Assembly (NCBI RefSeq): GCF_000820045.1
Contig: NZ_CDBJ01000027.1
Location: 216,541 to 280,540, forward strand
Source of the DNA: Aeromonas rivuli
GTDB taxonomy: Bacteria > Pseudomonadota > Gammaproteobacteria > Enterobacterales > Aeromonadaceae
Length of the DNA: 64,000 nucleotides
Reading direction: 5' to 3'
Positions 1 to 64,000 of the stretch are shown piece by piece. The position numbers and the translations under genes are program-made. The notes beneath the pieces are model-generated. The model was not told the origin of the DNA, did not search any database, and was given only the letters and a program-made list of their open reading frames with translations. How positions within the stretch are numbered: the stretch's first letter is position 1; the number at the start of each line of letters is the position of its first letter.

Positions 1-73
1 GATATCAAGGATAACTGAGCGGCGTCTTCTCATTGCCGGACCGCGACTTGTCTGCTGTGCAACTGTGGCTCGC

Positions 74-91
74 AAAAAGTACGATCGTCCT
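74..91 (+). promoter_or_regulatory. candidate TetR operator, copy 1
   Basis: The 18-mer AAAAAGTACGATCGTCCT contains a 14-bp palindrome (AG-ACGATCGT-CT, 78-91) and lies 35 bp before the TetR-family start at 126. A closely matching copy, 15 of 18 bases, is at 763-780 before the hydrolase gene. This is the pattern expected for an autoregulating TetR repressor that also controls its neighbour. Binding is inference. Confidence 0.55.
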
Positions 92-125
92 ATATGCTGC
101 CACGGGATCGACACTGAGGTGATGG

Positions 126-713
126 ATGAGCAAAGGCCGACTGACCCGTGAGACTATCTTGCAGCAAGGTTTCGAGCAGGCGAGCCAGCAGGGGTTGGAG
201 AGTCTCACCATCGGCTCCCTCGCCAGCCGGTGCGAGATGTCCAAGAGCGGCCTGTTCGCCCACTTCCAGTCCAGAGACAACTTGCAGATAGCCGTGCTCG
301 AATACGCAGGCCAGGTGTTTCGGGACAGAGTGATCCAGCCGGTGCGCCAGCGGGCATATCCGGATCAGCAGGCTAAATTACGGGCGCTGCTGGAAGCCTG
401 GCTCGCCTGGAATCAGAATTTCGCCGGACGCTGCATGTTTCTCGATGCCTGGACCTCGGCCCAGGAGGGAGAGGTGCAGCAAGCCGCTCGCCAGCTGGTG
501 CGCTTCTGGCTCGACTATCTCGCCCGTCAGGTTGCCGCAGGCCAGGCCCTGGGCGAATGGCGAGCCGAGATGGATCCCTGGCGCGCCGTCTACCGGCTCT
601 ACGGCCTCTATCTGGGCGATCAGGTGTTCGATGCCCTGGCCCTGAGCGACGATCCCGGGCACCATTTCTGGCCCGAGGTAGAGGCGCTGTTCATCAGTTG
701 GCGCCCAAGCTGA
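126..713 (+). CDS. TetR/AcrR family transcriptional regulator
   Basis: This is a 195-residue one-component repressor-type regulator. Residues 8-55 form the TetR helix-turn-helix, with the typical T-I-L-Q-Q-G-F start, the SLASRCEMSKSGLFAHF recognition region and the following K/R-D-N-L helix. The remaining alpha-helical part is the ligand-binding and dimer domain and gives no ligand clue. The ATG at 126 follows GAGGTGAT. The gene lies 120 bp upstream of a co-oriented alpha/beta hydrolase, and the same palindromic motif precedes both genes. It probably represses itself and the hydrolase; the effector is unknown. Confidence 0.85.
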   Translation: MSKGRLTRETILQQGFEQASQQGLESLTIGSLASRCEMSKSGLFAHFQSRDNLQIAVLEYAGQVFRDRVIQPVRQRAYPDQQAKLRALLEAWLAWNQNFAGRCMFLDAWTSAQEGEVQQAARQLVRFWLDYLARQVAAGQALGEWRAEMDPWRAVYRLYGLYLGDQVFDALALSDDPGHHFWPEVEALFISWRPS

Positions 714-762
714 TCGCCCTGGTGGATTGGCTGTTTTCAGCCGCTGTTTTTTAAAACCGATT

Positions 763-780
763 AAAAAGCACGACCGTACT
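763..780 (+). promoter_or_regulatory. candidate TetR operator, copy 2
   Basis: AAAAAGCACGACCGTACT matches 15 of 18 bases of the motif at 74-91. The palindrome AG-ACGA/CCGT-CT has one central mismatch. It lies 54 bp upstream of the hydrolase start, a position suited to repression of that promoter. Confidence 0.55.
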
Positions 781-833
781 CAAAATAACACACCCAGCCG
801 CCTCACACCGGCGCACCACAGGAGTGACCGCCC

Positions 834-1685
834 ATGAGCAGCAAGATCTACTTCAATACCCGCCGTTTCAGCCCGGGCAAGTGGCTGCTGGGTCTCGGCA
901 CCCGCCTGCATCATGGCCTGGCCCCCGCCCACGCCAAACGCACCGCCAGCAAACTGCTGCTGACCCCGAGCCGCGCCCAGCGCGACACCGATCTCCCCGC
1001 AGGTCTGGTGCGCCAGGCCGTGCACACCAGCGAGGGGCAGCTGATGAGCTATCGCCTCGGTCAAGGCCCGGTCTGGCTGTTGATGCATGGCTGGTCCGGC
1101 AGCGCCAGCCAGCTCTACCCGCTGATGGAACACATTGCGGCCCGGGGGTTCACCGCCATCGCCTACGATCACCCAGCCCACGGCCATAGCGAGGGGAAAA
1201 CCGGTCATCTGCCCCGCTTCGTGCGCGCCCTGGATGAGTTGATCGAACGGCTTGGCCCCATCGCCGGCGTGATGGCCCACAGCATGGGAGGCGCCGTGGC
1301 CCTCTCCAGCCGCCACCCTCGCCTGCAGACCTGCCCCCTGCTGCTGGTCGCTCCCGTCATCGACTATGTGCCCCAGCTCTACGCCATGGTGGCGCGATCC
1401 GGTTATTCGATGCGGCTGTTCGATGCCGTGGTCAAAGAGATAGAGCAGGAGTATCAACACCCCTTGAGCGAGGTGGACCCCCTGGCTGCCCTGACCAGGC
1501 GCAGCGGCCCGGCCCTCATCGTCCACGACGAGGGGGACAGGTTCGCCCCCCATCAAGACTCCCTGCGTGCCAGCCAGAATGGCCGCACCCGGCTCATCTC
1601 CACCCAAGGCCTGGGTCATGGCCGCATACTGACCAGCCCGCCCCTGTTTGCCGCCTTCGTCGAACTCAGCCAATCGCCGGCCTGA
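834..1685 (+). CDS. alpha/beta fold hydrolase
   Basis: This is a 283-residue cytosolic hydrolase. The nucleophile elbow is AHSMGG near residue 150. An HGWSGSA segment near residue 84 supplies the oxyanion hole. The acid is probably in VHDEGD (about 225-230), and the histidine is in GLGHGR near residue 262. The ATG follows GGAG at a good distance. The likely activity is on esters or lipids, but no substrate can be read from sequence. The upstream operator copy suggests control by the adjacent TetR regulator. The gene ends at a strong hairpin facing the glycosyltransferase operon. Confidence 0.85.
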   Translation: MSSKIYFNTRRFSPGKWLLGLGTRLHHGLAPAHAKRTASKLLLTPSRAQRDTDLPAGLVRQAVHTSEGQLMSYRLGQGPVWLLMHGWSGSASQLYPLMEHIAARGFTAIAYDHPAHGHSEGKTGHLPRFVRALDELIERLGPIAGVMAHSMGGAVALSSRHPRLQTCPLLLVAPVIDYVPQLYAMVARSGYSMRLFDAVVKEIEQEYQHPLSEVDPLAALTRRSGPALIVHDEGDRFAPHQDSLRASQNGRTRLISTQGLGHGRILTSPPLFAAFVELSQSPA

Positions 1686-1697
1686 CCTCGCGACCCG

Positions 1698-1737
1698 CCA
1701 AGAAGAGAGGGGAGCCATGGCCCCCCTCCCTTCTTGG
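1698..1737. terminator. bidirectional hairpin between convergent genes
   Basis: CCAAGAAG and GAGGGG on the left pair with CCCCTC and CTTCTTGG on the right around a GCCATGGC core. The hairpin sits between the hydrolase (+) and the ArnT-like gene (-). It has no long T run, but its position fits a shared terminator. Confidence 0.6.
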
Positions 1738-1752
1738 TCAACCTGCCTGAAC

Positions 1753-3459
1753 TCAATAGACCAGCGTGGGGGCGTAGAAGAAGGGCTCGATGGTCGGAGT
1801 CAGGCCCCGGCATGCGGGGCGCAGGGCATCGGCACGGGCCAGCAACCAGTCGGTGCGGTGGCGATAGCCCAGACTCATGGTCTGCCGGGGGTCGAAACAG
1901 ACACTGATGATGTTGCGCGAGCCCAGCACCCAGCGCCCGGGCATGGCCGCCACCCAAGCGGCAGCCTCCCGGCCCTGCACCCGGTTCTCCTCATGGTAGG
2001 AGTAGTGCCAAAGCGGCTGACGGGCGAACAGCAGATGCTGCTCCTTGAAGCCCACCAGCAGCAGCTGATCTCCCTGGGGCACCTCTTGCGCCGCCTTGAC
2101 CATGATCTCCTCCGGGGTGCGCACCTCGTTGAGCCGCATCGCTATCTGGGTGGAATAGAGCAGCCAGCCGAAGGCCAATGAGCCGAGGATCCCTAGCAGC
2201 GGGGCCCGGTGCAATATGCCATTGATCACCAGCAGACCGAGACCCAGGATCAGCAGCGGCAACCAGGGATCATCCCCAAGCTCGGCCGCCTTGGCGGCCA
2301 GCCTGGCATTGAACATCAGTGCCAGAGCAGCGCCGATCCCCACCAGAGCGAGCAGCCAGCCCAACCCCTTGAGCAGCCGTGCCGGCCAGACCCGGTCAAG
2401 CAGCTGGCCCAGCCAGGGCGCCGCCAGCAGCGCCAGCACCGGGGTGCCCGGCGTGATGTAGACGCCGCGCTTGCCCGGTGACAGGGAGAAGAACAGCAGC
2501 ATCAAGAGCAGATAGCCGAGCAGCAGTATCACCCGCCTGTCACCATCATTTCGAATGGCACGAACCCAGCGGACCGCGAGCCAGGGTAGCAGCAGGGAGA
2601 CCGGCAGCCAGAAGGGGGGGATGACGGCGGTGAAGTAGTACCAGAGGGGTTTGACGTGATGCCAGGCGTTGGCATAGCGGGTCACCGTCTGATGCAGCAG
2701 GATGTTGTCACGATAGGCTTGCAGCACGGCATCACCGCTCGATGCCACCGCCAGCACCATGGGCAGCAGCCAGAGGCCAATCGCCCCCAGCATCACCAAG
2801 GGGCCAAGCAGCCCCTTGCACCAGGCGGCGCGACTGGCTTGACACAACGGCGCCCTGTGCGTCCAGATAGCCGGGATCAACACCAGTACCGCCAAGATGC
2901 CAACCCCCTTGGTGATGATGCCAAGACCCGCGGCAAACCAGCCGAGGTAGTACCAGCGCCAGCCGCCGCCCGCGAGCAGGAAGCGCAGGAAGCCATAGAG
3001 CCCCAGGGTGATGAAGAAACTCACCAGGGCATCGATTTGCGCCGTCTTGGCCTGCAGGGTGAACTGGACGGTAAAGAGCAGCAGTACCCCCGCCAGGAAG
3101 CCCACCTGAGCATTCCACAGCCGACGACCGAGATCCCAGGTCAGCACCAGGGTACCGAGTCCCGCCAGCAGGGAAGGCAGCAAGAAAGCCACCTTGAGTG
3201 AGCCTGTCAGCAGATAACCGAGGGCAATACCCCACATGAACAGGGGCGGCTTGTCGGGATAAATCTCGCCGCCACGCATGGGAAACAGCCAGCGGCCGCT
3301 CTCGACCATCTCCTTGGCCACCAGGGCGAAACGGGGCTCGTCGGCGGGCCAGGGGTCGCGCAAGCCGATCCCCGCAGCCAGTATGACCAGGGCCAGCAGC
3401 ATCAGCCAACCCAGAGTCTGGCGCGGTGATGCCTCCAGTAAAAATCGATCACTTATCAT
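1753..3459 (-). CDS. ArnT/PMT-like lipid-linked sugar glycosyltransferase (GT39/GT83 type)
   Basis: This 568-residue multi-pass inner-membrane protein has about 12 hydrophobic segments. After the first segment lies the acidic periplasmic loop typical of these enzymes (ADEPRFALVAKEM near residues 39-51, then YPDKPPLFMWG). The family moves a sugar from an undecaprenyl- or polyprenyl-phosphate carrier to lipid A or protein in the periplasm; ArnT adds L-Ara4N. The gene is third in an operon after a DPM1-type GT2, which would make the lipid-linked sugar, and an LAB_N protein. The start follows AAGGGG. Which sugar and acceptor are used is unknown. No arnA or arnB homologue is in the window, so the name ArnT is not assigned. 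Confidence 0.85.
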   Translation of the reverse strand: MISDRFLLEASPRQTLGWLMLLALVILAAGIGLRDPWPADEPRFALVAKEMVESGRWLFPMRGGEIYPDKPPLFMWGIALGYLLTGSLKVAFLLPSLLAGLGTLVLTWDLGRRLWNAQVGFLAGVLLLFTVQFTLQAKTAQIDALVSFFITLGLYGFLRFLLAGGGWRWYYLGWFAAGLGIITKGVGILAVLVLIPAIWTHRAPLCQASRAAWCKGLLGPLVMLGAIGLWLLPMVLAVASSGDAVLQAYRDNILLHQTVTRYANAWHHVKPLWYYFTAVIPPFWLPVSLLLPWLAVRWVRAIRNDGDRRVILLLGYLLLMLLFFSLSPGKRGVYITPGTPVLALLAAPWLGQLLDRVWPARLLKGLGWLLALVGIGAALALMFNARLAAKAAELGDDPWLPLLILGLGLLVINGILHRAPLLGILGSLAFGWLLYSTQIAMRLNEVRTPEEIMVKAAQEVPQGDQLLLVGFKEQHLLFARQPLWHYSYHEENRVQGREAAAWVAAMPGRWVLGSRNIISVCFDPRQTMSLGYRHRTDWLLARADALRPACRGLTPTIEPFFYAPTLVY

Positions 3460-3474
3460 GGCAGCCCCTTGTCA

Positions 3475-3807
3475 TCACCGATCCCCCCTGTCCCGGCGCC
3501 AGCCACGATGTTTCACATCCAGATAGAGGCTGTAGAGCGCGGTGAAGGCGGGAAACAGATTCTGCAACACACCGACCGAGTCTTGCTTGGGGGAGAAAAT
3601 GAAATAACTGAGCGTCATCAGGCTGCCGAGTATGCTCATGTACCAGAACAGCCGCGGGATCACCGGCTTGCCTGCCCGCCTGGACGCGATGAACTGCGCC
3701 AGCCAGCGCCCGCCAAACATCAAGGCCCCCGCATAACCGATGAGCTTCCAGCCGGTGACATGCAGCCCGGTCCATATCAGCCAGTCAATTTGGGTCTCCA
3801 GCATCAT
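3475..3807 (-). CDS. small membrane protein with lipid-A-disaccharide synthase N-terminal (LAB_N) domain
   Basis: The product is 110 residues with three or more hydrophobic stretches (about 3-25, 44-66 and 68-90). It matches the LAB_N type of small membrane protein, including an RLFWYMSILGSLMTLSYF-like core. The start MMLETQIDW overlaps the upstream GT2 stop in the sequence TGATGATG, which points to translational coupling. A longer reading from 4038 would overlap the GT2 gene and is not needed. The domain is regularly found between a GT2 and an ArnT-like enzyme. Its role is unknown; helping to flip or deliver the lipid-linked sugar is inference. Confidence 0.8.
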   Translation of the reverse strand: MMLETQIDWLIWTGLHVTGWKLIGYAGALMFGGRWLAQFIASRRAGKPVIPRLFWYMSILGSLMTLSYFIFSPKQDSVGVLQNLFPAFTALYSLYLDVKHRGWRRDRGDR

Positions 3808-4550
3808 CAATCCAGCTGCTCCCTGACTTGGACTACCTTGGCCCTGCGCAGCAACCAGCAGACCCCGATCACATCCACAAGCCCGACCCAGAGCCGGTTC
3901 CAGACCCCGTATTTGGACGTTCCGGCCTGACGTGGCCTGTGGTTGACCGGGTAAGAGGCCATCTTGCCGCCATAGGCCTGGATCAGCGCCGGAATGTAGC
4001 GATGCATGTGGTTGAAGCAGGGCAGCGCCAGGTAGCATTCCCGCTTGAGCGCCTTGAGGCCACAGCCGGTATCGGGGATGCCATCGCGCAGCAAAAGATC
4101 ACGAAAGCTGTTTGCCACTCTGGAGGAGAGTCGCTTGACCCAGTCATCCCGCCGGTTGACCCTGTGACCAATCAGACCCACCAGCGCCGGATCCGCCTCA
4201 TTGCGCCCCATCAATTCATGCAACAGGCCGGGGATGTCGGCCGGATCGTTCTGGCCATCCCCATCCAGTATCACCAGCCAGTCGCCACGGCCATGGCGCA
4301 CCCCGCTCAGGACGGCAAAACTTTGGCCCACCCCCTGCTCATGGCGCAGCACTCTGAGCCTTGGAAAATCCTGCTTTATCCGGGTCAGAATGGCAACGCT
4401 GTCATCGGTGCTGCCGTCATCCACACAGATGAGTTCGTACTCGAACTGTCCATCCATGGCCTGGCGGATCTCGCCGATCAGGGGTTTCAGGTTGTCCCGC
4501 TCGTTCTGTGCCGGTATGACGATGGAGACGCTGATATGCGCTGCTTGCAT
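3807..4550 (-). CDS. family 2 glycosyltransferase, dolichol-phosphate-mannose-synthase type
   Basis: The 247-residue protein has a GT-A fold. VSIVIPAQNERDNL opens the Rossmann-like nucleotide-sugar site, VDDGSTDDS follows, and the metal-binding DxD motif is LDGDGQNDP near residues 96-104. One hydrophobic segment lies near the C-terminus, so the enzyme probably sits on the inner face of the membrane and loads a sugar onto polyprenyl phosphate. I chose the ATG at 4550 over 4601 because GAGG lies 9 bases before it and family alignment begins there. It is first in a three-gene cassette with LAB_N and ArnT-like proteins. Confidence 0.85.
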   Translation of the reverse strand: MQAAHISVSIVIPAQNERDNLKPLIGEIRQAMDGQFEYELICVDDGSTDDSVAILTRIKQDFPRLRVLRHEQGVGQSFAVLSGVRHGRGDWLVILDGDGQNDPADIPGLLHELMGRNEADPALVGLIGHRVNRRDDWVKRLSSRVANSFRDLLLRDGIPDTGCGLKALKRECYLALPCFNHMHRYIPALIQAYGGKMASYPVNHRPRQAGTSKYGVWNRLWVGLVDVIGVCWLLRRAKVVQVREQLD

Positions 4551-4842
4551 TGATGGGGCCTCAATTGATTTCACAACTCGCGTTACATTAACCCACAGCA
4601 AGGCTGAACCTGGGCTGGATTTACCCTGACTTTACACATGGGCTTAACTATTTTTATTAATAATGTTATAGACTTGTAGTCAAGTTACTGCCCAGCGTCC
4701 CTGACGGAAATGACGCAGCTATGACATCTTATCTACCCTTGGCCGGGCGCTGGCAGAACCCATGTCACAGGATGGAACCCGACCGGCGGCTCTTGCTTTG
4801 AGCGCCACAGAACAACCTTGAATAGTTCCAAAGGCATCCGCT
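4551..4842. other. divergent intergenic region (292 bp)
   Basis: This gap holds the promoters of the GT2 cassette (-) and the patatin gene (+). It includes an AT-rich stretch around 4648-4672 and a short inverted repeat ACTTG-TAGT-CAAGT at 4672-4685. I see no coding potential and no recognised operator. Confidence 0.5.
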
Positions 4843-6012
4843 ATGGCCAAACCTAACACAGCCCTGCTGTTAACCGGTGGTGGTGCTCGCGCCGCCTATC
4901 AAGTTGGCGCCCTCAAAGCTATCGCCGAACTCTACCCCCGCAATCAGGGGATCCCTTTCCCCATTTTATGCGGCACCTCGGCCGGTGCCCTCAACGCCAC
5001 AGCCCTCGCCTGCCATGCCTCATGCTTTCACCTGGGAGTGCGTAAACTGGAGTGGGTCTGGCGCCGTTTCGAGACGCGCCACATCTTCGATTTTCACCCG
5101 GGGCGCCTGCTCTGGCGTCTGCTCTACGAGGGGTCGGCGGGCCTGATCCATCCAGACCCAAATCGCGCCTTCAACCTGTTCGACAATAGTCCACTGCGCA
5201 AGCTGCTCGAGCAGCTCATCGACTACCACCGCATCGATGACAATATCCTCTACGGCAGTCTGGAGGCCTTGGCCATCACCGCATCGGATTATGAGAGCGG
5301 CCTTAGCACCACCTTCTTTCAGGGACGTTCTCAGCATCACCCCTGGGAGCGGGAACGCAGGCGCGGCATCCGTACCCTGATCACCTCAGATCATCTGATC
5401 GCCTCCAGTGCCCTGCCCTTCGTGTTCCCCGCCACCCGTATCGGCGACAAATTCTATGGCGATGGCTCCATTCATCAGCTCAGTCCCCTGAGCCCGGCTA
5501 TCCATCTGGGGGCAGAGCGGATCCTGGCCATTGCCCTGGCGCCGCCTCCCCAACATAACCCGACTCAATACCGGGAGCGGCTGACCAGCTCCCACATCGC
5601 CAGCCACCTGCTCGACACCGTGTTCACCGACACCCTCAATTCGGATCTGGAGCGCCTGGGCCGCATCAACCTCACCCTGTCGCTCATTCCAGAGCGGGAC
5701 AGAGCAAGGCTAAAACTCAAGGAGGTGGAAGCCTGCGTGCTCAAACCAAGCCAGGATCTCGACGTGTTGGCGCTCCCTTTTCTGCCCCAGCTGCCAACCG
5801 AGATGCGCCGCCTGCTGCGGGTGTTGGGTGTCAAGGGCGATGAGACCAGCAGCCTGGCCAGTTTTCTGATGTTCGTCCCCGGCTACTGCCAACAGCTCAT
5901 CGCCCTGGGTTATCAAGACACCCTGGACGACAGATCCCGTGTCGCTCGCTTCCTCGATATCCAGAGCCCGGCCAGCGTCTCGCAAGTCACCGCAGTCCAA
6001 CCCGCCAGATAG
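4843..6012 (+). CDS. patatin-like phospholipase / lipid acyl hydrolase
   Basis: The product is 389 residues. The N-terminus has the patatin oxyanion-hole motif TGGGARAAYQVG (residues 9-20) and the nucleophile elbow GTSAG (serine near residue 46). The dyad aspartate is in YGDGSIHQ near residue 207. There is no signal peptide, so it is probably cytosolic or membrane-peripheral rather than secreted. The C-terminal 130 residues are an extension beyond the patatin core, as in several proteobacterial homologues. It should hydrolyse acyl esters of membrane lipids. The physiological role is not apparent from its neighbours, which are a sugar-transfer cassette and an antiporter. Confidence 0.85.
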   Translation: MAKPNTALLLTGGGARAAYQVGALKAIAELYPRNQGIPFPILCGTSAGALNATALACHASCFHLGVRKLEWVWRRFETRHIFDFHPGRLLWRLLYEGSAGLIHPDPNRAFNLFDNSPLRKLLEQLIDYHRIDDNILYGSLEALAITASDYESGLSTTFFQGRSQHHPWERERRRGIRTLITSDHLIASSALPFVFPATRIGDKFYGDGSIHQLSPLSPAIHLGAERILAIALAPPPQHNPTQYRERLTSSHIASHLLDTVFTDTLNSDLERLGRINLTLSLIPERDRARLKLKEVEACVLKPSQDLDVLALPFLPQLPTEMRRLLRVLGVKGDETSSLASFLMFVPGYCQQLIALGYQDTLDDRSRVARFLDIQSPASVSQVTAVQPAR

Positions 6013-6046
6013 CGGCCAGGGCTATGTTCTTGCCGCTATCTGGCGG
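6002..6046. terminator. long inverted repeat across the patatin stop codon
   Basis: A perfect 15-bp stem (CCGCCAGATAGCGGC with GCCGCTATCTGGCGG) encloses a 15-base loop. The left arm contains the patatin TAG at 6010-6012. It lies between two convergent genes and has no T run, so Rho-independent termination is uncertain. A blocking or mRNA-stabilising hairpin is also possible. Confidence 0.45.
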
Positions 6047-6068
6047 CCTCCCACAAGCCCGGCCTGCA

Positions 6069-8021
6069 CTAGCGCCCCTCCAGCAGCCGTTGCTCTGCCT
6101 GCTCGATGGCGGCACTCGTGCCAAACAGCACCAGGGTATCCCCCGCCCCCAGCAGCAGCTCGGCCCTGGGCTCCAGCACATCGCCCCCACGCTGCACCTC
6201 CTTGATGTGCACAGCCTCCAGGGCGAGATCCTGCACCTTGTGGCCTATGGCCCAGGCCTGCTCGCTCAGCACGAGCGGGTGCAGCCGCTCCAGGCCCTGA
6301 TCCGTCTCCAGATCCGGGGCACTCTGCCCCCCCCAGTAAAAGCCATGCAGGAAGGAGTACTGGCTGTTGCGCTCCTTCTCCATGCGCCGGATCACCCGGC
6401 CTATGGGCACGTCACAGTGCAGCAACAGGTGGGACACCAGCATCAGGGTCCCCTCCTGGGATTCCGGCACCACTTCGTGAGCCCCGGCCTGCTTGTACTG
6501 CTCCAACAGGCGGTCATCCTGGGTGCGCACCACTATCTTGACCCCCTCTGCCAAACCGGGGATCAGGGAGAGCATGGCGCCGATCCGCTTGGCATCGTCG
6601 AAAGTGATGATCACCAGACGGGCCCGTTGCAGGCCCGCGGCCAGCAAGATCTCGCGTCTGCTGGCATCACCAAAGGCCACCTGCTCCCCCGCCAGCTTGG
6701 CCTCATTCACCCGCTCGGGATCCAGATCCAGTGCCAGGAAGGGGATCCCCTCCAGCTTGAGAAAGCGGGCACAGGTCTGACCGGCCCGACCGAAGCCCGC
6801 GATGATGACGTGACCACTCTTGCTCAGGCCCGACTGGGCCACTTCTGATTGGGAAAGCAGGGAAGATCGCGTCAGCCAGCGCGCCAGATCCTGGGAGCGC
6901 CCCACCAGCCAAGGGGTGATGGCAATAGAGATAACGCCAATACCGATCAACAGGGAGACGATATCCTGACCAAGCAAGCCGTGGCTGAGCGCCAGGGCCA
7001 GCAGCACGAAGCCAAACTCGCCAACCTGACTCAGCATGATGCCCGCCGCCATGGCATCGCGTTTTCGCTCCCCCATCAAGCGCCCCGCCAGCAGAACCAA
7101 TAGCGATTTGAACAGCACCAGCAGCACCACAATGCCCACCACCTGCCACCAATGGCGCGCTACCTGCTGCCACTCCATGGCCATGCCGATGGTGATGAAG
7201 AAGAGCCCCATCAAGACATCGCGAAACGGCTTGATGTCCACCTCCAGCTGGTGACGATAGTGGGACTCCCCCAACATCATCCCCGCCAGGAAAGCCCCCA
7301 GGGCCATGGAGAGCCCCATCCACTGAGTGAGAGAAGCCGCAAGCAGCGCGACCAGCAGGGCGCTCAGTACGAACAACTCGTCGGAGCGGGCCCGGGCAAC
7401 CTCATGAAACAGGGAGGGCAACCACCACTTGCCCACCGCCAACAGGCCGAGCAGGACCAGCAAGCCCTTGAGTGAGGCCCAGGCGACCGCAACCAGCAGG
7501 GCATCGCCCTGGGCTTCGGGCTCGGCCAATATGGGGATCATCACCAGCAGGGGCACCACGGCCAAGTCCTGAAACAGCAGGACGCTGACCCCAAGCTGGG
7601 CACGACGGGTATGCAGCTGCTTCTGCTCCCCAAGCTGTTTGATCACCACCGCAGTCGAGGAGAGGCTGAGGGTGCCCGCCACCACCAGTGCCTGGGGCAG
7701 GGTCAGCCCCCACCACCAGCCAATCCAGCAAAACAGCGCCGTGGTCAGGATCACCTGCAGCCCCCCGACCCCGACCACCAGGCTGCGCATGGCAATGAGC
7801 TTGGAGAGGGAGAATTCGAGGCCGAGAGAGAACATCAGGAAGACCACCCCAAGTTCCCCCAGGGTGTGCATCATGGCTTGCTCAGTGACCCACGCCAGAC
7901 CATAGGGGCCGAGCAGCACGCCGGCGATCAGGTAAGCGAGGATCGCCGGCAGGCCCAAGCGCCGGAAAACCGCCACCAGCAACACGGCGGCAAACAGCAA
8001 CGTCAAAAATTCCGTATACAA
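6069..8021 (-). CDS. CPA2-family monovalent cation:proton antiporter (KefB/KefC-like)
   Basis: The product is 650 residues. Residues 1-380 are a Na+/H+ exchanger membrane domain of 12 or so segments. It is followed by a TrkA-N/RCK domain (HVIIAGFGRAGQ near 405, a nucleotide-binding GxGxxG-type loop, then the acidic LDLDPERV) and a TrkA-C domain near 570-650. These proteins release K+ or exchange it for protons and are gated by nucleotides or glutathione adducts. The start is TTG at 8021 behind an almost perfect GGAGGA Shine-Dalgarno. No KefF/KefG-type ancillary oxidoreductase lies next to it, so a strict KefB or KefC name is not justified. Confidence 0.85.
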   Translation of the reverse strand: MYTEFLTLLFAAVLLVAVFRRLGLPAILAYLIAGVLLGPYGLAWVTEQAMMHTLGELGVVFLMFSLGLEFSLSKLIAMRSLVVGVGGLQVILTTALFCWIGWWWGLTLPQALVVAGTLSLSSTAVVIKQLGEQKQLHTRRAQLGVSVLLFQDLAVVPLLVMIPILAEPEAQGDALLVAVAWASLKGLLVLLGLLAVGKWWLPSLFHEVARARSDELFVLSALLVALLAASLTQWMGLSMALGAFLAGMMLGESHYRHQLEVDIKPFRDVLMGLFFITIGMAMEWQQVARHWWQVVGIVVLLVLFKSLLVLLAGRLMGERKRDAMAAGIMLSQVGEFGFVLLALALSHGLLGQDIVSLLIGIGVISIAITPWLVGRSQDLARWLTRSSLLSQSEVAQSGLSKSGHVIIAGFGRAGQTCARFLKLEGIPFLALDLDPERVNEAKLAGEQVAFGDASRREILLAAGLQRARLVIITFDDAKRIGAMLSLIPGLAEGVKIVVRTQDDRLLEQYKQAGAHEVVPESQEGTLMLVSHLLLHCDVPIGRVIRRMEKERNSQYSFLHGFYWGGQSAPDLETDQGLERLHPLVLSEQAWAIGHKVQDLALEAVHIKEVQRGGDVLEPRAELLLGAGDTLVLFGTSAAIEQAEQRLLEGR

Positions 8022-8149
8022 TTTTTCCTCCTATTTTATCGACTTAAGTCTAGCCAGCCGGGGTTGCCCCTATAGGACATATTTTGGGCGCGGATCTTGC
8101 AGTATTTGGCACCATGGTGGGCCTGGGTGCCGCTTGGGAAGGAAATAGA

Positions 8150-9055
8150 GTGGATAATTCAACATCGTGGAGAGGGGCAAACGCCTCTGTCGGTTATGAC
8201 GCAGCGCAGTGGATCCGCCAACTGGATCACCTGACGCCCGTGATAAGTCAGCCAGCTCATGGCTTGCTCGAGCGCTTGCTCGGCCAGCAGACGCTGAGCG
8301 AGCTGCTGGCAATCTTTGCCCGCACGGCGGCAAGGATTGTCCGCATCCACAGCCTCTGCCTGGAGGGCACCCACCACCACAGCCTGATCCAGTGTCTGCC
8401 CCAGGATCAGATCAGCCTGCACAGCTACCAGTTTCCGCTCAAGGATGGCCAGGGTCTCTGCCTGGGACAGCTCCATTATCAGCTGATCCAGACCCCCAGC
8501 CAGCAGCAGACTGCTGAGTTGCAGGCCTGTCACCGCCAGTTCGAGCTGGCGCTGCCCCTCTACCTGCGCCTGGCCAATCTGGAACAACAGGTGCGTCTCG
8601 ATCATCTGACCGGGCTTGGCAACCGGGCCTATTTCGATGAAGCCCTCGGCCGCGCCGTCGAGCAGCACAGCCGGGATCCTCATGGCTTGGTGTTGGTACT
8701 GCTGGATCTCGATCGCTTCAAGCAAGTCAATGACACCTGGGGCCACCCGGTCGGTGACCTGGTGCTCAGCCGCTTCGCCCAACTGCTGCAGCAGTGCATC
8801 CGCGCCACGGATCAGGCGTTTCGGATCGGGGGGGATGAGTTCGCCTTGCTGCTGCAACCGGCCGATGCCGAGGCCTGGCGACCAGTCTGGCTGCGGCTGC
8901 AACAGATGCTCCGCAGCCACCAGGAGCTCGTCAGCTTCGAGGTCGGCTGCTCCCTTGGCGCCGCTAACTGGCTGCCGGGCATGGACGTCTACACCCTGTA
9001 CGAGACCGCGGATAGCCACCTCTACTCCCGCAAGAAAGCGGAAGGCGCTGGCTAA
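8150..9055 (+). CDS. diguanylate cyclase with GGDEF domain
   Basis: The 301-residue cytosolic protein has an uncharacterised N-terminal region of about 135 residues, possibly a divergent sensory fold. A GGDEF domain follows: DHLTGLGNRAYF, then LDLDRFKQVND, and the active site RIGGDEF near residue 227. An RxxD inhibitory site (RATD) sits five residues before GGDEF, so product feedback is expected. The domain should make c-di-GMP from two GTP. I chose the GTG at 8150 because AAGGAAATAGA precedes it. In-frame TTG 8084 and ATG 8114 have no ribosome-binding site but cannot be excluded. Confidence 0.85.
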   Translation: MDNSTSWRGANASVGYDAAQWIRQLDHLTPVISQPAHGLLERLLGQQTLSELLAIFARTAARIVRIHSLCLEGTHHHSLIQCLPQDQISLHSYQFPLKDGQGLCLGQLHYQLIQTPSQQQTAELQACHRQFELALPLYLRLANLEQQVRLDHLTGLGNRAYFDEALGRAVEQHSRDPHGLVLVLLDLDRFKQVNDTWGHPVGDLVLSRFAQLLQQCIRATDQAFRIGGDEFALLLQPADAEAWRPVWLRLQQMLRSHQELVSFEVGCSLGAANWLPGMDVYTLYETADSHLYSRKKAEGAG

Positions 9056-9113
9056 GCAGTCATGCCTGTCTGCATCCAGGGATAGCCAAGCCATGAGCTT
9101 GCGCTGTTTAACA

Positions 9114-9148
9114 AATCCGGGGCGGCCAATGGCCGCCCCGGATTTTTT
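9114..9148. terminator. bidirectional intrinsic terminator
   Basis: A 14-bp perfect stem (AATCCGGGGCGGCC with GGCCGCCCCGGATT) has a 3-base loop. TTTT follows on the + strand and AAA precedes, so it can stop both the GGDEF gene (+) and tilS (-). It directly abuts the tilS stop codon. Confidence 0.85.
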
Positions 9149-10490
9149 ATGGCAAGGGCTCGGCATCGTCCGGCGAGTCCAGCCTCTGCCAGGCCAGCCC
9201 CAGGCCACCGGTCCGGGCAAAGCCCTCGCAGATGAAGAGATCCAGGGCCGCCGCGGGCGCCTCGCCATAGAAGAGAATGGGGATTCGACCTCGCTGCCAG
9301 GAGGGCACCCCGTACTCCTGCCACAATTTCTTGAGGCGACGGCTCCCCCCTCGCCCCTGCGGGGTGAGGGTCTGGCCAGGGGCCACCGAGAAACGAATGG
9401 AGAGCGGCTCATCCGCCCCGGGCAGCCTCAATGTCCCCTCGGCGCCGATGCGCAACTGCACGCTGCCAAGCCGGTCCGGCAATGTCACCCAGCGACCAGG
9501 AACCAGGGGGATCTGCTCGGTCAGCGGCGCCAGATCCGGGCGCACCAGATAGAGCAGGCCCTGATAACGACGGCAACTCACCCGACCCCAATTGAGTTGA
9601 GGATTGGCATCCGGACGGGCCAACACCAGTTCGTCCCACAACCGGGCCAGCTGATCCCGGGCCGGCATCTCGCCACCCTGGCGCCGGATCCAGTGGCGCA
9701 ACAGGTTATTGCGCCTGGCCGGGCTCAACTCATGGAGCGGGGCGATGCGCAGCGCCTCCCCCTCTCCCGCCAACCGCCAATCCTCGGCCGCCAGCTCTTC
9801 GAGCAGCGCCTGCTGTTCCGCACAGAGGGCCATGCTGCGGGCCGCCGTCTGGGCGATGGCCGGCCAGCGGGCCCTGAGCCCGGGGATCACCCGCTGGCGC
9901 AGGAAGTTGCGATCGTAACTCACGTCCACATTGCTCTCATCTTCCACCCAGCTCAGCCCCGCCTCGCCGGCCGCCTCGGCCAGCTCCTCGCGGCCAGTGG
10001 TCAGCAAGGGGCGCAACAACCATCCCTGACCAAATGGCTGGCTCGGCACAATGCCGGACAAGCCCCGTGGGCCGGCGCCACGCTTGAGGGCCAGCAAGAG
10101 GGTCTCCAGCTGATCGTCCTGATGATGCGCCGTGAGCAACCAGCCCCCAGGCGCCAGCGCCGTGCTCAGCTGGTCATAGCGAGCGGTGCGGGCCTGCGCC
10201 TCCAGGCTCTCGCCATTGCCCCGGTTCAGCGCTACCCGCGCCACCTGCAGCGGCACGCCGAGCTGCCGACAGAATGCGGCGCACTGCTCGGCCCAGGCAT
10301 CGGCATTGGGGCTGAGCCCATGGTGCACGTGCAGAGCACGCAGGGGCAGCTGCCGCTCGCGGGCGAAACGCTCGGCCAGCAAGAGCAGCAGGGTGGAGTC
10401 GAGACCACCGCTGTAAGCCACCAATAAGGAGCTGGAACTTGTTGGCGTCGGCAGGGTCTGACAGACACGTGAATAGAGTTGAGAAATCAT
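9147..10490 (-). CDS. tilS: tRNA(Ile)-lysidine synthetase
   Basis: TilS ligates lysine to C34 of the tRNA-Ile CAU anticodon, converting it to AUA decoding. The 447-residue sequence has the PP-loop ATP site YSGGLDS at residues 25-31 and HVHHGLS near residue 60. The DDQ-type QDDQLETLLL region follows, then the substrate-binding middle and C-terminal domains (LPDRLGSVQL, GRGGSRRLKKLWQE). The start MISQLYSRVC at 10490 gives the usual family length; a reading from 10712 would only add upstream sequence. In E. coli tilS lies next to accA; here about 11 kb of other genes separate them. Confidence 0.93.
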   Translation of the reverse strand: MISQLYSRVCQTLPTPTSSSSLLVAYSGGLDSTLLLLLAERFARERQLPLRALHVHHGLSPNADAWAEQCAAFCRQLGVPLQVARVALNRGNGESLEAQARTARYDQLSTALAPGGWLLTAHHQDDQLETLLLALKRGAGPRGLSGIVPSQPFGQGWLLRPLLTTGREELAEAAGEAGLSWVEDESNVDVSYDRNFLRQRVIPGLRARWPAIAQTAARSMALCAEQQALLEELAAEDWRLAGEGEALRIAPLHELSPARRNNLLRHWIRRQGGEMPARDQLARLWDELVLARPDANPQLNWGRVSCRRYQGLLYLVRPDLAPLTEQIPLVPGRWVTLPDRLGSVQLRIGAEGTLRLPGADEPLSIRFSVAPGQTLTPQGRGGSRRLKKLWQEYGVPSWQRGRIPILFYGEAPAAALDLFICEGFARTGGLGLAWQRLDSPDDAEPLP

Positions 10491-10533
10491 AGGCTTCCCC
10501 GGAATAGACGGGCCGATCTTAGCAGATGCGGAC

Positions 10534-10562
10534 TTATCAAGCTGTAACCGGACTGCTAGAGT
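10534..10562 (+). promoter_or_regulatory. possible promoter of the M13 peptidase gene
   Basis: TTATCA and TAGAGT are spaced 17 bp and lie about 60 bp before the start at 10623. Each hexamer matches four of six sigma-70 consensus bases. The identification is tentative. Confidence 0.35.
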
Positions 10563-10622
10563 GAGACTCGCCTGCTCGCACCCTGAGCAAGGAAGCAAAT
10601 AACTCGAATTGGAACAAGTACA

Positions 10623-12653
10623 ATGCACAACAAGAAAAGCATACTGGCCGGGTTGATAGGCTTGGCCCTGCTGGCCGGTTGTAGCCAGGGACCTGCCCAG
10701 GATCAGGCCCACTCAGGGCTGACCTTGGCCAACATGGATACCCGCATCAAGCCCGGCGACGATTTTTTCCGCTATGCCAACGGCCACTGGCTCGCCAGCG
10801 CCAAGATCCCCGATGACAGACCCGCAGATGGTGCCTTCTATACCCTGCGCGACAAGTCCCTTGCCGATGTTCGCACCCTGATTGAGGCGCTGCCCAAGGA
10901 TGCGCCCCAGGGCTCTGAAGCCCAGCAGATCCGCGATTTCTACGCCAGCTATCTGGATAAAGCTGGCCGTGATGGCAAGGGCATGAGCCCGCTTCGCCCC
11001 CTGCTCGCCGAGCTGGATCAGGTGACGGATAGCCGCACCCTGGCCCAGGCCCTGGCGCGAACCGGCAAGGTGGGCGGTGGTGCCCCCTTCGGCTTCTGGA
11101 TTGGACCCGATGCCAAGGCGCCGACCCAGTACAGCGTCAACATAGGCCAGTCCGGTCTCGGCCTGCCAGACCGGGACTACTACCTCAAGAGTGATGACGC
11201 CAGTGTGCGCCTGCGCCAGCAGTACCAGCAGCATATCGCTGGCATGCTGACCCGGGCCGGTGAAACCGATGCCGAGGCCAAAGCCAAACAGATAGTGGCG
11301 CTGGAAACCGCCATCGCCCGCATCCAGTGGGACAAGGTCGCCCTGCGTGATCGGGAGAAGAGCTACAACAAAGTTGCCAGCGGCGATCTCAGCCGCCTCG
11401 CCCCCCATATCGACTGGCAGAGCTATCTCGAGGAGGCGGGCATTGCCGCCCAGCCGACCCTGATCCTGGGCCAGCCCAGCTACCTGCAAGCCCTGGACAA
11501 GCTGATGGTGCAGACTCCCGCAGCCCAGTGGCGCGACTACCTGAAATGGCAGCTCATCAGCGACTATGCCCCCTATCTCGACAGCGACACCGACCAGGCC
11601 AACTTCGCCTTCTTCGGCACCGTCCTGAGCGGCACTCCCAAGCAGCGTGCGGCCTGGGAGCGAGCATTGGCGGTACTCGATGCCCACCTGGGCGAGGCCG
11701 TCGGCAAACGCTATGTGGCGCAATATTTCCCCCCCGAGGCCAAGGCCCGCATGGAGCAACTGGTCGAAAACCTGCGCATCGCCTACGGCCAGAGCATAGA
11801 TACCCTCGACTGGATGTCACCGGCCACCAAGGCCCAGGCCAAGGAGAAGCTCGCCAAGTTCAGACCCAAGATCGGCTACCCGGACAAGTGGCGGGACTAC
11901 AGTGCCATCCAGGTCAACGCGGATGATCTGGTCGGCAACCTGCTGCGCGCCCAGGCCTTCGAGTATCAGGAGAGTCTCTCCCGGCTCGGCACCCCGGTCG
12001 ACAAGGATCGCTGGTACATGTCGCCCCAGACGGTGAACGCCTACTACAACCCCAGCAACAACGAAATCGTGTTCCCGGCGGCCATCCTGCAGCCCCCCTT
12101 CTTCGATCTGAACGCCGATGATGCGGTCAACTATGGCGCCATCGGCGGCGTCATCGGCCACGAGATGGGTCATGGTTTCGATGATCAGGGCGCCAAGTCC
12201 GATGGGGACGGCGTGTTGCGTGACTGGTGGACGCCGACCGATCTCAAGGAGTTCAGGTTCCGCACCAGCCGGTTGGTCGCCCAATACAACCGCTTCGAAC
12301 CCATAGCGGGTCAGTTCGTCAACGGTCAGTTCACCCTGGGGGAGAACATTGGCGATCTGGGCGGCCTCACCATTGCCCACAAGGCCTACCTGTTGTCACT
12401 CGCTGGCAAGGAGGCCCCGGTGCTCGACGGCTTCACCGGCGAACAGCGCTTCTTCCTCGGCTGGGCCCAGGTGTGGAAGGGCAAATATCGCCCCGAGCTG
12501 ATGCAGATGTTGCTCAGTTCGGATCCCCACTCCCCGCCCGAATACAGGGTCAATGGCGTGGTGCCCAATATTCCCGCCTTCTACGAGGCGTTCAAGATAG
12601 ACCAGGGCGACAAGCTCTATCTGGACCCGGCCAAACGGGTCAAGATCTGGTGA
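10623..12653 (+). CDS. M13-family zinc metallopeptidase lipoprotein (PepO/neprilysin type)
   Basis: The product is 676 residues. A lipoprotein signal ends in LLAGC at residues 16-20, so the mature enzyme should be anchored to a membrane facing the periplasm. M13_N (about 40-420) is followed by the M13 catalytic domain. VIGHEMGHGFDD near residues 510-521 gives the zinc ligands HExxH, and GENIGDLGGL near 574-583 gives the third ligand glutamate. VNAYYNPSNNEIVFPA is the substrate-binding edge strand, and the YRVNG near the end is the usual C-terminal arginine region. It should cleave short peptides. The neighbouring PliI gene is separate and has its own ribosome-binding site. Confidence 0.93.
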   Translation: MHNKKSILAGLIGLALLAGCSQGPAQDQAHSGLTLANMDTRIKPGDDFFRYANGHWLASAKIPDDRPADGAFYTLRDKSLADVRTLIEALPKDAPQGSEAQQIRDFYASYLDKAGRDGKGMSPLRPLLAELDQVTDSRTLAQALARTGKVGGGAPFGFWIGPDAKAPTQYSVNIGQSGLGLPDRDYYLKSDDASVRLRQQYQQHIAGMLTRAGETDAEAKAKQIVALETAIARIQWDKVALRDREKSYNKVASGDLSRLAPHIDWQSYLEEAGIAAQPTLILGQPSYLQALDKLMVQTPAAQWRDYLKWQLISDYAPYLDSDTDQANFAFFGTVLSGTPKQRAAWERALAVLDAHLGEAVGKRYVAQYFPPEAKARMEQLVENLRIAYGQSIDTLDWMSPATKAQAKEKLAKFRPKIGYPDKWRDYSAIQVNADDLVGNLLRAQAFEYQESLSRLGTPVDKDRWYMSPQTVNAYYNPSNNEIVFPAAILQPPFFDLNADDAVNYGAIGGVIGHEMGHGFDDQGAKSDGDGVLRDWWTPTDLKEFRFRTSRLVAQYNRFEPIAGQFVNGQFTLGENIGDLGGLTIAHKAYLLSLAGKEAPVLDGFTGEQRFFLGWAQVWKGKYRPELMQMLLSSDPHSPPEYRVNGVVPNIPAFYEAFKIDQGDKLYLDPAKRVKIW

Positions 12654-12682
12654 TCGCCGCCTCGTAGAGGCAGATGACAGGC

Positions 12683-12702
12683 GCCGGGCACAGATGCCCG
12701 GC
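12683..12702 (+). terminator. hairpin after the M13 peptidase gene
   Basis: GCCGGGCA pairs with TGCCCGGC around a CAGA loop. No T run follows, so it may act as an mRNA-end stabiliser rather than a terminator. Confidence 0.35.
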
Positions 12703-12768
12703 CCACTGGTTTCAATCCGTGACAGGCAACCCTGTTTGCCAGTCACCGCAGTAACAAGGGTCAAATCG

Positions 12769-13206
12769 ATGAAAACCTTGCTCATGACACTCGGCCTGCT
12801 CAGCCTGCCACTGACCGGCCAGGCGGCGGATGGTTTCTTCAAACAGCTGACGCTGCCCTCCGGTCAGGTGATCACAGTCAGCGAGGGGCGCGGTGAACCC
12901 GCCTCCACCGGCAGCTACGGCGTGCGCCTCTACACCGGAGCCAACCCCCAATTTCCCCTCGACCAGTTCATCGATGGCAAGATCTTGCCCCGCGATGGCA
13001 GCATCAAGGAGCTGACACTGCAGGATCTCAACGGTGACAAGCAGCCCGAACTCATCGTCATCATCGAGAGCGCTGGCAGCGGCAGCTATCTCAGTGCCAG
13101 TGCCTTCATCATCGATCCCCAGCAGGGGCTCGACAGCTTCAACCACGTGGAGGGGCTGGCGCCAAACGATGATGTGATCCAGGCACTCAAGACCCCTAGG
13201 GATTAA
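12769..13206 (+). CDS. pliI: periplasmic inhibitor of i-type lysozyme (PliI family)
   Basis: The 145-residue precursor has a signal peptide ending in TGQA at about residue 19. The mature beta-rich domain carries SAGSGSYLSASAF near residues 103-115. The SGSY tetrad is the loop that known PliI proteins insert into the active-site cleft of invertebrate-type lysozyme. The protein should protect periplasmic peptidoglycan from host or prey lysozyme. The start at 12769 follows AAGGG and gives a clean signal peptide. The assignment rests on motif, size and export signal, all seen here. The link to Aeromonas PliI is established family knowledge. Confidence 0.8.
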   Translation: MKTLLMTLGLLSLPLTGQAADGFFKQLTLPSGQVITVSEGRGEPASTGSYGVRLYTGANPQFPLDQFIDGKILPRDGSIKELTLQDLNGDKQPELIVIIESAGSGSYLSASAFIIDPQQGLDSFNHVEGLAPNDDVIQALKTPRD

Positions 13207-13220
13207 TGGACAGTGAAGCC

Positions 13221-13243
13221 GACAGCCTGCCATGCAGGCTGTC
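13221..13243 (+). terminator. hairpin after the PliI gene
   Basis: GACAGCCTGC pairs perfectly with GCAGGCTGTC around a CAT loop, 15 bases past the stop codon. The following T content is moderate (GCTTTGCTT). Confidence 0.55.
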
Positions 13244-13320
13244 GCTTTGCTTGCGACAGACAGTGAGATGCGCTGTTCGCCACACTCATCACCAGGGGGT
13301 CACGCCCTCTGGTTCGCCGA

Positions 13321-13350
13321 TGGACGCTTGTTTTTTTCTGTGCTTATAAT
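13321..13350 (+). promoter_or_regulatory. promoter of the ABC-F leader region
   Basis: A perfect TATAAT lies at 13345-13350. TGGACG, four of six matches to the -35 consensus, lies 18 bp upstream. Transcription would start near 13357, leaving a 33-base lead to the small ORF at 13390 and about 230 bases to the ABC-F start. Confidence 0.6.
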
Positions 13351-13389
13351 CGCCTCACTGTGCCATGACAAAACACAAGGAGGTAAAAA

Positions 13390-13476
13390 ATGGTAATCCC
13401 AACGTGTCCGATGTTCTCGGCTCGTCTGTTCGACACTTTCCCCAGCTCTTGCCTGCATAAGATCGCGCTGCGATAG
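13390..13476 (+). CDS. 28-codon leader peptide upstream of the ABC-F gene
   Basis: The ORF encodes MVIPTCPMFSARLFDT followed by FPSSCLHKIALR, 28 residues ending in TAG. AAGGAGG sits 6 bases before its ATG. That is a far better ribosome-binding site than the one before the ABC-F gene (GAGAG), and a TATAAT promoter lies just upstream. Its codons can form a CCGA/TCGG hairpin (13408-13420), and its stop codon overlaps an ATCGC/GCGAT hairpin (13462-13474). No amino acid is repeated as in biosynthetic attenuators, so stalling by a ribosome-targeting drug or a slowed ribosome is a better guess. It is too short for standard gene callers; coding is supported by signals, not by homology. Confidence 0.6.
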   Translation: MVIPTCPMFSARLFDTFPSSCLHKIALR

Positions 13477-13508
13477 CGGGTTCGAGCAAAGCCGACTCCC
13501 TTCTTGAC

Positions 13509-13572
13509 CGAGACCTTTCTCGACCATTGTCGCCAGCGCTCCTGATGACAGGGATCTCCGATCCCGCATTTT
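13509..13572 (+). promoter_or_regulatory. possible transcription attenuator before the ABC-F gene
   Basis: CGAGA/TCTCG with a CCTT loop (13509-13522) is followed by GGGATC-TCC-GATCCC (13551-13565), GCA and TTTT (13569-13572). The last hairpin ends 20 bases before the ABC-F start, so it could end transcription or mask the weak ribosome-binding site. Leader bases 13417-13424 can pair with either CGAGC at 13483 or GCCGA at 13491, which offers alternative folds. Confidence 0.4.
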
Positions 13573-13585
13573 AGAGAGCAACAGC

Positions 13586-15310
13586 ATGACAACATTGATG
13601 AGTACCCACTCCCTGCAGATGAGCGCAGGTCACCTTCCCCTGTTCGACAATATCGACCTCAGCATCCAGAGCGGTGACCGCATCGGCCTCATCGGCGCCA
13701 ACGGCAGCGGCAAGAGCACCCTGCTCGCCCTGCTGGCTGGCCAGATCCAGCCCCATGATGGACGCGTGCAACAGGCCGCCCCCTGCCGCTGCGAGTTTGT
13801 GGCGCAGCATTTACCCACTGCGTTGCAAGGGCTCAGCACCCGCGCCGTGCTGGAGCAAGCCGTGGCAGGGGATCCCGCCCTCGGCTGGCAGGTGGACAAG
13901 ATGCTCGATGAGCTGCAACTCGCCGAGCAGGCCGACTTGCCGGTCACTACCCTGAGCGGCGGCCAGCACAGCCGCCTGCAGATAGGGCGCGCCCTGCTGC
14001 GCCAACCCAATCTGCTGCTGCTCGATGAGCCAAGCAACCACCTGGACTTGCCCGCCCTGCTCTGGCTGGAGCGCTTCTTGTCGAGCTGGCGCGGCGCCTT
14101 CGTGCTGGTCTCCCACGATGGCCGCCTGCTAGATCGGGTGACCCAGCACACTCTGATCCTGCGGGACAGGCGCATCTACCGCTTCGCCCAGCCTTGCAGC
14201 CAGGCCAGGGCGGCGCTGGTGGAAGAGGACGACAATGCTCGCCTGCGCCGGATGGATGAACAAAAAGAGATAGACCGCCTGAGTGCCAGCAGCAAACGCC
14301 TCACCATCTGGGGGCGGGAACATGACAGCGAGAAGCTGATACGCCAGGCCAAGTCCATGGAGAAACGCATCGTGAAGCTGCAGGAGGAGCAGAGCCTGGT
14401 CGGCGCCGGCGCCCCCTGGCGACTCGAACTGCACGGACTGGGGCTGCCCGCCGATGCCCTGTTGCGGCTGGAAGCCCTCGACGTGCGCCCGGCGCCACAG
14501 TTGCCGCCCCTGCTGCGCGCCGAGGATCTCTGGTTGAAATCCGGTGACAGGGTCGCCCTGCTCGGTGCCAATGGCACGGGGAAATCCTCCCTGCTGCGCC
14601 AGTGCTGGGCCGAGATAGGTGAACAGCGCCAGGCAGAGGGCTGGTACCGCCACCCCGCAGCCAGCATCGCCTACTACGATCAATCCCTGCAGCAGCTCGA
14701 TGACGGGGCCACCCTGAGCGACGCCCTCTACGCCCTGGCGCCGCGACCGGCGGTAACCCTGCGCCAGGCCCTGATCCGGGCAGGCTTCCCCTACACCCGT
14801 CACGGCCAGCGGGTCTTGAGCCTGAGTGGTGGCGAGCGGGCCAGACTGCTGTTCCTCGCCCTCTCCCTGGCGAGTCACCACCTGCTCTGGCTCGATGAAC
14901 CCACCAACCATCTGGATCTGGAGGGCAAGGAGGAGCTGGCCGAGGCACTGACCGGCTTTGCCGGTGGCGTCTTGCTGGTCTCCCACGACCGGGATCTGAT
15001 CGAGCGCAGTTGCAACCGCTTCTGGGTGATCAAGGGGGGACGCATTGTCGAGGCCCACAGTGCCGAGCGAGCCTATGCCGAGCTGCTCGGCCATGAACTG
15101 GCAGGCCCATCAAGCAGTCCGATCCCCACGGCCCTCTCTCAGCCCCAGGCCACGGCAGAGGAGGATGACGAGGCCATGCTGGCACGCTGGTACGAACTGG
15201 ACAGCTTGCTGGCGGCCGATCTCGCCCGCAAGCCCAGGCATCAGACCCCGCGGCTGCAACAGCACTGGCGCGACGAGCTATCCCTGCTCACCGAGCGGCT
15301 TGGCCTCTGA
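13586..15310 (+). CDS. ABC-F family ATPase (ribosome-associated)
   Basis: The 574-residue protein has two ABC domains and no membrane segment. Domain 1 has Walker A GANGSGKST (about 37-45), signature LSGGQHSRLQIG (about 130), Walker B LLLLDEPSNHLDLPALLWLE and the H-switch SHDGR. A charged linker (about 210-270) replaces the transmembrane domain; in ABC-F proteins it reaches towards the peptidyl-transferase centre. Domain 2 has GANGTGKSS, LSGGERARLLF and LLWLDEPTNHLDLEGKEEL. Family members rescue stalled ribosomes or protect them from antibiotics. I cannot assign a subfamily. The upstream leader ORF and hairpins suggest translation-sensitive induction, as known for several antibiotic-resistance ABC-F genes. 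Confidence 0.88.
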   Translation: MTTLMSTHSLQMSAGHLPLFDNIDLSIQSGDRIGLIGANGSGKSTLLALLAGQIQPHDGRVQQAAPCRCEFVAQHLPTALQGLSTRAVLEQAVAGDPALGWQVDKMLDELQLAEQADLPVTTLSGGQHSRLQIGRALLRQPNLLLLDEPSNHLDLPALLWLERFLSSWRGAFVLVSHDGRLLDRVTQHTLILRDRRIYRFAQPCSQARAALVEEDDNARLRRMDEQKEIDRLSASSKRLTIWGREHDSEKLIRQAKSMEKRIVKLQEEQSLVGAGAPWRLELHGLGLPADALLRLEALDVRPAPQLPPLLRAEDLWLKSGDRVALLGANGTGKSSLLRQCWAEIGEQRQAEGWYRHPAASIAYYDQSLQQLDDGATLSDALYALAPRPAVTLRQALIRAGFPYTRHGQRVLSLSGGERARLLFLALSLASHHLLWLDEPTNHLDLEGKEELAEALTGFAGGVLLVSHDRDLIERSCNRFWVIKGGRIVEAHSAERAYAELLGHELAGPSSSPIPTALSQPQATAEEDDEAMLARWYELDSLLAADLARKPRHQTPRLQQHWRDELSLLTERLGL

Positions 15311-15332
15311 GCGCGGCCGCCAATCATGATGA

Positions 15333-15357
15333 CAAAGCCCCGCATTGCGGGGCTTTG
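15333..15357. terminator. bidirectional terminator between ABC-F and yjeH
   Basis: CAAAGCCCCGC pairs perfectly with GCGGGGCTTTG around an ATT loop, between two convergent genes. The AAA and TTT at the stem base give partial U-runs on both sides. Confidence 0.65.
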
Positions 15358-15388
15358 ACTGGGTCGCGTCGGCGCCTTGTGACAGCGG

Positions 15389-16678
15389 TTACTCGATAAC
15401 GGAGCAGCTGCCCCCCTCGGCCGTGCCCTGGTGCTGACGACACCTGCGCCGCCACAGGGCGAAGAGCCCATAACCCAGGGTCAGCAGCAGGGCATAGATC
15501 CCCTCGGCGGCCAGGGCGACCATGACGGCCGCACAGAGCAGGGCACTCATACCCGCCAACCACTTGCCGCCGCCTGCCAACAGGCGCCAGCCCGCCGCCA
15601 TGCAGAGCAGATAGACCAGTACAAAGTTGCCGTTGGCGTAGCGGATCAGGGTATCGAGGGGCAGCCGCCACCAGAGGATCAGGGTGATGGAGGCGACACA
15701 GATACCGAGCACCAGACAGAGCGCTCGCACCGGAGCCCCCCGCGTCGACAGGGTTGCCAGGGAAGCAGGCAGCTTGCCCTCACGCGCCATGCTCCAGATG
15801 AGCCGTGCAAACCCCTGTAGATAGATGTTGATGCTGGCAAAGCAGGAGAGATAGCCGAGGATCGCCACCAGCCACTTGGCGGTCGGCCCGAACAAGAGCG
15901 CCAGCAGGGTAGGAATAGCGGTGGCATTGGTCGCCTCGTCGCCATAGAGGCCGTACTTGAGCACGACCAGGGAGTGGATCCCGTAGATGAGCCCCGCCAG
16001 CAGCACGCCACCAAGCAGGGCAAGGGGATAGTCGCGCCCCGGGTTTTTGAACTCCTCCCCCATGTGGGCGAAGGCTTCCAGACCGACGAAGCACCAGAAC
16101 ATCACCGCCAGCGCCGTGGCCATGGCGGGCCATTCAGCTGCCGTCGGCAGAGGCTGAGCGGCATCACGCCAGCCAATCTCGCCCTTGAGGGCGATAAGCA
16201 GGGTCAGCCCGACGATGGCCAGGGCAATGAGCAGTTGCAGATTACCCGAGGAGCGTGCGCCGCGCAGGCCGAGCAGCAAGACGCCGAGCAGGGTCAACAG
16301 CTGTATGGCCCACAGGGTCAGCTCACCAAGTTCGAACAGGGCATGCCAGAATCCCGCCGCTATGGTGAGGGCCGCGGGCAATCCCACCGGCAGCACCGCC
16401 AGAAACAGGAAGGCGGAGTAACGCTCTGCGCCGGCTCCAAAGGCCTTGCCGATAAGATGGGGCGCCCCGCCCGCATGGGGATAGCGGCGCCCGAGCCGGG
16501 CAAAGGTAAAGGCGATGGGCAGCACCAGCACGATGAGCAGCCCCCAGGCCCAGAGGGAGGCTCCCCCCGCCAGGGAGGCCGCGGCGGCAGGTACCACGAA
16601 AATCCCGGTACCAAGCAAGGAGGTCGCCAGCAACCCCATCCCCTGCCACAGTCCCAGATCCTTCTTTAAGCTCGACAT
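15389..16678 (-). CDS. yjeH: APC-family amino-acid exporter, YjeH type
   Basis: The 429-residue inner-membrane transporter resembles E. coli YjeH, which exports methionine and branched-chain amino acids. The N-terminal LGLWQGMGLLATSLLGTGIF, the MFWCFVGLEAFAHMGEEFKNPGRDYP segment in the middle, and the IRYANGNFVLVYLLCMAAGW region all fit. About 12 membrane segments are visible. The start MSSLKKDLG at 16678 matches the family; longer readings would invade the divergent regulator promoter. An AsnC/Lrp-type regulator is divergent and a 25-bp inverted repeat lies between them, so amino-acid-responsive control is likely. Confidence 0.85.
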   Translation of the reverse strand: MSSLKKDLGLWQGMGLLATSLLGTGIFVVPAAAASLAGGASLWAWGLLIVLVLPIAFTFARLGRRYPHAGGAPHLIGKAFGAGAERYSAFLFLAVLPVGLPAALTIAAGFWHALFELGELTLWAIQLLTLLGVLLLGLRGARSSGNLQLLIALAIVGLTLLIALKGEIGWRDAAQPLPTAAEWPAMATALAVMFWCFVGLEAFAHMGEEFKNPGRDYPLALLGGVLLAGLIYGIHSLVVLKYGLYGDEATNATAIPTLLALLFGPTAKWLVAILGYLSCFASINIYLQGFARLIWSMAREGKLPASLATLSTRGAPVRALCLVLGICVASITLILWWRLPLDTLIRYANGNFVLVYLLCMAAGWRLLAGGGKWLAGMSALLCAAVMVALAAEGIYALLLTLGYGLFALWRRRCRQHQGTAEGGSCSVIE

Positions 16679-16760
16679 TTTCCGTTGTCCGATGTGAAAA
16701 TCGTCCACCATGTTAGGCCAATTCGGCCTCGCAGGTAAGTCATCAGACTGCCGCTTGGCA

Positions 16761-16785
16761 GCGGTGAAGTGACGGTTATCACCGC
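16761..16785. promoter_or_regulatory. candidate AsnC/Lrp-type operator
   Basis: GCGGTGA-N11-TCACCGC is a perfect 7-bp inverted repeat in the 160-bp divergent region, 54 bp before the AsnC-type start and 83 bp before yjeH. Position and symmetry fit an operator. No binding data can be inferred. Confidence 0.45.
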
Positions 16786-16838
16786 CATTTCGTCGGCCAT
16801 AACCGGGGTGCGCAGGAAAGCAGCAGCAAAGAGGCAAC

Positions 16839-17264
16839 GTGGACAAATACGACGACAAGATAGTGGCCCTGCTTTCGCAAGATGGTCGGCTCAGCATCAG
16901 CAAGCTGGCCGAGGCGGTGGCGCTGTCCCGCTCCGCGGTGAGCGAGCGGCTCAAGCGCCTGGAGGAGCGAGGCATCATCCTCGGCTATCGCGCCGTGCTG
17001 GCCGAGCCCCAGGGCCAGATCAGCGCCTTCTTCGAACTCAGCTTTCGCACCCCCCGCTGCGAGCAATATGGCGCCCGCATCGGCCAGATCCCCGAGGTGC
17101 GGCTCTGCTACAGCATCAGTGGCGACACCGACATGCTGGTGCAGGTCAGGGTGGCGAACATGACGCGGCTCGACGCCATTCGCCAACAGTTGGAGGCCCT
17201 GCCCCAGCTCAGCATGATAAAGACCCATACCATCTTGAGCGAGCTTGTCGATCGCACCCGTTGA
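16839..17264 (+). CDS. Lrp/AsnC family transcriptional regulator
   Basis: The 141-residue protein has an N-terminal helix-turn-helix (ISKLAEAVALSRSAVSERLKRLEERG, about 19-44) and a C-terminal RAM/AsnC ligand-binding domain (about 60-140) with the YSISGDTDMLVQVRV core. The start is GTG with GAGG close upstream. It is divergent from yjeH and probably senses amino acids to control export and its own gene. The binding amino acid cannot be read from sequence. Confidence 0.88.
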   Translation: MDKYDDKIVALLSQDGRLSISKLAEAVALSRSAVSERLKRLEERGIILGYRAVLAEPQGQISAFFELSFRTPRCEQYGARIGQIPEVRLCYSISGDTDMLVQVRVANMTRLDAIRQQLEALPQLSMIKTHTILSELVDRTR

Positions 17265-17286
17265 GCCAGTTCAGGGATGCCCAGAC

Positions 17287-17318
17287 AGCACCAAGCCGCC
17301 CGAGGGCGGCTTGGTGCT
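17287..17318. terminator. strong hairpin between convergent asnC-type gene and sdaC
   Basis: A perfect 15-bp stem (AGCACCAAGCCGCCC) has a 2-base GA gap. T runs are absent on both sides, so its termination strength is uncertain despite the ideal position. Confidence 0.55.
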
Positions 17319-17330
17319 GATAACGCTGAC

Positions 17331-18629
17331 TCAGAACAAGAGGGAGTAAAGGATGCCGGTCATGGCCAGCACGCCAATCAGGGTCACGAACAGGTTGCTG
17401 GGCTGGCCCGCAAACTTGCGCATGGCCGGTACCTTGGCAATGGCGTACATGGGCATCAGGAACAGCAGCATGGCGATGATGGGGCCCCCCAGGGATTCGA
17501 TCATGCCGAGTATGCTGGGGTTCACCGTGGCCACGGCCCAGGTGGTCAGGATCATGAACAGGGCGGTGACCTTGTTGAGCCGCGTGCTGTCAATCGACTT
17601 GCCACGTTCACGCAGCATCTTGACCATCAGCCCATTGAAGCCCTCTTGCGCCCCCAGATAGTGACCCAGGAAAGACTTGCTGATGGCGACCATGGCGATC
17701 AGCGGCGCCAGGGTGGCAATCACGGGATTGTCGAAGTGGTTTGCCAGGTAGGAGAGGATGGAGATGTTCTGATCCTTGGCCGCCAGCAAATCACTTGGAG
17801 AGAGTGCCAGTACGCAGCTGAACACGAAGAACATCACGCTCACCACCATCATGATGTGGGCGCCCAGCAGGATGCGGTTGCACTTGCCATCGGCTCGCTC
17901 ACCGTAGCGGCCCTTATTATCCACCGCAAACGACGAGATGATGGGCGAGTGGTTGAAGGAGAACACCATCACGGGAATGGCCAGCCACAGGGTCTTGACG
18001 AAGTCCCCATTGAGGGCGTCGGACAAGGCCGGCGCCTCGCTGATGATGGCACCATTCCAGTGCGGAACCAGGTAGAAGGCCAGCCCCATGAGGGCGATGA
18101 CGAAGGGGAACACCAGTATGCTCATCGCCTTGACGATAAACTTGCCCCCCAGACGCACCACGGCCATCAGGGAGAGGATCAGCCCCAGGGCCAGCAGGGC
18201 GCGGGGTGGCGGCGTCATGCCGAGCTGATGGATCATCAGGCTCTCCACCGTGTTGGTGATGGCAACGGCGTACATCAGCAAGATGGGGTAGATGGCGAAG
18301 AAGTAGAGCAGCGTGATGAGCTTGCCCGCCATCTTGCCAAAATGCTCCTCGACCACCTCGGTGATGTCACCATCCCGGGTCGAGCCAGAGAGCACGAAGC
18401 GATTGAGGCCACGGTGAGCGAAGAAGGTGAGCGGCAACGCCAGCAGGGTCATGGCCAGCAGCGGCCAGAGTCCGCCGACCCCGGCATTGATGGGCAAAAA
18501 CAGGGTACCGGCACCGATGGCCGTGCCATACAGGCCCAGCATCCACACCAGATCGGCCTTGTTCATGCCAGTGGCACGGGTGCCCTGGCGCGGCAGGCTG
18601 CCCTCTACTGCAACATTCATCTCGGACAT
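17331..18629 (-). CDS. sdaC: serine transporter SdaC (HAAAP family, H+ symporter)
   Basis: The 432-residue permease is closely similar to E. coli SdaC. It has WMLGLYGTAIGAGTLFLPIN near residue 29, the DITEVVEEHFGKMAGKLITL segment, MTPPPRALL, FSFNHSPIISSFAV and FLGHYLGAQEGFNG. It imports L-serine with protons, mainly as carbon or nitrogen source. The ATG follows AGGAACGACTC. Its usual partner, serine deaminase sdaB, is not adjacent here. In E. coli sdaC sits near ygdH and xni; here those genes are 44 kb away. Confidence 0.93.
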   Translation of the reverse strand: MSEMNVAVEGSLPRQGTRATGMNKADLVWMLGLYGTAIGAGTLFLPINAGVGGLWPLLAMTLLALPLTFFAHRGLNRFVLSGSTRDGDITEVVEEHFGKMAGKLITLLYFFAIYPILLMYAVAITNTVESLMIHQLGMTPPPRALLALGLILSLMAVVRLGGKFIVKAMSILVFPFVIALMGLAFYLVPHWNGAIISEAPALSDALNGDFVKTLWLAIPVMVFSFNHSPIISSFAVDNKGRYGERADGKCNRILLGAHIMMVVSVMFFVFSCVLALSPSDLLAAKDQNISILSYLANHFDNPVIATLAPLIAMVAISKSFLGHYLGAQEGFNGLMVKMLRERGKSIDSTRLNKVTALFMILTTWAVATVNPSILGMIESLGGPIIAMLLFLMPMYAIAKVPAMRKFAGQPSNLFVTLIGVLAMTGILYSLLF

Positions 18630-19113
18630 GAGTCGTTCCTGTAGTTTGAGAATCGAATTTCTGGCTCACGGCAAGTGCCGTCTTGTTCCGACTCCCTGGA
18701 ACCTTATGTCCACCCTGGATCTGGCTCGAACCGTGGCGCAACCCGGCAAGCATTACCAAATTGCAACAAGTGGGGCGATCAGGGGATTCACGTTGAACCA
18801 TGCCACGGCGGCGTTCACACCCCGTTAACCCTGTATCGCGTTGATGGGGTCACTCTAAATTAAACATCCGGCCAAATCACAGGTAAATTTGAACAATTAA
18901 ACAAAAGTTTGACTTAAATCGTGTTTGCCACGCTCTGAGTCACGCTTCCTTTCCACTCTGGTGAAGAGTCGTTAACAATTCCCGGGAGCCCGTTATCGAC
19001 GCCTGCTCCCGATGCTGAAACAACCTGATCACACTCCTCCCTCCGGGACTCAAGTTGTGTGCCACCTTGCCCTGGCGTACCCTGTTCCTCACCGCTTTTT
19101 CCGTTGAATAACT
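18630..19113. other. divergent regulatory region, sdaC / LysR gene (484 bp)
   Basis: No gene is evident. The middle (about 18850-18920) is AT-rich and holds a TGTGA half-site on the minus strand (18877-18881) that could be part of a CRP site for sdaC; the other half is poor. CGGGAGC-N15-GCTCCCG, a 7-bp inverted repeat, lies at 18983-19011 on the LysR-gene side. Confidence 0.45.
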
Positions 19114-20028
19114 ATGGCCATCACCCGTACCGATCTCGCCGAACTGGCGGTGTTTGCCGCCGTCGCCCGCCACCAGAGCTTCAGCAAGGCCGCCCTCGAA
19201 CTTGGCGTCTCAGCCTCCGCCCTGAGCCATAGCCTGAAGGGCTTGGAGCAGCGGCTGGGGGTCAGGCTGCTCAATCGCAGCACCCGCGCCGTGGTGCCGA
19301 CCGATGCGGGCCAACGGCTGCTGGAGCAGCTGGTGCCGACCCTGACCCAGCTGGAAGAGGCGCTGGAGGAGCTGACCCGCCACAGCGAGGAGCCGGTCGG
19401 CAGGCTGAAGCTCTGTGCGCCACGGGGTGCCATCCATACCGTACTGGCACCTGTGCTGATCGATTATCTGGTGCGCTACCCGCGCATGCAGGTGGAGGTG
19501 GTGGAGCAGGAGCTGATGCCGCGCCTCATCGAGGATGGCTACGATGCCGCCATCTTCTATGGCGACCTGTTGCCCAAGGAGATGATTGCCGTACCGCTCG
19601 GCCCGCTGCAACGCTATCTGGTGGTGGCTTCCCCCGCCTATCTGGCCGAGCACGGCACGCCACAGCACCCTCGCGAACTGGCCCGTCACGCCTGCATCGG
19701 TTATCGACTGACCCCCTCCCACCACTACCGCTGGGCCTTTGCCGGGGAAGAGGGCAGCCTGCTGGAGATAGAGGTGACTGGCCCCCTGACCACCAGCACC
19801 CCCGCTCTTTATCTGGGAGCGGCCGAGGCGGGATTGGGGTTGGCCTACTGCCTGGAGGAGGAGGTGAGCCAGCAGCTCGCCGAGGGGAAACTGCTGAGCG
19901 TGCTGGAGCCCTGGTGCCCCAGCTTCACGGGCTTCTCACTCTTCTACCCCAGCCGCCATCAGTTGGGTCACGGCCTGCGCACCCTGATCGACCAGCTCAA
20001 GGAGCACTATCACCGCCATGATTGCTGA
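19114..20028 (+). CDS. LysR-family transcriptional regulator
   Basis: The 304-residue protein has a winged HTH in residues 8-66 (FAAVARHQSFSKAALELGVSASALSHSLKGLE) and a periplasmic-binding-protein-like effector domain from about 93 to the end. It belongs to the large group that resembles regulators of efflux or oxidoreductase genes; the effector is unknown. It lies 99 bp before a co-oriented MATE exporter, whose promoter region carries two TTATCAAT repeats, so the exporter is a reasonable target. Confidence 0.88.
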   Translation: MAITRTDLAELAVFAAVARHQSFSKAALELGVSASALSHSLKGLEQRLGVRLLNRSTRAVVPTDAGQRLLEQLVPTLTQLEEALEELTRHSEEPVGRLKLCAPRGAIHTVLAPVLIDYLVRYPRMQVEVVEQELMPRLIEDGYDAAIFYGDLLPKEMIAVPLGPLQRYLVVASPAYLAEHGTPQHPRELARHACIGYRLTPSHHYRWAFAGEEGSLLEIEVTGPLTTSTPALYLGAAEAGLGLAYCLEEEVSQQLAEGKLLSVLEPWCPSFTGFSLFYPSRHQLGHGLRTLIDQLKEHYHRHDC

Positions 20029-20062
20029 GTATTATTCAGTAATTCATCAAATATAAATCGGA

Positions 20063-20084
20063 TTATCAATGTAAGTTTATCAAT
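20063..20084 (+). repeat. TTATCAAT direct repeat before the MATE gene
   Basis: Two identical octamers TTATCAAT (20063-20070 and 20077-20084) start 14 bp apart in an AT-rich promoter region, 44 bp before the MATE start. They may be regulator half-sites. Confidence 0.4.
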
Positions 20085-20127
20085 CTAGACTGTCTGCTCG
20101 ATATTGGGCCTCCCCGAGAGAACAGAT

Positions 20128-21507
20128 ATGTCTGCCTACTTCACCCTGCGCCAACGGGTCATGACCCGCCGCTTCTGGGGCTATGCCCTCCCCTCCATCC
20201 TCGCCATGCTGGTCTCCGGTGCCTATTACCTGATCGATGGCATCTTCGTCGGCCACTATGTGGGGGCCGCCGGCCTCGCCGGTATCAATCTGGTCTACCC
20301 GGTCATCATGGTGCTGATCGGCCTCGCCGCCATGGTAGCCATGGGGGCGGCAACTGCCATCTCCTTCCAGCAAGGGGCGAGAAACCTCAAGCAGGCCCGT
20401 CAGAGCCTGGTCAATGCGCTCTGGCTAGTGGCAGGGCTTGGGGTCGCCGCCCCCCTGCTGCTGCACCATTGGCACATGGAGATCCTGCTGGCGCTGGGGA
20501 TTGAGCAAGGCACCGCGACCTGGCAGCAGGCCAGCGACTATCTCACCTGGATTGGTGGCGGCACCCTGCTGCTGGCCAGCAACCTGGCGGTGCCCTACCT
20601 GCTGCGCAACGATGGCCGCCCCCGCCTCGCCATGATCCTGGTCAGCAGTGGCGCCATCCTCAACATCGCGCTCAACTATGTGATGGTGGGCCGACTGGGG
20701 CTGGGACTGGTGGGCACCGCCCAGGCGACGCTCATCTCAGAGGGTATCGTCAGCCTGCTGGGCCTCGGCTATTTCTTTAGCTCCCATGCCAGGCTGCGCC
20801 TCTCCTGGCGCGACCTCGTCCCCGAGTGGGTGGCCATGCCCGGATTGCTGTTCAGCGGCCTGCCGAGCCTCATCACCCAGTTCAACCTGGGGCTGCTGCT
20901 GCTGCTGCACAACAGCCAGCTGATGGTCTATGGCTCCATCAAGGATCTGGCCGGCTTCACCGTGGCCGGGTACACCGAGGCGGTGTTCATCGTCATCCTG
21001 CAGGGGTTGGCCTTCGGCATCCAGCCGCTGGTCAGCCAGGCGGCGGGGGCCAAGCGCCATCGGGATCTGAAGTTCCTGATGGAGATGGGGCTCAAGGTAA
21101 CCTTGATCTACGGGGTGGCGGTCTGGCTGTTGATCCAGCTGCTGCCGCAACCGGTGGCCATGCTCTACACCGGTTCCCAGGATGCGGAGCTGATTGCCGC
21201 CGCCGTCAGCAGCCTGACCCTCAATCTTGCCGCCATTCCGCTGGAGGGGATCATCATGTTCGGCATAGTGCTGCTGCAATCCATGGCCCGCACCAGGCAG
21301 GCGCTGATCATCTCGACCGCCAAGACGGCGCTGCTGCTGCCGCTCATCTTCTGGCTGCCGCTCTGGTGGGGCCGCGACGGGGTGCTGCTGGCCCAGCCCA
21401 TCACAGTGCTGCTGCTGAGCCTGCCCCTGTGCGGGCTGCTGTGGCGGGAGTGGTGCAAGCTGACCCCGGCCACGGAGCAGATGCAGCTCCAGTCCAGCCT
21501 GGGATAA
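20128..21507 (+). CDS. MATE-family multidrug/sodium exporter
   Basis: The 459-residue inner-membrane protein has 12 hydrophobic segments in two homologous bundles. Typical features are PSILAMLVSGAYYLIDGIFVGHYVG near residue 19, followed by IMVLIGLAAMVAMGAATAIS, and the second-half counterpart SLITQFNLGLLLLLHN. MATE proteins expel cationic compounds in exchange for Na+ or H+. I chose MSAYFTLRQR at 20128, which gives the usual N-terminus. It is likely controlled by the LysR gene just upstream. Confidence 0.88.
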   Translation: MSAYFTLRQRVMTRRFWGYALPSILAMLVSGAYYLIDGIFVGHYVGAAGLAGINLVYPVIMVLIGLAAMVAMGAATAISFQQGARNLKQARQSLVNALWLVAGLGVAAPLLLHHWHMEILLALGIEQGTATWQQASDYLTWIGGGTLLLASNLAVPYLLRNDGRPRLAMILVSSGAILNIALNYVMVGRLGLGLVGTAQATLISEGIVSLLGLGYFFSSHARLRLSWRDLVPEWVAMPGLLFSGLPSLITQFNLGLLLLLHNSQLMVYGSIKDLAGFTVAGYTEAVFIVILQGLAFGIQPLVSQAAGAKRHRDLKFLMEMGLKVTLIYGVAVWLLIQLLPQPVAMLYTGSQDAELIAAAVSSLTLNLAAIPLEGIIMFGIVLLQSMARTRQALIISTAKTALLLPLIFWLPLWWGRDGVLLAQPITVLLLSLPLCGLLWREWCKLTPATEQMQLQSSLG

Positions 21508-21563
21508 ACCGCTGTGACATAGGGACAGACCTTCTGCCATGGTCATTATCCCGACGCCGACAT

Positions 21564-21595
21564 AAAAAAAGTCCCCGCATGGCGGGGACTTTTTT
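21564..21595. terminator. bidirectional intrinsic terminator (MATE / accA)
   Basis: A7 precedes and T6 follows the hairpin GTCCCCGC-ATG-GCGGGGAC. It terminates both convergent transcripts and marks the end of the long minus-strand envelope block. Confidence 0.92.
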
Positions 21596-21620
21596 CAGGC
21601 GCGAGCTGCCGCAGGTGTTA

Positions 21621-22571
21621 TCAGCAGTAGCCGTAACCCAGCAGACGCTGGTAGCGCTGCTCCAGCAACTGGTCGCTGTCCAGCGGGCGCAGCGCCTCGA
21701 GATCTTGCTTGATGCGGGCCTTGAGGCGCTCGGCCATCAGGACCACATTGCGGTGGGCGCCACCGAGGGGCTCCTCGACGATGGTGTCGATAAGCTTCAG
21801 CTCCTTCAGGCGCTGAGCCGTGATGCCCATGGCATCGGCAGCGATCGGGGCCTTGTCGGCGCTCTTCCACAGGATGGAGGCGCACCCTTCCGGCGAGATG
21901 ACGGAGTAGGTGGAGTACTGCAGCATGTTGACGCGATCGCCAACACCTATCGCCAGGGCTCCGCCCGAGCCGCCTTCACCGATCACGGTGCAGACCACCG
22001 GCACGGTCAGGCCAGCCATCACTTTCAGGTTGCGGGCGATGGCCTCGGACTGGCCACGCTCCTCGGCACCCACGCCGGGATAGGCGCCCGGGGTGTCGAT
22101 GAAGGTGATGATCGGCATCTTGAAGCGCTCGGCCATCTCCATCAGCCGCAGGGCCTTGCGGTACCCTTCCGGGCGCGGCATGCCGAAGTTGCGCTTGATC
22201 TTCTCCTTGGTCTCGCGCCCCTTCTGCTGACCGATGATCATCACCGGCTCACCGTCAAGACGGGCGATGCCGCCGATGATGGCTTTGTCATCGGCATAGG
22301 CGCGATCGCCAGCCAGCTCGTCGAAGTCGGTGAAGATCTGCGCGATGTAATCCAGGGTGTAAGGACGCTGGGGATGGCGCGCCATCTGGGATACCTGCCA
22401 GGCCCCAAGATCACCGAAGATCTTCTTGGTCAGCTCTTCGTTTTTCTTCTCCAACCGGCGGATATCTTCTTTGAGATCCACTGCGTGATTGCCTTCGCTC
22501 ACATGTTTGAGCTCATCGATCTGCGCCTGCAATTCGGCTATCGGCTGTTCAAAATCCAGAAAAAGACTCAT
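21621..22571 (-). CDS. accA: acetyl-CoA carboxylase carboxyltransferase subunit alpha
   Basis: The 316-residue subunit joins AccD to form the carboxyltransferase that makes malonyl-CoA, the first committed step of fatty-acid synthesis. The crotonase-like core shows the [20 protein letters not shown] region near 166-185, [15 protein letters not shown] near 206-220 and the [20 protein letters not shown] segment. It is the last gene of the minus-strand block, 15 bp after dnaE, as in E. coli. Confidence 0.97.
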
Positions 22572-22586
22572 AGGGCCTTAGAACCT

Positions 22587-25500
22587 CTAATCAAAAACCA
22601 ATTCCACCCGCTCTCGTCCCAGCAGGACACGCAAGTCATCTATCAGTTGATCGGTGGGCGTCACCCGCCACTCGGTACCGAGCGTCAGTCGCACCCGTGA
22701 GCCGGGACGCCGATAGTGTACCTGAACCGGACAGACTCCGGCACGAGCGGGCTCCAAAATCTCGCTAAAACGCTGAAAAAAGCGTTCATCTATGCGCTGT
22801 TCGTCGAGAGAAATACGGATCGCCCTGGCGAATCGCTCCCTCGCATCATTGATATCCAGCAGTTCACGGGCCGACATTTTAAGGCCACCGGAGAAGTCAT
22901 CAAAGCTGACCTGTCCAGAAACCACCAAAATACGGTCTTTTTGCATCAATTCTTCGTATTTTTCCAGTGCTTCACTAAATAGTGTCACATCCAGACGCCC
23001 GGATCTGTCGTCCAGGGTAAAGATCCCCATCTTGTTGCCGCGCTTGGTGACCATGCTGCGAGCCGCAATCACCAGACCCGCTGCCGTGGTCACCGTATCC
23101 CGGGAGGTGGGATGCAGATCGCACAGCCGACCCGAGGTATAACGGCGCAGTTCGCTGCTGTACTGGTTGATGGGGTGGCCAGTCAGATAAAGCCCGAGGG
23201 TCTCGCGCTCCCCTTCCAGCCATACCTTGTCGGGCCAGTGCGGCACGTTGGCGAACGCCTTTTTGACGTCATCAATCTCCTGGGTCAAGACCCCGAACAT
23301 GTCGACCTGACCAAATGCCTGGGCCTTGGCATGCTGCTCGGCGGCGCGCATCGCCTCCTCCAGGGTGGCCATCAGGGCGGCCCGGTGGGGGCCGAGCCGG
23401 TCCATGGCCCCGGAGTAGATGAGCTTCTCCATCACCCGCTTGTTGATCTTCTTGATGTCGACCCGGTTGCAGAAATCGAACAGATCCCGGAAGGGGCCGT
23501 CGCTGTCCCGCGCCGCCAGGATAGCATCGATGGGGCCCTCGCCGACCCCCTTCACTGCCCCGATACCATAGACGATATGGCCATCTTCATTGACGCTGAA
23601 GCGATAACGGCCGGTATTCACGTCCGGCGGTATCACCGTGAGCCCCATGCGCTGGCACTCGTCCACCAGGGTCACTATCTTGTCGGTGTTGTCCATGTCG
23701 GCCGTCATCACCGCCGCCATGAACTCGGCCGGGAAGTGGGTCTTGAGCCAGAGGGTCTGGTAGGAGACCAGGGCGTAGGCGGCGGAGTGGGACTTGTTGA
23801 AGCCGTAGCCCGCAAATTTTTCCACCAGATCGAAGATCTTTACCGCCAGCTCGCCATCGATGCCGTTTTTAACGGCGCCTTCCTCGAACCCCGAGCGCTG
23901 CTTGGCCATCTCGACCGGGTTTTTCTTGCCCATGGCCCGGCGCAGCATGTCTGCCCCACCCAGGGTGTAGCCCGCCAGCACCTGGGCTATCTGCATCACC
24001 TGTTCCTGATAGACGATGATGCCGTAGGTGGGTTCGAGTATGGGTTTGAGGCTCTCGTGCTGCCAGGTGGCATCCGGGTAGGAGATGGCCTCATCCCCGC
24101 GCTTGCGCTCGATGAAGTTGTCCACCATCCCGGACTGGAGCGGGCCCGGCCGGAACAGTGCCACCAGAGCAATCATGTCTTCGAAACAGTCGGGTTGCAG
24201 CCGCTTGATCAGATCCTTCATGCCGCGGGATTCGAGCTGGAACACCGCGGTGGTCTCGAAACGCTGCAACAGCGCAAACGACTTCTTGTCATCGATGGGG
24301 ATGGCGGCGATATCGATCGGCGGCTTGCCCTCTTTGGCCAGGCGCGGGTTGATCATGCCGAGCGCCCAGTCGATGATGGTGAGGGTGCGCAGCCCCAGGA
24401 AGTCAAACTTCACCAGACCCGCATACTCCACATCGTTCTTGTCGAACTGGGTGACCGGGTGCTGTCCTTCACTGTCACAATAGAGCGGCGCGAAATCGGT
24501 GATCTTGGTGGGCGCTATCACCACACCACCGGCGTGTTTGCCTGCGTTGCGCACCACCCCTTCGAGGCGGCGCGCCATGTCGATGAGATCCTTGACCTCT
24601 TCATCCTGATCGTAGAGCTCGGGCAGCTTGGGTTCGGCCTCGAACGCCTTGGCGAGCGTCATGCCCGGATCCGGCGGTATCAGCTTGGAGATACGGTCCA
24701 CGAAGCCATAAGGGTGGCCCAACACCCTTCCTACGTCCCGCACTACCGCCTTGGCGGCCATGCTGCCGAAGGTGATGATCTGCGACACCGCATCCCGGCC
24801 ATACATGTCGGCGACGTGATCGATCACCTCGTCGCGCCTGTCCATGCAAAAGTCGACGTCGAAGTCGGGCATGGAGACCCGTTCCGGGTTCAGGAAACGT
24901 TCGAACAGCAGATCAAACTCCAGCGGATCGAGATCGGTGATCTTGAGCGCGTACGCCACCAGCGAACCCGCCCCCGACCCTCGGCCGGGCCCGACCGGAA
25001 TGCCGTTGTCCTTGGACCACTGGATAAACTCCATCACGATGAGGAAGTAACCAGGGAAGCCCATCTGGTTGATCACCTTGAGCTCTATCTCGAGGCGCTC
25101 ATCATACTCGCCGCGCTTGGCGGCACGCACTTCCGCGTCCGGGAACAGGAAAGCGAGCCGCTCCTCCAGTCCCTCCTGGGATTTCACCACCAGAAACTCT
25201 TCCGTGGTCATGTCGCCGGTCGGGAAGTTGGGCAGGAAATATTCCCCAAGGCGCACAGTCACGTTGCAGCGCTTGGCGATTTCGACCGTGTTCTCCAGCG
25301 CCTCCGGGATATCGGCGAACAGCTCGACCATCTCGGCCTGGCTGCGCAGATATTGCTTGGGGCTGTAATTGCGCGGCCTGCGCTTGTCCGCCAGGGTGTA
25401 GCCATCATGGATGGCCACCCGGATTTCGTGGGCATCAAAGTCTTCGGCGTTGAGGAACACCACCTCGTTGGTGGCCACCACCGGCAACTCGAACTCGGCG

Positions 25501-26066
25501 GCGATGGCCACCGCCATGTGCAGGTAAGCCTCCTCGTCCGGCCGCTCGGTGCGCAGCAACTCGAGGTAATAGGCATCGGGGAAATGCTGGCGATAGAAAT
25601 CGAGACACTGCTCGGTCTGCTGCCGATTGCCCTTGAGCAGAAACTTGCCCACGTCCCCCTCACGCCCACCGGAGAGCACTATCACCCCTTTGGCATGATC
25701 GCTCAGCCAGGCCTTGTCGATGACAGGCTTGTCCTGCACATGACCACGCTGGTAGGCACGGGAGATGAGCATGGTGATGTTCTGGTAACCCTCATTGTCC
25801 ATGGCCAGCAGGGTGAGCCGAAACAGCTCGTCCCCCAACTCGTCGCTCTGCGCCCAGAAGTCGGTCCCGACAATGGGCTTGATCCCCTTGCCATGGGCCG
25901 CCCCATAGAAGCGCACCAGACCACACATGTTGACCTGATCGGTCAGCGCCAGGGCTGGTTGACCATCGGCGGCGGCGGCGCTGACGATGGGGCCTATCTT
26001 CTGCAGGCCATCGACCATGGAGAAATCGGAATGAACGCGCAGATGGATAAAGCTAGGCTCGGCCAT
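22587..26066 (-). CDS. dnaE: DNA polymerase III subunit alpha
   Basis: The 1159-residue replicative polymerase begins with a PHP domain ([20 protein letters not shown]). It continues with the catalytic region carrying [15 protein letters not shown] and the aspartates of [17 protein letters not shown] near residue 400, then [20 protein letters not shown], a helix-hairpin-helix and an OB-fold near 990-1060. I chose the ATG at 26066 because AGGGAG lies 5 bases before it; a GTG two codons upstream would give the same protein with two extra residues. Confidence 0.97.
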
Positions 26067-26138
26067 GGTCACTCCCTGGTGCTTGGTTGATATTGACTGA
26101 CGCTGTCGTCGGTTGAGTCATGGATGAAGGCCGCAAGG

Positions 26139-26729
26139 TCACGCCTGCCCGAGTGCCCGGCGCACCGGTTTGAAGCTCTGGCGATACTCTGGCAGGGGGC
26201 CATGCTCGGCCAGAATGGCAAGGTGCTCAGGGGTCGGGTAGCCCTTGTGGCGGGCGAAACCATATTCGGGATGACGGCTATCGAGCTCGGTCATTTCGCT
26301 GTCACGGGTCACCTTGGCGAGGATGGAAGCGGCACTGATGGCAGCCACCAGGCTGTCGCCCTTGACCACGGCGCGGGCCTCCATCGGCAAGCTTGGGCAG
26401 CGATTGCCGTCGATGAACACCAATTCCGGCACTATGTGGAGCCCCGCCACGGCGCGCTGCATCGCCAGCATGGTGGCGTGCAGTATGTTGAGCTGGTCGA
26501 TCTCGCTGGGAGTGGCCCGGCCGACGGCCCAGGCCAATGCCTTCTCCTTTATCTCGCCGTACAGGGCGAGACGCTTCTTCTCGGAGAGCTTCTTGGAATC
26601 GGCCAGCCCGACAATGGGATTGGCAGGATCCAGGATCACCGCGGCGGTGACCACGTCCCCCACCAGGGGGCCGCGGCCGACTTCGTCCACACCGGCAACC
26701 AGCTTGTCTTCGGGAATATCGATCATCAT
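26139..26729 (-). CDS. rnhB: ribonuclease HII
   Basis: The 196-residue enzyme nicks RNA at ribonucleotides embedded in DNA. The N-terminal [14 protein letters not shown] motif supplies the first catalytic D and E. The D in VDEVGRG, a D in [18 protein letters not shown] and the [10 protein letters not shown] region complete the site. Start codons at 26729 and 26726 (ATGATG) follow AAGG. It lies between lpxB and dnaE, the same order as in other gammaproteobacteria. Confidence 0.95.
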
Positions 26730-26795
26730 CTTGCAGCCTTGAATCAAAACAGGCCCCGCAGGGCCAGTGTCAGCACAACATCGCCAGCGGGTGCA

Positions 26796-27953
26796 CTATT
26801 TGCCAAGCAGCGCGAGTACGGCATCGGCAGCCTGCTTGTCGGCATCGCAGCGGATGCTCTGATGCAGCCGGGTGAAGGTGGCGATGAGCTCGCTGTTATC
26901 ATGTTGCAGCAGCTTGCACACCTCTTCGACCAGATTCTCGGTGGTGCACTCGTGCTGGATAAGCTCGGGCACCAGCATCTGATCCGCCAGCAGGTTGGGC
27001 AGGGAGACGTAATCCGTCTTGACCAGGCGCTGGGCCAACCAATAGCTGAAGGGTTTGAGCTTGTAGCCGACCACCATGGGTTTTTTCACCAGCATGGCTT
27101 CCAGTGCCGCCGTGCCCGAGGCCAGCAGCACCACATCGGCGGCCGTCATGGCCTCCCGGCCCTGCCCTTCGAGCAGCACCATTTCAAGCTTGGGGGCTAT
27201 CTCCTGCTTGATGCGCAGGAACTGCTCCCGTCGCGCCTCGTTGACCAGGGGCACGATGAAACCGAGACTCGGGTAGTGTACCGTCAGGTGCTTGCACGCC
27301 TCGAGGAAGAGGGGGGACATGAAGCCCACCTCGGCGCTGCGACTGCCTGGCAGCACCGCCAGCCAGCGGCGGGAGGGATCCAGCCCCAGCTCGGCGCGAG
27401 CGGCCCCCTGATCCGGCACCAGCGGAATGGCATCGGCCATGGTGTGGCCGACGAAGCGGCAGGGCGCATCGAATCTGTCGTAGAAGGCTTTCTCGAACGG
27501 CAAGAAGGCGAGCACCATGTCGGTGGCAGCCTTTATCTTGTGAATGCGACCCTGACGCCAGGCCCAGACTGAGGGGCTGACATAATGAACCGTCTTGATA
27601 CCGGCGCGGCGCAGTTTGAGCTCCACCCCGATATTGAAATCTGGCGCATCCACCCCGATGAAGATATCGGGCGGATTGGCAATGAAATGGCGCAGCAGTT
27701 CGCGGCGTACCTGAAGAATGCGTGGCAGACGGCCAAGCACTTCAGTGATGCCCATGACGGAGAGCTCTTCCATCTCGAACAGCGCCTTGACGCCAAGGGC
27801 CTGCATGCGCGGCCCGGCTATCCCTTCGAACTGCGCATCCGGATAACGGCGTTGCAGCTCACGCACCAGGCCGGCGGCCAGGATGTCGCCGGAGGTCTCT
27901 CCGGCAACGATACCGATGCGAATAGGATCAGGCACGGATGATGCCACGCTCAT
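26796..27953 (-). CDS. lpxB: lipid-A-disaccharide synthase
   Basis: This GT19 enzyme joins UDP-diacylglucosamine and lipid X to form the lipid A disaccharide at the inner membrane. The 385-residue sequence opens with [19 protein letters not shown] and holds the [17 protein letters not shown] region near 123-139, [12 protein letters not shown] near 192-203 and [13 protein letters not shown] near 273-285. The start at 27953 lies within the last codons of lpxA (26-nt overlap). An in-frame ATG 7 codons upstream is possible, as neither has a strong ribosome-binding site. Confidence 0.94.
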
Positions 27954-28719
27954 TGTCTTTGAGGAAATCGACATAGAGCTGGACAGCCGGTTCGCTGGCC
28001 GCCATCTCAGTCAGCACTGGCAGCACCTCTTCGATGGTCTTGCCTGAGCGGAAGATCTCTTTGTAGGCACGCTTGACGGCGGATATCGCCTCCGGGCTGA
28101 AACTGCGGCGACGCAGGCCCTCGGAGTTGACCCCGAATGGCTTGGCATAGTTGCCAGCAGCCATGACGTAAGGCGGCACGTCCTTGTTCAGGGCGGCGCA
28201 GCCACCGACGAAGGCGTGGGAGCCGACTCGGCCAAACTGGTGAATGGCAGAGAGGCCACCGAAGATGACGAAATCGCCGATCACCACATGACCCGCCAGG
28301 GTCGCATTGTTGGCAAAGATGCAGTTGTCACCGATGACACAGTCATGGGCCACGTGGACGTTGACCATGAACAGATTACCGCTGCCGACCTTGGTCAGAC
28401 ACTGATCCTGCACTGTGCCACGGTGGACGGTGCAGTTTTCGCGAAAGACGTTGTTATCGCCAATCTCGAGGAAGGTGCGCTCACCAGCGTACTTCTTGTC
28501 CTGGCAATCCTCACCGAGGGAGGTGTGCTGGAAGATCTTGTTGCCACGGCCAATCTTGGTCGGGCCCTTGATCAGAACATGAGAGCTTATCCAGGTGTTA
28601 TCACCGATCTCCACCTCGGCGCCAATGACGGAAAAGGGGCCTATCTCAACCCCTTTGCCTATCACGGCAGACTCATGGACGATGGCAGTATCGTGAATGA
28701 CGGCTGTCGAATCGATCAC
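27928..28719 (-). CDS. lpxA: acyl-ACP:UDP-N-acetylglucosamine O-acyltransferase
   Basis: LpxA adds a 3-hydroxyacyl chain to UDP-GlcNAc, the first step of lipid A synthesis. The 263-residue protein is a left-handed beta helix of hexapeptide repeats. The catalytic histidine region is [15 protein letters not shown] near residue 116-130, with [14 protein letters not shown] and a C-terminal helical part. The start is GTG at 28719. The fabZ stop forms TAATAGTG with it, and GAGGTG precedes, so the two genes are translationally coupled. The acyl length cannot be read. Confidence 0.95.
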
Positions 28720-28721
28720 TA

Positions 28722-29183
28722 TTACACCTCGCGTTTGGCACACATCAGTTCGGCGGTACAGACCACCTCACCATCAACGGTAGCCACACCGGTAAATTTG
28801 GCAATGCCACGACGCTCCTTCAGGAACACCACGTCCAGCACCAGCTGGTCGCCAGGGCCGACCGGACGCTTGAAGCGCGCATGGTCGATGGAGGCGAAGT
28901 AGTAGAGCTCATTCGGGGACGGCTTGCCGACCATGGTGAACGCTAGAATGCCAGTGGCCTGCGCCATGGCCTCCAGGATCAACACACCGGGGAATACCGG
29001 TTTGGCCGGGAAGTGGCCCTGGAAAATGGGTTCGTTGAACGAGACGTTCTTGATGGCACGCAAGGTCTTGCGCTCATCGCTTATCTCGTAATGCTCAACC
29101 TTGTCCACCATCAGGAACGGATAACGGTGTGGCAGCAGATCCATGATTTCCTGGATCCCTAAGCTTTTCTTTTCAGTAGTCAA
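28722..29183 (-). CDS. fabZ: 3-hydroxyacyl-[acyl-carrier-protein] dehydratase
   Basis: FabZ dehydrates 3-hydroxyacyl-ACP in fatty-acid elongation and competes with LpxA and LpxD for substrate. The 153-residue hot-dog-fold enzyme has [14 protein letters not shown] near 16-29 and the catalytic [22 protein letters not shown] motif split across residues 54-75. The start is TTG, preceded by TAGGG; a TTG start is also known for E. coli fabZ. Confidence 0.96.
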
Positions 29184-29201
29184 AACAGTACCCTATCGTG
29201 A

Positions 29202-30224
29202 TTATTCTTCGTCACCCAGTTTCTTCTCAAGCTGGCTTAACCGTTTGTGCATCTCGTCGATACGCATCACCCGGGCGGCGGTCTTGCGCCACTCTTTATT
29301 GGTTTGCAGGGGGATGCCGGACGAGTAGACACCGGGCTCGGTAATGGGTCGCATCACCATGGCCATACCGGTAACGGTGGCCTGGTCGCAGATCTCCATG
29401 TGCCCGTTAAAGACGGAAGCGCCGCCAATAATACAATACTTACCAACCTTGAGACTACCGGCCATCGTGGTCGCACCGGCCACGGCGGTGCCGTAACCAA
29501 TCTCGACGTTGTGGGCGATCTGGCACTGATTGTCGATGATGACATTGTCGGCAATGCGTGTGTCTTCCAAGGCGCCCCTGTCAATGGTAGTACAGGCGCC
29601 AATCTCGACTCTGTTGCCGATGGTCACGCCACCGAGCTGGGGGATCTTGATCCACTCGCCACGCTCGTTGGCATAACCGAAACCGTCTGCTCCTATCACT
29701 GTCCCGGCTTGCACCAGACAGTCCGTGCCCAAGGTCACCTCATGATAGAGCGTGACATTGGCCCACAGGCGGGAGCGATCACCCAATCGGGTGTTTTTAC
29801 CCACGAAGCAACCCGGACCTATGCGGACATCGTCTCCCAGCACAACGCCGGATTCGATGACCGCATTGGCACCAATGGCAACCCTCTCACCCAGCTGGAC
29901 ATCGGCGGCAATGACAGCGCTAGGATGAATATCCATGGCTGGCTGCGGCGTAGTGTCCAGCAACTGGGCAACCCGGGCAAAGCCGACATAGGGATCCTTG
30001 AGTACCAGCGCATTGGTGGGACAAAACGGCAGATCTGCCTCCGTGATCAACACGGCGGTAGCCTGACTCTGCTCCAGATAAGTACGGTACTTCTTGTTGG
30101 ACAGGAAGGCGATTTCCCCCTTCCCGGCCTTTTCCAGTGTCGCTACCTTGCGAATTTCCTGGCTTCCATCGCCATGAACTTCTGCCCCGAGTCGCTGGGC
30201 CAGCTGTGCGAGAGTGAATACCAT
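29202..30224 (-). CDS. lpxD: UDP-3-O-acylglucosamine N-acyltransferase
   Basis: LpxD adds the second acyl chain in lipid A synthesis. The 340-residue protein has an N-terminal uridine-binding domain and then a left-handed beta helix with many (I/V)G-x4 repeats. The catalytic histidine lies in [16 protein letters not shown] near residue 235. It starts at ATG 30224, three bases after the skp stop (TAATTGATG). The C-terminal helix shows [19 protein letters not shown]. Confidence 0.96.
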
Positions 30225-30227
30225 CAA

Positions 30228-30740
30228 TTAGTTGCTCTTGCTGACCTGAGAGATAACCTGACCGGAGATGTCCAGCTTGCTGGCAGCATAAGGGGCTGCG
30301 TTGCGCTCCAGAACCAGATCGTAACCATTGCTCCTGGCGATGGAGTCGATGGCCGCTTTTACCTTGGTCAGGATCTTGTTGCGCTCTTCAGCCTGACGAC
30401 GGCCGTTATCCTGCTCGAAGGCCTGACGCTTCTGGTTGAACTCCATCTGCAGCTTGGCCAGTTTCTCCTGGTTCTGCTTCTTCTGATCGGCGCTCATGAA
30501 GGCTTCATCCTTCTTGAACTTCTCGACCAGCTTCTGGCCATCGGACTCCAGCTTCTGCAACTCGCGCATGCGCGGCTCGAACTCGCCTTTCAGCTTCTTG
30601 GAAACCGCTTCACGCTGGGGCAATTTCTGGAAGATTTCGCTCATGTCGACCACGGCAATCTTGGTCTCAGCCAGGGCGGAACCCATGCCAGCGACCATCA
30701 GAGCAATACTCAGACCAGCGACTTTCAATGCTTTGTTCAC
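30228..30740 (-). CDS. skp: periplasmic chaperone Skp (OmpH)
   Basis: Skp holds unfolded outer-membrane proteins in the periplasm on their way to BamA. The 170-residue precursor has a signal peptide ending in SALA (residue 24). The mature AETKIAVVDMSEIFQKLP start is followed by a long helical tentacle region rich in K, E and Q. The start is GTG with AAGGAG 5 bases before. It follows bamA, as usual, and is translationally close to lpxD. Confidence 0.95.
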   Translation of the reverse strand: MNKALKVAGLSIALMVAGMGSALAETKIAVVDMSEIFQKLPQREAVSKKLKGEFEPRMRELQKLESDGQKLVEKFKKDEAFMSADQKKQNQEKLAKLQMEFNQKRQAFEQDNGRRQAEERNKILTKVKAAIDSIARSNGYDLVLERNAAPYAASKLDISGQVISQVSKSN

Positions 30741-30820
30741 ACTTACTCCTTGTACCCCCGGATGAGGGTAACTGATTACCTTGAATTGCAAGCGACACCC
30801 GGTGCCAACTTGTTACTAGC

Positions 30821-30865
30821 GGGGCCCGACGGCCCCATTATTTACCGCTCTCCCGAGGAGAGCGG
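30821..30865 (-). promoter_or_regulatory. two hairpins in the bamA-skp gap
   Basis: CCGCTCTCC-CGA-GGAGAGCGG (30845-30865) and GGGGCC-CGAC-GGCCCC (30821-30836) stand in tandem in the 162-bp space after bamA. Neither has a T run. They may reduce read-through or protect the mRNA 3' end, so that skp and bamA levels can differ. Confidence 0.45.
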
Positions 30866-30902
30866 TTACACCAGGTGGAACCAGCCTTGCTGGCGCCCTC
30901 CT

Positions 30903-33326
30903 TTAGAAGGTACGACCAATGTTGAAGGAGAAGAACTCGGTTCTATCCCCTTCGTACTCTTTGAGCGGACGCGCAATGGCAAACACCAGGGGGCCCATGG
31001 GTGAGAGCCACTGAACCGACAGGCCATAGGAGGCGCGGAAGTTGGTGGGATCCGAGTAGTCCATCAAGTACTTACAGCCAGTGACACAGCGGTTCTGGTA
31101 CTGGTCATAGTCGAAGGTGGTGTCCCATACCGAGCCCGCATCAACGAAGACACTGGTACGCAGCTGAGGCTGATAGGTCTCCGAGGCAAAGGGCGTCGGC
31201 ACTATCAGCTCAAGGGAGGCGATAGCCAGGGCGTTACCCCCCACGGAGCTGTCGGTGCCTTGGGCAACATCGTTACCCCCTACGTTGTAGTAGTAGAGCG
31301 CCTTGGGACCGACTGTGTTGCTCTTGAAGCCACGCAGGGTATCGAAGCCACCGGCGAAGTAGTTCTCGAAGAAGGGCAGTACATGGTCATAGTCGCCGTT
31401 GCTGCCGTAGCCGTTGCCGTAGGAGAGGCGGGCCTTGGTCATCAGTACCCAGCTGTGATCCGCATCGAACGGGAAGTAGTGAGCATCTTCGGCATTGAGC
31501 TTGAAGTACTGCAGATCCATGCCGGGCACAGTCACCTTGGCGTTGATCCGCTGACGGTTACCATCGCTCGGGAAGGTGCCCTTGTTCAGGGTGGAACGGG
31601 TCCAGCCTGCGGTGAAATCGACCGTGTTGAAGGTCAGGCGGTTGTCACCGTCGATGTTGTCGCTGTATACCTTCCAGAACTCCTCAACCTGCTGATAGGG
31701 ATTGGGCTGGGACAGCTTGTTATTCTCAAAGCCAAGGCTGAAGTCGAGACGGTTGTTCTCGTTGACCGGGAAGCCGCTGGAGAGACGGAAGCCGATGGTG
31801 GTGTTCTCATAGTCAACGATGTTGGCATCTGCCGCGCTGAACTCGTTGTAGTAGAGACGGCCACCCAGGCTGACCCCATCGACGGTGAAGTAGGGATCGT
31901 TATAGCTGAGATCGATACTCTTCGAGTAGTCGTTGGTACTGGCCGAGATACCGATTTTTTTACCGGTACCCATGAAGTTGTCCTGCTGCAGGCCCGCCTG
32001 CAGGCTCAGACCCGAATCGGTACCATAGCCGACACCGGCATTGATGGAACCGGCTGGCTGCTCCTTGACCTTGAAGTCCAGATCCACTTGGTCATCGCTA
32101 CCCGCCACGCGCTTGGTATCCACGTCGGCGCTCTCGAAATAGCCGAGCCGGTTGAGACGGGTCTTGGACTGCTCGACGTTGTCGGAGGAGAGCCAGGTGC
32201 CTTCCATCTGACGCATCTCGCGGCGCAGCACTTCGTCCTTGGTGGTGACGTTGCCGCTGAAGTTGATGTTGCGCACATAGACACGGGGACCCGGCTCTAT
32301 GTTAATGATCAACTCCACTTCCTTGGTCTCGTCATTGATCTGCGGGAAGGTGGTGACCTTGGGATAGGCATAACCATAACGGCCGAGTAACTTGGAGAGC
32401 ACCTCTTCGGTGTGGGTCACCTGGCTGGCGGAGTAGACGCTACCTGCCGTGATGGGGATAAGCTCCTTCATCTCGGCACCGCGATCTATCATGTCCCCCT
32501 TGAGCTGGATGCCGGAGACCTTGTACTGATCCCCTTCCTTGAGGTTGAGGGTGACATAGACCCCCTTCTTGTCCGGCGTCATGGAGACCTGGGTAGACTC
32601 CTGGGCGAAGCGGATGTAACCGCGATCCAGATAGTAGGAGCGCAGCACCTCGATATCGCCGGCCAGCTTCTGCTTCTGGTAGCGCTGATCGCCGGTGAAG
32701 TTCCACCAGGGCACATCGTCCTTGAGGGAGAGCTGGGCCAGCAGCTTCTCTTCCGGGAACACATTGTTGCCGACGATGTTGATCTGCTGGATCTTGGCCG
32801 CTTCCCCTTCGACGAAGGTGAACTTGAGGTCGACCCGGTTGCGGGGCAAGGGGGTGACGATGGCCTTGACCTTGGCGGAGTATTTGCCCACGCCATAGTA
32901 GAAGTCTTCCAGCCCCTTCTCGAGGGAGCTCAGCACGGTACGATCCAGGGGATCACCGACGCGGATACCGGAGGACTCCAGGCTCTGGGTCAGCTGCTCT
33001 TCCTTGATGTCCTTGTTACCGGAGAACTCGATGCTGGAGATGGTCGGTCGCTCCTTGACCGCCACTTGCAGCACATCGCCGTCCCGATAGACCTTGACGT
33101 CCTCGAAGTTGCCCGAGGCATAGAGCTTCTTGATGGCGCTGGCCAGGGTAACGGGATCGACGGTGTCACCGACCCGGATCGGCAGATTCAACAGGGCGGC
33201 GCCCAGTGTCACCCGCTGCAAACCGTCAACCTGAATGTCTTGCACCACAAAAGAGGCAGGGGCCGCCTGGGCCAGGAAGCTGGCACCCAGCAGGCAACTC
33301 AACACCAATGCTTTTTTAACAGCCAT
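30903..33326 (-). CDS. bamA: outer-membrane protein assembly factor BamA
   Basis: BamA is the Omp85 core of the BAM machine that inserts beta-barrels. The 807-residue precursor has a signal peptide ending in AQA (near residue 22) and five POTRA domains, the first starting [14 protein letters not shown]. It has a 16-strand barrel whose last strand ends in FSFNIGRTF, the typical C-terminal aromatic. The [21 protein letters not shown] segment and the RGF-type loop [10 protein letters not shown] are also present. The start MAVKK at 33326 gives a clean signal peptide. Confidence 0.97.
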
Positions 33327-33360
33327 TTTGTTCTTATGTGTCCTTGTTGATGCTCTGGCC

Positions 33361-34713
33361 TCAGAGGCGAGCGAAATCATTAAACAGCGCAATACCCATC
33401 AGCAACATCAGAATGGCGGCGCCTATCCTGAACCCCACTTCCTGAATCTTCTCCGAGACCGGCTTGCCAGTCACTGCCTCGATGAGGAAGTAGACCAAAT
33501 GGCCCCCATCCAGCACCGGCAGCGGGAACAGATTGATGATCCCCAGGTTGACGCTGATCAGCGCCAGGAAACCGAGAAAATAGACCAGACCGTAATCGGC
33601 GCTGTTACCCGCGCCCTTGGCAATGGAGATGGGCCCGCTCAGGTTGTCCAGCGACACTATGCCACCAATCAGCTTGCCTATCATATCGAAGGTGAGCGTG
33701 ATCAGGCTCCATGTCTTGTGCATGCCCTGCCAGAGGGCGTCGAGCGGCCCATACTGTAACAGAATTCGATATTCATCCGGTAATGGAACCACTTGAGGCG
33801 ATAATCCCACGAAGCCCACCGCCTTGCCCTTTACCTCTTTGGCATGGGGAGTCAGGGTGATGCTCTGTTCACTGCCATCACGCTCAATGGTCAACTGCAA
33901 GGGCTGCTCGGGGGAAGATTGTACCTTGCCCACGAAGGCGACCCAGTCAGTCAGGGGTTCGCCATCCAGCGCCAGGATCTTGTCCCCTTTGCGCATGCCA
34001 GCCGTGTCACTGGCACTGCCCTGCACCACGTCGGCCACTACGGGCAACACCTTGGCCCCCAGCGGGATGATCCCCAGGCTGACGATGGGCGACTCTTTAT
34101 CCGGATCGAATGTCCAGCTCTTCAGTTCGAGCGTCTTGTCGCTGGCATAACTGCTCTTGGGTTCGGTCAGCTTGAGCTGTACCGAATCGTCCCCAAGGTG
34201 GCTTATCAGGGCATAGACAATGCTCTCCCAGTCACCGGTCGGCTCACCGCCCACCTCGACGATCTGCATCCCTGGCAGCAAGCCAGCCTCGGCGGCGATG
34301 GAGTCAGTGCGCACCTCGCCGACGATGGGTTTGACGCTCGGCACCCCTATCATGAACATCAGCCAGAAGGCGAACAGGGCGAACACGAAATTCGCCATGG
34401 GGCCGGCTGCGACGATGGCCATGCGGGCCCAGACGCTCTTGTGGTTGAAGGCCTGCGCCTCCTCCCCCGGTTTAAGCTCGTCGACCCGGCCGTCCAGCAT
34501 CTTGACGTAACCGCCAAGGGGGATCAGCGCCAGCACATACTCGGTGCCATCCTTGCCCATCCGGCGCCAGATAGCCTTGCCAAAACCGATGGAGAAGCGC
34601 TCCACCTTGACGCCACAACGGCGGGCCACCCAGAAGTGGCCAAACTCATGCACCGCAACCAGCAGGCCCAGGGCGACGATGAAGGCGCCGATATTCCAGA
34701 GTACCCCCCCCAT
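33361..34713 (-). CDS. rseP: RIP metalloprotease RseP
   Basis: RseP makes the second cut in RseA and releases sigma-E during envelope stress; it also clears signal-peptide remnants. The 450-residue protein has HEFGH near residue 22 as zinc motif, tandem PDZ domains in the middle, and [20 protein letters not shown] with the third ligand near 395-412. Length equals the E. coli protein. Its ATG is followed at once by seven more G residues (8-G run, 34704-34711). AAGGAG precedes. Confidence 0.97.
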
Positions 34714-34881
34714 CAGCCAAGGCTCCTTGCGTCATGTCCGGTCATCAGGTCAGCGCCGAAGGCGACCCTGGTGTCGTTTTTGCACTTGTTTTTGCACAGC
34801 GTACTCATGAGTCCAATTCCTTGATGTCATCGATGACCCGCGACGCTGCAAGGAGAAAAGCAGCAGGCCAGGGTATGGCAT

Positions 34882-36078
34882 TCATCGGCTAAGTGCCTTA
34901 ATCAAATCCTGAGCCCGGGCACGTGCAGCACAGTCCAGGGCAATCAAATCGTCCAGCGAGTCGGCAGACTGCCGGCCAACGGTCAGCAGGGCAGTCTCAT
35001 TGACTCTGGCAATATCCATGAAACCGATGCGCTCGGCAAGGAAAGCCGCCACGGCCTCCTCATTGGCGGCGTTGAGTGCCGTGGTGGCACTCTGTCCCGC
35101 CTGGCAGGCGGCCATGGCCAGCGCCAGGCAGGGGTAGCGCTCGACGTCGGGGCGAATAAAGCTGAACTCTCCGACACTGAAGAAATCCAGAGGTTCCACG
35201 CCAGACTCAATCCTGGCCGGATAAGCCAGGGCATGGGCGATGGGGGTACACATGTCGGGGTTGCCGAGCTGGGCCAGCACGGAGCCATCCTTGTACTGCA
35301 CCATGGAGTGAATGACAGACTGGGGATGGACCACGACCTGGATCTGCTCAGGGGCGGCATTGAACAGCCAGCGCGCCTCTATATACTCCAGGCCCTTGTT
35401 GAACATGGTGGCGGAGTCTACCGAGATCTTGGCCCCCATGGACCAGTTGGGGTGTGCCACCGCTTGCGCGGGAGTGACCTTGTCCAAGTCGTTGATATCG
35501 GTGTAACGGAACGGGCCGCCCGAACCGGTCAACAAGATTTTGCTGATACCGGCCCCGGCCAGATCGCAGCAGCCAAGCTGACGTTGAATGGCCTCGGGCA
35601 GGCACTGGAAGATGGCATTATGTTCGCTGTCGATGGGCAGCAGTTCGGCGCTGTGGTCGCGCACGGCGTCCATGAAGAAGGCCCCGGACATCACCAGCGC
35701 CTCCTTGTTGGCCAGCAGAATACGCTTGCCCGCTCGCACCGCGGCCATGGTCGGCGCCAGACCGGCCGCCCCCACGATAGCCGCCATGACGCTGTGGGCA
35801 TCGGGATGAGCCGCCACCTCGCACAGCGCCTTGGCACCGGACAGTACCTGGGTTTGGCTACCATGAGCCTTGAGTCGGCTCGCCAACTCGCGGGCCGCGG
35901 TCTCGTCGACCATGACGGCGAAGCGAGGAGAGAATTCGAGGCAGTCACGCAGCATGGTATCCAGACTGCGCCAGGCGGTCAGCGCCAGTACCTGCCAGCG
36001 GCCCGGATTATGACGCAGCACTCTGAGGGTGCTCTGACCGATGGAGCCGGAGGCCCCCAGGATAACGAGCTGGCGCAT
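34882..36078 (-). CDS. dxr: 1-deoxy-D-xylulose 5-phosphate reductoisomerase
   Basis: Dxr makes MEP with NADPH, the committed step of the non-mevalonate isoprenoid route. The 398-residue enzyme has an N-terminal [16 protein letters not shown]ossmann motif, [11 protein letters not shown] near residue 124 and the [11 protein letters not shown] metal-binding site near 150. It also has GSGGPFR and the [20 protein letters not shown] stretch. Its ATG overlaps the cdsA stop (TGATG). Here dxr sits between cdsA and rseP rather than after frr as in E. coli. Confidence 0.97.
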
Positions 36079-36935
36079 CAGCCCCCCTGGCTCAGCAACA
36101 GATAGCTGAGCAGGAAGACTGGCAGGGCCGCCGTCAGGCTGTCGATACGATCGAGAATGCCACCATGACCCGGCAACAGGTTGCCGGAATCCTTGATGCC
36201 CGCCTCACGCTTGAACATGCTCTCGGTCAGATCGCCCAGCACCGAGGCCAGCACCGCCAGCAGAGAGCAAAGCAGCACAGTGCCCATCTTGGCGGGCACG
36301 AACCCCATCCACCAGGTCACACCGACCGCGAGCAGGCCCGCGGTAAACAGGCCACCGCACAGACCTTCGATGGTCTTACCCGGGCTGACGAAGGGAGCCA
36401 GCTTGTGTTTGCCAAACGCCTTGCCGAAAAAATACGCGCCAGAATCTGCCGCCCAGACCAGGCCCATGACGAACAGCAGGATCCAGGCGCCCATGGAGGA
36501 GTCGTGATAGAAGTTGTAGCCGCGAATAGCGACCATAGACCAGAAGAAGGGGATGAGCGTCACCAGGCCAAACAGCGACTTGAGCCAGACAGACTCCTTC
36601 CACAGTCTGGCGCTCTGGGGGTAGCGCAGCACCAGCAGCAGGCCGAGCAGCCACCAGCTGGCCGCCGTCCAGAGTACCCCCATCAATATGGGGTTGAGTC
36701 CAGGTGCCCACAGCTGCTCCACCGGCAGCCACATCAGGCTGGCACCGAGCAAGAGACAAAACAGCAGGGGTATCCATTCCCGCCGCTCACTGCTAACAAA
36801 ACCACCCCACTCCCGACTGGCCAGCAAGAAGACCAGGGCTGCCAACAGGGCAAAAAATTTCAAAGGCAAGAAGAACAGCGCCCCCAGCACCAGGGGGATC
36901 AGACACAATGCGGTAATAATTCGTTGTTTTAGCAA
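36078..36935 (-). CDS. cdsA: phosphatidate cytidylyltransferase
   Basis: CdsA makes CDP-diacylglycerol, the precursor of all phospholipids. The 285-residue membrane protein has about eight segments and the signature [16 protein letters not shown] followed by [13 protein letters not shown]. The terminal [20 protein letters not shown] and [15 protein letters not shown] motifs are conserved. The start is TTG with GAGG upstream, an uncommon but family-consistent choice. Confidence 0.96.
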
Positions 36936-36962
36936 AAGAAACCTCTCTCTTGGGAGCGGGGT

Positions 36963-37739
36963 TTAGCCGGTCTGTTGCTCGGCGATCAATTCCCGGATCT
37001 GTTCACCCGTACACCCGAAGCGACGCTCGCGGGCCACGAAAGAGGCAACTGCCTCACTGAACTCGGCCTCGTTAAAATCGGGCCATAACACAGGCGTAAA
37101 ATGGAGCTCGGCATAGGCGAGCTGCCATAACAAAAAATTGCTGATGCGGTGATCTCCACCGGTGCGGATCAGCAGATCGACCGGGGGCAGATCGGCCATG
37201 CAGATGGCCTGTCCCAGTCGGGCTTCAGTGATCTCCTCGGCTTGGAGTTCACCCGCCGCCACGGCTTCGGCCAGCTTGCGCGCAGCCTGGGTAATGTCCC
37301 ACTGACCGCCGTAATTGGCGGCAATATTGAGGGTCAGACCCTGATTATGCTCGGTCAGTGCCTCTGCCTTGGCGATCTTGGCCCGCAGCCGCGCACTGAA
37401 ACGCGAGGTATCGCCAATCACCCGCAAGCGGATGCCGTTGCTGTGCAGCTTCTTGACCTCGCTGCCGAGCACGGTGAGGAAGAGCTCCATCAGGGCACTG
37501 ACTTCCCCTTCCGGACGACGCCAGTTCTCACTGGAGAAAGCAAAGAGGGTGAGAGCATCCATCTTGGCCCGTGTGGCAAAGGTCACCGTCTCCCGCACGG
37601 CCTTGACGCCGGCCTTGTGCCCATAGACCCGCATCTTGCCACGGTTCTCGGCCCAGCGCCCGTTGCCATCCATGATGATGGCAACATGGCGGGGCAGACA
37701 CTGGTTGGCGCTATCGCCGAAGGCTGCCAAACGCGACAT
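36963..37739 (-). CDS. uppS: undecaprenyl diphosphate synthase
   Basis: UppS condenses eight isopentenyl units onto farnesyl diphosphate to make the C55 carrier for peptidoglycan and O-antigen. The 258-residue protein has [18 protein letters not shown] near residues 18-35, with the catalytic aspartate, then [12 protein letters not shown] near 79 and the [19 protein letters not shown] region near 195-213. The ATG follows GGGAG. It is separated from frr by a terminator-like hairpin, so frr and uppS need not be equally expressed. Confidence 0.97.
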
Positions 37740-37753
37740 TCATTTCTCCCACA

Positions 37754-37790
37754 AAGACAAAAGCGCCGTGCAGGGGCACTACACGGCGCT
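37754..37790 (-). terminator. intrinsic terminator or attenuator after frr
   Basis: On the minus strand AGCGCCGTG pairs with CACGGCGCT and is followed by TTTTGTCTTTG. It lies between frr and uppS and could partly separate the ribosomal genes from the envelope genes. Confidence 0.65.
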
Positions 37791-37811
37791 CGTAATATAC
37801 CTGTCAGACGC

Positions 37812-38369
37812 TTAGATTTCCATTAGCTCCTTTTCCTTCACGGCCAGGGCGTCATCCGCCAGCTTGATGAAGGCATCGGTCAGTTTCTGGATCTCTTCCT
37901 GGGCACGACGGTCGTCGTCCTCGGAGATCTCTTTGTCCTTGAGCAGGGCCTTCAGATCGGCGTTGGCATCGCGACGGATGTTGCGGATGGCAACCCGGGC
38001 ACCTTCGGCCTCGGAGCGGACGATCTTGGTCAGATCGCGACGGCGCTCTTCGGTCAGCGCCGGCAGCGGCACACGCAGAGTCTGGCCATTGCTGGACGGG
38101 TTCAGACCCAGATCCGAGGTCAGGATCGCTTTCTCGATCGCCTGCATCATGGAGCGGTCGAAGATGGAGATGGACAAGGTGCGGGCATCCTCGGCCACCA
38201 CGTTAGCCAACTGCTTGAGCGGAGTCGCTGCGCCATAGTACTCAACCTGGATGCCGTCGAGCAGGCTCGGGTGAGCACGGCCGGTACGGATCTTGGACAT
38301 CTGGGATTTGAGCGATTCTACGCTCTTGGACATGCGGTCCTTGGCGTCGTTTTTAATCTCGTTGATCAC
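37812..38369 (-). CDS. frr: ribosome recycling factor
   Basis: RRF splits post-termination ribosomes with EF-G. The 185-residue protein has the two-domain RRF pattern: [25 protein letters not shown], the [14 protein letters not shown] hinge region, and [16 protein letters not shown]. The start is GTG, preceded by AAGGA; a GTG start is also typical in E. coli. Confidence 0.97.
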
Positions 38370-38468
38370 AGTGGTTTTCCTTTTGGCGAACGAACCCGCG
38401 ACGGGTCCGTTTCTAGCTTAATTTACTGACGCAATGGATAACAAACCGCCTTCCGGTTCGCTGCAATC

Positions 38469-39203
38469 TTACTTGCCGACGTGGTGGATCAGCGTGCCTT
38501 CCGGTTCACCCATGATAACCCGGCGCAGGGCACCCGGCTTGTTCATGTTGAAGACACGGATCGGCAAGTCGTGATCGCGCGCCAGGGTAAAGGCGGCAAG
38601 ATCCATTACTTTGAGTTCTTTATCAAGCACTTCGTCGTAGCTCAGCTCATGATACAACACGGCGTCCGGATTCTTAACCGGATCCTCGGTGTAGACACCA
38701 TCGACCTTGGTGGCCTTGAGCACCACGTCGGCTTCGATCTCGATCCCACGCAGGCAAGCCGCAGAATCAGTGGTAAAGAAGGGGTTGCCGGTACCGGCAG
38801 AGAAGATGACAACCTTGCCGGCGCGCAGTTGGCTGATCGCCTCAGCCCAACTATAGGAATCGCAAACACCTTGCAAGGAGATGGCAGACATCAGACGGGC
38901 ATTCACATAAGCACGATGCAGGGCATCACGCATCGCCAGGCCGTTCATGACGGTAGCCAGCATGCCCATGTGGTCACCCACCACGCGGTTCATACCCGCT
39001 TTGGCGAGACCGGCACCACGGAACAGGTTGCCGCCGCCGATGACCAGACCGACTTGAACACCCAGCTCAACCAGCTCTTTGATCTCTTGGGCCATCCGCT
39101 CCAGTACAGCCGGATCAATGCCAAAACCCTCGGATCCTTGCAGGGCTTCACCACTCAACTTAAGAAGAACACGTCGGTATGCAGGTTTGGGATTGGTACT
39201 CAT
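38469..39203 (-). CDS. pyrH: UMP kinase
   Basis: PyrH phosphorylates UMP to UDP and is allosterically controlled by GTP and UTP. The 244-residue amino-acid-kinase fold has [13 protein letters not shown] at residues 11-23, [17 protein letters not shown] near 55-71, and the [20 protein letters not shown] region. It sits in the rpsB-tsf-pyrH-frr order found across bacteria. Confidence 0.97.
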
Positions 39204-39220
39204 GTCACTGATTCCTGGTC

Positions 39221-39250
39221 ATATAAAGACCGCGACATAAGTCGCGGTCT
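39221..39250 (-). terminator. hairpin after tsf
   Basis: AGACCGCGAC and GTCGCGGTCT pair perfectly around a TTAT loop, 23 bp after the tsf stop. On the minus strand TTTATAT follows. It is a likely weak terminator that limits read-through into pyrH. Confidence 0.6.
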
Positions 39251-39273
39251 GGAGTTAGCTAAAACCGGTTCGG

Positions 39274-40155
39274 TTATGCCTTCTGAGCAGCCGCGATCTG
39301 GGCAGCAACTTCGGCAGCGAAGTCAGTTTCCTGCTTCTCGATGCCTTCGCCCACTTCGAAGCGAGTGAAGGAAACAACGTCAGCACCTTCTTTCTTCAGC
39401 AGCTCGGCAACGGTCATGGACGGATCCTTGACGAAGGGTTGACCAGTCAGGGAAACCTCACCGGTGAACTTCTTCATGCGGCCTTCAACCATTTTCTCGG
39501 CGATCTCTTTCGGCTTGCCGGAGTTGATGGCGATGTCGATCTGAATTTCGCGCTCTTTGGCAACGACTTCAGCGGACACATCTTCAGGCTTGACGAATTG
39601 CGGGCTGTTGGCAGCAACGTGCATGGCCAAGTCTTTGGCCAGCTCGGCGGAGCCACCGGTCAGCTTGGTGATAACACCAATGCGGGAACCGTGTACATAG
39701 GTACCCAGGTTGTCACCTTCAACCAGCATCACGCGACGCAGGTTCATGTTCTCACCGATCTTGGCGATCAGGTTGGTGATGGTCAGTTCGACGGACTCAC
39801 CGTTACCGAAGTCGGCCGCTTTCAGGGCGTCAACATCAGCAATTTTCTGGGTCGCAGCGATGTCAGCGATCTTCTGGCCCATGCCCATGAAGCTGGCATC
39901 TTTGGCGACGAAGTCGGTTTCGCTGTTCAGCTCGATCATGACGGCAACATTGCCTTCGGTACGGGCAAAGATCACACCTTCAGCAGCGATACGGCCTGCT
40001 TTCTTGGCGGCTTTGGCCTGACCAGATTTACGCATATTCTCGATCGCCAGCTCGATGTCGCCATTGGCTTCTTCGAGTGCTTTTTTGCAATCCATCATGC
40101 CAGCGGCGGTGCGCTCGCGCAGTTCTTTTACCAGGGCGGCAGTAACGTTAGCCAT
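39274..40155 (-). CDS. tsf: translation elongation factor Ts
   Basis: EF-Ts exchanges GDP for GTP on EF-Tu. The 293-residue protein starts [25 protein letters not shown], shown here in parts: the [15 protein letters not shown] helix is diagnostic. It ends in the coiled region [20 protein letters not shown]. The ATG at 40155 is chosen over the upstream 40200 reading on family alignment. Confidence 0.97.
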
Positions 40156-40182
40156 GTCCAGTATCCTCGGTCTTGAATTGAC

Positions 40183-40209
40183 AAGAAACAGGGGCCACAA
40201 GGGCCCCTG
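40183..40209 (-). terminator. attenuator-like hairpin between rpsB and tsf
   Basis: On the minus strand CAGGGGCC and GGCCCCTG pair around a 5-base loop and are followed by TTTCTTG. Its position matches the known partial terminator of rpsB-tsf operons. Confidence 0.6.
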
Positions 40210-40260
40210 CTAACCAATTACATCAGCTTGGTTAATAAGGGCTTTAACAGTCCTTATCAA

Positions 40261-40989
40261 TTACTCAGCTTCAACGAAGCCATCTTGTTCGGCTTGAACA
40301 ACGATGTCTTGAGCGCGAGCTTCCAGTACGGTGTCAGCAGCAGCATTCAGGTACAGCTGAACGGCACGGATCGCATCGTCGTTACCCGGGATGACGTAAT
40401 CAACGCCGTCCGGATTGGAGTTGGTATCAACGATGGAGACAACCGGGATACCCAGGTTGTTGGCTTCTTTGATAGCGATGTGCTCGTGGTCGGCATCGAC
40501 AACGAACAGCACGTCAGGCAGGCCGCCCATGTTCTTGATACCGCCCAGGCTCTTCTCCAGCTTGTCCATTTCGCGAGTACGCATCAGCGCCTCTTTCTTG
40601 GTCAGCTTCTCGAAGGTACCGTCTTGGCTCTGAGCTTCCAGATCTTTCAGACGCTTGATGGACTGACGAACGGTTTTCCAGTTGGTCAGCATGCCACCCA
40701 ACCAGCGATGGTTCACGTAGAACTGATCGCAGCGGATAGCAGCATCTTTGACGGCTTCAGACGCAGCACGCTTGGTACCAACGAACAGTACCTTGCCTTT
40801 TTTGGCAGCAACGGAGCTCACGAAGTTCATGGCATCGTCAAACATCGGAACGGTTTTTTCCAAGTTGATGATGTGAACCTTGCTACGGGCACCGAAGATG
40901 TAGGATTTCATTTTCGGGTTCCAGTAACGAGTCTGGTGACCGAAGTGAACGCCGGCTTGCAGCATGTCGCGCATAGAAACTTTAGCCAT
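40261..40989 (-). CDS. rpsB: 30S ribosomal protein S2
   Basis: S2 is a 242-residue small-subunit protein. [49 protein letters not shown] and [17 protein letters not shown] are conserved. It is the first gene of the block and has a structured 5' leader that probably mediates S2 feedback. Confidence 0.97.
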
Positions 40990-41145
40990 TTTATACCTCT
41001 GTATTGGGGTTAGGCCTCCACACATCCCATGTAACCGACCCCAAAGGGGCACCCCGGTACAGGTATCGATGTGTGTGTGTTATTGATTAGGGTGATGAAA
41101 CCGGGACAAGTAGTTCCGGTTCCGGCGCGCTTTATACCATAAGTT
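40990..41145 (-). ncRNA. rpsB 5' leader (S2 autoregulatory element, t44-type)
   Basis: On the minus strand a GGGGT...ACCCC stem (41006-41042) encloses GGATGTGTGGAGGCC, and an adjacent CCCC-TTT-GGGG hairpin precedes it. A TATAAA followed by GCGCGCC (about 41136-41124) resembles a stringent-control promoter. The equivalent region in other gammaproteobacteria is the rpsB leader bound by S2. Exact ends and homology are inferred. Confidence 0.5.
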
Positions 41146-41350
41146 TGCCACTGGCGCCACCAGCAGCCGCGCTAAAAAAAGTGCAACGGGGTCGACTCTG
41201 CGCCAATGATTTGACCTTGTGATGACAATCACACTGGAAGTCGGCGGGGGTTGCGGATAAAATTTTGCCCTGATTGCAAACGCATCTATTTTTCATTACC
41301 TGCTTGTTGTCGGCCATGCCGACGAAGAACCAGGCCGCAAGAGAGATCCC

Positions 41351-42139
41351 ATGTCCATTAAAATCAAGACGCCGGAAGAGATTGAAAAGATGCGCGTTGC
41401 CGGCCAACTGGCCGCCGATGTGCTGGTGATGATAGCCCCCCACGTACAGGCAGGCGTCACCACTGACGAACTCAACACTCTGTGCCATGACTTCATCGTC
41501 GATGTCCAACAGGCCGTTCCGGCCCCCTTGAACTATCACGGCTTCCCTAAATCCATCTGCACCTCGGTGAATGATGTGATCTGTCACGGTATCCCCAACC
41601 ACAAGAAATTGCGGGAAGGCGACATCGTCAACCTGGACATCACCGTCATCAAAGATGGCTACCACGGTGATACCTCCGCCATGTTCATCGTCGGTCAGAC
41701 CACCCCCCTGCGCCGCCAGCTGTGCAAGGTTGCCCAGGAGAGCCTGTATGCCGCCATCAAGCGGGTACGCCCGGGCATGTGCATCACCGAGATTGGTGCC
41801 GTGATCCAGCCCATCGTCGAGCAGGCCGGTTTCTCCGTGGTGCGTGACTACTGTGGCCACGGTATCGGCAGCGAATTCCATGAAGAGCCGCAGATCCTGC
41901 ATTACCGCAACAACGGCAAGCTGGAGCTCAAGGCGGGCATGTGCTTCACCATTGAGCCCATGGTCAACAGCAAGAAGTACCACTGCCGTACCAACCCCAA
42001 GGATGGCTGGACTGTCACCACCAAGGATGGCGGCGACTCTGCCCAGTGGGAGCACACCCTGCTGGTGACGGAGGATGGCTGCGAGGTGCTCACCCTTCGC
42101 CCGGACGACACTATCGACCGCCATATCAAACAGGGTTAA
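41351..42139 (+). CDS. map: methionine aminopeptidase, type I
   Basis: Map removes N-terminal methionine from new proteins. The 262-residue enzyme has metal ligands in NLDITVIKDGYHGDTSAMF near residues 95-113, the histidine in RDYCGHGIGSEFHEEP, and the glutamates in FTIEPM and SAQWEHTLLVT. It is divergent from rpsB and followed by a good terminator. Confidence 0.97.
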   Translation: MSIKIKTPEEIEKMRVAGQLAADVLVMIAPHVQAGVTTDELNTLCHDFIVDVQQAVPAPLNYHGFPKSICTSVNDVICHGIPNHKKLREGDIVNLDITVIKDGYHGDTSAMFIVGQTTPLRRQLCKVAQESLYAAIKRVRPGMCITEIGAVIQPIVEQAGFSVVRDYCGHGIGSEFHEEPQILHYRNNGKLELKAGMCFTIEPMVNSKKYHCRTNPKDGWTVTTKDGGDSAQWEHTLLVTEDGCEVLTLRPDDTIDRHIKQG

Positions 42140-42143
42140 CATC

Positions 42144-42170
42144 AAACCCCGGCCCAGCGCCGGGGTTTTT
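42144..42170 (+). terminator. intrinsic terminator after map
   Basis: AACCCCGGC pairs with GCCGGGGTT around CCAGC, then TTTTT. It stands between map and glnD. Confidence 0.88.
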
Positions 42171-42192
42171 GTTTTCCAGACGATGAGATGCC

Positions 42193-44832
42193 ATGGACGC
42201 CAGCCTGCTTTCCCCCCATCTGCTGCCCGATGATGACCTCAGCCGGGATAACTGCAAAGAGTACCTGAGCCGTTTTCTCGGCTGGTTGCACGCCCGCTTC
42301 GATGCTGGCGACAACATCATCGAACTGGTGGCGACCCGCTCCTTGTACATGGATCAGCTGCTCACCCGGCTGTGGCACAAGTTCGGCTTCGATCAGGAGA
42401 CGCACCTCACGCTCATCGCCGTGGGCGGCTATGGCCGTGGCGAGTTGCATCCCCACTCCGATATCGACCTGCTCATTCTCTATGAGGGGGGGCAGCTCGA
42501 CGAGGCACTGGGGCTGCGCATCGGTGAGTTCATCACCTTGCTGTGGGATCTGAAGCTGGAAGTGGGTCAGTCGGTACGCAACGTGGCCGAGTGCATCGAA
42601 CAGGGATTGGCCGACATCACGGTCGCCACCAACCTCATCGAGGCGCGCCATATCACGGGCAACCTCGGCGGATTCGAGACGCTCCAACAGGCCACCCGCC
42701 CCGAGGTGTTCTGGCCGAGCGAAGATTTCTTTCGCGCCAAGCGCGCCGAGCAGGCCCAGCGTCACCAGCAGTTCCTCGGCACCGCCTACAAGCTCGAACC
42801 CGATCTCAAGAGCAACCCGGGGGGGCTGCGCGACATCCAGACCCTGGCCTGGGTTGCCCGTCGCCATTTCGGCGCCACCACCCTCTATGAGATGACCAGC
42901 CACGGTTTCCTCAATCGCGCCGAGTACCGTGAGCTGCTCGACTGCCAGAACTTCCTGTGGAAGGTGCGCTTCGCCCTGCACATGGCTATCAACAGAGGTG
43001 ACAACCGCTTGCTGTTCGACCGGCAGCGCACCGTCGCCGAGATGCTGGGTTTCGAGGGGGAAGGCAACCGATCGGTCGAGCAGATGATGAAGCGCTTCTA
43101 TCAGACGGTACGGCGGGTGTCCGAGCTCAACGAGATGCTGCTACAGCTGTTTGATGAGGCGATCCTCGGCAATACCGCCATGGACGTGCGCCGGATCAGC
43201 GACGAGTTCCAGCTCCGTGGCCGGCTTATCGATGCCGTGGACGCCGAGCTGTTTGGTCGCGATCCCGCCGCCATATTGCGGCTCTTCTACCAGATAGCCC
43301 AGCACCCCGAGATAGCCGGCATTCACTCGGCGACCCTGCGTCAGCTGCGTGAGGCGCGGCGCAAGCTCGACTGCTGGCTGCAAGATATCCCCGAGTGCCG
43401 CCGCCTGTTCATGGCGCTGCTGCGCCACCCCAACGGCATAGGCCAGCCGCTCACCCTGATGCACAAGTACGGCATACTGGCGGCCTATCTGCCTCAGTGG
43501 AACCTCATCGTCGGCCAGATGCAGTTCGACATGTTCCACGCCTACACGGTCGATGAGCACACCCACCGCCTGCTCAACAACATTCATCATTTCCCCACGT
43601 CGGCCAGCCGCCAGACCCATCCGCTCTGCCATGAGATAGTGAACCGGCTGCGCAAACCCGAGCTGCTCTGTATCGCGGCCCTGTTCCACGACATCGCCAA
43701 GGGACGGCGCGGGGATCACTCCGAGCTCGGTGCCGTCGATGCCCTGGAGTTCTGCCAGCTGCACGGGCTGGATCGTTACGAGAGCCGCCTGGTCGCCTGG
43801 CTGGTGCGTCATCACCTGCTGATGTCGGTCACCGCCCAGCGCCGGGACATTCACGATCCCGAGGTGGTGACCGATTTCGCCCAGAAGGTGCGCGATGAGC
43901 AGCACCTGGACTTGCTCTACTGCCTGACCGTGGCCGATATCTGCGCCACCAACGACAGTCTCTGGAACGACTGGAAAGGCACCCTGCTGCGCGAGCTCTA
44001 TTTCACCACTCAGAAGGCGCTGCGTCAGGGATTGGAAAACCCGCCCGATATCCGGCTGCGTATCCGTGAGAACCAGCGCCAGGCGCGCCAGCTGCTCAGT
44101 CAGCGTCATCTGGACGATGCCTCCATCACGGCGCTGTGGAGCGACTTCAAGGCGGACTACTTCCTGCGCCACAGTCCGGAGCAGATCGCCTGGCACAGCC
44201 GTCACATTCTCGAACAGGAGGGTGCAGGCGAGACGCCGCTGGTCACCATAGGCAAACACCCGACCCGAGGCGGCAGCGAAGTGTTCATCTATTGCCGCGA
44301 TACCCCGAATCTGTTTGCCACCGTCGCCTCGGCACTGGATCAGAAGAACCTCAACATCCACGACGCCCAGATCATGAGCTCGCGCAGTGGCTATGTGCTC
44401 GACACCTTCATCGTGCTGGAGCCCAATGGCGAACCCATCAGCCCCAATCGCACCGCCACCATCCGCAAGGCACTGGAGAAGGCATTGCAAGAACCGGGCA
44501 AGCTGGTGCTGCGCAACAAACCCCTGTCCCGCCGTCATCGCCAGTTCATGGTGCCGACCCGGGTGGTGTTCTTGCCCCACAAGGGAGAGAACCGCCACAC
44601 CCTGCTGGAGCTGACGGCGCTGGATACCCCGGGGTTGCTGGCCCGGATAGGGGCGGTTTTCCAACAGTGCGGTCTCAGCCTTCATGCCGCCAAGATCACC
44701 ACCATAGGCGAGCGGGTAGAGGATTTCTTCAGCCTGACCAATCGCGACGGCGAGCCGCTGACCCAGGCCGAACAGCTCAGTCTGGAGGAGAAGCTGGTCC
44801 ATCAGCTCAACCCCCAGGAGCAAGAAAGCTGA
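42193..44832 (+). CDS. glnD: [protein-PII] uridylyltransferase / uridylyl-removing enzyme
   Basis: GlnD senses glutamine and adds or removes UMP on PII to set the nitrogen response. The 879-residue protein holds a nucleotidyltransferase domain (VGGYGRGELHPHSDIDLLIL near 77-96), a GlnD PII-link domain, an HD hydrolase domain (FHDIAKGRRGDHSELGA near 499) and two C-terminal ACT domains (about 700-870). Order and length match the family. An inverted repeat GTCGGGAC...GTCCCGAC lies just after the gene (44854-44883). Confidence 0.97.
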   Translation: MDASLLSPHLLPDDDLSRDNCKEYLSRFLGWLHARFDAGDNIIELVATRSLYMDQLLTRLWHKFGFDQETHLTLIAVGGYGRGELHPHSDIDLLILYEGGQLDEALGLRIGEFITLLWDLKLEVGQSVRNVAECIEQGLADITVATNLIEARHITGNLGGFETLQQATRPEVFWPSEDFFRAKRAEQAQRHQQFLGTAYKLEPDLKSNPGGLRDIQTLAWVARRHFGATTLYEMTSHGFLNRAEYRELLDCQNFLWKVRFALHMAINRGDNRLLFDRQRTVAEMLGFEGEGNRSVEQMMKRFYQTVRRVSELNEMLLQLFDEAILGNTAMDVRRISDEFQLRGRLIDAVDAELFGRDPAAILRLFYQIAQHPEIAGIHSATLRQLREARRKLDCWLQDIPECRRLFMALLRHPNGIGQPLTLMHKYGILAAYLPQWNLIVGQMQFDMFHAYTVDEHTHRLLNNIHHFPTSASRQTHPLCHEIVNRLRKPELLCIAALFHDIAKGRRGDHSELGAVDALEFCQLHGLDRYESRLVAWLVRHHLLMSVTAQRRDIHDPEVVTDFAQKVRDEQHLDLLYCLTVADICATNDSLWNDWKGTLLRELYFTTQKALRQGLENPPDIRLRIRENQRQARQLLSQRHLDDASITALWSDFKADYFLRHSPEQIAWHSRHILEQEGAGETPLVTIGKHPTRGGSEVFIYCRDTPNLFATVASALDQKNLNIHDAQIMSSRSGYVLDTFIVLEPNGEPISPNRTATIRKALEKALQEPGKLVLRNKPLSRRHRQFMVPTRVVFLPHKGENRHTLLELTALDTPGLLARIGAVFQQCGLSLHAAKITTIGERVEDFFSLTNRDGEPLTQAEQLSLEEKLVHQLNPQEQES

Positions 44833-44973
44833 ACCCAGTGACGCTCGCAGACCGTCGGGACACCCTGACCAGCCAGTCCCGACCGCTTGCTGGACGAAGA
44901 AATCGACCCTCCCCCTTAAAACCGGCGGGAAAAGTGTGATACAACAAACGGAATTTTTTAAAGGAACCCCATC

Positions 44974-45801
44974 ATGACCGAGTTGCAACAGATCATTGAG
45001 TCGGCCTTCGAGCGCCGCGACACCATCACCCCAGGCTCCGTCGATGGCGCCACCAAGGCCGCCATTTTGCAGGCCATCGAGTTGCTGGACAGCGGCAAGG
45101 CGCGGGTCGCAGAGAAGATTGCTGGCGAGTGGGTCGTCCACCAGTGGCTGAAGAAAGCGGTGCTGCTCTACTTCCGCATCAATGACAACGGCATCATCAA
45201 GGGCGACGACGCCCAGTACTTTGACAAGGTTCCGCTCAAGTTCTCCGATTTTACTACCGAGCAGTTCAAGGCAGCCGGTGTGCGCGTCGTGCCGCCGGCC
45301 ACCGCCCGCAAAGGCTCCTTCATCGCGCCCAATACCGTGCTGATGCCCTCCTACGTCAACATCGGCGCCTTCGTCGATGAAGGCACCATGGTCGATACCT
45401 GGGCCACCGTCGGCTCCTGTGCTCAGATTGGCAAGAACGTCCACCTCTCCGGCGGCGTCGGCATCGGCGGCGTGCTGGAGCCACTGCAGGCCAACCCGAC
45501 CATCATCGAAGACAACTGCTTCATCGGTGCCCGCTCCGAAGTGGTGGAAGGTGTCATCGTCGAGGAAGGCTCCGTCATCTCCATGGGCGTCTTCATCGGC
45601 CAATCCACCCGTATCTATGACCGTGAAACCGGCGAAATCCACTATGGCCGCGTCCCGGCAGGCTCAGTAGTCGTCTCCGGCTCCCTGCCCTCCAAATGTG
45701 GCAAGTACAGCCTCTACGCGGCGGTCATCGTCAAGAAGGTCGATGCCAAGACCCGCGCCAAGGTGGGTATCAATGCCCTGCTGCGCTCCATCGACGAGTG
45801 A
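44974..45801 (+). CDS. dapD: 2,3,4,5-tetrahydropyridine-2,6-dicarboxylate N-succinyltransferase
   Basis: DapD acts in the succinylase branch of the lysine and diaminopimelate route. The 275-residue protein has an N-terminal helical domain and a left-handed beta helix with hexapeptide repeats ([20 protein letters not shown] near residue 124-143). It follows glnD as in E. coli, with its own AAGGAA ribosome-binding site. Confidence 0.97.
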
Positions 45802-45821
45802 TGGGTCATTGAATGCAAAAT

Positions 45822-45844
45822 AGGCGCCTTATGGCGCCTTTTTT
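45822..45844 (+). terminator. intrinsic terminator after dapD
   Basis: AGGCGCC-TTAT-GGCGCCT is followed by TTTTT, 21 bp past the dapD stop. Confidence 0.9.
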
Positions 45845-46031
45845 GTTGCTGTCTTGCCCCCGATGGGAGCGGATCGTCCCGGTGTGGCCTCGATGAGGCC
45901 AGCCCCTGCGCTCTCCCTCTGCAAGGGTTCGTGCGGGCCTCTTTTTATTTTGGCGCCCCAGTCACAGGCCTGTCGCGCTTTCTCGGTTATCATGGTGGGG
46001 CGAGACGGTTTTAAGCCAAGGAAATAGTCGA

Positions 46032-46415
46032 ATGTACGAGAATCTGAAGAGTTTGGGGATCCAGGATCCCGCGGCAGTGGACAGTTACACCCTCCGTCAG
46101 GAAGCGAACCACGACATCCTCAAGATCTACTTCAAGAAGCTGAAAGGAGAGTTCTTCGCCAAGAGCGTCAAGTTTAAATACCCCCGGCAACGCAAAACCA
46201 TTTTGGTCGACTCTGGTACCCACCAGTACAAGGATGTCACCGAGATCAATGCCAACCTCAAGTATGTGGTGGATGAACTCGACAGCCTGACCCAGGGGGT
46301 CCATAGCCAGGCCGACCCTGATATCAAGCAGAAGATATTGCGGGATCTGCGCCACCTGGAGAAAGTGGTGGCCAACAAGATCAGCGAGATAGAGAAAGAT
46401 CTCGAGAAACTCTGA
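46032..46415 (+). CDS. DUF3461 family protein
   Basis: The 127-residue soluble protein is recognisable as DUF3461 by [30 protein letters not shown] and [11 protein letters not shown]. It ends in a long charged helix ([10 protein letters not shown]). No function is known. It stands alone between dapD and the ptsG-type gene. The start follows AAGGAA. Confidence 0.8.
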
Positions 46416-46432
46416 TGGCGGCCAGCGCCGCA

Positions 46433-46470
46433 CCAATAGCAAGGGCGCCTGATGGCGCCCTTGCTATTGG
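46433..46470. terminator. 17-bp perfect hairpin after the DUF3461 gene
   Basis: CCAATAGCAAGGGCGCC and its exact complement flank a TGAT loop. No clear T run follows on either strand. It lies between convergent genes and may be a terminator of unusual stem length. Confidence 0.55.
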
Positions 46471-46598
46471 GGTGTAAAAAACCTCCCGCCTCGTCGTTCA
46501 GCCCCTGATACAAGGGGTGCAGCCACTCCATCACACGCTGTCACGCAAGCCGGGCTGTTCGCCTACCTGCCAGCGCAGACACTCCGCGGCCGCAATAG

Positions 46599-46624
46599 AA
46601 AAGGGAGGCTGGCGCCTCCCTTTT
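46599..46624. terminator. intrinsic terminator of the ptsG-type gene
   Basis: AAAAGGGAGGC and GCCTCCCTTTT pair around TGGC. Both strands have four or more U at the stem end. It sits 26 bp past the permease stop. Confidence 0.85.
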
Positions 46625-46649
46625 CACATCTGTCTTTCAAGCAAGCGGA

Positions 46650-48080
46650 TTAGTTGCTCTTCATCCAGATATCCATGTCGGTTTTCAGGTTGTCAGACTT
46701 GGTACCGAAGATGGCTTGTACACCAGAGCCAGCAACGACCACACCGGCAGCACCCAGCTTCTTCAGGCCAGCCTGGTCAACCTTGGCAACCTCTTTCACA
46801 CCAACCCGCAGGCGAGTGATACAGGCGTCCAGAGAGGCGATGTTATCTTTACCACCGAAAGCGGCAACCAGAGCAGCAGACATCTCGTCTTTACTTTGGA
46901 CGGCATTCACTTCCACGGTTTCGTCTTCACGACCAGGGGTTTTCAGGTTCATGGCACGGATGACAACGGTGAACACCACGTAGTAGAGCGCGGCATAGGC
47001 CAGACCCAGACCCACCAGCAGCCACATTTTCTGGGCATTGGGGGATTGCACTACGAAGTCGATGAAACCGTTGGAGAAGGTATGACCGTGGACAATGCCC
47101 AAGGAGTTGGTCAGCACATAAGCCAGGCCCGCCAGCAGCGCGTGGATGGCGTACAGCACGGGAGCGACGAACAGGAAGGAGAATTCGATTGGCTCAGTAA
47201 TACCGGTCAGGAAAGAGGTCAGGGCAGCAGAAGCCATGATACCGACGATCTTGGCGCGGTTTTCCGGCTTGGCAGAGTGTGCAATGGCAAACGCAGCAGC
47301 AGGCAGACCGAACATCTTGAACAGATAGCCACCGGCCAGTTGACCGAAGCCGTTGCCAGCGGCGCGAGTCGCGTCGTTAGCAGTCAGGAAGCAGGTCATG
47401 ATGCCATGTACGGTTTCACCGGCAGCGTTGACACAGGTACCCGCCTGATAGAAGAAGGGCACGTTCCAGATGTGGTGCAGACCGAACGGGATCAGGGAGC
47501 GTTCAACCACGCCGTAGATACCGAAGGCCAGTACCGGGTTCTGGTTGGCAGCCCAATCGGAGAAGGCAGCAATGGCTCCGCCAACCGGTGGCCAAATCAC
47601 CGACAGGATCACACCCAGACCGATGGAGACGAAACCGGTGATGATGGGCACGGCGCGCTTGCCGGCGAAGAAGCCCAGATACTCTGGCAGCTGGATCTTG
47701 TAGAAACGGTTGAAGGCCCAGGCAGCCACACCACCGGCGAGGATACCCCCCAGTACACCGGTATCGATCTTGTCGACCCCCATCACCGGAGCCATCACAG
47801 ACAAGGTTGCCGTCATGATGCCGTAGCCGACGATGGCTGACAGGCCGGAAACGCCATCATTGTTGGTGAAACCAAGGGCAACACCCACGGCGAACAGCAG
47901 GGCCATCTGGCCAAACACTGAACCACCGGCTTGCTCCATCAACTGGGAGACGATTTCGGGCATCCAGCTAAAGTGGGCGGCACCCACCCCCAGCAAGATA
48001 CCTGCAACAGGCAAGACCGAGACAGGCAGCATCAGCGCCTTACCGACTTTCTGCAGGTTGGAGAATGCGTTTTGTAACAT
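46650..48080 (-). CDS. ptsG: PTS glucose transporter subunit IIBC
   Basis: The 476-residue permease imports and phosphorylates glucose using phosphate from EIIA-Glc. EIIC (about 1-380) begins [20 protein letters not shown] and carries the [11 protein letters not shown] motif near residue 305. EIIB has [10 protein letters not shown] near residue 420 with the phosphorylated cysteine. There is no EIIA domain, as in E. coli PtsG. Close relatives can take N-acetylglucosamine or maltose, so glucose is the most likely but not certain substrate. The ATG follows AGGAG. Confidence 0.85.
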
Positions 48081-48446
48081 GTGTGTACTCCTGAATGATT
48101 GTTCCCTAACGGACCCATTCGAAGTTAAGCCTATCATGGGTATGAAAGCTAACCGGAAAAGGGAGATCGGGTGTTTTTATTTTGACGAGAACAATATAAC
48201 TCAGAGAAAAGGGAATTTCTTTACTCTGGAATTAGCAGATAGGAAATTTGGAGAGGAGATCACAAGATGATTTAAATAAGTCTTTAACGTCGTTTTCTGG
48301 TTAAAATTTGGCAACACTACTATATTTCAATTCGATGAAAAGTGCCGTTTCAGATTGCATCTAAATACTGCCAACCGTAATAAAAGGAAACGAAACGTAA
48401 CTCAATGTAACCACTTAATCATCTTGTGTAGAAACAATATAACCAT
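48081..48446. other. AT-rich regulatory region before the ptsG-type gene
   Basis: No gene is evident. A perfect CRP left half TGTGATCT (minus strand, 48264-48257) lies about 180 bp before the start, with a weak second half. A hairpin CAGAGAAAAG/CTTTACTCTG lies at 48202-48228 and may be in the leader. The composition is markedly poorer in G+C than the flanking genes. Confidence 0.4.
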
Positions 48447-48474
48447 TAAAAAGGCCCCCGACAATGGAGGCCTG
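48447..48474 (-). terminator. terminator after malM
   Basis: On the minus strand AGGCCTCC pairs imperfectly with GGGGGCCT around a short loop, then TTTTTAAT. It ends the lamB-malM transcript. Confidence 0.75.
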
Positions 48475-48505
48475 ATAAATATAGTGAAGGATAAAAAATC
48501 CGTTA

Positions 48506-49480
48506 TTATTTTTGGGATTTTTTCACCGCATCAACGAATACTGACTTGGCTCGACTAGAACCGCCCCGCTCGGCTTCACTGACCAGTTGCATCGCTTTAT
48601 CGATATCGCCAGCCTTGACCGCTTTCTCGATCTGAGACTGATAGAACGCCTCTGTCTCGCTCAGCATGGCTGGCGCGGGTTTGCTTGGCGCCGTCGCAGC
48701 TACAGCGGTTGCCGTCGCGCCAGTGGCAACGACTGCCGTGGTGGCCGGCTTGGCCTGACTCATGGCAACTTTATCGGCATATTCTGGTGTGAACACGGCC
48801 TCAATACCCTGTGCCTTGGCCATGTCGGTGACCACTATCTGTACCAGTCCCCAAGGGGAGTGAGGGATCACCGGATCCTTGATATCGGGTTCGACTGTGT
48901 TGTTGGCCCGGGCAAAGGCTTTGGCAGGGTGCAAGATGGTGGTGGAACCACTCAACTGATCTGCCGGTGCATAGACCACCATATAGGTTTCGCTCGCAGG
49001 ATTGCCCGGCATGCTGCGATCGACAAACACCTTGCCCTCGATGCGATCGGCATCCATCAGGTGAGCAGGCTGATAGGAGAACACCGATTCACCCAGTACA
49101 CGGGTTACCTTGAAATTGGCATCCAGCATGACAACCTTGGGTTGCAGCACAGTTTTGCCAACCTGTGAGGCCAAGCGAATGTAGAGGTTACCCGTGTCTT
49201 TGGGCAGACGATAAGCGGCAAAATAGCTCATGCCTTCATCGAAACGGTAGCTGGGTTGCTTGCCATCCAGGCTAAGCAGCGTCTCCCCTTCCGGCAGATT
49301 GGCATATTGGAACTCATTGAAACCGGCACAGCAGTTGCTGGCCTGCGACAGGGCCTGCTTGGCCTGATCGGCATTGTCCAGAACGGCCGCATGCTCTTGC
49401 AAGGGCACGCCCATATTACCCGCACAACCGGTCAACCAGACGGTCACTGCGGCGGCAATCGACATCTTTACCAGCGTCAT
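48506..49480 (-). CDS. malM: maltose operon periplasmic protein MalM
   Basis: The 324-residue precursor has a lipoprotein signal ending in LTGC at residues 16-19, so it is probably lipid-anchored. The conserved ASNCC segment lies near residue 47-51, followed by beta-rich MalM sequence (PSYRFDEGMSYFAAYRLP). An Ala/Thr-rich linker spans about residues 248-275 (ATTAVVATGATATAVAAT), and the end holds a short helical repeat-like part. The exact function of MalM is unknown; it is co-expressed with the maltose system. Here it follows lamB, with a hairpin between. Confidence 0.88.
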   Translation of the reverse strand: MTLVKMSIAAAVTVWLTGCAGNMGVPLQEHAAVLDNADQAKQALSQASNCCAGFNEFQYANLPEGETLLSLDGKQPSYRFDEGMSYFAAYRLPKDTGNLYIRLASQVGKTVLQPKVVMLDANFKVTRVLGESVFSYQPAHLMDADRIEGKVFVDRSMPGNPASETYMVVYAPADQLSGSTTILHPAKAFARANNTVEPDIKDPVIPHSPWGLVQIVVTDMAKAQGIEAVFTPEYADKVAMSQAKPATTAVVATGATATAVAATAPSKPAPAMLSETEAFYQSQIEKAVKAGDIDKAMQLVSEAERGGSSRAKSVFVDAVKKSQK

Positions 49481-49525
49481 TCTTATTATCCCTCTTATCC
49501 GGTGGCCGTTACCCGGCGAAACGAA

Positions 49526-49547
49526 ACTGCCCCCAAGTGGGGGCAGT
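49526..49547 (-). terminator. hairpin between lamB and malM
   Basis: ACTGCCCCCA and TGGGGGCAGT form a 10-bp stem with a 2-base gap and no T run. It probably acts as an mRNA stabiliser or partial attenuator that favours lamB expression over malM. Confidence 0.55.
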
Positions 49548-49571
49548 CACTAACTTAACTGAAAGTCGGGC

Positions 49572-51292
<1,721 letters not shown>

Positions 51293-51323
51293 AAAAATAA
51301 CGGGCCCAATATGGAGGGCCCGT
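51293..51323 (-). terminator. terminator after yqcA
   Basis: On the minus strand ACGGGCCC pairs with GGGCCCGT around an 8-base loop and is followed by TATTTTT. It ends the yqcC-truC-yqcA transcript. Confidence 0.8.
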
Positions 51324-51367
51324 GTTATCGATTATAAATAGCGATGAGAGTGCATTAATCGGTCAAT

Positions 51368-51811
51368 TCACTGGAGTTGCCCCTGCCACTCTCTTAGCCA
51401 GGCCAGTGCGACCACTTCAGGTTCATCGACCACAGTCGCATCAATTTCCAGTCTGGGCTGCAAGGGTTGGGCCCCCAATTCCAGCAGCAAGGTGTCGAGC
51501 TGACGACCCGCGCCGCAGAAGTGCTCATAACTGCTGTCACCCATGGCGATCACCGCATAATTGAGCCCCTTCATATAGGGCGCCCTGTCTTTCAGATCGG
51601 CGGCGAAGGCTTCCAGATTGGGGGGCACATCCCCCTGCCCTGTGGTTGCCGAGACGAGCAGCAGGAAACGGGTCGGCGAGATGTCCTCGAGGCGGGCCTC
51701 TTCATGCAGGTTGCACTCATGCCCTTGGCCCGTCAGTTCATCCATCAGGGTCTCGGCGACCAGGAAGGCGGCGCCATAGACGCTGCCCACTACGATATCT
51801 ATCTGTGCCAT
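51368..51811 (-). CDS. yqcA: flavodoxin-like protein YqcA
   Basis: The 147-residue short flavodoxin binds FMN: the phosphate loop is GSVYGAAFLVAE (residues 10-21), followed by VSATTGQGDVPPN near residue 52-64 and MGDSSYEHFCGAG near 89-101. In E. coli the same gene follows truC. The redox partner is unknown. The start at 51811 gives the family length. Confidence 0.9.
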   Translation of the reverse strand: MAQIDIVVGSVYGAAFLVAETLMDELTGQGHECNLHEEARLEDISPTRFLLLVSATTGQGDVPPNLEAFAADLKDRAPYMKGLNYAVIAMGDSSYEHFCGAGRQLDTLLLELGAQPLQPRLEIDATVVDEPEVVALAWLREWQGQLQ

Positions 51812-51916
51812 CTTGCCTCCTCGCGTTGGGAATGGTTTCAGCATGCCACAGCGAGCATCCGGGGGACAGGTCAAGAGATCAATACACTGATTTGACTGGT
51901 GTTAAGCCGATCCCCC

Positions 51917-52786
51917 TCAGTAGTCACTCTCGCTGGCTGGCCAGCCCAGCTTGCCAAATAGCGTCAACAACTCGGCACCCAGCGGGGCCTGAATACGCAT
52001 GGGTACCTTGAGCACGGGGTGCTCGAAGCTGAGGGTACGCGCCACCAGCAACAGGCGCTGGCAGCCAAAATGTTCCCGGAAGAAGCGATTGTGGCGACCA
52101 TCCCCATGGGTGGTATCCCCGACCATGGGGTGGAAGAGGTGCTCCATGTGACGGCGCAGTTGATGCTTGCGTCCCGTGTGGGGGAAGAGTCGCACCAGGC
52201 TGTAACGGCTGGTGGCATGCTGCTTGGAAACCGCATGGGGCAGTTCGACCTGATGCAGGCGCCTGAAGCTGGTCACCGCCTCCTGGGCGGGTTTGTCTCG
52301 GGTGGCGAGGGCATCGGCTATCTTGTCCAGCTGCTCTTTGAGCGGATAGTCAATCAGCCCCTGCTCGGGAGCCCAGCCGCGCACCAGCGCCAGATACTCT
52401 TTGTGTACCCGTCGCCCACTGAAGGCCTCGGTCAGGCTGCGTGCCACCTCGGGACTCAGGGCAAAGAGCAGCACACCCGAGGTGGGCCTGTCGAGCCGAT
52501 GTACCGGGTAGACATGACGGCCACCGATGAGATCCCGGGTCATCTGCATGGCGAAGCGGGTCTCGCCCTTGTCGAGCCAGCTGCGGTGCACCAGCAGTCC
52601 CGAGGGTTTGTTGACCGCCACCAACCACTCATCCTGATAGAGCAGGGTCGGCCTCAGTTCATCCCGCTGTTGCTCATCGGCTGGCAATGAGTCCAAGGAT
52701 GAGCTGTGGTGCAGTGCACGATCGCCCTCCCCAGCATCTGCCCCTGTGGGTCTCAGCTCATCCCCAGGGGATGAGGGGCAAGTCAC
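51917..52786 (-). CDS. truC: tRNA pseudouridine(65) synthase TruC
   Basis: TruC converts U65 of some tRNAs to pseudouridine. The RluA-type catalytic motif is PVHRLDRPTSGVLLF with the key aspartate near residue 99. LLYQDEWLVAVNKPSGLLVHRSW is the conserved start of the family and is quoted in two parts because the match begins only near residue 48. The GTG at 52786 overlaps the yqcC stop and gives about 45 extra residues, with DELRPT occurring twice. Translation may therefore begin further in. The end is complete. Confidence 0.9.
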   Translation of the reverse strand: MTCPSSPGDELRPTGADAGEGDRALHHSSSLDSLPADEQQRDELRPTLLYQDEWLVAVNKPSGLLVHRSWLDKGETRFAMQMTRDLIGGRHVYPVHRLDRPTSGVLLFALSPEVARSLTEAFSGRRVHKEYLALVRGWAPEQGLIDYPLKEQLDKIADALATRDKPAQEAVTSFRRLHQVELPHAVSKQHATSRYSLVRLFPHTGRKHQLRRHMEHLFHPMVGDTTHGDGRHNRFFREHFGCQRLLLVARTLSFEHPVLKVPMRIQAPLGAELLTLFGKLGWPASESDY

Positions 52787-53118
52787 TGCTCCACCACTTT
52801 GCCTGAGAGCAGCAGATCGAAACGGGCGATGAGCCGCAGCAAGTCAGTCACCTCCGCCAGCTCCTCCTTATAGCTCTCGCTCGCCATGGGATAGAGAGAG
52901 ACGCTGCTTGGCAAGGGCGCCTGTAGCAGCACCAGCTGCTCCATGCGCGGGATCAGCACGAACTGCAACCATTGATCAAAACTCAGGGTATCGACGCAAA
53001 ATGGCAGTGTGCTGGCCAACGCCTCTTCACCCGGATTGTCCAGCTGCCAGCGATCCAAACGCTGCAACTCGGCGCTCAGCTCGCCCAGCAGGCCAGCCAC
53101 TAACAGATACTTGTTCAT
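52783..53118 (-). CDS. yqcC: YqcC family protein
   Basis: The 111-residue helical protein matches YqcC (FCVDTLSFDQWLQFVLIPRMEQL near residues 41-63). The function is not known; the family is regularly upstream of truC. ATG 53118 lies 6 bases after GAGGAG; the preceding ATG at 53121 is too close. Confidence 0.85.
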   Translation of the reverse strand: MNKYLLVAGLLGELSAELQRLDRWQLDNPGEEALASTLPFCVDTLSFDQWLQFVLIPRMEQLVLLQAPLPSSVSLYPMASESYKEELAEVTDLLRLIARFDLLLSGKVVEQ

Positions 53119-53319
53119 CATCAACTCCTCACTATCTCTGCCAACCGGGCTCGTTGCACCGGCTCCCCTTTGTCGTCATGAATCCCCCGGTGGATGCAAA
53201 GCACCACACTGTTCATAGGGCGTATCGAAAGGGGCGCCACTATACACAATCTCACCGGGCTTAGGCAGGGGGCCGCAAGCCCTCACTCCCTCACCGCTGG
53301 CTATCTGAAGCTGGCTCCT

Positions 53320-53325
53320 TATAAT
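53320..53325 (+). promoter_or_regulatory. perfect TATAAT close to the DUF3549 gene
   Basis: A transcript starting 7 bases downstream would begin almost at ATG 53333. This favours the internal ATG 53357 as the true start, or a leaderless message. Confidence 0.45.
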
Positions 53326-53356
53326 CGGGGCCATGACCCATCAGCCATCCCATGCC

Positions 53357-54385
53357 ATGACCGCCATTCATACCCTGACCGACTTCCTGACCCAGGCCGA
53401 GACGCAATTCCAGCTGTTTGATCTGGGCCGCCAGGTCCGCCCCCTCGACAGCGCCGAGTTTGTGCGCATCGAGCAGCAGGCCATTCCCTACCCCTGGCCG
53501 TTGCAGCAACACGCCTGGCTGGGGGTGCATTTCTTTCAAGCGACCGAAGAGAAACATTATCTCTGGTTCCTCAAGTTTGCCCTCGATGAGCGCGGCCTGC
53601 TCATCTCGGCCGGCCCCAAGCATTTCATGGATCTGGTCGCCGAGACCCTGGGCTACAAACTCACCGGCGATCTGGACGATGCCACCGCCAAGCGACTGGC
53701 AGACAACCCTTACACCTTCCGCCCGGCCGAAGCCAAGATGGCCAGTCTGCACGCCAAGCTGGGACGCCAGCTCGAGCAGGCCCCCTCCAGTTATTATCAG
53801 GCGCTGTGCCACTATCTGGCAGCACCCGGACAGGATGGCTGGCAACAGCTCGGCCTGCAGGGCTTTGCCGACTTCGCCGAGCGCTTGCAGCAAGAGAGCA
53901 ATCTGGCGCTGGTGTGCAAGGCCATGGCGCGCCTGCCCGATGAGCCGCTCCACGCCCTGTGCCAGAGCCTGGAGAGTGCCGCCCTGCCCCCTGCGCTGCA
54001 AGGTGCCTTGCTTGAGCGCCTTGGCAAGGAGCAGGAGTGCGCCTCCCCGGATCCCGAGACCCTGGCCTATCTGTGTCGCGCCTTCGCCGCCAGTGCCACT
54101 AACCAGGCACGCACCAACAAGTTGCTGACCCTGCTGGAAACCCAGCCCAGCCCCAGCCTGTTGCTCGCCATCGCCGGACGGCTCTGGCCGGATCTGCAAC
54201 AGGGCCCCCTGCTCGATCTTTTCCTGGAACGACTCGCTGACCAGCCAACCCCCTTCTTCAATCAGGTCTTCGCCGAGCTGGTTACCCTGCCACTGCTGCG
54301 TCCCCAGGTACTCGCCATCCTGCGCAGTCCGGATCGCAGCGAGGCGCTGAGCCGCGCCATCGGTCGCCTGTTCAACGCCAACTGA
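53357..54385 (+). CDS. DUF3549 family protein
   Basis: The 342-residue soluble protein matches DUF3549: an opening TLTDFLTQAETQFQLFDLGR, PWPLQQHAWLGVHFF near residue 45-59, and a mostly helical second half that resembles HEAT-type repeats. No catalytic motif is seen. I prefer ATG 53357 to 53333 because a TATAAT lies 8 bases before the latter and the family start fits MTAIHTL. It opens a run of small conserved genes that ends at DUF2310. Function unknown. Confidence 0.8.
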   Translation: MTAIHTLTDFLTQAETQFQLFDLGRQVRPLDSAEFVRIEQQAIPYPWPLQQHAWLGVHFFQATEEKHYLWFLKFALDERGLLISAGPKHFMDLVAETLGYKLTGDLDDATAKRLADNPYTFRPAEAKMASLHAKLGRQLEQAPSSYYQALCHYLAAPGQDGWQQLGLQGFADFAERLQQESNLALVCKAMARLPDEPLHALCQSLESAALPPALQGALLERLGKEQECASPDPETLAYLCRAFAASATNQARTNKLLTLLETQPSPSLLLAIAGRLWPDLQQGPLLDLFLERLADQPTPFFNQVFAELVTLPLLRPQVLAILRSPDRSEALSRAIGRLFNAN

Positions 54386-54407
54386 CCCGGCCTCAAGGAG
54401 CCCGTCC

Positions 54408-54710
54408 ATGGAAGAAATGCTCTGGATCATGCTGCTGGTCTGTCTGGCCAGCGCGTTTTGGCACCAGCGGCGCCAGGCCGAGCTGGCCTGGCAATACCTG
54501 AGGCGCTACTGCCAGCAGCATGAGTTGCAACTGCTGTCGGTGGCGCGCAGCCACAGGCGGCTTGCCCACCGGCCGCTGCGCCTGCTCACCTGCTACGAGT
54601 TTGAATTCAGCAGCGATGGGGAGAGTCACTATCTTGGCACCCTCACCATGCAGGGGCTCAACGTGGCAGGGGTGGAGATCCCGCCGCACCGGCTGCCCGG
54701 CGGTGGATAA
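54408..54710 (+). CDS. DUF3301 membrane-anchored protein
   Basis: The 100-residue protein has an N-terminal hydrophobic helix (MLWIMLLVCLASAFWHQRRQ, residues 4-23) and the cytosolic YEFEFSSDGESHYLGTLTM part, matching DUF3301. AAGGAG precedes its ATG. It lies 22 bp after the DUF3549 gene, so the two are one unit. Function unknown. Confidence 0.8.
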   Translation: MEEMLWIMLLVCLASAFWHQRRQAELAWQYLRRYCQQHELQLLSVARSHRRLAHRPLRLLTCYEFEFSSDGESHYLGTLTMQGLNVAGVEIPPHRLPGGG

Positions 54711-54849
54711 CATGACTACCCGGGCCAGGGGCTTGTGGCGGTGACAAGTGCCGGATGACTGGCGCTGAGCACGGCCCATTGGACGACCAGGGACCAGGAA
54801 GGGAGGCGGGCTGTCTATAATCTAGGGGTTTCATTCAAGGAGAAAGACG

Positions 54850-55080
54850 ATGGACCCCATGGTACATGACATGCCCACCCTCTTTGCCCAGCTGGGACTG
54901 GCCAATGATGCGGCCAGCCTGCGTCACTTCATCGACAGCCACAGCCTGCAAAAAGAGATGGAACTGAGCGAGGCACCGTTCTGGAACGCCTCCCAGGCCC
55001 AATTCCTGCGGGAATCCCTGCGCGATGACGCCGCCTGGAGCGAGACCATAGATCAACTCGATGTACTGCTGCGCCAATGA
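54850..55080 (+). CDS. DUF2789 family protein
   Basis: The 76-residue protein matches DUF2789: LFAQLGLANDAASLRHFI, APFWNASQAQFLRESL and the ETIDQLDVLLR end. AAGGAG lies 7 bases before the ATG. Members are small helical proteins of unknown role. An internal ATG at 54859 would also give a fitting start. Confidence 0.8.
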   Translation: MDPMVHDMPTLFAQLGLANDAASLRHFIDSHSLQKEMELSEAPFWNASQAQFLRESLRDDAAWSETIDQLDVLLRQ

Positions 55081-55184
55081 GGCCCCTGTTCGGCAAGGCG
55101 CAGTCAGGGTAAGCTCTGGCCGCCCAGCGCCGCCAAGCCGGGGCCCTGGCATGCCGCCCGTGAGAGAGAACCAGAGGAAGCCCA

Positions 55185-55499
55185 ATGTCATCCGCCGAGA
55201 TCCACCAGATTGCCAGCGAGCTCAAAGCCCGCGGCATCACCCCCACCACCGCCATGGTCAAGGCGCGCCTGAGCCAGGCCGTGCCCATGGCCGAGCTGCT
55301 CAAGAGCCTCAGTCAGTGGAAGCAGGCACAACTCAAAGAGCAACAGGACGAGCCAGCGCCCCATGACAGGCATGAGGGGCTACAACCCCACCAAGAGCCC
55401 CTGCTCCATGAACCCAGCGTGCAGAGCCTCGCTGCCCAGCTCGACAGACTCGAACAGAAGCTGGATCGCCTGCTTGCCCTCATGACCCAGCCCCGCTAA
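55185..55499 (+). CDS. small protein with KfrA_N-like DNA-binding region
   Basis: The 104-residue protein starts with IHQIASELKARGITPTTAMV near residues 6-25 and a matching KARL...LSQWK, which fit the N-terminal helix-turn-helix of KfrA-type proteins (A-L-x-G-x-x-PT-x-x-x-V/K). A Q/H-rich linker follows, then an amphipathic helix (AAQLDRLEQKLDRLLALM) able to form a coiled coil. A DNA-binding or DNA-organising role is an inference from this pattern. AGAGGA precedes the ATG. Confidence 0.65.
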   Translation: MSSAEIHQIASELKARGITPTTAMVKARLSQAVPMAELLKSLSQWKQAQLKEQQDEPAPHDRHEGLQPHQEPLLHEPSVQSLAAQLDRLEQKLDRLLALMTQPR

Positions 55500-55518
55500 A
55501 TCAGGCCCAGCTCTCTCC

Positions 55519-56292
55519 ATGTATATTCTTGAACTGACTTTCGAATGCTACCGCGATACCTCCCTCGGCGACGCCGAACGCGCCATCGTCAATTATCTGG
55601 ACATGCTGCGCTATCAGGGTCAGATCCTGGGCCGGGAGTTTCCCACCAGCATGCAGCAAGGCCACTTCGTCAGCCGGGTGGTCTGCCCGGAGCAAGATAG
55701 CCTGCACCCGGATAACCAGAGTGAACAGGTTGTCCTGGCCGAACAAGGCCTGCACCAGGCAGGCCTGCTCGCCCCCAAGCTACAGCTGCTGGGAGCCGAT
55801 CTGCTCTCAGATGGCACCGACCCTTGCGGACGACCGAGCTGGTTACTGCTCTACACCAGCTTCCTGCACAGTTGCTCCCCCCTGCGCTGCGGCGATCACT
55901 TCGCCCCCGTGCCCCTCTATCGGCTGCCCGCCATCGCCAATGGCGATCAGAAGCAGATCATCAAGTGGCAGGAAGATTGGGAAGCGTGCGATCAGCTGCA
56001 GATGAATGGCTCCATTGCCGAACATGTGGCACTGCACGAGATTGGCGACCCCGGCAGCCGCCTGGCTCGGCGTGGTACTGACTTGTGCAAGCGGCTCGAA
56101 GCCCTGACCGGCATCCCCGTCTATTACTATCTCTACCGCGTCGGCGGCCTGAGTGCCCCAGAGGAGCGCGCTCGCCCCTGCCCCGGCTGTGGCGGTGACT
56201 GGGCCCTGCCAACCCCCCTGCACGAGATCTTCGACTTCCAGTGCCAGCCCTGTCGGCTGATCTCCAATATCTCCTGGGACTTCAAGGATTAG
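55519..56292 (+). CDS. DUF2310 zinc-ribbon protein
   Basis: The 257-residue soluble protein matches DUF2310 (YRDTSLGDAERAIVNYLDML near residue 11-30). It ends with a four-cysteine zinc ribbon: CPGCGG near residue 219 and CQPCR near 244. It should bind one structural zinc. No enzyme motif is visible. Function unknown; it sits 19 bp after the KfrA_N-like gene and opposite syd. Confidence 0.82.
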   Translation: MYILELTFECYRDTSLGDAERAIVNYLDMLRYQGQILGREFPTSMQQGHFVSRVVCPEQDSLHPDNQSEQVVLAEQGLHQAGLLAPKLQLLGADLLSDGTDPCGRPSWLLLYTSFLHSCSPLRCGDHFAPVPLYRLPAIANGDQKQIIKWQEDWEACDQLQMNGSIAEHVALHEIGDPGSRLARRGTDLCKRLEALTGIPVYYYLYRVGGLSAPEERARPCPGCGGDWALPTPLHEIFDFQCQPCRLISNISWDFKD

Positions 56293-56347
56293 CAGGTTGC
56301 GCACCCGGGCAGGGCTGCGCTCCCCATACTCCTTCTCCCCAAACACG

Positions 56348-56374
56348 AAGGGCGTCCTACCGGGACGCCCTTTG
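56348..56374. terminator. bidirectional terminator between DUF2310 gene and syd
   Basis: AAGGGCGTCC pairs with GGACGCCCTT around TACCG, then TT. It stands between two convergent stops. Confidence 0.75.
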
Positions 56375-56396
56375 CACTGAAGCCGACTTGACGCAG

Positions 56397-56945
56397 CTAG
56401 TCCGGCAAGGTCTCCAGACTCGCCAAGAAGTGCGGCAAAGAGGGGGCCAGTACCAACCGGCGACCACTGTCCAACCACTCCAGCCACACTTGCCCCGTCT
56501 CGTTATCCAGGGAGATGAGCGTCATCTCGTTGCGGGTCGTGGCAATAAAGAGCGATGGGGAGCGCTTGAGCTTGCGCAGCATCAGCAGGTGACCTATCAG
56601 GTTCTCGCGCAGCAGATCGAGATCCTGTTCATTCCAGGGCAGGATCAGCTCCAGCCTCAATCCCTTGAACAGACATGGCAGTGGACGACTGAACCAGTGG
56701 CCAAACCACAGCTTGGCACTCGGGTGCAGTTCCAGCTCCAGGGCGCCCTCCAGGGCGGTGAAGTCGGCAGCGTCAGTACGAGCATGGGGACGCCAGGCGA
56801 CCAGCCCACCATTGGCTTCACTCAGCTCACAAGGGGAGCGCCAATCCGGCTCCCACTGACACAAGGGCAGACCCCGTCTCGCCTCACCGTCGCGTTGCCA
56901 GCGCGAAAAAAAATGCGCCAGGGCAGACAAGACTTGATCCGACAT
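56397..56945 (-). CDS. syd: SecY-interacting protein Syd
   Basis: Syd binds the cytosolic face of SecY and may proofread translocons. The 182-residue protein shows the conserved [20 protein letters not shown] and [20 protein letters not shown] stretches and an acidic surface. Its ATG follows GAGGAA. In E. coli syd is also next to queF; here the two are divergent with 50 bp between starts. Confidence 0.93.
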
Positions 56946-56995
56946 CGAAATTCCTCACAATTAGCGACAACATTCGCTATTGCACCATCAATCCC

Positions 56996-57838
56996 ATGAG
57001 CAAACAAGACAGATACGCCAACGCCCTGCAGGGGCTGAGCCTGGGCCAACAGTCCGCCTACATCAGCCAGTACAGCCCCTCCTTGCTGCAACCCGTGCCC
57101 CGCAGTCTGAACCGAAACGATCTGGCCCTGCCGGATCCCTTGCCCTTCCATGGCGCCGACATCTGGACCCTGTACGAGCTCTCCTGGCTCAATGACAAAG
57201 GCAAACCTGTGGTGGCGCTGGGTGAGATAAGCGTGCCCGCCACCAGTTTGAACCTCATCGAGTCCAAGTCGTTCAAGCTCTATCTCAACTCCTTTAACCA
57301 GACTCGCTGCACTAGCCTGGCGGCGGTCCGCGAGCTGCTGGCCAAAGACCTGAGCGCCTGTGCTGGCGCCGAGGTCGCCGTGACCCTCACTCCCCTGGCA
57401 CAGGCGCCGCACCAGATAGTGGACTTGCCGGGCGAGTGCATCGATGACCTCGACATCGAGATCGACAACTATGAGTTCGATGCAGATCTGCTGATCGGGG
57501 CCGCCGGTCAAGGCGAGGTAGAGGAGACGCTGCACAGCCACCTGCTCAAGTCCAACTGCCTGGTCACCAGTCAACCGGATTGGGGATCAGTGGTCATCCA
57601 CTATCGGGGCCCGCGTCTGGACCGGGAGAAGTTGTTGCGCTACCTCATCTCGTTTCGCCAGCACAACGAGTTCCACGAGCAGTGTATCGAGCGGATTTTC
57701 ACCGACCTCAAACAGCACTGCGCCCCGCAGCAACTTACCGTCTATGCCCGCTATACCCGCCGGGGCGGCCTGGATATCAACCCGTTCCGCAGCGACTGGG
57801 AAGAACCAAGTGAGAACCTGCGACTGATCCGTCAGTAA
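56996..57838 (+). CDS. queF: 7-cyano-7-deazaguanine (preQ0) reductase
   Basis: QueF reduces the preQ0 nitrile to preQ1 with NADPH for queuosine in tRNA. The 280-residue bimodular form has the family signature [16 protein letters not shown] near residues 88-103 and the active-site cysteine in [15 protein letters not shown] near 188-202. HEQCIERIF near 223 is also conserved. Length equals E. coli QueF. Confidence 0.95.
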
Positions 57839-57851
57839 ACTCTGGACTCAC

Positions 57852-57860
57852 GGGGGGGGG
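57852..57860 (+). repeat. nine-G tract before the TPR/GGDEF-like gene
   Basis: G9 lies 41 bp before the ATG of the TPR gene, in its presumed promoter or leader. Slippage would alter spacing or leader structure rather than reading frame. Phase variation is a possibility only. Confidence 0.5.
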
Positions 57861-57901
57861 CTTGGATAACATGCCCTCACTCCCGTGCGGCCCTTAATCT
57901 A

Positions 57902-60169
57902 ATGAATCAACTGTTTTTTCTGGCAATGATGATGTCCTCCCTGTCGGCTCCCAATGTGGATCTGACCAAGGACCAATTGTCTATCGATCTGCAACAGGCT
58001 CAGACTCTGGTGTTGAGCGATCCGGCCAGATGCGTAGAGATCACCTCGGCCTTCCTGGTCCGCACGGCCAATAATCCCAAGCAAATCATCAGCAATCGTC
58101 AAGAGTACGGCTACCGCGAGCCCATGCTCAGCTTCGGCACTGTCGCCCAGGCCACGGGGGCACACCTGCTCAAGGGTGAGTGCCTGATCCAGCTCGCTCA
58201 ACACCGGCTGGCGGATCAGGAGCTGCAGCAGGCCCTGGCCCTGGCAAGCAAGGAGAAGCAACCCGAGCTGCAAGCCCAGAGCCTCTATCTGATGCTGCGC
58301 AACAAAGCGCTGCTCGGCAGCGGCCGTGATTATGTGCCCCTTCGCACCCAGCTCGATCAGTTGCTCGGTGAAACAGCCCTCAAGAACAGCCCGCTCCAGG
58401 TCTATAGCCGACTACTGCTCATCACCGACCTTATCGAATCTCATCAGTTCGAGGAGGCCAAACAACGACTCAGCGAATCCCGGCAATGGGCCCGCACCAT
58501 AGGCGATAGCAAGGCGCAAGCCTGGGTCGATGCGGTCAGCGGCGATCTCTACCATGCCCTCAGGCAGCCCCAGCTCGCCCTTGGCGACTATATTTCGGCC
58601 CAGCAACAGGCTCGCCCCCTGGCGGATCCCCTGTTCCTCGGCCTGCTCGCCAATCAGATAGTGGACCTCTATCAGGAAGAGCAGGAGCCCCAGAAGGCGT
58701 TGCAGTACGCCAACGAGGCGGCCAACTACTTCCACGCCCTCGGCAATCCCGCGCTGCTCAGCCAGGCACTGACCGTGCTGGCGCGCCTGAACCGTACCCA
58801 GGGCGACATGAACATGGCCCTGGTCTATTTCTTCAATGCCCTGGACCTGCTCGACGAGGGGCACCAGCGCATCCAGGTCGCGCAGCTCAAGTACGAAATA
58901 GGCAAAACCTATCTGCAAAACGGCAACCTGCCCCTCGCTCGCAGCTATCTGAGCGCAGCGCGCCAGGCGCATCGGGCGGAGGATGACAAGCGACCCCTCA
59001 TCGATACCCTGCTGCTGCTCGGTGAACTGCACCTCAAGCAGAAAGAGGCGGCCATCGCCATCTTGCAACTGGAAAATGCCCTGGACCTTGCCAACCAGAT
59101 TGCCGATACCGGTCGCCAGTTCCAGATCTATCGCCTGCTCTCCCTCGCTTATGAACAGAAGGATTATCTGCTGCAGGCGCTGGAAAGCTATAAGCGCTTC
59201 CACCAGCTGAGCGAACAGATCAGCCAGCAACAGGTTGCGTTGGAGCAGGAGGCCATTCGCGACAACTACACCCAGGTCGAGCGTGAGCAGCAGATCAAGT
59301 CCCTGGAGCTGAGCCTGGAAAACAGCCGCCATCAGCAGGAGCGCTACCTCTGGTCGAGTGTCATCACAGGTCTGCTGCTGGCCTTCTTCATCTACCTCTT
59401 CTTCACCCTCTGGCTGCGGCTCAAGAGCGCCCGCCAACAGGCGCGTTTCCTGGGAGAAGCCACCCTGAAAGAGCCCCGTAGCGGTCTGGCCAACTGGCAG
59501 CGCCTGATGAACCGCTGGCCAAAAGAGATGGCCAAGCGTCAGCAACAATCGGAGCGCTGGTACCTGAATGAGCTGACCGAGGGTGAGTTTGATGACAAGT
59601 TGCACTATCTGCTCTTCAAGGTGCCCTTCCTGGCCAACAACCTGGAACGACACGGTTATCAGCTAGCGAGGGACATTGAGACGGCATTCGGCGACTATGT
59701 CGCCGGGCTGACGCCACCCGATGGCCGTATCTATGACCTGCGCGAGGGCCACTTGCTCTATGTGGTGCCCCAGCGTCATGTCGCACAGCTGCATCAACTG
59801 GCCCGAGAACTGCTCGAGCAGCTCGCCGCCTTCCCCTGCGCTCAGCCCATCGATCGCCGCATCAGCCTCGGCATCGTCAGCCATCCCTTCCTGCCCAAGG
59901 CGGCTACCGCCCTCGATCATCTCGGCCTGTTCGATCTCTGCTACCTGGCTCTGGCAGGTGCAATCCAGCTCAGCGAGCGGGCCAATCAGAGCGCCTGGTT
60001 GGAGCTGGCCGCGATCGACTGTCAACAGGCCGCGTTTTTTAACGGAGATGTGTGGCAATGCTGTCTGATGGCGATTGACAAGGGATTGGTAAAAGTAAAC
60101 TCTTCTCACGACAAACAGTGGATCAACTGGCCTGGCCTGTCACGGACGAAGGGCACAGATGATCGATGA
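57902..60169 (+). CDS. membrane TPR protein with degenerate GGDEF-like C-terminal domain
   Basis: The 755-residue protein has a signal-peptide-like start, then at least seven TPR-type helical repeats (about 55-440; LADPLFLGLLANQIVDLYQE, NPALLSQALTVLARLNRTQG). A coiled region with QVEREQQIKSLELSLEN follows, then one transmembrane segment near 480-505 (SSVITGLLLAFFIYLFFTL). The cytosolic C-terminus keeps a GGDEF-like outline, but the site reads LREGHLLYVVP near 612-622, so cyclase activity is not expected. The topology puts the TPR part in the periplasm. Its own ribosome-binding site is poor. It lies 92 bp before a canonical GGDEF gene. Confidence 0.75.
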   Translation: MNQLFFLAMMMSSLSAPNVDLTKDQLSIDLQQAQTLVLSDPARCVEITSAFLVRTANNPKQIISNRQEYGYREPMLSFGTVAQATGAHLLKGECLIQLAQHRLADQELQQALALASKEKQPELQAQSLYLMLRNKALLGSGRDYVPLRTQLDQLLGETALKNSPLQVYSRLLLITDLIESHQFEEAKQRLSESRQWARTIGDSKAQAWVDAVSGDLYHALRQPQLALGDYISAQQQARPLADPLFLGLLANQIVDLYQEEQEPQKALQYANEAANYFHALGNPALLSQALTVLARLNRTQGDMNMALVYFFNALDLLDEGHQRIQVAQLKYEIGKTYLQNGNLPLARSYLSAARQAHRAEDDKRPLIDTLLLLGELHLKQKEAAIAILQLENALDLANQIADTGRQFQIYRLLSLAYEQKDYLLQALESYKRFHQLSEQISQQQVALEQEAIRDNYTQVEREQQIKSLELSLENSRHQQERYLWSSVITGLLLAFFIYLFFTLWLRLKSARQQARFLGEATLKEPRSGLANWQRLMNRWPKEMAKRQQQSERWYLNELTEGEFDDKLHYLLFKVPFLANNLERHGYQLARDIETAFGDYVAGLTPPDGRIYDLREGHLLYVVPQRHVAQLHQLARELLEQLAAFPCAQPIDRRISLGIVSHPFLPKAATALDHLGLFDLCYLALAGAIQLSERANQSAWLELAAIDCQQAAFFNGDVWQCCLMAIDKGLVKVNSSHDKQWINWPGLSRTKGTDDR

Positions 60170-60261
60170 CAAGATAGCGAATCGCTGGGGATCTGAGTCG
60201 GCCTCGCCCGCAGAGGACTATCCCACCGCCATAAATAATAACAAACAGGGCAGCCTGAAGA

Positions 60262-61875
60262 ATGAATGACATCACTGCCGTAGCGGGACAATTGGCCAGA
60301 CTCAGAGAGTCCCTTCAGCGCAAACAGTTTGAACTCGACGAGACAGTGCTCTGCTCCCAGGCCGAGCGCAGCCGCAGCATTCAGTTTATCGCCAAACTGA
60401 TGCAAGCCTGCCGCGGCCACGATCGCGAACTCGACAGCAAGCTCGCCAAGCTCAAACAGAAGCTGGATGGCCAGCCCTCCCTGACCCATCTGGATCAGGA
60501 TCTCGCCGCCATCGAGAAGCTGCTGCAGCAGCACAGCACGGCGCTTGAGGAGTCGATCAGCCTGACCGCGGGCGCCATCGAGCTCGGCTCCAGGCAGCTC
60601 AAATCCCTCAAGGGCTTTCCGGAAGAGACCCGAAAGTCCCTCAAGGCATTCCTGGCCACCCCCAATGGTTATGGCCTCAGCGATCATCAGCGCCGGGTCA
60701 CTCAATTGCTGGAGTTCTATCAGCAGGCCATCAAGATCCAGCTGTTACCCGCAAACCTCCCCTCCGACACCGCGGGCCAGGGTCTGGCATCCGCAAGCAA
60801 GGAGACTGGCGAGGCGTCCGCCTGCCTGGATGGCAAGGTCTATAGCCGTATCGCCGATGAACTGCAGCGCCTCATTACCGAGCTCGATTTTGCCGGTGCC
60901 GTGGGTGAGAGCCTGGCGGAAATTCGCCGTCAGCTATTGATGGGAATGGATCCCACTCTGCTGGCTGAATCCTGCCTGCAGGTGATCCAGCTCATCATCG
61001 AGGGCACCCGCGAGGAGCGTAAAAGCTCCCGGGCCTTCCTGACGGCCCTCAATGAGAGCCTCTCCTCGGTCCATTTCAACTTCACCGAGTCGCTGGATGA
61101 GGGGCGGGCCTTGCAGCAGGCGAGCCAGACCAGCCGCGTGGCCCTGGATAACGAAGTCCAGGCCATCGATGACACCCTCACTCGCCACCACTCCTCCGAG
61201 GCGCTCAAGGAGGCCATCAGCGAGCACATGGCCACCATCGGCTTGCTGCTGCGGGAGCGGGAGAGCATGACGGCCCGGGAACTGCATCTCATCACCCGCC
61301 TCTCCACCATGGAGGCCAAATTGCGGCTGATGAAGGAGGAGACGGCGGAGTACAAGAAGCGGCTCACCATCCAGAAGCACAAGCTGTTCCTCGACAGCCT
61401 GACCCAGGTCCATAATCGGGCGGCGCTGGATGAGCGGCTCGAGCTCGAATACAAACGCTGGCTGCGCTACCGCACCCCCCTGTGCCTGGCCATCATCGAC
61501 ATCGATCACTTCAAGAACATCAACGACAACTATGGCCATATGGCCGGCGACAAGGCGTTGAAGGTGGTTGCCAAGGCATTGCAAAAATCCCTGCGCGATA
61601 CCGACTTCATCGCCCGTTTCGGCGGTGAGGAGTTCGTGGTGCTGCTGCCCAACGTCAACCCGGACAAGTTCGAGACACCCCTCGAAAATCTGCGCAAGGC
61701 GATCAAGAGCATTCCGTTCCGGTTTCGCGATGCCAGGGTCGAGATCACCATCTCCATCGGTGCCACCCTGTTCAAGGAGGGGGATCAACCCTCGGATGCC
61801 TTCGAGCGGGCCGACAAGGCGCTGTACGGTTCCAAGAATGGCGGCAGGGACAGGGTCAATACCGACCTCGGATAA
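60262..61875 (+). CDS. coiled-coil diguanylate cyclase (GGDEF)
   Basis: The 537-residue cytosolic protein has a long helical N-terminal part (about 1-370) rich in Q/L/E heptads, then a GGDEF domain: DSLTQVHNRAALDE, LAIIDIDHFKNINDNYG near 411-427, and RFGGEEFVVLLPN with the active GGEEF near 454-458. The RxxD inhibitory site (RDTD) is five residues before it. It should make c-di-GMP under feedback. The architecture recalls polarly localised DgcP-type cyclases of pseudomonads; orthology is not claimed. Confidence 0.88.
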   Translation: MNDITAVAGQLARLRESLQRKQFELDETVLCSQAERSRSIQFIAKLMQACRGHDRELDSKLAKLKQKLDGQPSLTHLDQDLAAIEKLLQQHSTALEESISLTAGAIELGSRQLKSLKGFPEETRKSLKAFLATPNGYGLSDHQRRVTQLLEFYQQAIKIQLLPANLPSDTAGQGLASASKETGEASACLDGKVYSRIADELQRLITELDFAGAVGESLAEIRRQLLMGMDPTLLAESCLQVIQLIIEGTREERKSSRAFLTALNESLSSVHFNFTESLDEGRALQQASQTSRVALDNEVQAIDDTLTRHHSSEALKEAISEHMATIGLLLRERESMTARELHLITRLSTMEAKLRLMKEETAEYKKRLTIQKHKLFLDSLTQVHNRAALDERLELEYKRWLRYRTPLCLAIIDIDHFKNINDNYGHMAGDKALKVVAKALQKSLRDTDFIARFGGEEFVVLLPNVNPDKFETPLENLRKAIKSIPFRFRDARVEITISIGATLFKEGDQPSDAFERADKALYGSKNGGRDRVNTDLG

Positions 61876-61885
61876 TCCCGGTACT

Positions 61886-61907
61886 GCCAGCGCCGGGCAG
61901 CGCTGGC
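61886..61907 (+). terminator. hairpin after the GGEEF gene
   Basis: GCCAGCGC pairs with GCGCTGGC around CGGGCA, 8 bp after the stop. No T run follows. Confidence 0.4.
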
Positions 61908-62046
61908 GGTGGCACGGTTCGTGATACATCGGCCCTGCCTTGCCTAGTCAAAGGGCCACACCAGCCCGATGAAACGCTCAAAAAAGCAACAGTCGCACAG
62001 CCCCCTATTCCCCTCCCCCTCAAGTTGGCTCTACTATCAGGCGAGA

Positions 62047-62066
62047 GGGATGCCCAAAGGCATCCC
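62047..62066 (+). promoter_or_regulatory. hairpin in the ppnN leader
   Basis: GGGATGCC-CAAA-GGCATCCC is a perfect 8-bp stem 54 bp before the ppnN start. It may be the end of an upstream transcript or a leader structure. Confidence 0.4.
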
Positions 62067-62120
62067 CTCTATCCCCAGGGAAAGAGAGAACGATAACAAT
62101 TGAGCGAGAAGGGGAAGATC

Positions 62121-63476
62121 ATGATCACACACATCAATCCCGTGGGCAGCATGGACCTGCTGTCCCAGCTTGAGGTCGACAGACTCAAGCAAACGGCCTC
62201 CAGCGATATCTATCAACTCTATCGCAACTGCTCGCTGGCGGTCCTGAACTCGGGTAGCCACACCGACAGCTCCAAAGAGATACTGGAGCGTTTCAAATCA
62301 TTCGATATTCACGTGATCCGGCGCGAGCGCGGGGTCAAGCTCGAGCTGTTCAACGCCCCCGAGCACGCCTTCGTCGATGGCGAAATCATCCGCGGCATCC
62401 AGGAGCATCTCTTCTCCGTGCTGCGCGATATTCTTTACGTTTCCAACCAGATCGATGCCAACCGCCTGGTCGACCTGACCAGTCCGAGCCACATCTCCAA
62501 TCTGGTGTTCTCCATGCTGCGCAACGCCAAGGCGATCCATCCGGGGGCGGATCCCAACCTGGTCGTGTGCTGGGGCGGTCACTCCATCAACGAGACTGAA
62601 TACCAGTACACCCGTGAGGTGGGCAGCGAACTCGGCCTGCGTGAACTCAACATCTGTACCGGCTGCGGCCCTGGCGCCATGGAGGGTCCGATGAAGGGGG
62701 CCGCCGTGGGCCACGCCAAGCAGCGGGTTCGTAATGGCCGCTATATCGGCCTGACCGAGCCCTCCATCATCGCCGCCGAGCCCCCCAACCCTATCGTCAA
62801 CGAGCTGGTGATACTGCCGGACATAGAAAAACGGCTCGAGGCCTTCGTGCGTCTGGGCCACGGCATCATCATCTTCCCGGGTGGGGTCGGCACCGCCGAG
62901 GAGCTGCTCTACCTGCTCGGCATCATGATGCACCCGGCCAACGAGCGCCAACCCATCCCCATCATACTGACGGGCCCCAGGGAGAGTGCCGACTACTTCC
63001 GCGCCATCGATGACTTCATCAAGGCGACCCTGGGCGAACCTGCGACCAGCCTCTATCGCATCGTGGTGGGAGATGCCCCCGAGGTGGCCCGCGCCATGAA
63101 GGAGGCCATGCCGCGGATCCGTGAATACCGCAAGTCCGTGGGGGACGCTTACTCCTTCAACTGGTCCCTCAAGATAGAGCCCGAGTTCCAGCTGCCATTC
63201 GAGCCCAATCACGCCAACATGGCCGCCCTGGACTTGCATCGCAACCAGGCTCCGCAGCAGCTCGCTGCGCACCTGCGCCGTGCCTTCTCCGGCATAGTGG
63301 CGGGCAACGTCAAGGAAGCGGGGCTGCAGGCCATCGAACAACATGGCCCCTTCAAGCTGCACGGGGACAAGGAGCTGATGCAGCGCATGGATACCCTGCT
63401 GGAGAGCTTCGTCAAACAGCAGCGCATGAAGCTGCCGGGTAGCCAGTACATTCCCTGCTACGAGATTGTGCGTTGA
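62121..63476 (+). CDS. ppnN: nucleotide 5'-monophosphate nucleosidase PpnN (YgdH)
   Basis: PpnN splits purine and pyrimidine nucleoside monophosphates to base and ribose 5-phosphate; in E. coli it is activated by (p)ppGpp. The 451-residue protein starts [20 protein letters not shown] and has a central LOG-type domain: [18 protein letters not shown] near 178-195 and the catalytic [16 protein letters not shown] near 252-267. It ends [12 protein letters not shown] chose ATG 62121 after AAGGGGA, which agrees with the E. coli start. Confidence 0.95.
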
Positions 63477-63504
63477 TCGCCCGCACATCGATGCAGACAA
63501 GATG

Positions 63505-63534
63505 AAGGGAGGGGCGCAATGGCGCCCCTCCCTT
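63505..63534 (+). terminator. strong hairpin after ppnN
   Basis: AAGGGAGGGGCGC and GCGCCCCTCCCTT form a 13-bp stem around AATG, 28 bp after the stop. It stands before xni, so xni is probably transcribed separately or by limited read-through. Confidence 0.6.
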
Positions 63535-63618
63535 GTTACAATGGCCATCCGAGCGCATCAGCGCCTTGTCACCACCGCCGGGCCCCGAGGATCTGGCCAT
63601 TCGAGAAAGCACACCGCT

Positions 63619-64000
63619 ATGCCGCCCAAATCCCATCTGCTGATCATCGATGCACTCAACCTCATCCGCCGCCTCCATGCGGTGCAGGCCCAGCAATCCC
63701 TGAGCCCGGAGCAGGCTCTGATCGCCACCCGGGCCAATCTCATCAACACCAGCCGCAAACTGCTGGCGGCCAGTGAGCCGACCCACGTCATCGCCGTATT
63801 TGATAGTGAGCTCGATGGTGAGGTGCCAGGCTGGCGCAAGGCGCGCTACCCCGCCTACAAGGAGGGACGCAACCCCATGCCTCCTGAACTCAGGGCCGGG
63901 CTCGCCAGCTTGCAGGATGCCTTCTGGGAGTGCGGCATCGACGCCCTGCTCTCCGAAACCGATGAGGCCGATGACCTGATAGGGACCCTGGCCTGCGGCA
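63619..64000 (+). CDS. xni: flap endonuclease Xni (ExoIX), partial
   Basis: The first 127 codons are present and run off the window end. HLLIIDALNLIRRLHAVQ near residues 6-23, THVIAVFDSELDG near residue 58-70, WRKARYPAYKEGR and the metal-binding DEADDLIGTLA near 116-126 match the PIN-like 5' nuclease fold of Xni. In E. coli xni lies near ygdH (ppnN) and sdaC. The C-terminal part cannot be judged. Confidence 0.92.
   Translation, partial: MPPKSHLLIIDALNLIRRLHAVQAQQSLSPEQALIATRANLINTSRKLLAASEPTHVIAVFDSELDGEVPGWRKARYPAYKEGRNPMPPELRAGLASLQDAFWECGIDALLSETDEADDLIGTLACG

Follow-up and report, generated by a model that had tools for sequence, protein, structure and literature searches.

The 28-codon leader ORF that precedes an ABC-F ATPase gene of Aeromonas rivuli and the 109 bases 3' of it probably constitute a conserved RNA element. 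Its predicted function is translational attenuation, in which the ABC-F gene would be switched on when a ribosome stalls on the leader. The element lies within a 64,000-nucleotide stretch of contig NZ_CDBJ01000027.1 (positions 216,541 to 280,540), hereafter the window, whose numbering is used throughout. As judged from sequence comparison, ABC-F genes of other Gram-negative bacteria, among them Klebsiella, Vibrio and Burkholderia, are preceded by the same type of leader with the same pattern of pairings. The features of the locus are the following:

13220-13244, + strand: terminator-like hairpin (terminator scan) 3' of the upstream gene pliI, setting pliI apart from the leader transcript
13321-13350, + strand: promoter, -35 TGGACG (13321-13326), 18-nt spacer, -10 TATAAT (13345-13350)
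13377-13383, + strand: leader Shine-Dalgarno sequence AAGGAGG, invariant in 23/23 Aeromonas
13390-13476, + strand: leader ORF of 28 codons, MVIPTCPMFSARLFDTFPSSCLHKIALR, stop TAG, with 26-28 codon counterparts in relatives
13423-13434, + strand: leader codons 12-15 (R-L-F-D), predicted stall neighbourhood, positions -17 to -14 counted from the final sense codon
13445-13452, + strand: segment A, GCTCTTGC, within the leader ORF, partner of either B or the ABC-F ribosome-binding site
13462-13474, + strand: stop-codon hairpin (helix 2), ATCGC-GCT-GCGAT, spanning the final codons plus the stop's first base
13465-13476, + strand: segment F, last part of the leader ORF including the stop, alternative partner of G
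13480-13487, + strand: segment B, GTTCGAGC, directly 3' of the leader stop, pairing with A (helix 1)
13509-13522, + strand: hairpin C, CGAGA-CCTT-TCTCG, 13/16 columns invariant over 13508-13523 in Aeromonas
13527-13539, + strand: segment G, TTGTCGCCAGCGC, pairing with F
13551-13565, + strand: hairpin E, GGGATC-TCC-GATCCC, with a TTTT (13569-13572) 3' of the stem
13574-13585, + strand: ABC-F ribosome-binding site (RBS) D, GAGAGC core, complementary to A, 11/12 columns invariant in Aeromonas
13586-15310, + strand: ABC-F ATPase of 574 residues, with two ABC domains and a helical interdomain hairpin (204-245/249-268)

The leader ORF and its distribution

A sequence-only reading of this DNA had proposed a TATAAT promoter, a near-ideal AAGGAGG site, a short ORF and a weak ABC-F ribosome-binding site, and each of these is present. 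The TATAAT is paired with TGGACG in a promoter with 10/12 matches, the single site in a scan of 12900-15700 where shuffles expect 0.2, and the -10 reads TATAAT in 21 and TATACT in 2 of the 23 Aeromonas loci. All but one of 68 leaders have AAGGAGG as their Shine-Dalgarno, the exception reading AAGGAGA; the ORF has exactly the proposed coordinates, and the weak site before the ABC-F gene contains GAGAG. Conservation of these elements exceeds chance: mean pairwise identity among the 23 Aeromonas loci is 38.5% upstream of the promoter, compared with 92–100% over the Shine-Dalgarno, the leader ORF, segments A, B and G, and the RBS.

Frame-breaking changes in relatives, which that reading had named as evidence against a leader, are nearly absent. 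The 28-codon ORF is intact in all 23 Aeromonas genomes that carry it, and in 69 of the 70 close ABC-F loci (Aeromonas, other Enterobacterales, Vibrionaceae, Chromobacterium, Burkholderia and Paraburkholderia), the exception having an interrupted ABC-F frame as well. These comparisons support a leader ORF that appears to be translated and is coupled to the ABC-F gene. The codon-level conservation proposed earlier as a check holds within Aeromonas, where the peptide is strongly conserved (synonymous fraction 0.68 versus 0.28 expected), but elsewhere no clear purifying selection appears. The synonymous fraction of the N-terminal part is close to the neutral expectation outside Aeromonas, which makes peptide-specific stalling doubtful there; the grouped leaders analysed did not include L056, an enterobacterial leader of 28 codons that fell outside the groups. 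Outside Aeromonas, what is kept is the RNA and a short motif, [RH]x[FY][GS], rather than the whole peptide. The motif corresponds to leader codons 12-15 of the window; each of its three positions is retained in 13 of 15 clade representatives, at a fixed distance from the stop, but A. rivuli carries D in place of G or S.

Within the genus, 23 of 37 genomes hold the leader before the gene, and the same 23 hold both leader and ABC-F. The ABC-F is present in 32 of 295 genomes of the order, and the covariance model R1 matches in 31 of the 295, each time directly 5' of the ABC-F by coordinates; seven of these 31 matches, including the divergent leader G127, lie outside the training alignment. Searches of the class (1/369) and of the phylum (6/299) gained no further ABC-F loci, and three distant ABC-F relatives (G308, with 39% identity, L097 and L098) are without such a leader. 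By blastn, the Klebsiella copy matches nothing in a collection of 5,426 E. coli genomes; among 40 matches labelled as plasmid, the leader was inspected in eight.

Mutually exclusive RNA pairings

Comparison of the leaders indicates two sets of mutually exclusive pairings that covary across families, A:B versus A:D and the stop-codon hairpin versus F:G, the covariation of F:G being weaker. Helix 1 (A:B) is paired in 86.7% of cells, with double changes in 5/8 pairs, and helix 2 in 96.1%; taken together, both helices reach 90.3% of cells, with double changes in 7/13 pairs, a level attained by 0/500 shuffles (3/500 for further pair types). For A:D, a run of at least 6 pairs is found in 41 of 46 leaders and is absent in the remaining five; shuffled sequences have one in 18% of cases, and in 1056 swaps of partners between lineages the figure is 2.3%. 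CTCTTG/CAAGAG in some lineages is replaced by CTCAAG/CTTGAG in others. Support for F:G is mixed: 96.5% of cells are paired, but its double-change pairs are reached by 26/500 shuffles and its further pair types by 157/500. In the window, A:D comprises only 6 pairs (-8.9 kcal/mol, compared with -14.2 in nine other Aeromonas).

The minimum free energy (MFE) structure of the window leader contains A:B, and its energy alone is unremarkable (z -1.58; 11/200 shuffles fold equally well). It also contains the alternative pairing proposed earlier between 13417-13424 and 13483-13495 (TCGGCT/AGCCGA), which is real as a complementarity but was rejected as the switch, being limited by eye to Aeromonas and, in part, Chromobacterium. 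The conserved switch appears instead to be centred on A (13445-13452), which has two competing partners, B (13480-13487) and the ABC-F RBS. A MAFFT alignment folded as a consensus with RNAalifold yielded no more than a weak, partial structure (-9.2 kcal/mol), because pairing registers differ between lineages; helix support is expressed here as counts over named helices. At the gathering threshold, an Rfam scan yielded in the window only t44, at a place other than the leader, and no matches across seven loci. A tRNA-like T-loop in GCGGGTTCGAGC was also considered and discarded, as no tRNA was found.

Simulated effect of the ribosome position on the ABC-F start

The energy needed to open the RBS was simulated as a function of the P-site position on 67 leaders in three groups. 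When the P-site lies 14-9 codons before the stop, a stretch that begins at the conserved [RH]x[FY][GS] motif, the mean opening energy falls from 10.6 to 6.2 kcal/mol in Aeromonas, from 7.2 to 4.4 in other gammaproteobacteria and from 10.6 to 8.0 in betaproteobacteria; when it occupies the final sense codon, the energy is 11.0, 8.4 and 10.7 kcal/mol, respectively, and the RBS remains closed. The drop exceeds 1.5 kcal/mol in 56/67 leaders, the other 11 staying at or below this value, versus 13/68 codon-shuffled controls, which were drawn from 34 of the 67 leaders and cover 5 of 6 ribosome positions. The minimum itself lies at -14 to -9 in only 40/67 leaders and in 8/25 of the non-Aeromonas gammaproteobacteria, which exhibit a broader low stretch (22/25 minima within -14 to -4; 54/67 overall). 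Even at best, the modelled RBS is 4–8 kcal/mol short of open. A ribosome at the leader start hardly alters it; lincosamide-type drugs usually halt ribosomes at that place.

Equilibrium folding of the free leader favours A:D in all three group means, L001 and L042 being individual exceptions. For this reason A:B, which forms first, was dropped as the default on-state, and the on-state was assigned to a ribosome positioned over A, although an early-stall kinetic route with A:B forming first may exist. A transcript without a stalled ribosome would accordingly adopt A:D together with F:G, hiding the ABC-F start. The switch would stay off after ribosomes complete the leader, and a ribosome at the stop codon would keep the RBS closed. 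Conversely, a ribosome held some 9-14 codons before the stop, near [RH]x[FY][GS], would cover A with F:G still possible, and the RBS would be freed. The stalling agent is likely to be a ribosome-targeting drug or a similar translation stress, and the ABC-F product would then rescue or protect ribosomes; we infer that the leader makes the ABC-F drug-inducible. As regards the features that define a translational attenuator, a conserved ORF with its own Shine-Dalgarno lies upstream of the gene at 69/70 loci, and the RBS is sequestered by a pairing that a ribosome could break, the pairing being indicated by covariation and the ribosome effect by simulation only.

Alternative regulatory mechanisms

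Coupling of the leader to the ABC-F gene, as proposed in the sequence-only reading, is supported by the ORF and by the RNA alternatives, but the terminator named there has not stood any better than the exact pairing. Hairpin E with its TTTT (13551-13572) is present as described, and a stem of at least 4 pairs occupies its position in 68/68 leaders. If it were an intrinsic terminator blocked by a stalled leader ribosome, as in msrD, vmlR and cplR, the control would be transcriptional, in keeping with the terminators employed by the Gram-positive ABC-F leaders in the portions of the literature consulted. This explanation is quite improbable, since the terminator scan left the hairpin unflagged and the U-run is not conserved: within the final 30 bases, the longest T-run is 4 in 4/23 Aeromonas and at most 2 in 19/19 betaproteobacterial leaders, and the runs of 4 or 5 in 8/26 other gammaproteobacterial leaders are located in the hairpin loop instead of 3' of the stem. 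A G+C hairpin followed by a U-run before the gene, as a transcription attenuator would have, is thus not a conserved part of the element; the intrinsic terminator was dropped, and the lack of a conserved TTTT after the last hairpin favours translational attenuation. An arrest at the stop codon, where the conserved C-terminal IALR-stop would halt termination in the presence of a drug and turn ABC-F on as in MsrDL, is likewise unlikely. Leucine at -2 and arginine at -1 are retained in 60/61 unique leaders, and Morganella and Proteus keep the arginine by a different codon. However, the exchange of R for Q in L058 is accompanied by a compensating change on the opposite strand of the stem, so that RNA pairing can account for the Arg codon, and in the model a ribosome at the end of the leader leaves the RBS closed.

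More serious, though still doubtful, is a passive gauge in which the peptide is irrelevant and any slowing over segment A opens the RBS, sensing general translation stress instead of a single drug class. The near-neutral amino-acid change outside Aeromonas and the strong, nearly invariant Shine-Dalgarno agree with it, as does toiL of E. coli, which responds to at least five drug classes according to the parts of its description consulted (PMC12121999). Against it stand the motif [RH]x[FY][GS] with its fixed stop distance in 13/15 clades and the peptide conservation within Aeromonas. That same conservation could point to a functional small protein encoded by the leader ORF, with incidental RNA pairing, but the N-terminal part diverges between families while the pairing covaries, and we consider this very improbable. 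The preferred reading remains a translational attenuator operated by a ribosome stalled upstream of the stop.

Comparison with known systems

In translational attenuation of the ermC type, the RBS of a resistance gene becomes accessible once a ribosome stalls on the leader, as proposed here, although gene type, peptide and RNA are different. The Gram-positive ABC-F attenuators of CplR, VmlR, VmlR2 and LsaA, as far as covered by the portions of the reports consulted (PMC10201436, PMC9226507), share with Aeromonas a uORF before the ABC-F gene, alternative folds and translational attenuation as one layer. Unlike the 26-28 codons found here, their uORF consensuses have 3-4 residues (MR[I/M], MIN, MK[L/Q], MAGN), and CplR and VmlR hold intrinsic terminators, none of which is conserved in these Gram-negative hosts; here, moreover, the anti-RBS segment lies inside the ORF, at a fixed distance from the stop. 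MsrDL also precedes an ABC-F gene, msrD, but, in the sections consulted, it is described as six residues (MYLIFM) with a macrolide-dependent stop-codon arrest and a Rho-independent terminator (PMC10314930). In Gram-negatives, stalled ribosomes on the toiL uORF relieve RBS occlusion in toiL-topAI, which, in contrast, controls a toxin-antitoxin pair and involves Rho-dependent termination (PMC12121999, in part), and a uORF attenuator is described for a DUF1127 gene in the part consulted of PMC12218461. Searches of the accessible literature, comprising few subscription papers and no bioRxiv preprints and partly seen as excerpts, brought up no leader for a proteobacterial ABC-F. On the present reading, the element would be a long-leader translational attenuator for such a gene, translational attenuation itself being of a known kind.

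The ABC-F protein and implications of a predicted inducible leader

The protein stays below the NCBIfam cut-offs for EttA (NF008775, 196.8 versus 599), Uup (277.8 versus 900), NF011646, which we take to be YbiT (206.2 versus 762), and NF007921, presumably YheS (191.7 versus 917). The best-scoring family is NF000355 (ribosomal protection-like ABC-F), with 305.4 bits, also below its cut-off of 380, and structural comparison of ABC-F proteins did not separate ARE from housekeeping members. Identity with a gene from the quoted literature was rejected: by tag numbers, that gene lies about 224 genes from an ATP synthase gene, while in strain 176 the ABC-F and the ilv-rho region are half a chromosome apart, and that region is presumably near the ATP synthase genes by gene order. 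Because the map positions disagree, the quoted gene is not used as evidence.

By distribution only, the ABC-F fits the subfamily PAF1, being present in Vibrio and Klebsiella, unmatched by blastn in the E. coli collection and variable within genera, a pattern that is not a formal definition. In the parts consulted of Murina et al. 2019 (PMC6723617), PAF1 is placed in Proteobacteria including Vibrio and Klebsiella but not Escherichia, and is predicted to be a resistance factor because of its variable presence within genera; these parts describe no PAF1 regulation, and the word "leader" does not occur in the main text. A conserved leader that ribosomes would operate provides independent evidence that the ABC-F responds to translation stress, bearing on a prediction that dates from 2019. 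It supplies an inducible switch for testing PAF1 and would explain misses in uninduced assays.

Tentatively, and with rather more doubt than confidence, one ancient shared drug-sensing attenuator may govern the whole Gram-negative PAF1 resistance family (Aeromonas, Klebsiella and other Enterobacterales, Vibrio, Chromobacterium and Burkholderia) via [RH]x[FY][GS] as a new arrest motif. If so, carriers would possess an inducible means of ribosome protection, which would be silent without drug and hence escape notice in drug-free tests. With its length, covariation and two exclusive folds, the leader lends itself to study in E. coli K-12 by toeprinting and structure probing.

Organization of the locus

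The elements named in the sequence-only reading of this region, namely the TATAAT box, the AAGGAGG site, the short open reading frame (ORF), the hairpins, and the weak ribosome-binding site (RBS) of the ABC-F gene, are all present where that reading had placed them. Between the hairpin of the pliI-like gene and the ABC-F gene, a separate transcription unit appears to start, and no functional tie of the upstream M13 peptidase and PliI genes to ABC-F was seen.

Features of the locus (window positions; the leader and the ABC-F gene lie on the forward strand)
10623-12653, M13 (PepO-like) peptidase gene, upstream of the pliI-like gene
12769-13206, pliI-like gene (periplasmic lysozyme inhibitor, PliI), upstream of the leader
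13220-13244, terminator-like hairpin belonging to the pliI-like gene
13345-13350, promoter -10 element TATAAT, upstream of the leader Shine-Dalgarno (SD) sequence
13377-13383, leader SD, AAGGAGG
13390-13476, forward, leader ORF of 28 codons
13445-13452, segment A, within the leader ORF
13462-13474, hairpin over the last leader codons and the stop
13465-13476, segment F, leader-ORF end including the stop
13480-13487, segment B
13527-13539, segment G
between the leader ORF and the ABC-F gene, structured RNA of 109 bases
13586-15310, forward, ABC-F gene, preceded by a weak RBS (segment D)

Conservation of the leader

Among 37 Aeromonas genomes searched, the leader DNA lies upstream of the ABC-F gene in 23, the same 23 that encode the protein. 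Frame breaks in close relatives, which the sequence-only reading had regarded as contrary evidence, occur in none of these 23 loci. Ahead of the promoter these loci share a mean pairwise identity of 38.5%, compared to 100% in the SD, 92.3% in leader codons 1-18, 97.8% in the stretch running from segment A to the stop, 98-99% in B, hairpin C (13509-13522) and G, 99.3% in the RBS, and a lower 85.9% in the TTTT stretch.

ABC-F is not confined to the genus. At E values of 1e-110 or better, relatives turned up in 32 of 295 genomes from the order, as well as in Chromobacterium, Burkholderia, Paraburkholderia, and Pseudogulbenkiania, and in records of Klebsiella pneumoniae, Morganella (a 50-kb plasmid), Proteus, Pantoea, Rahnella, Vibrio, and Photobacterium, among others. 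Upstream inspection of 70 close loci (23 from Aeromonas, 19 from the order search, 19 from betaproteobacteria, 8 of 40 further records, and locus L142) showed that 69 have an unbroken leader ORF, 26-28 codons long, and sequence comparison thus establishes both the ORF and its wide conservation. The sole exception is Pseudomonas silvicola L102 (CP093281.1), where the leader and ABC-F frames are both interrupted, a joint decay of leader and gene; the 3' RNA core of this locus still scores 109.7 bits despite both broken frames. Of the 68 tabulated leaders, 67 have AAGGAGG as their SD and one has AAGGAGA, and the distance from leader stop to ABC-F start is 97-138 bases. The gene tables, themselves incomplete, of four records with genes around ABC-F hold no annotated gene at the leader. 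On the Morganella morganii plasmid p48659_1 (50,644 bp), ABC-F and its leader adjoin two acetyltransferase genes, ada, and alkB, which indicates that a small replicon can carry the unit.

The leader was also modelled as a covariance model, R1, built from 46 non-redundant core sequences that extend across the RBS to base 9 of the ABC-F gene. R1 gives a single match in each of 31 of the 295 order genomes, and comparison of the coordinates of both searches places all 31 matches next to ABC-F; 24 of them belong to the training alignment and 7 lie outside it, including a divergent match (G127, E 1.2e-14) that turned out to have a 26-codon leader. Within the genus, R1 marks the identical 23 of 37 genomes. 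The only one of the 32 ABC-F carriers without a match is G308, whose more distant protein (39% identity) has no such leader upstream, and which represents a natural outgroup for dating the origin of the switch. As R1 contains the RBS and ABC-F start and was run with stricter filters, which may lose weak matches, this search could have missed leaders of this type in front of other genes. No Rfam family matches the leader at the gathering threshold in the window or in seven further loci. The sole Rfam match at that threshold in the window is t44 RNA (41009-41097, reverse strand, 80.2 bits), a known and ordinary leader element near rpsB.

The leader peptide

The Aeromonas consensus (23 loci) is MVIQACPMFSARLFGTFxCSCLHTIALR. 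Codons 2-18 show a synonymous fraction of 0.68 versus 0.28 expected and, by this sequence measure, evolve as coding sequence. For the enterobacterial, Vibrio-type, and beta groups, the corresponding fraction of 0.27-0.37 is near the expected 0.25-0.30. The last ten enterobacterial codons have fewer synonymous changes than expected (0.08 versus 0.33), the pattern that RNA constraint would give.

When 61 unique leaders are anchored at the stop (codons numbered backwards from -1, the last sense codon), the motif, segment A, and the last codons share a gap-free register, and length variation is confined to the N-terminus. The motif consists of R/H at -17 (56/61), F/Y at -15 (53/61), and G/S at -14 (58/61; D in the window species), followed by S at -9 in all 61, and L at -2 and R at -1 in 60. 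Each of the three motif positions is kept in 13 of 15 clade representatives, with varied codons; since the R/H, F/Y, and G/S codons have two bases in common, the motif may have an RNA cause.

Mutually exclusive RNA pairings

Segment A takes part in two mutually exclusive sets of pairings. In the local set it pairs with B, enclosing the stop hairpin, whereas in the long-range set A pairs with D and F with G. The local set is paired in 90.3% of 598 cells (26-42% in slid registers), and F:G in 96.5% (22-65%). Both-side changes affect 7 of 13 local pairs, a level reached by 0/500 shuffles, and further pair types by 3/500, while for F:G the covariation score is reached by 0/500, double-change pairs by 26/500, and further pair types by 157/500, counts that are not readable as probabilities because the sequences are related. 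Thus, F:G is a well-formed helix, though put to a weaker test.

As the A:D register varies among lineages, the longest uninterrupted complement was used as its measure. It reaches at least 6 in 41 of 46 leaders (all except L051, L077, L088, L103, and L105), whereas shuffled RBS windows do so in 18% of cases, and 1056 combinations of A with an RBS from the other lineage group in 2.3%. The pairing is CTCTTG/CAAGAG in Aeromonas and most beta leaders, and CTCAAG/CTTGAG in most other gamma leaders; further changes, such as CTCAGG/CCTGAG in Rahnella, likewise keep the complementarity.

The sequence-only reading had also pointed to a hairpin followed by TTTT. The stem of this hairpin E (13551-13565) has at least 4 pairs in 68/68 leaders, but a U-run 3' of it is not conserved, which argues against a terminator; the T-runs of 4-5 that occur in 8 of the 26 other gamma leaders sit in its loop.

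Proposed mechanism

For 67 leaders, the energy needed to open the ABC-F RBS was computed with a 30-base ribosome mask at each leader codon, thereby representing one static ribosome without kinetics. Group means start to drop at codon -14.

Mean RBS opening cost (kcal/mol) without ribosome, at its lowest, and with the P-site at codon -1
Aeromonas: 10.6; 6.2 at -11/-10; 11.0
Other gamma: 7.2; 4.4 at -9, staying low until about -5; 8.4
Beta: 10.6; 8.0 at -11; 10.7

A drop above 1.5 kcal/mol within -14 to -9 occurs in 56/67 leaders versus 13/68 codon-shuffled controls, and the minimum falls within -14 to -9 in 40/67 and within -14 to -4 in 54/67. A ribosome on the leader start codon alters the simulated cost little. 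Without a ribosome, A:D is the preferred equilibrium pairing over A:B in all three group means; the window species departs from this. From these simulated costs, a mid-leader stall is predicted to induce ABC-F, and completion of the leader to repress it. In several Aeromonas and beta folds with the ribosome on the leader stop, G (13527-13531) pairs with the first ABC-F codons (13588-13592, UUGUC/GACAA), possibly a second lock.

The leader ORF is presumably translated, and the ribosome on it probably operates attenuation at the ABC-F RBS, setting the putative off and on states through a predicted stall site. The full reading, in which a drug would be the signal and ABC-F would confer resistance, is more tentative, somewhat short of an even chance.

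The leader would be a translational attenuator in kind, with a new architecture, host range, and gene family; no description of a proteobacterial ABC-F leader was found in the literature searched. Gram-positive ABC-F leaders have uORFs of 3-6 codons in the available text of PMC10201436, PMC9226507, and PMC10314930, compared to 26-28 here. Those of CplR, VmlR, and MsrD carry intrinsic terminators according to the accessible parts of PMC10201436 and PMC10314930, whereas no terminator is conserved here, and the anti-RBS lies inside the leader ORF at a fixed distance from its stop.

The ABC-F protein

The range of the protein (Vibrio, Klebsiella, 23 of 37 Aeromonas genomes, and no hit when the Klebsiella copy is run by blastn against the E. 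coli collection) suggests, by distribution, the subfamily PAF1, listed in the available text of Murina et al. 2019 (PMC6723617) among predicted novel resistance ABCFs "worthy of investigation". In PMC12677791, the K. pneumoniae NTUH-K2044 ABC gene KP1_RS24555—99% similar to an EttA entry according to its authors—shows the most significant upregulation of any gene in response to bac7 (log2 +6.8); its position argues against identity with this ABC-F.

The protein fails the curated cut-offs of all four E. coli housekeeping types, and its best family is a ribosomal protection-like ABC-F model, with a score below the cut-off. Its AlphaFold2 model (mean pLDDT 85.3) has two ABC domains with a long linker in the form of a helical hairpin, and the closest solved structures are human ABCF1, followed by VgaL, VmlR2, VgaA, and EttA, which are tied. 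Across 27 aligned sequences, the linker residues W242, G243, D247, E249, L251, and R253 are invariant.
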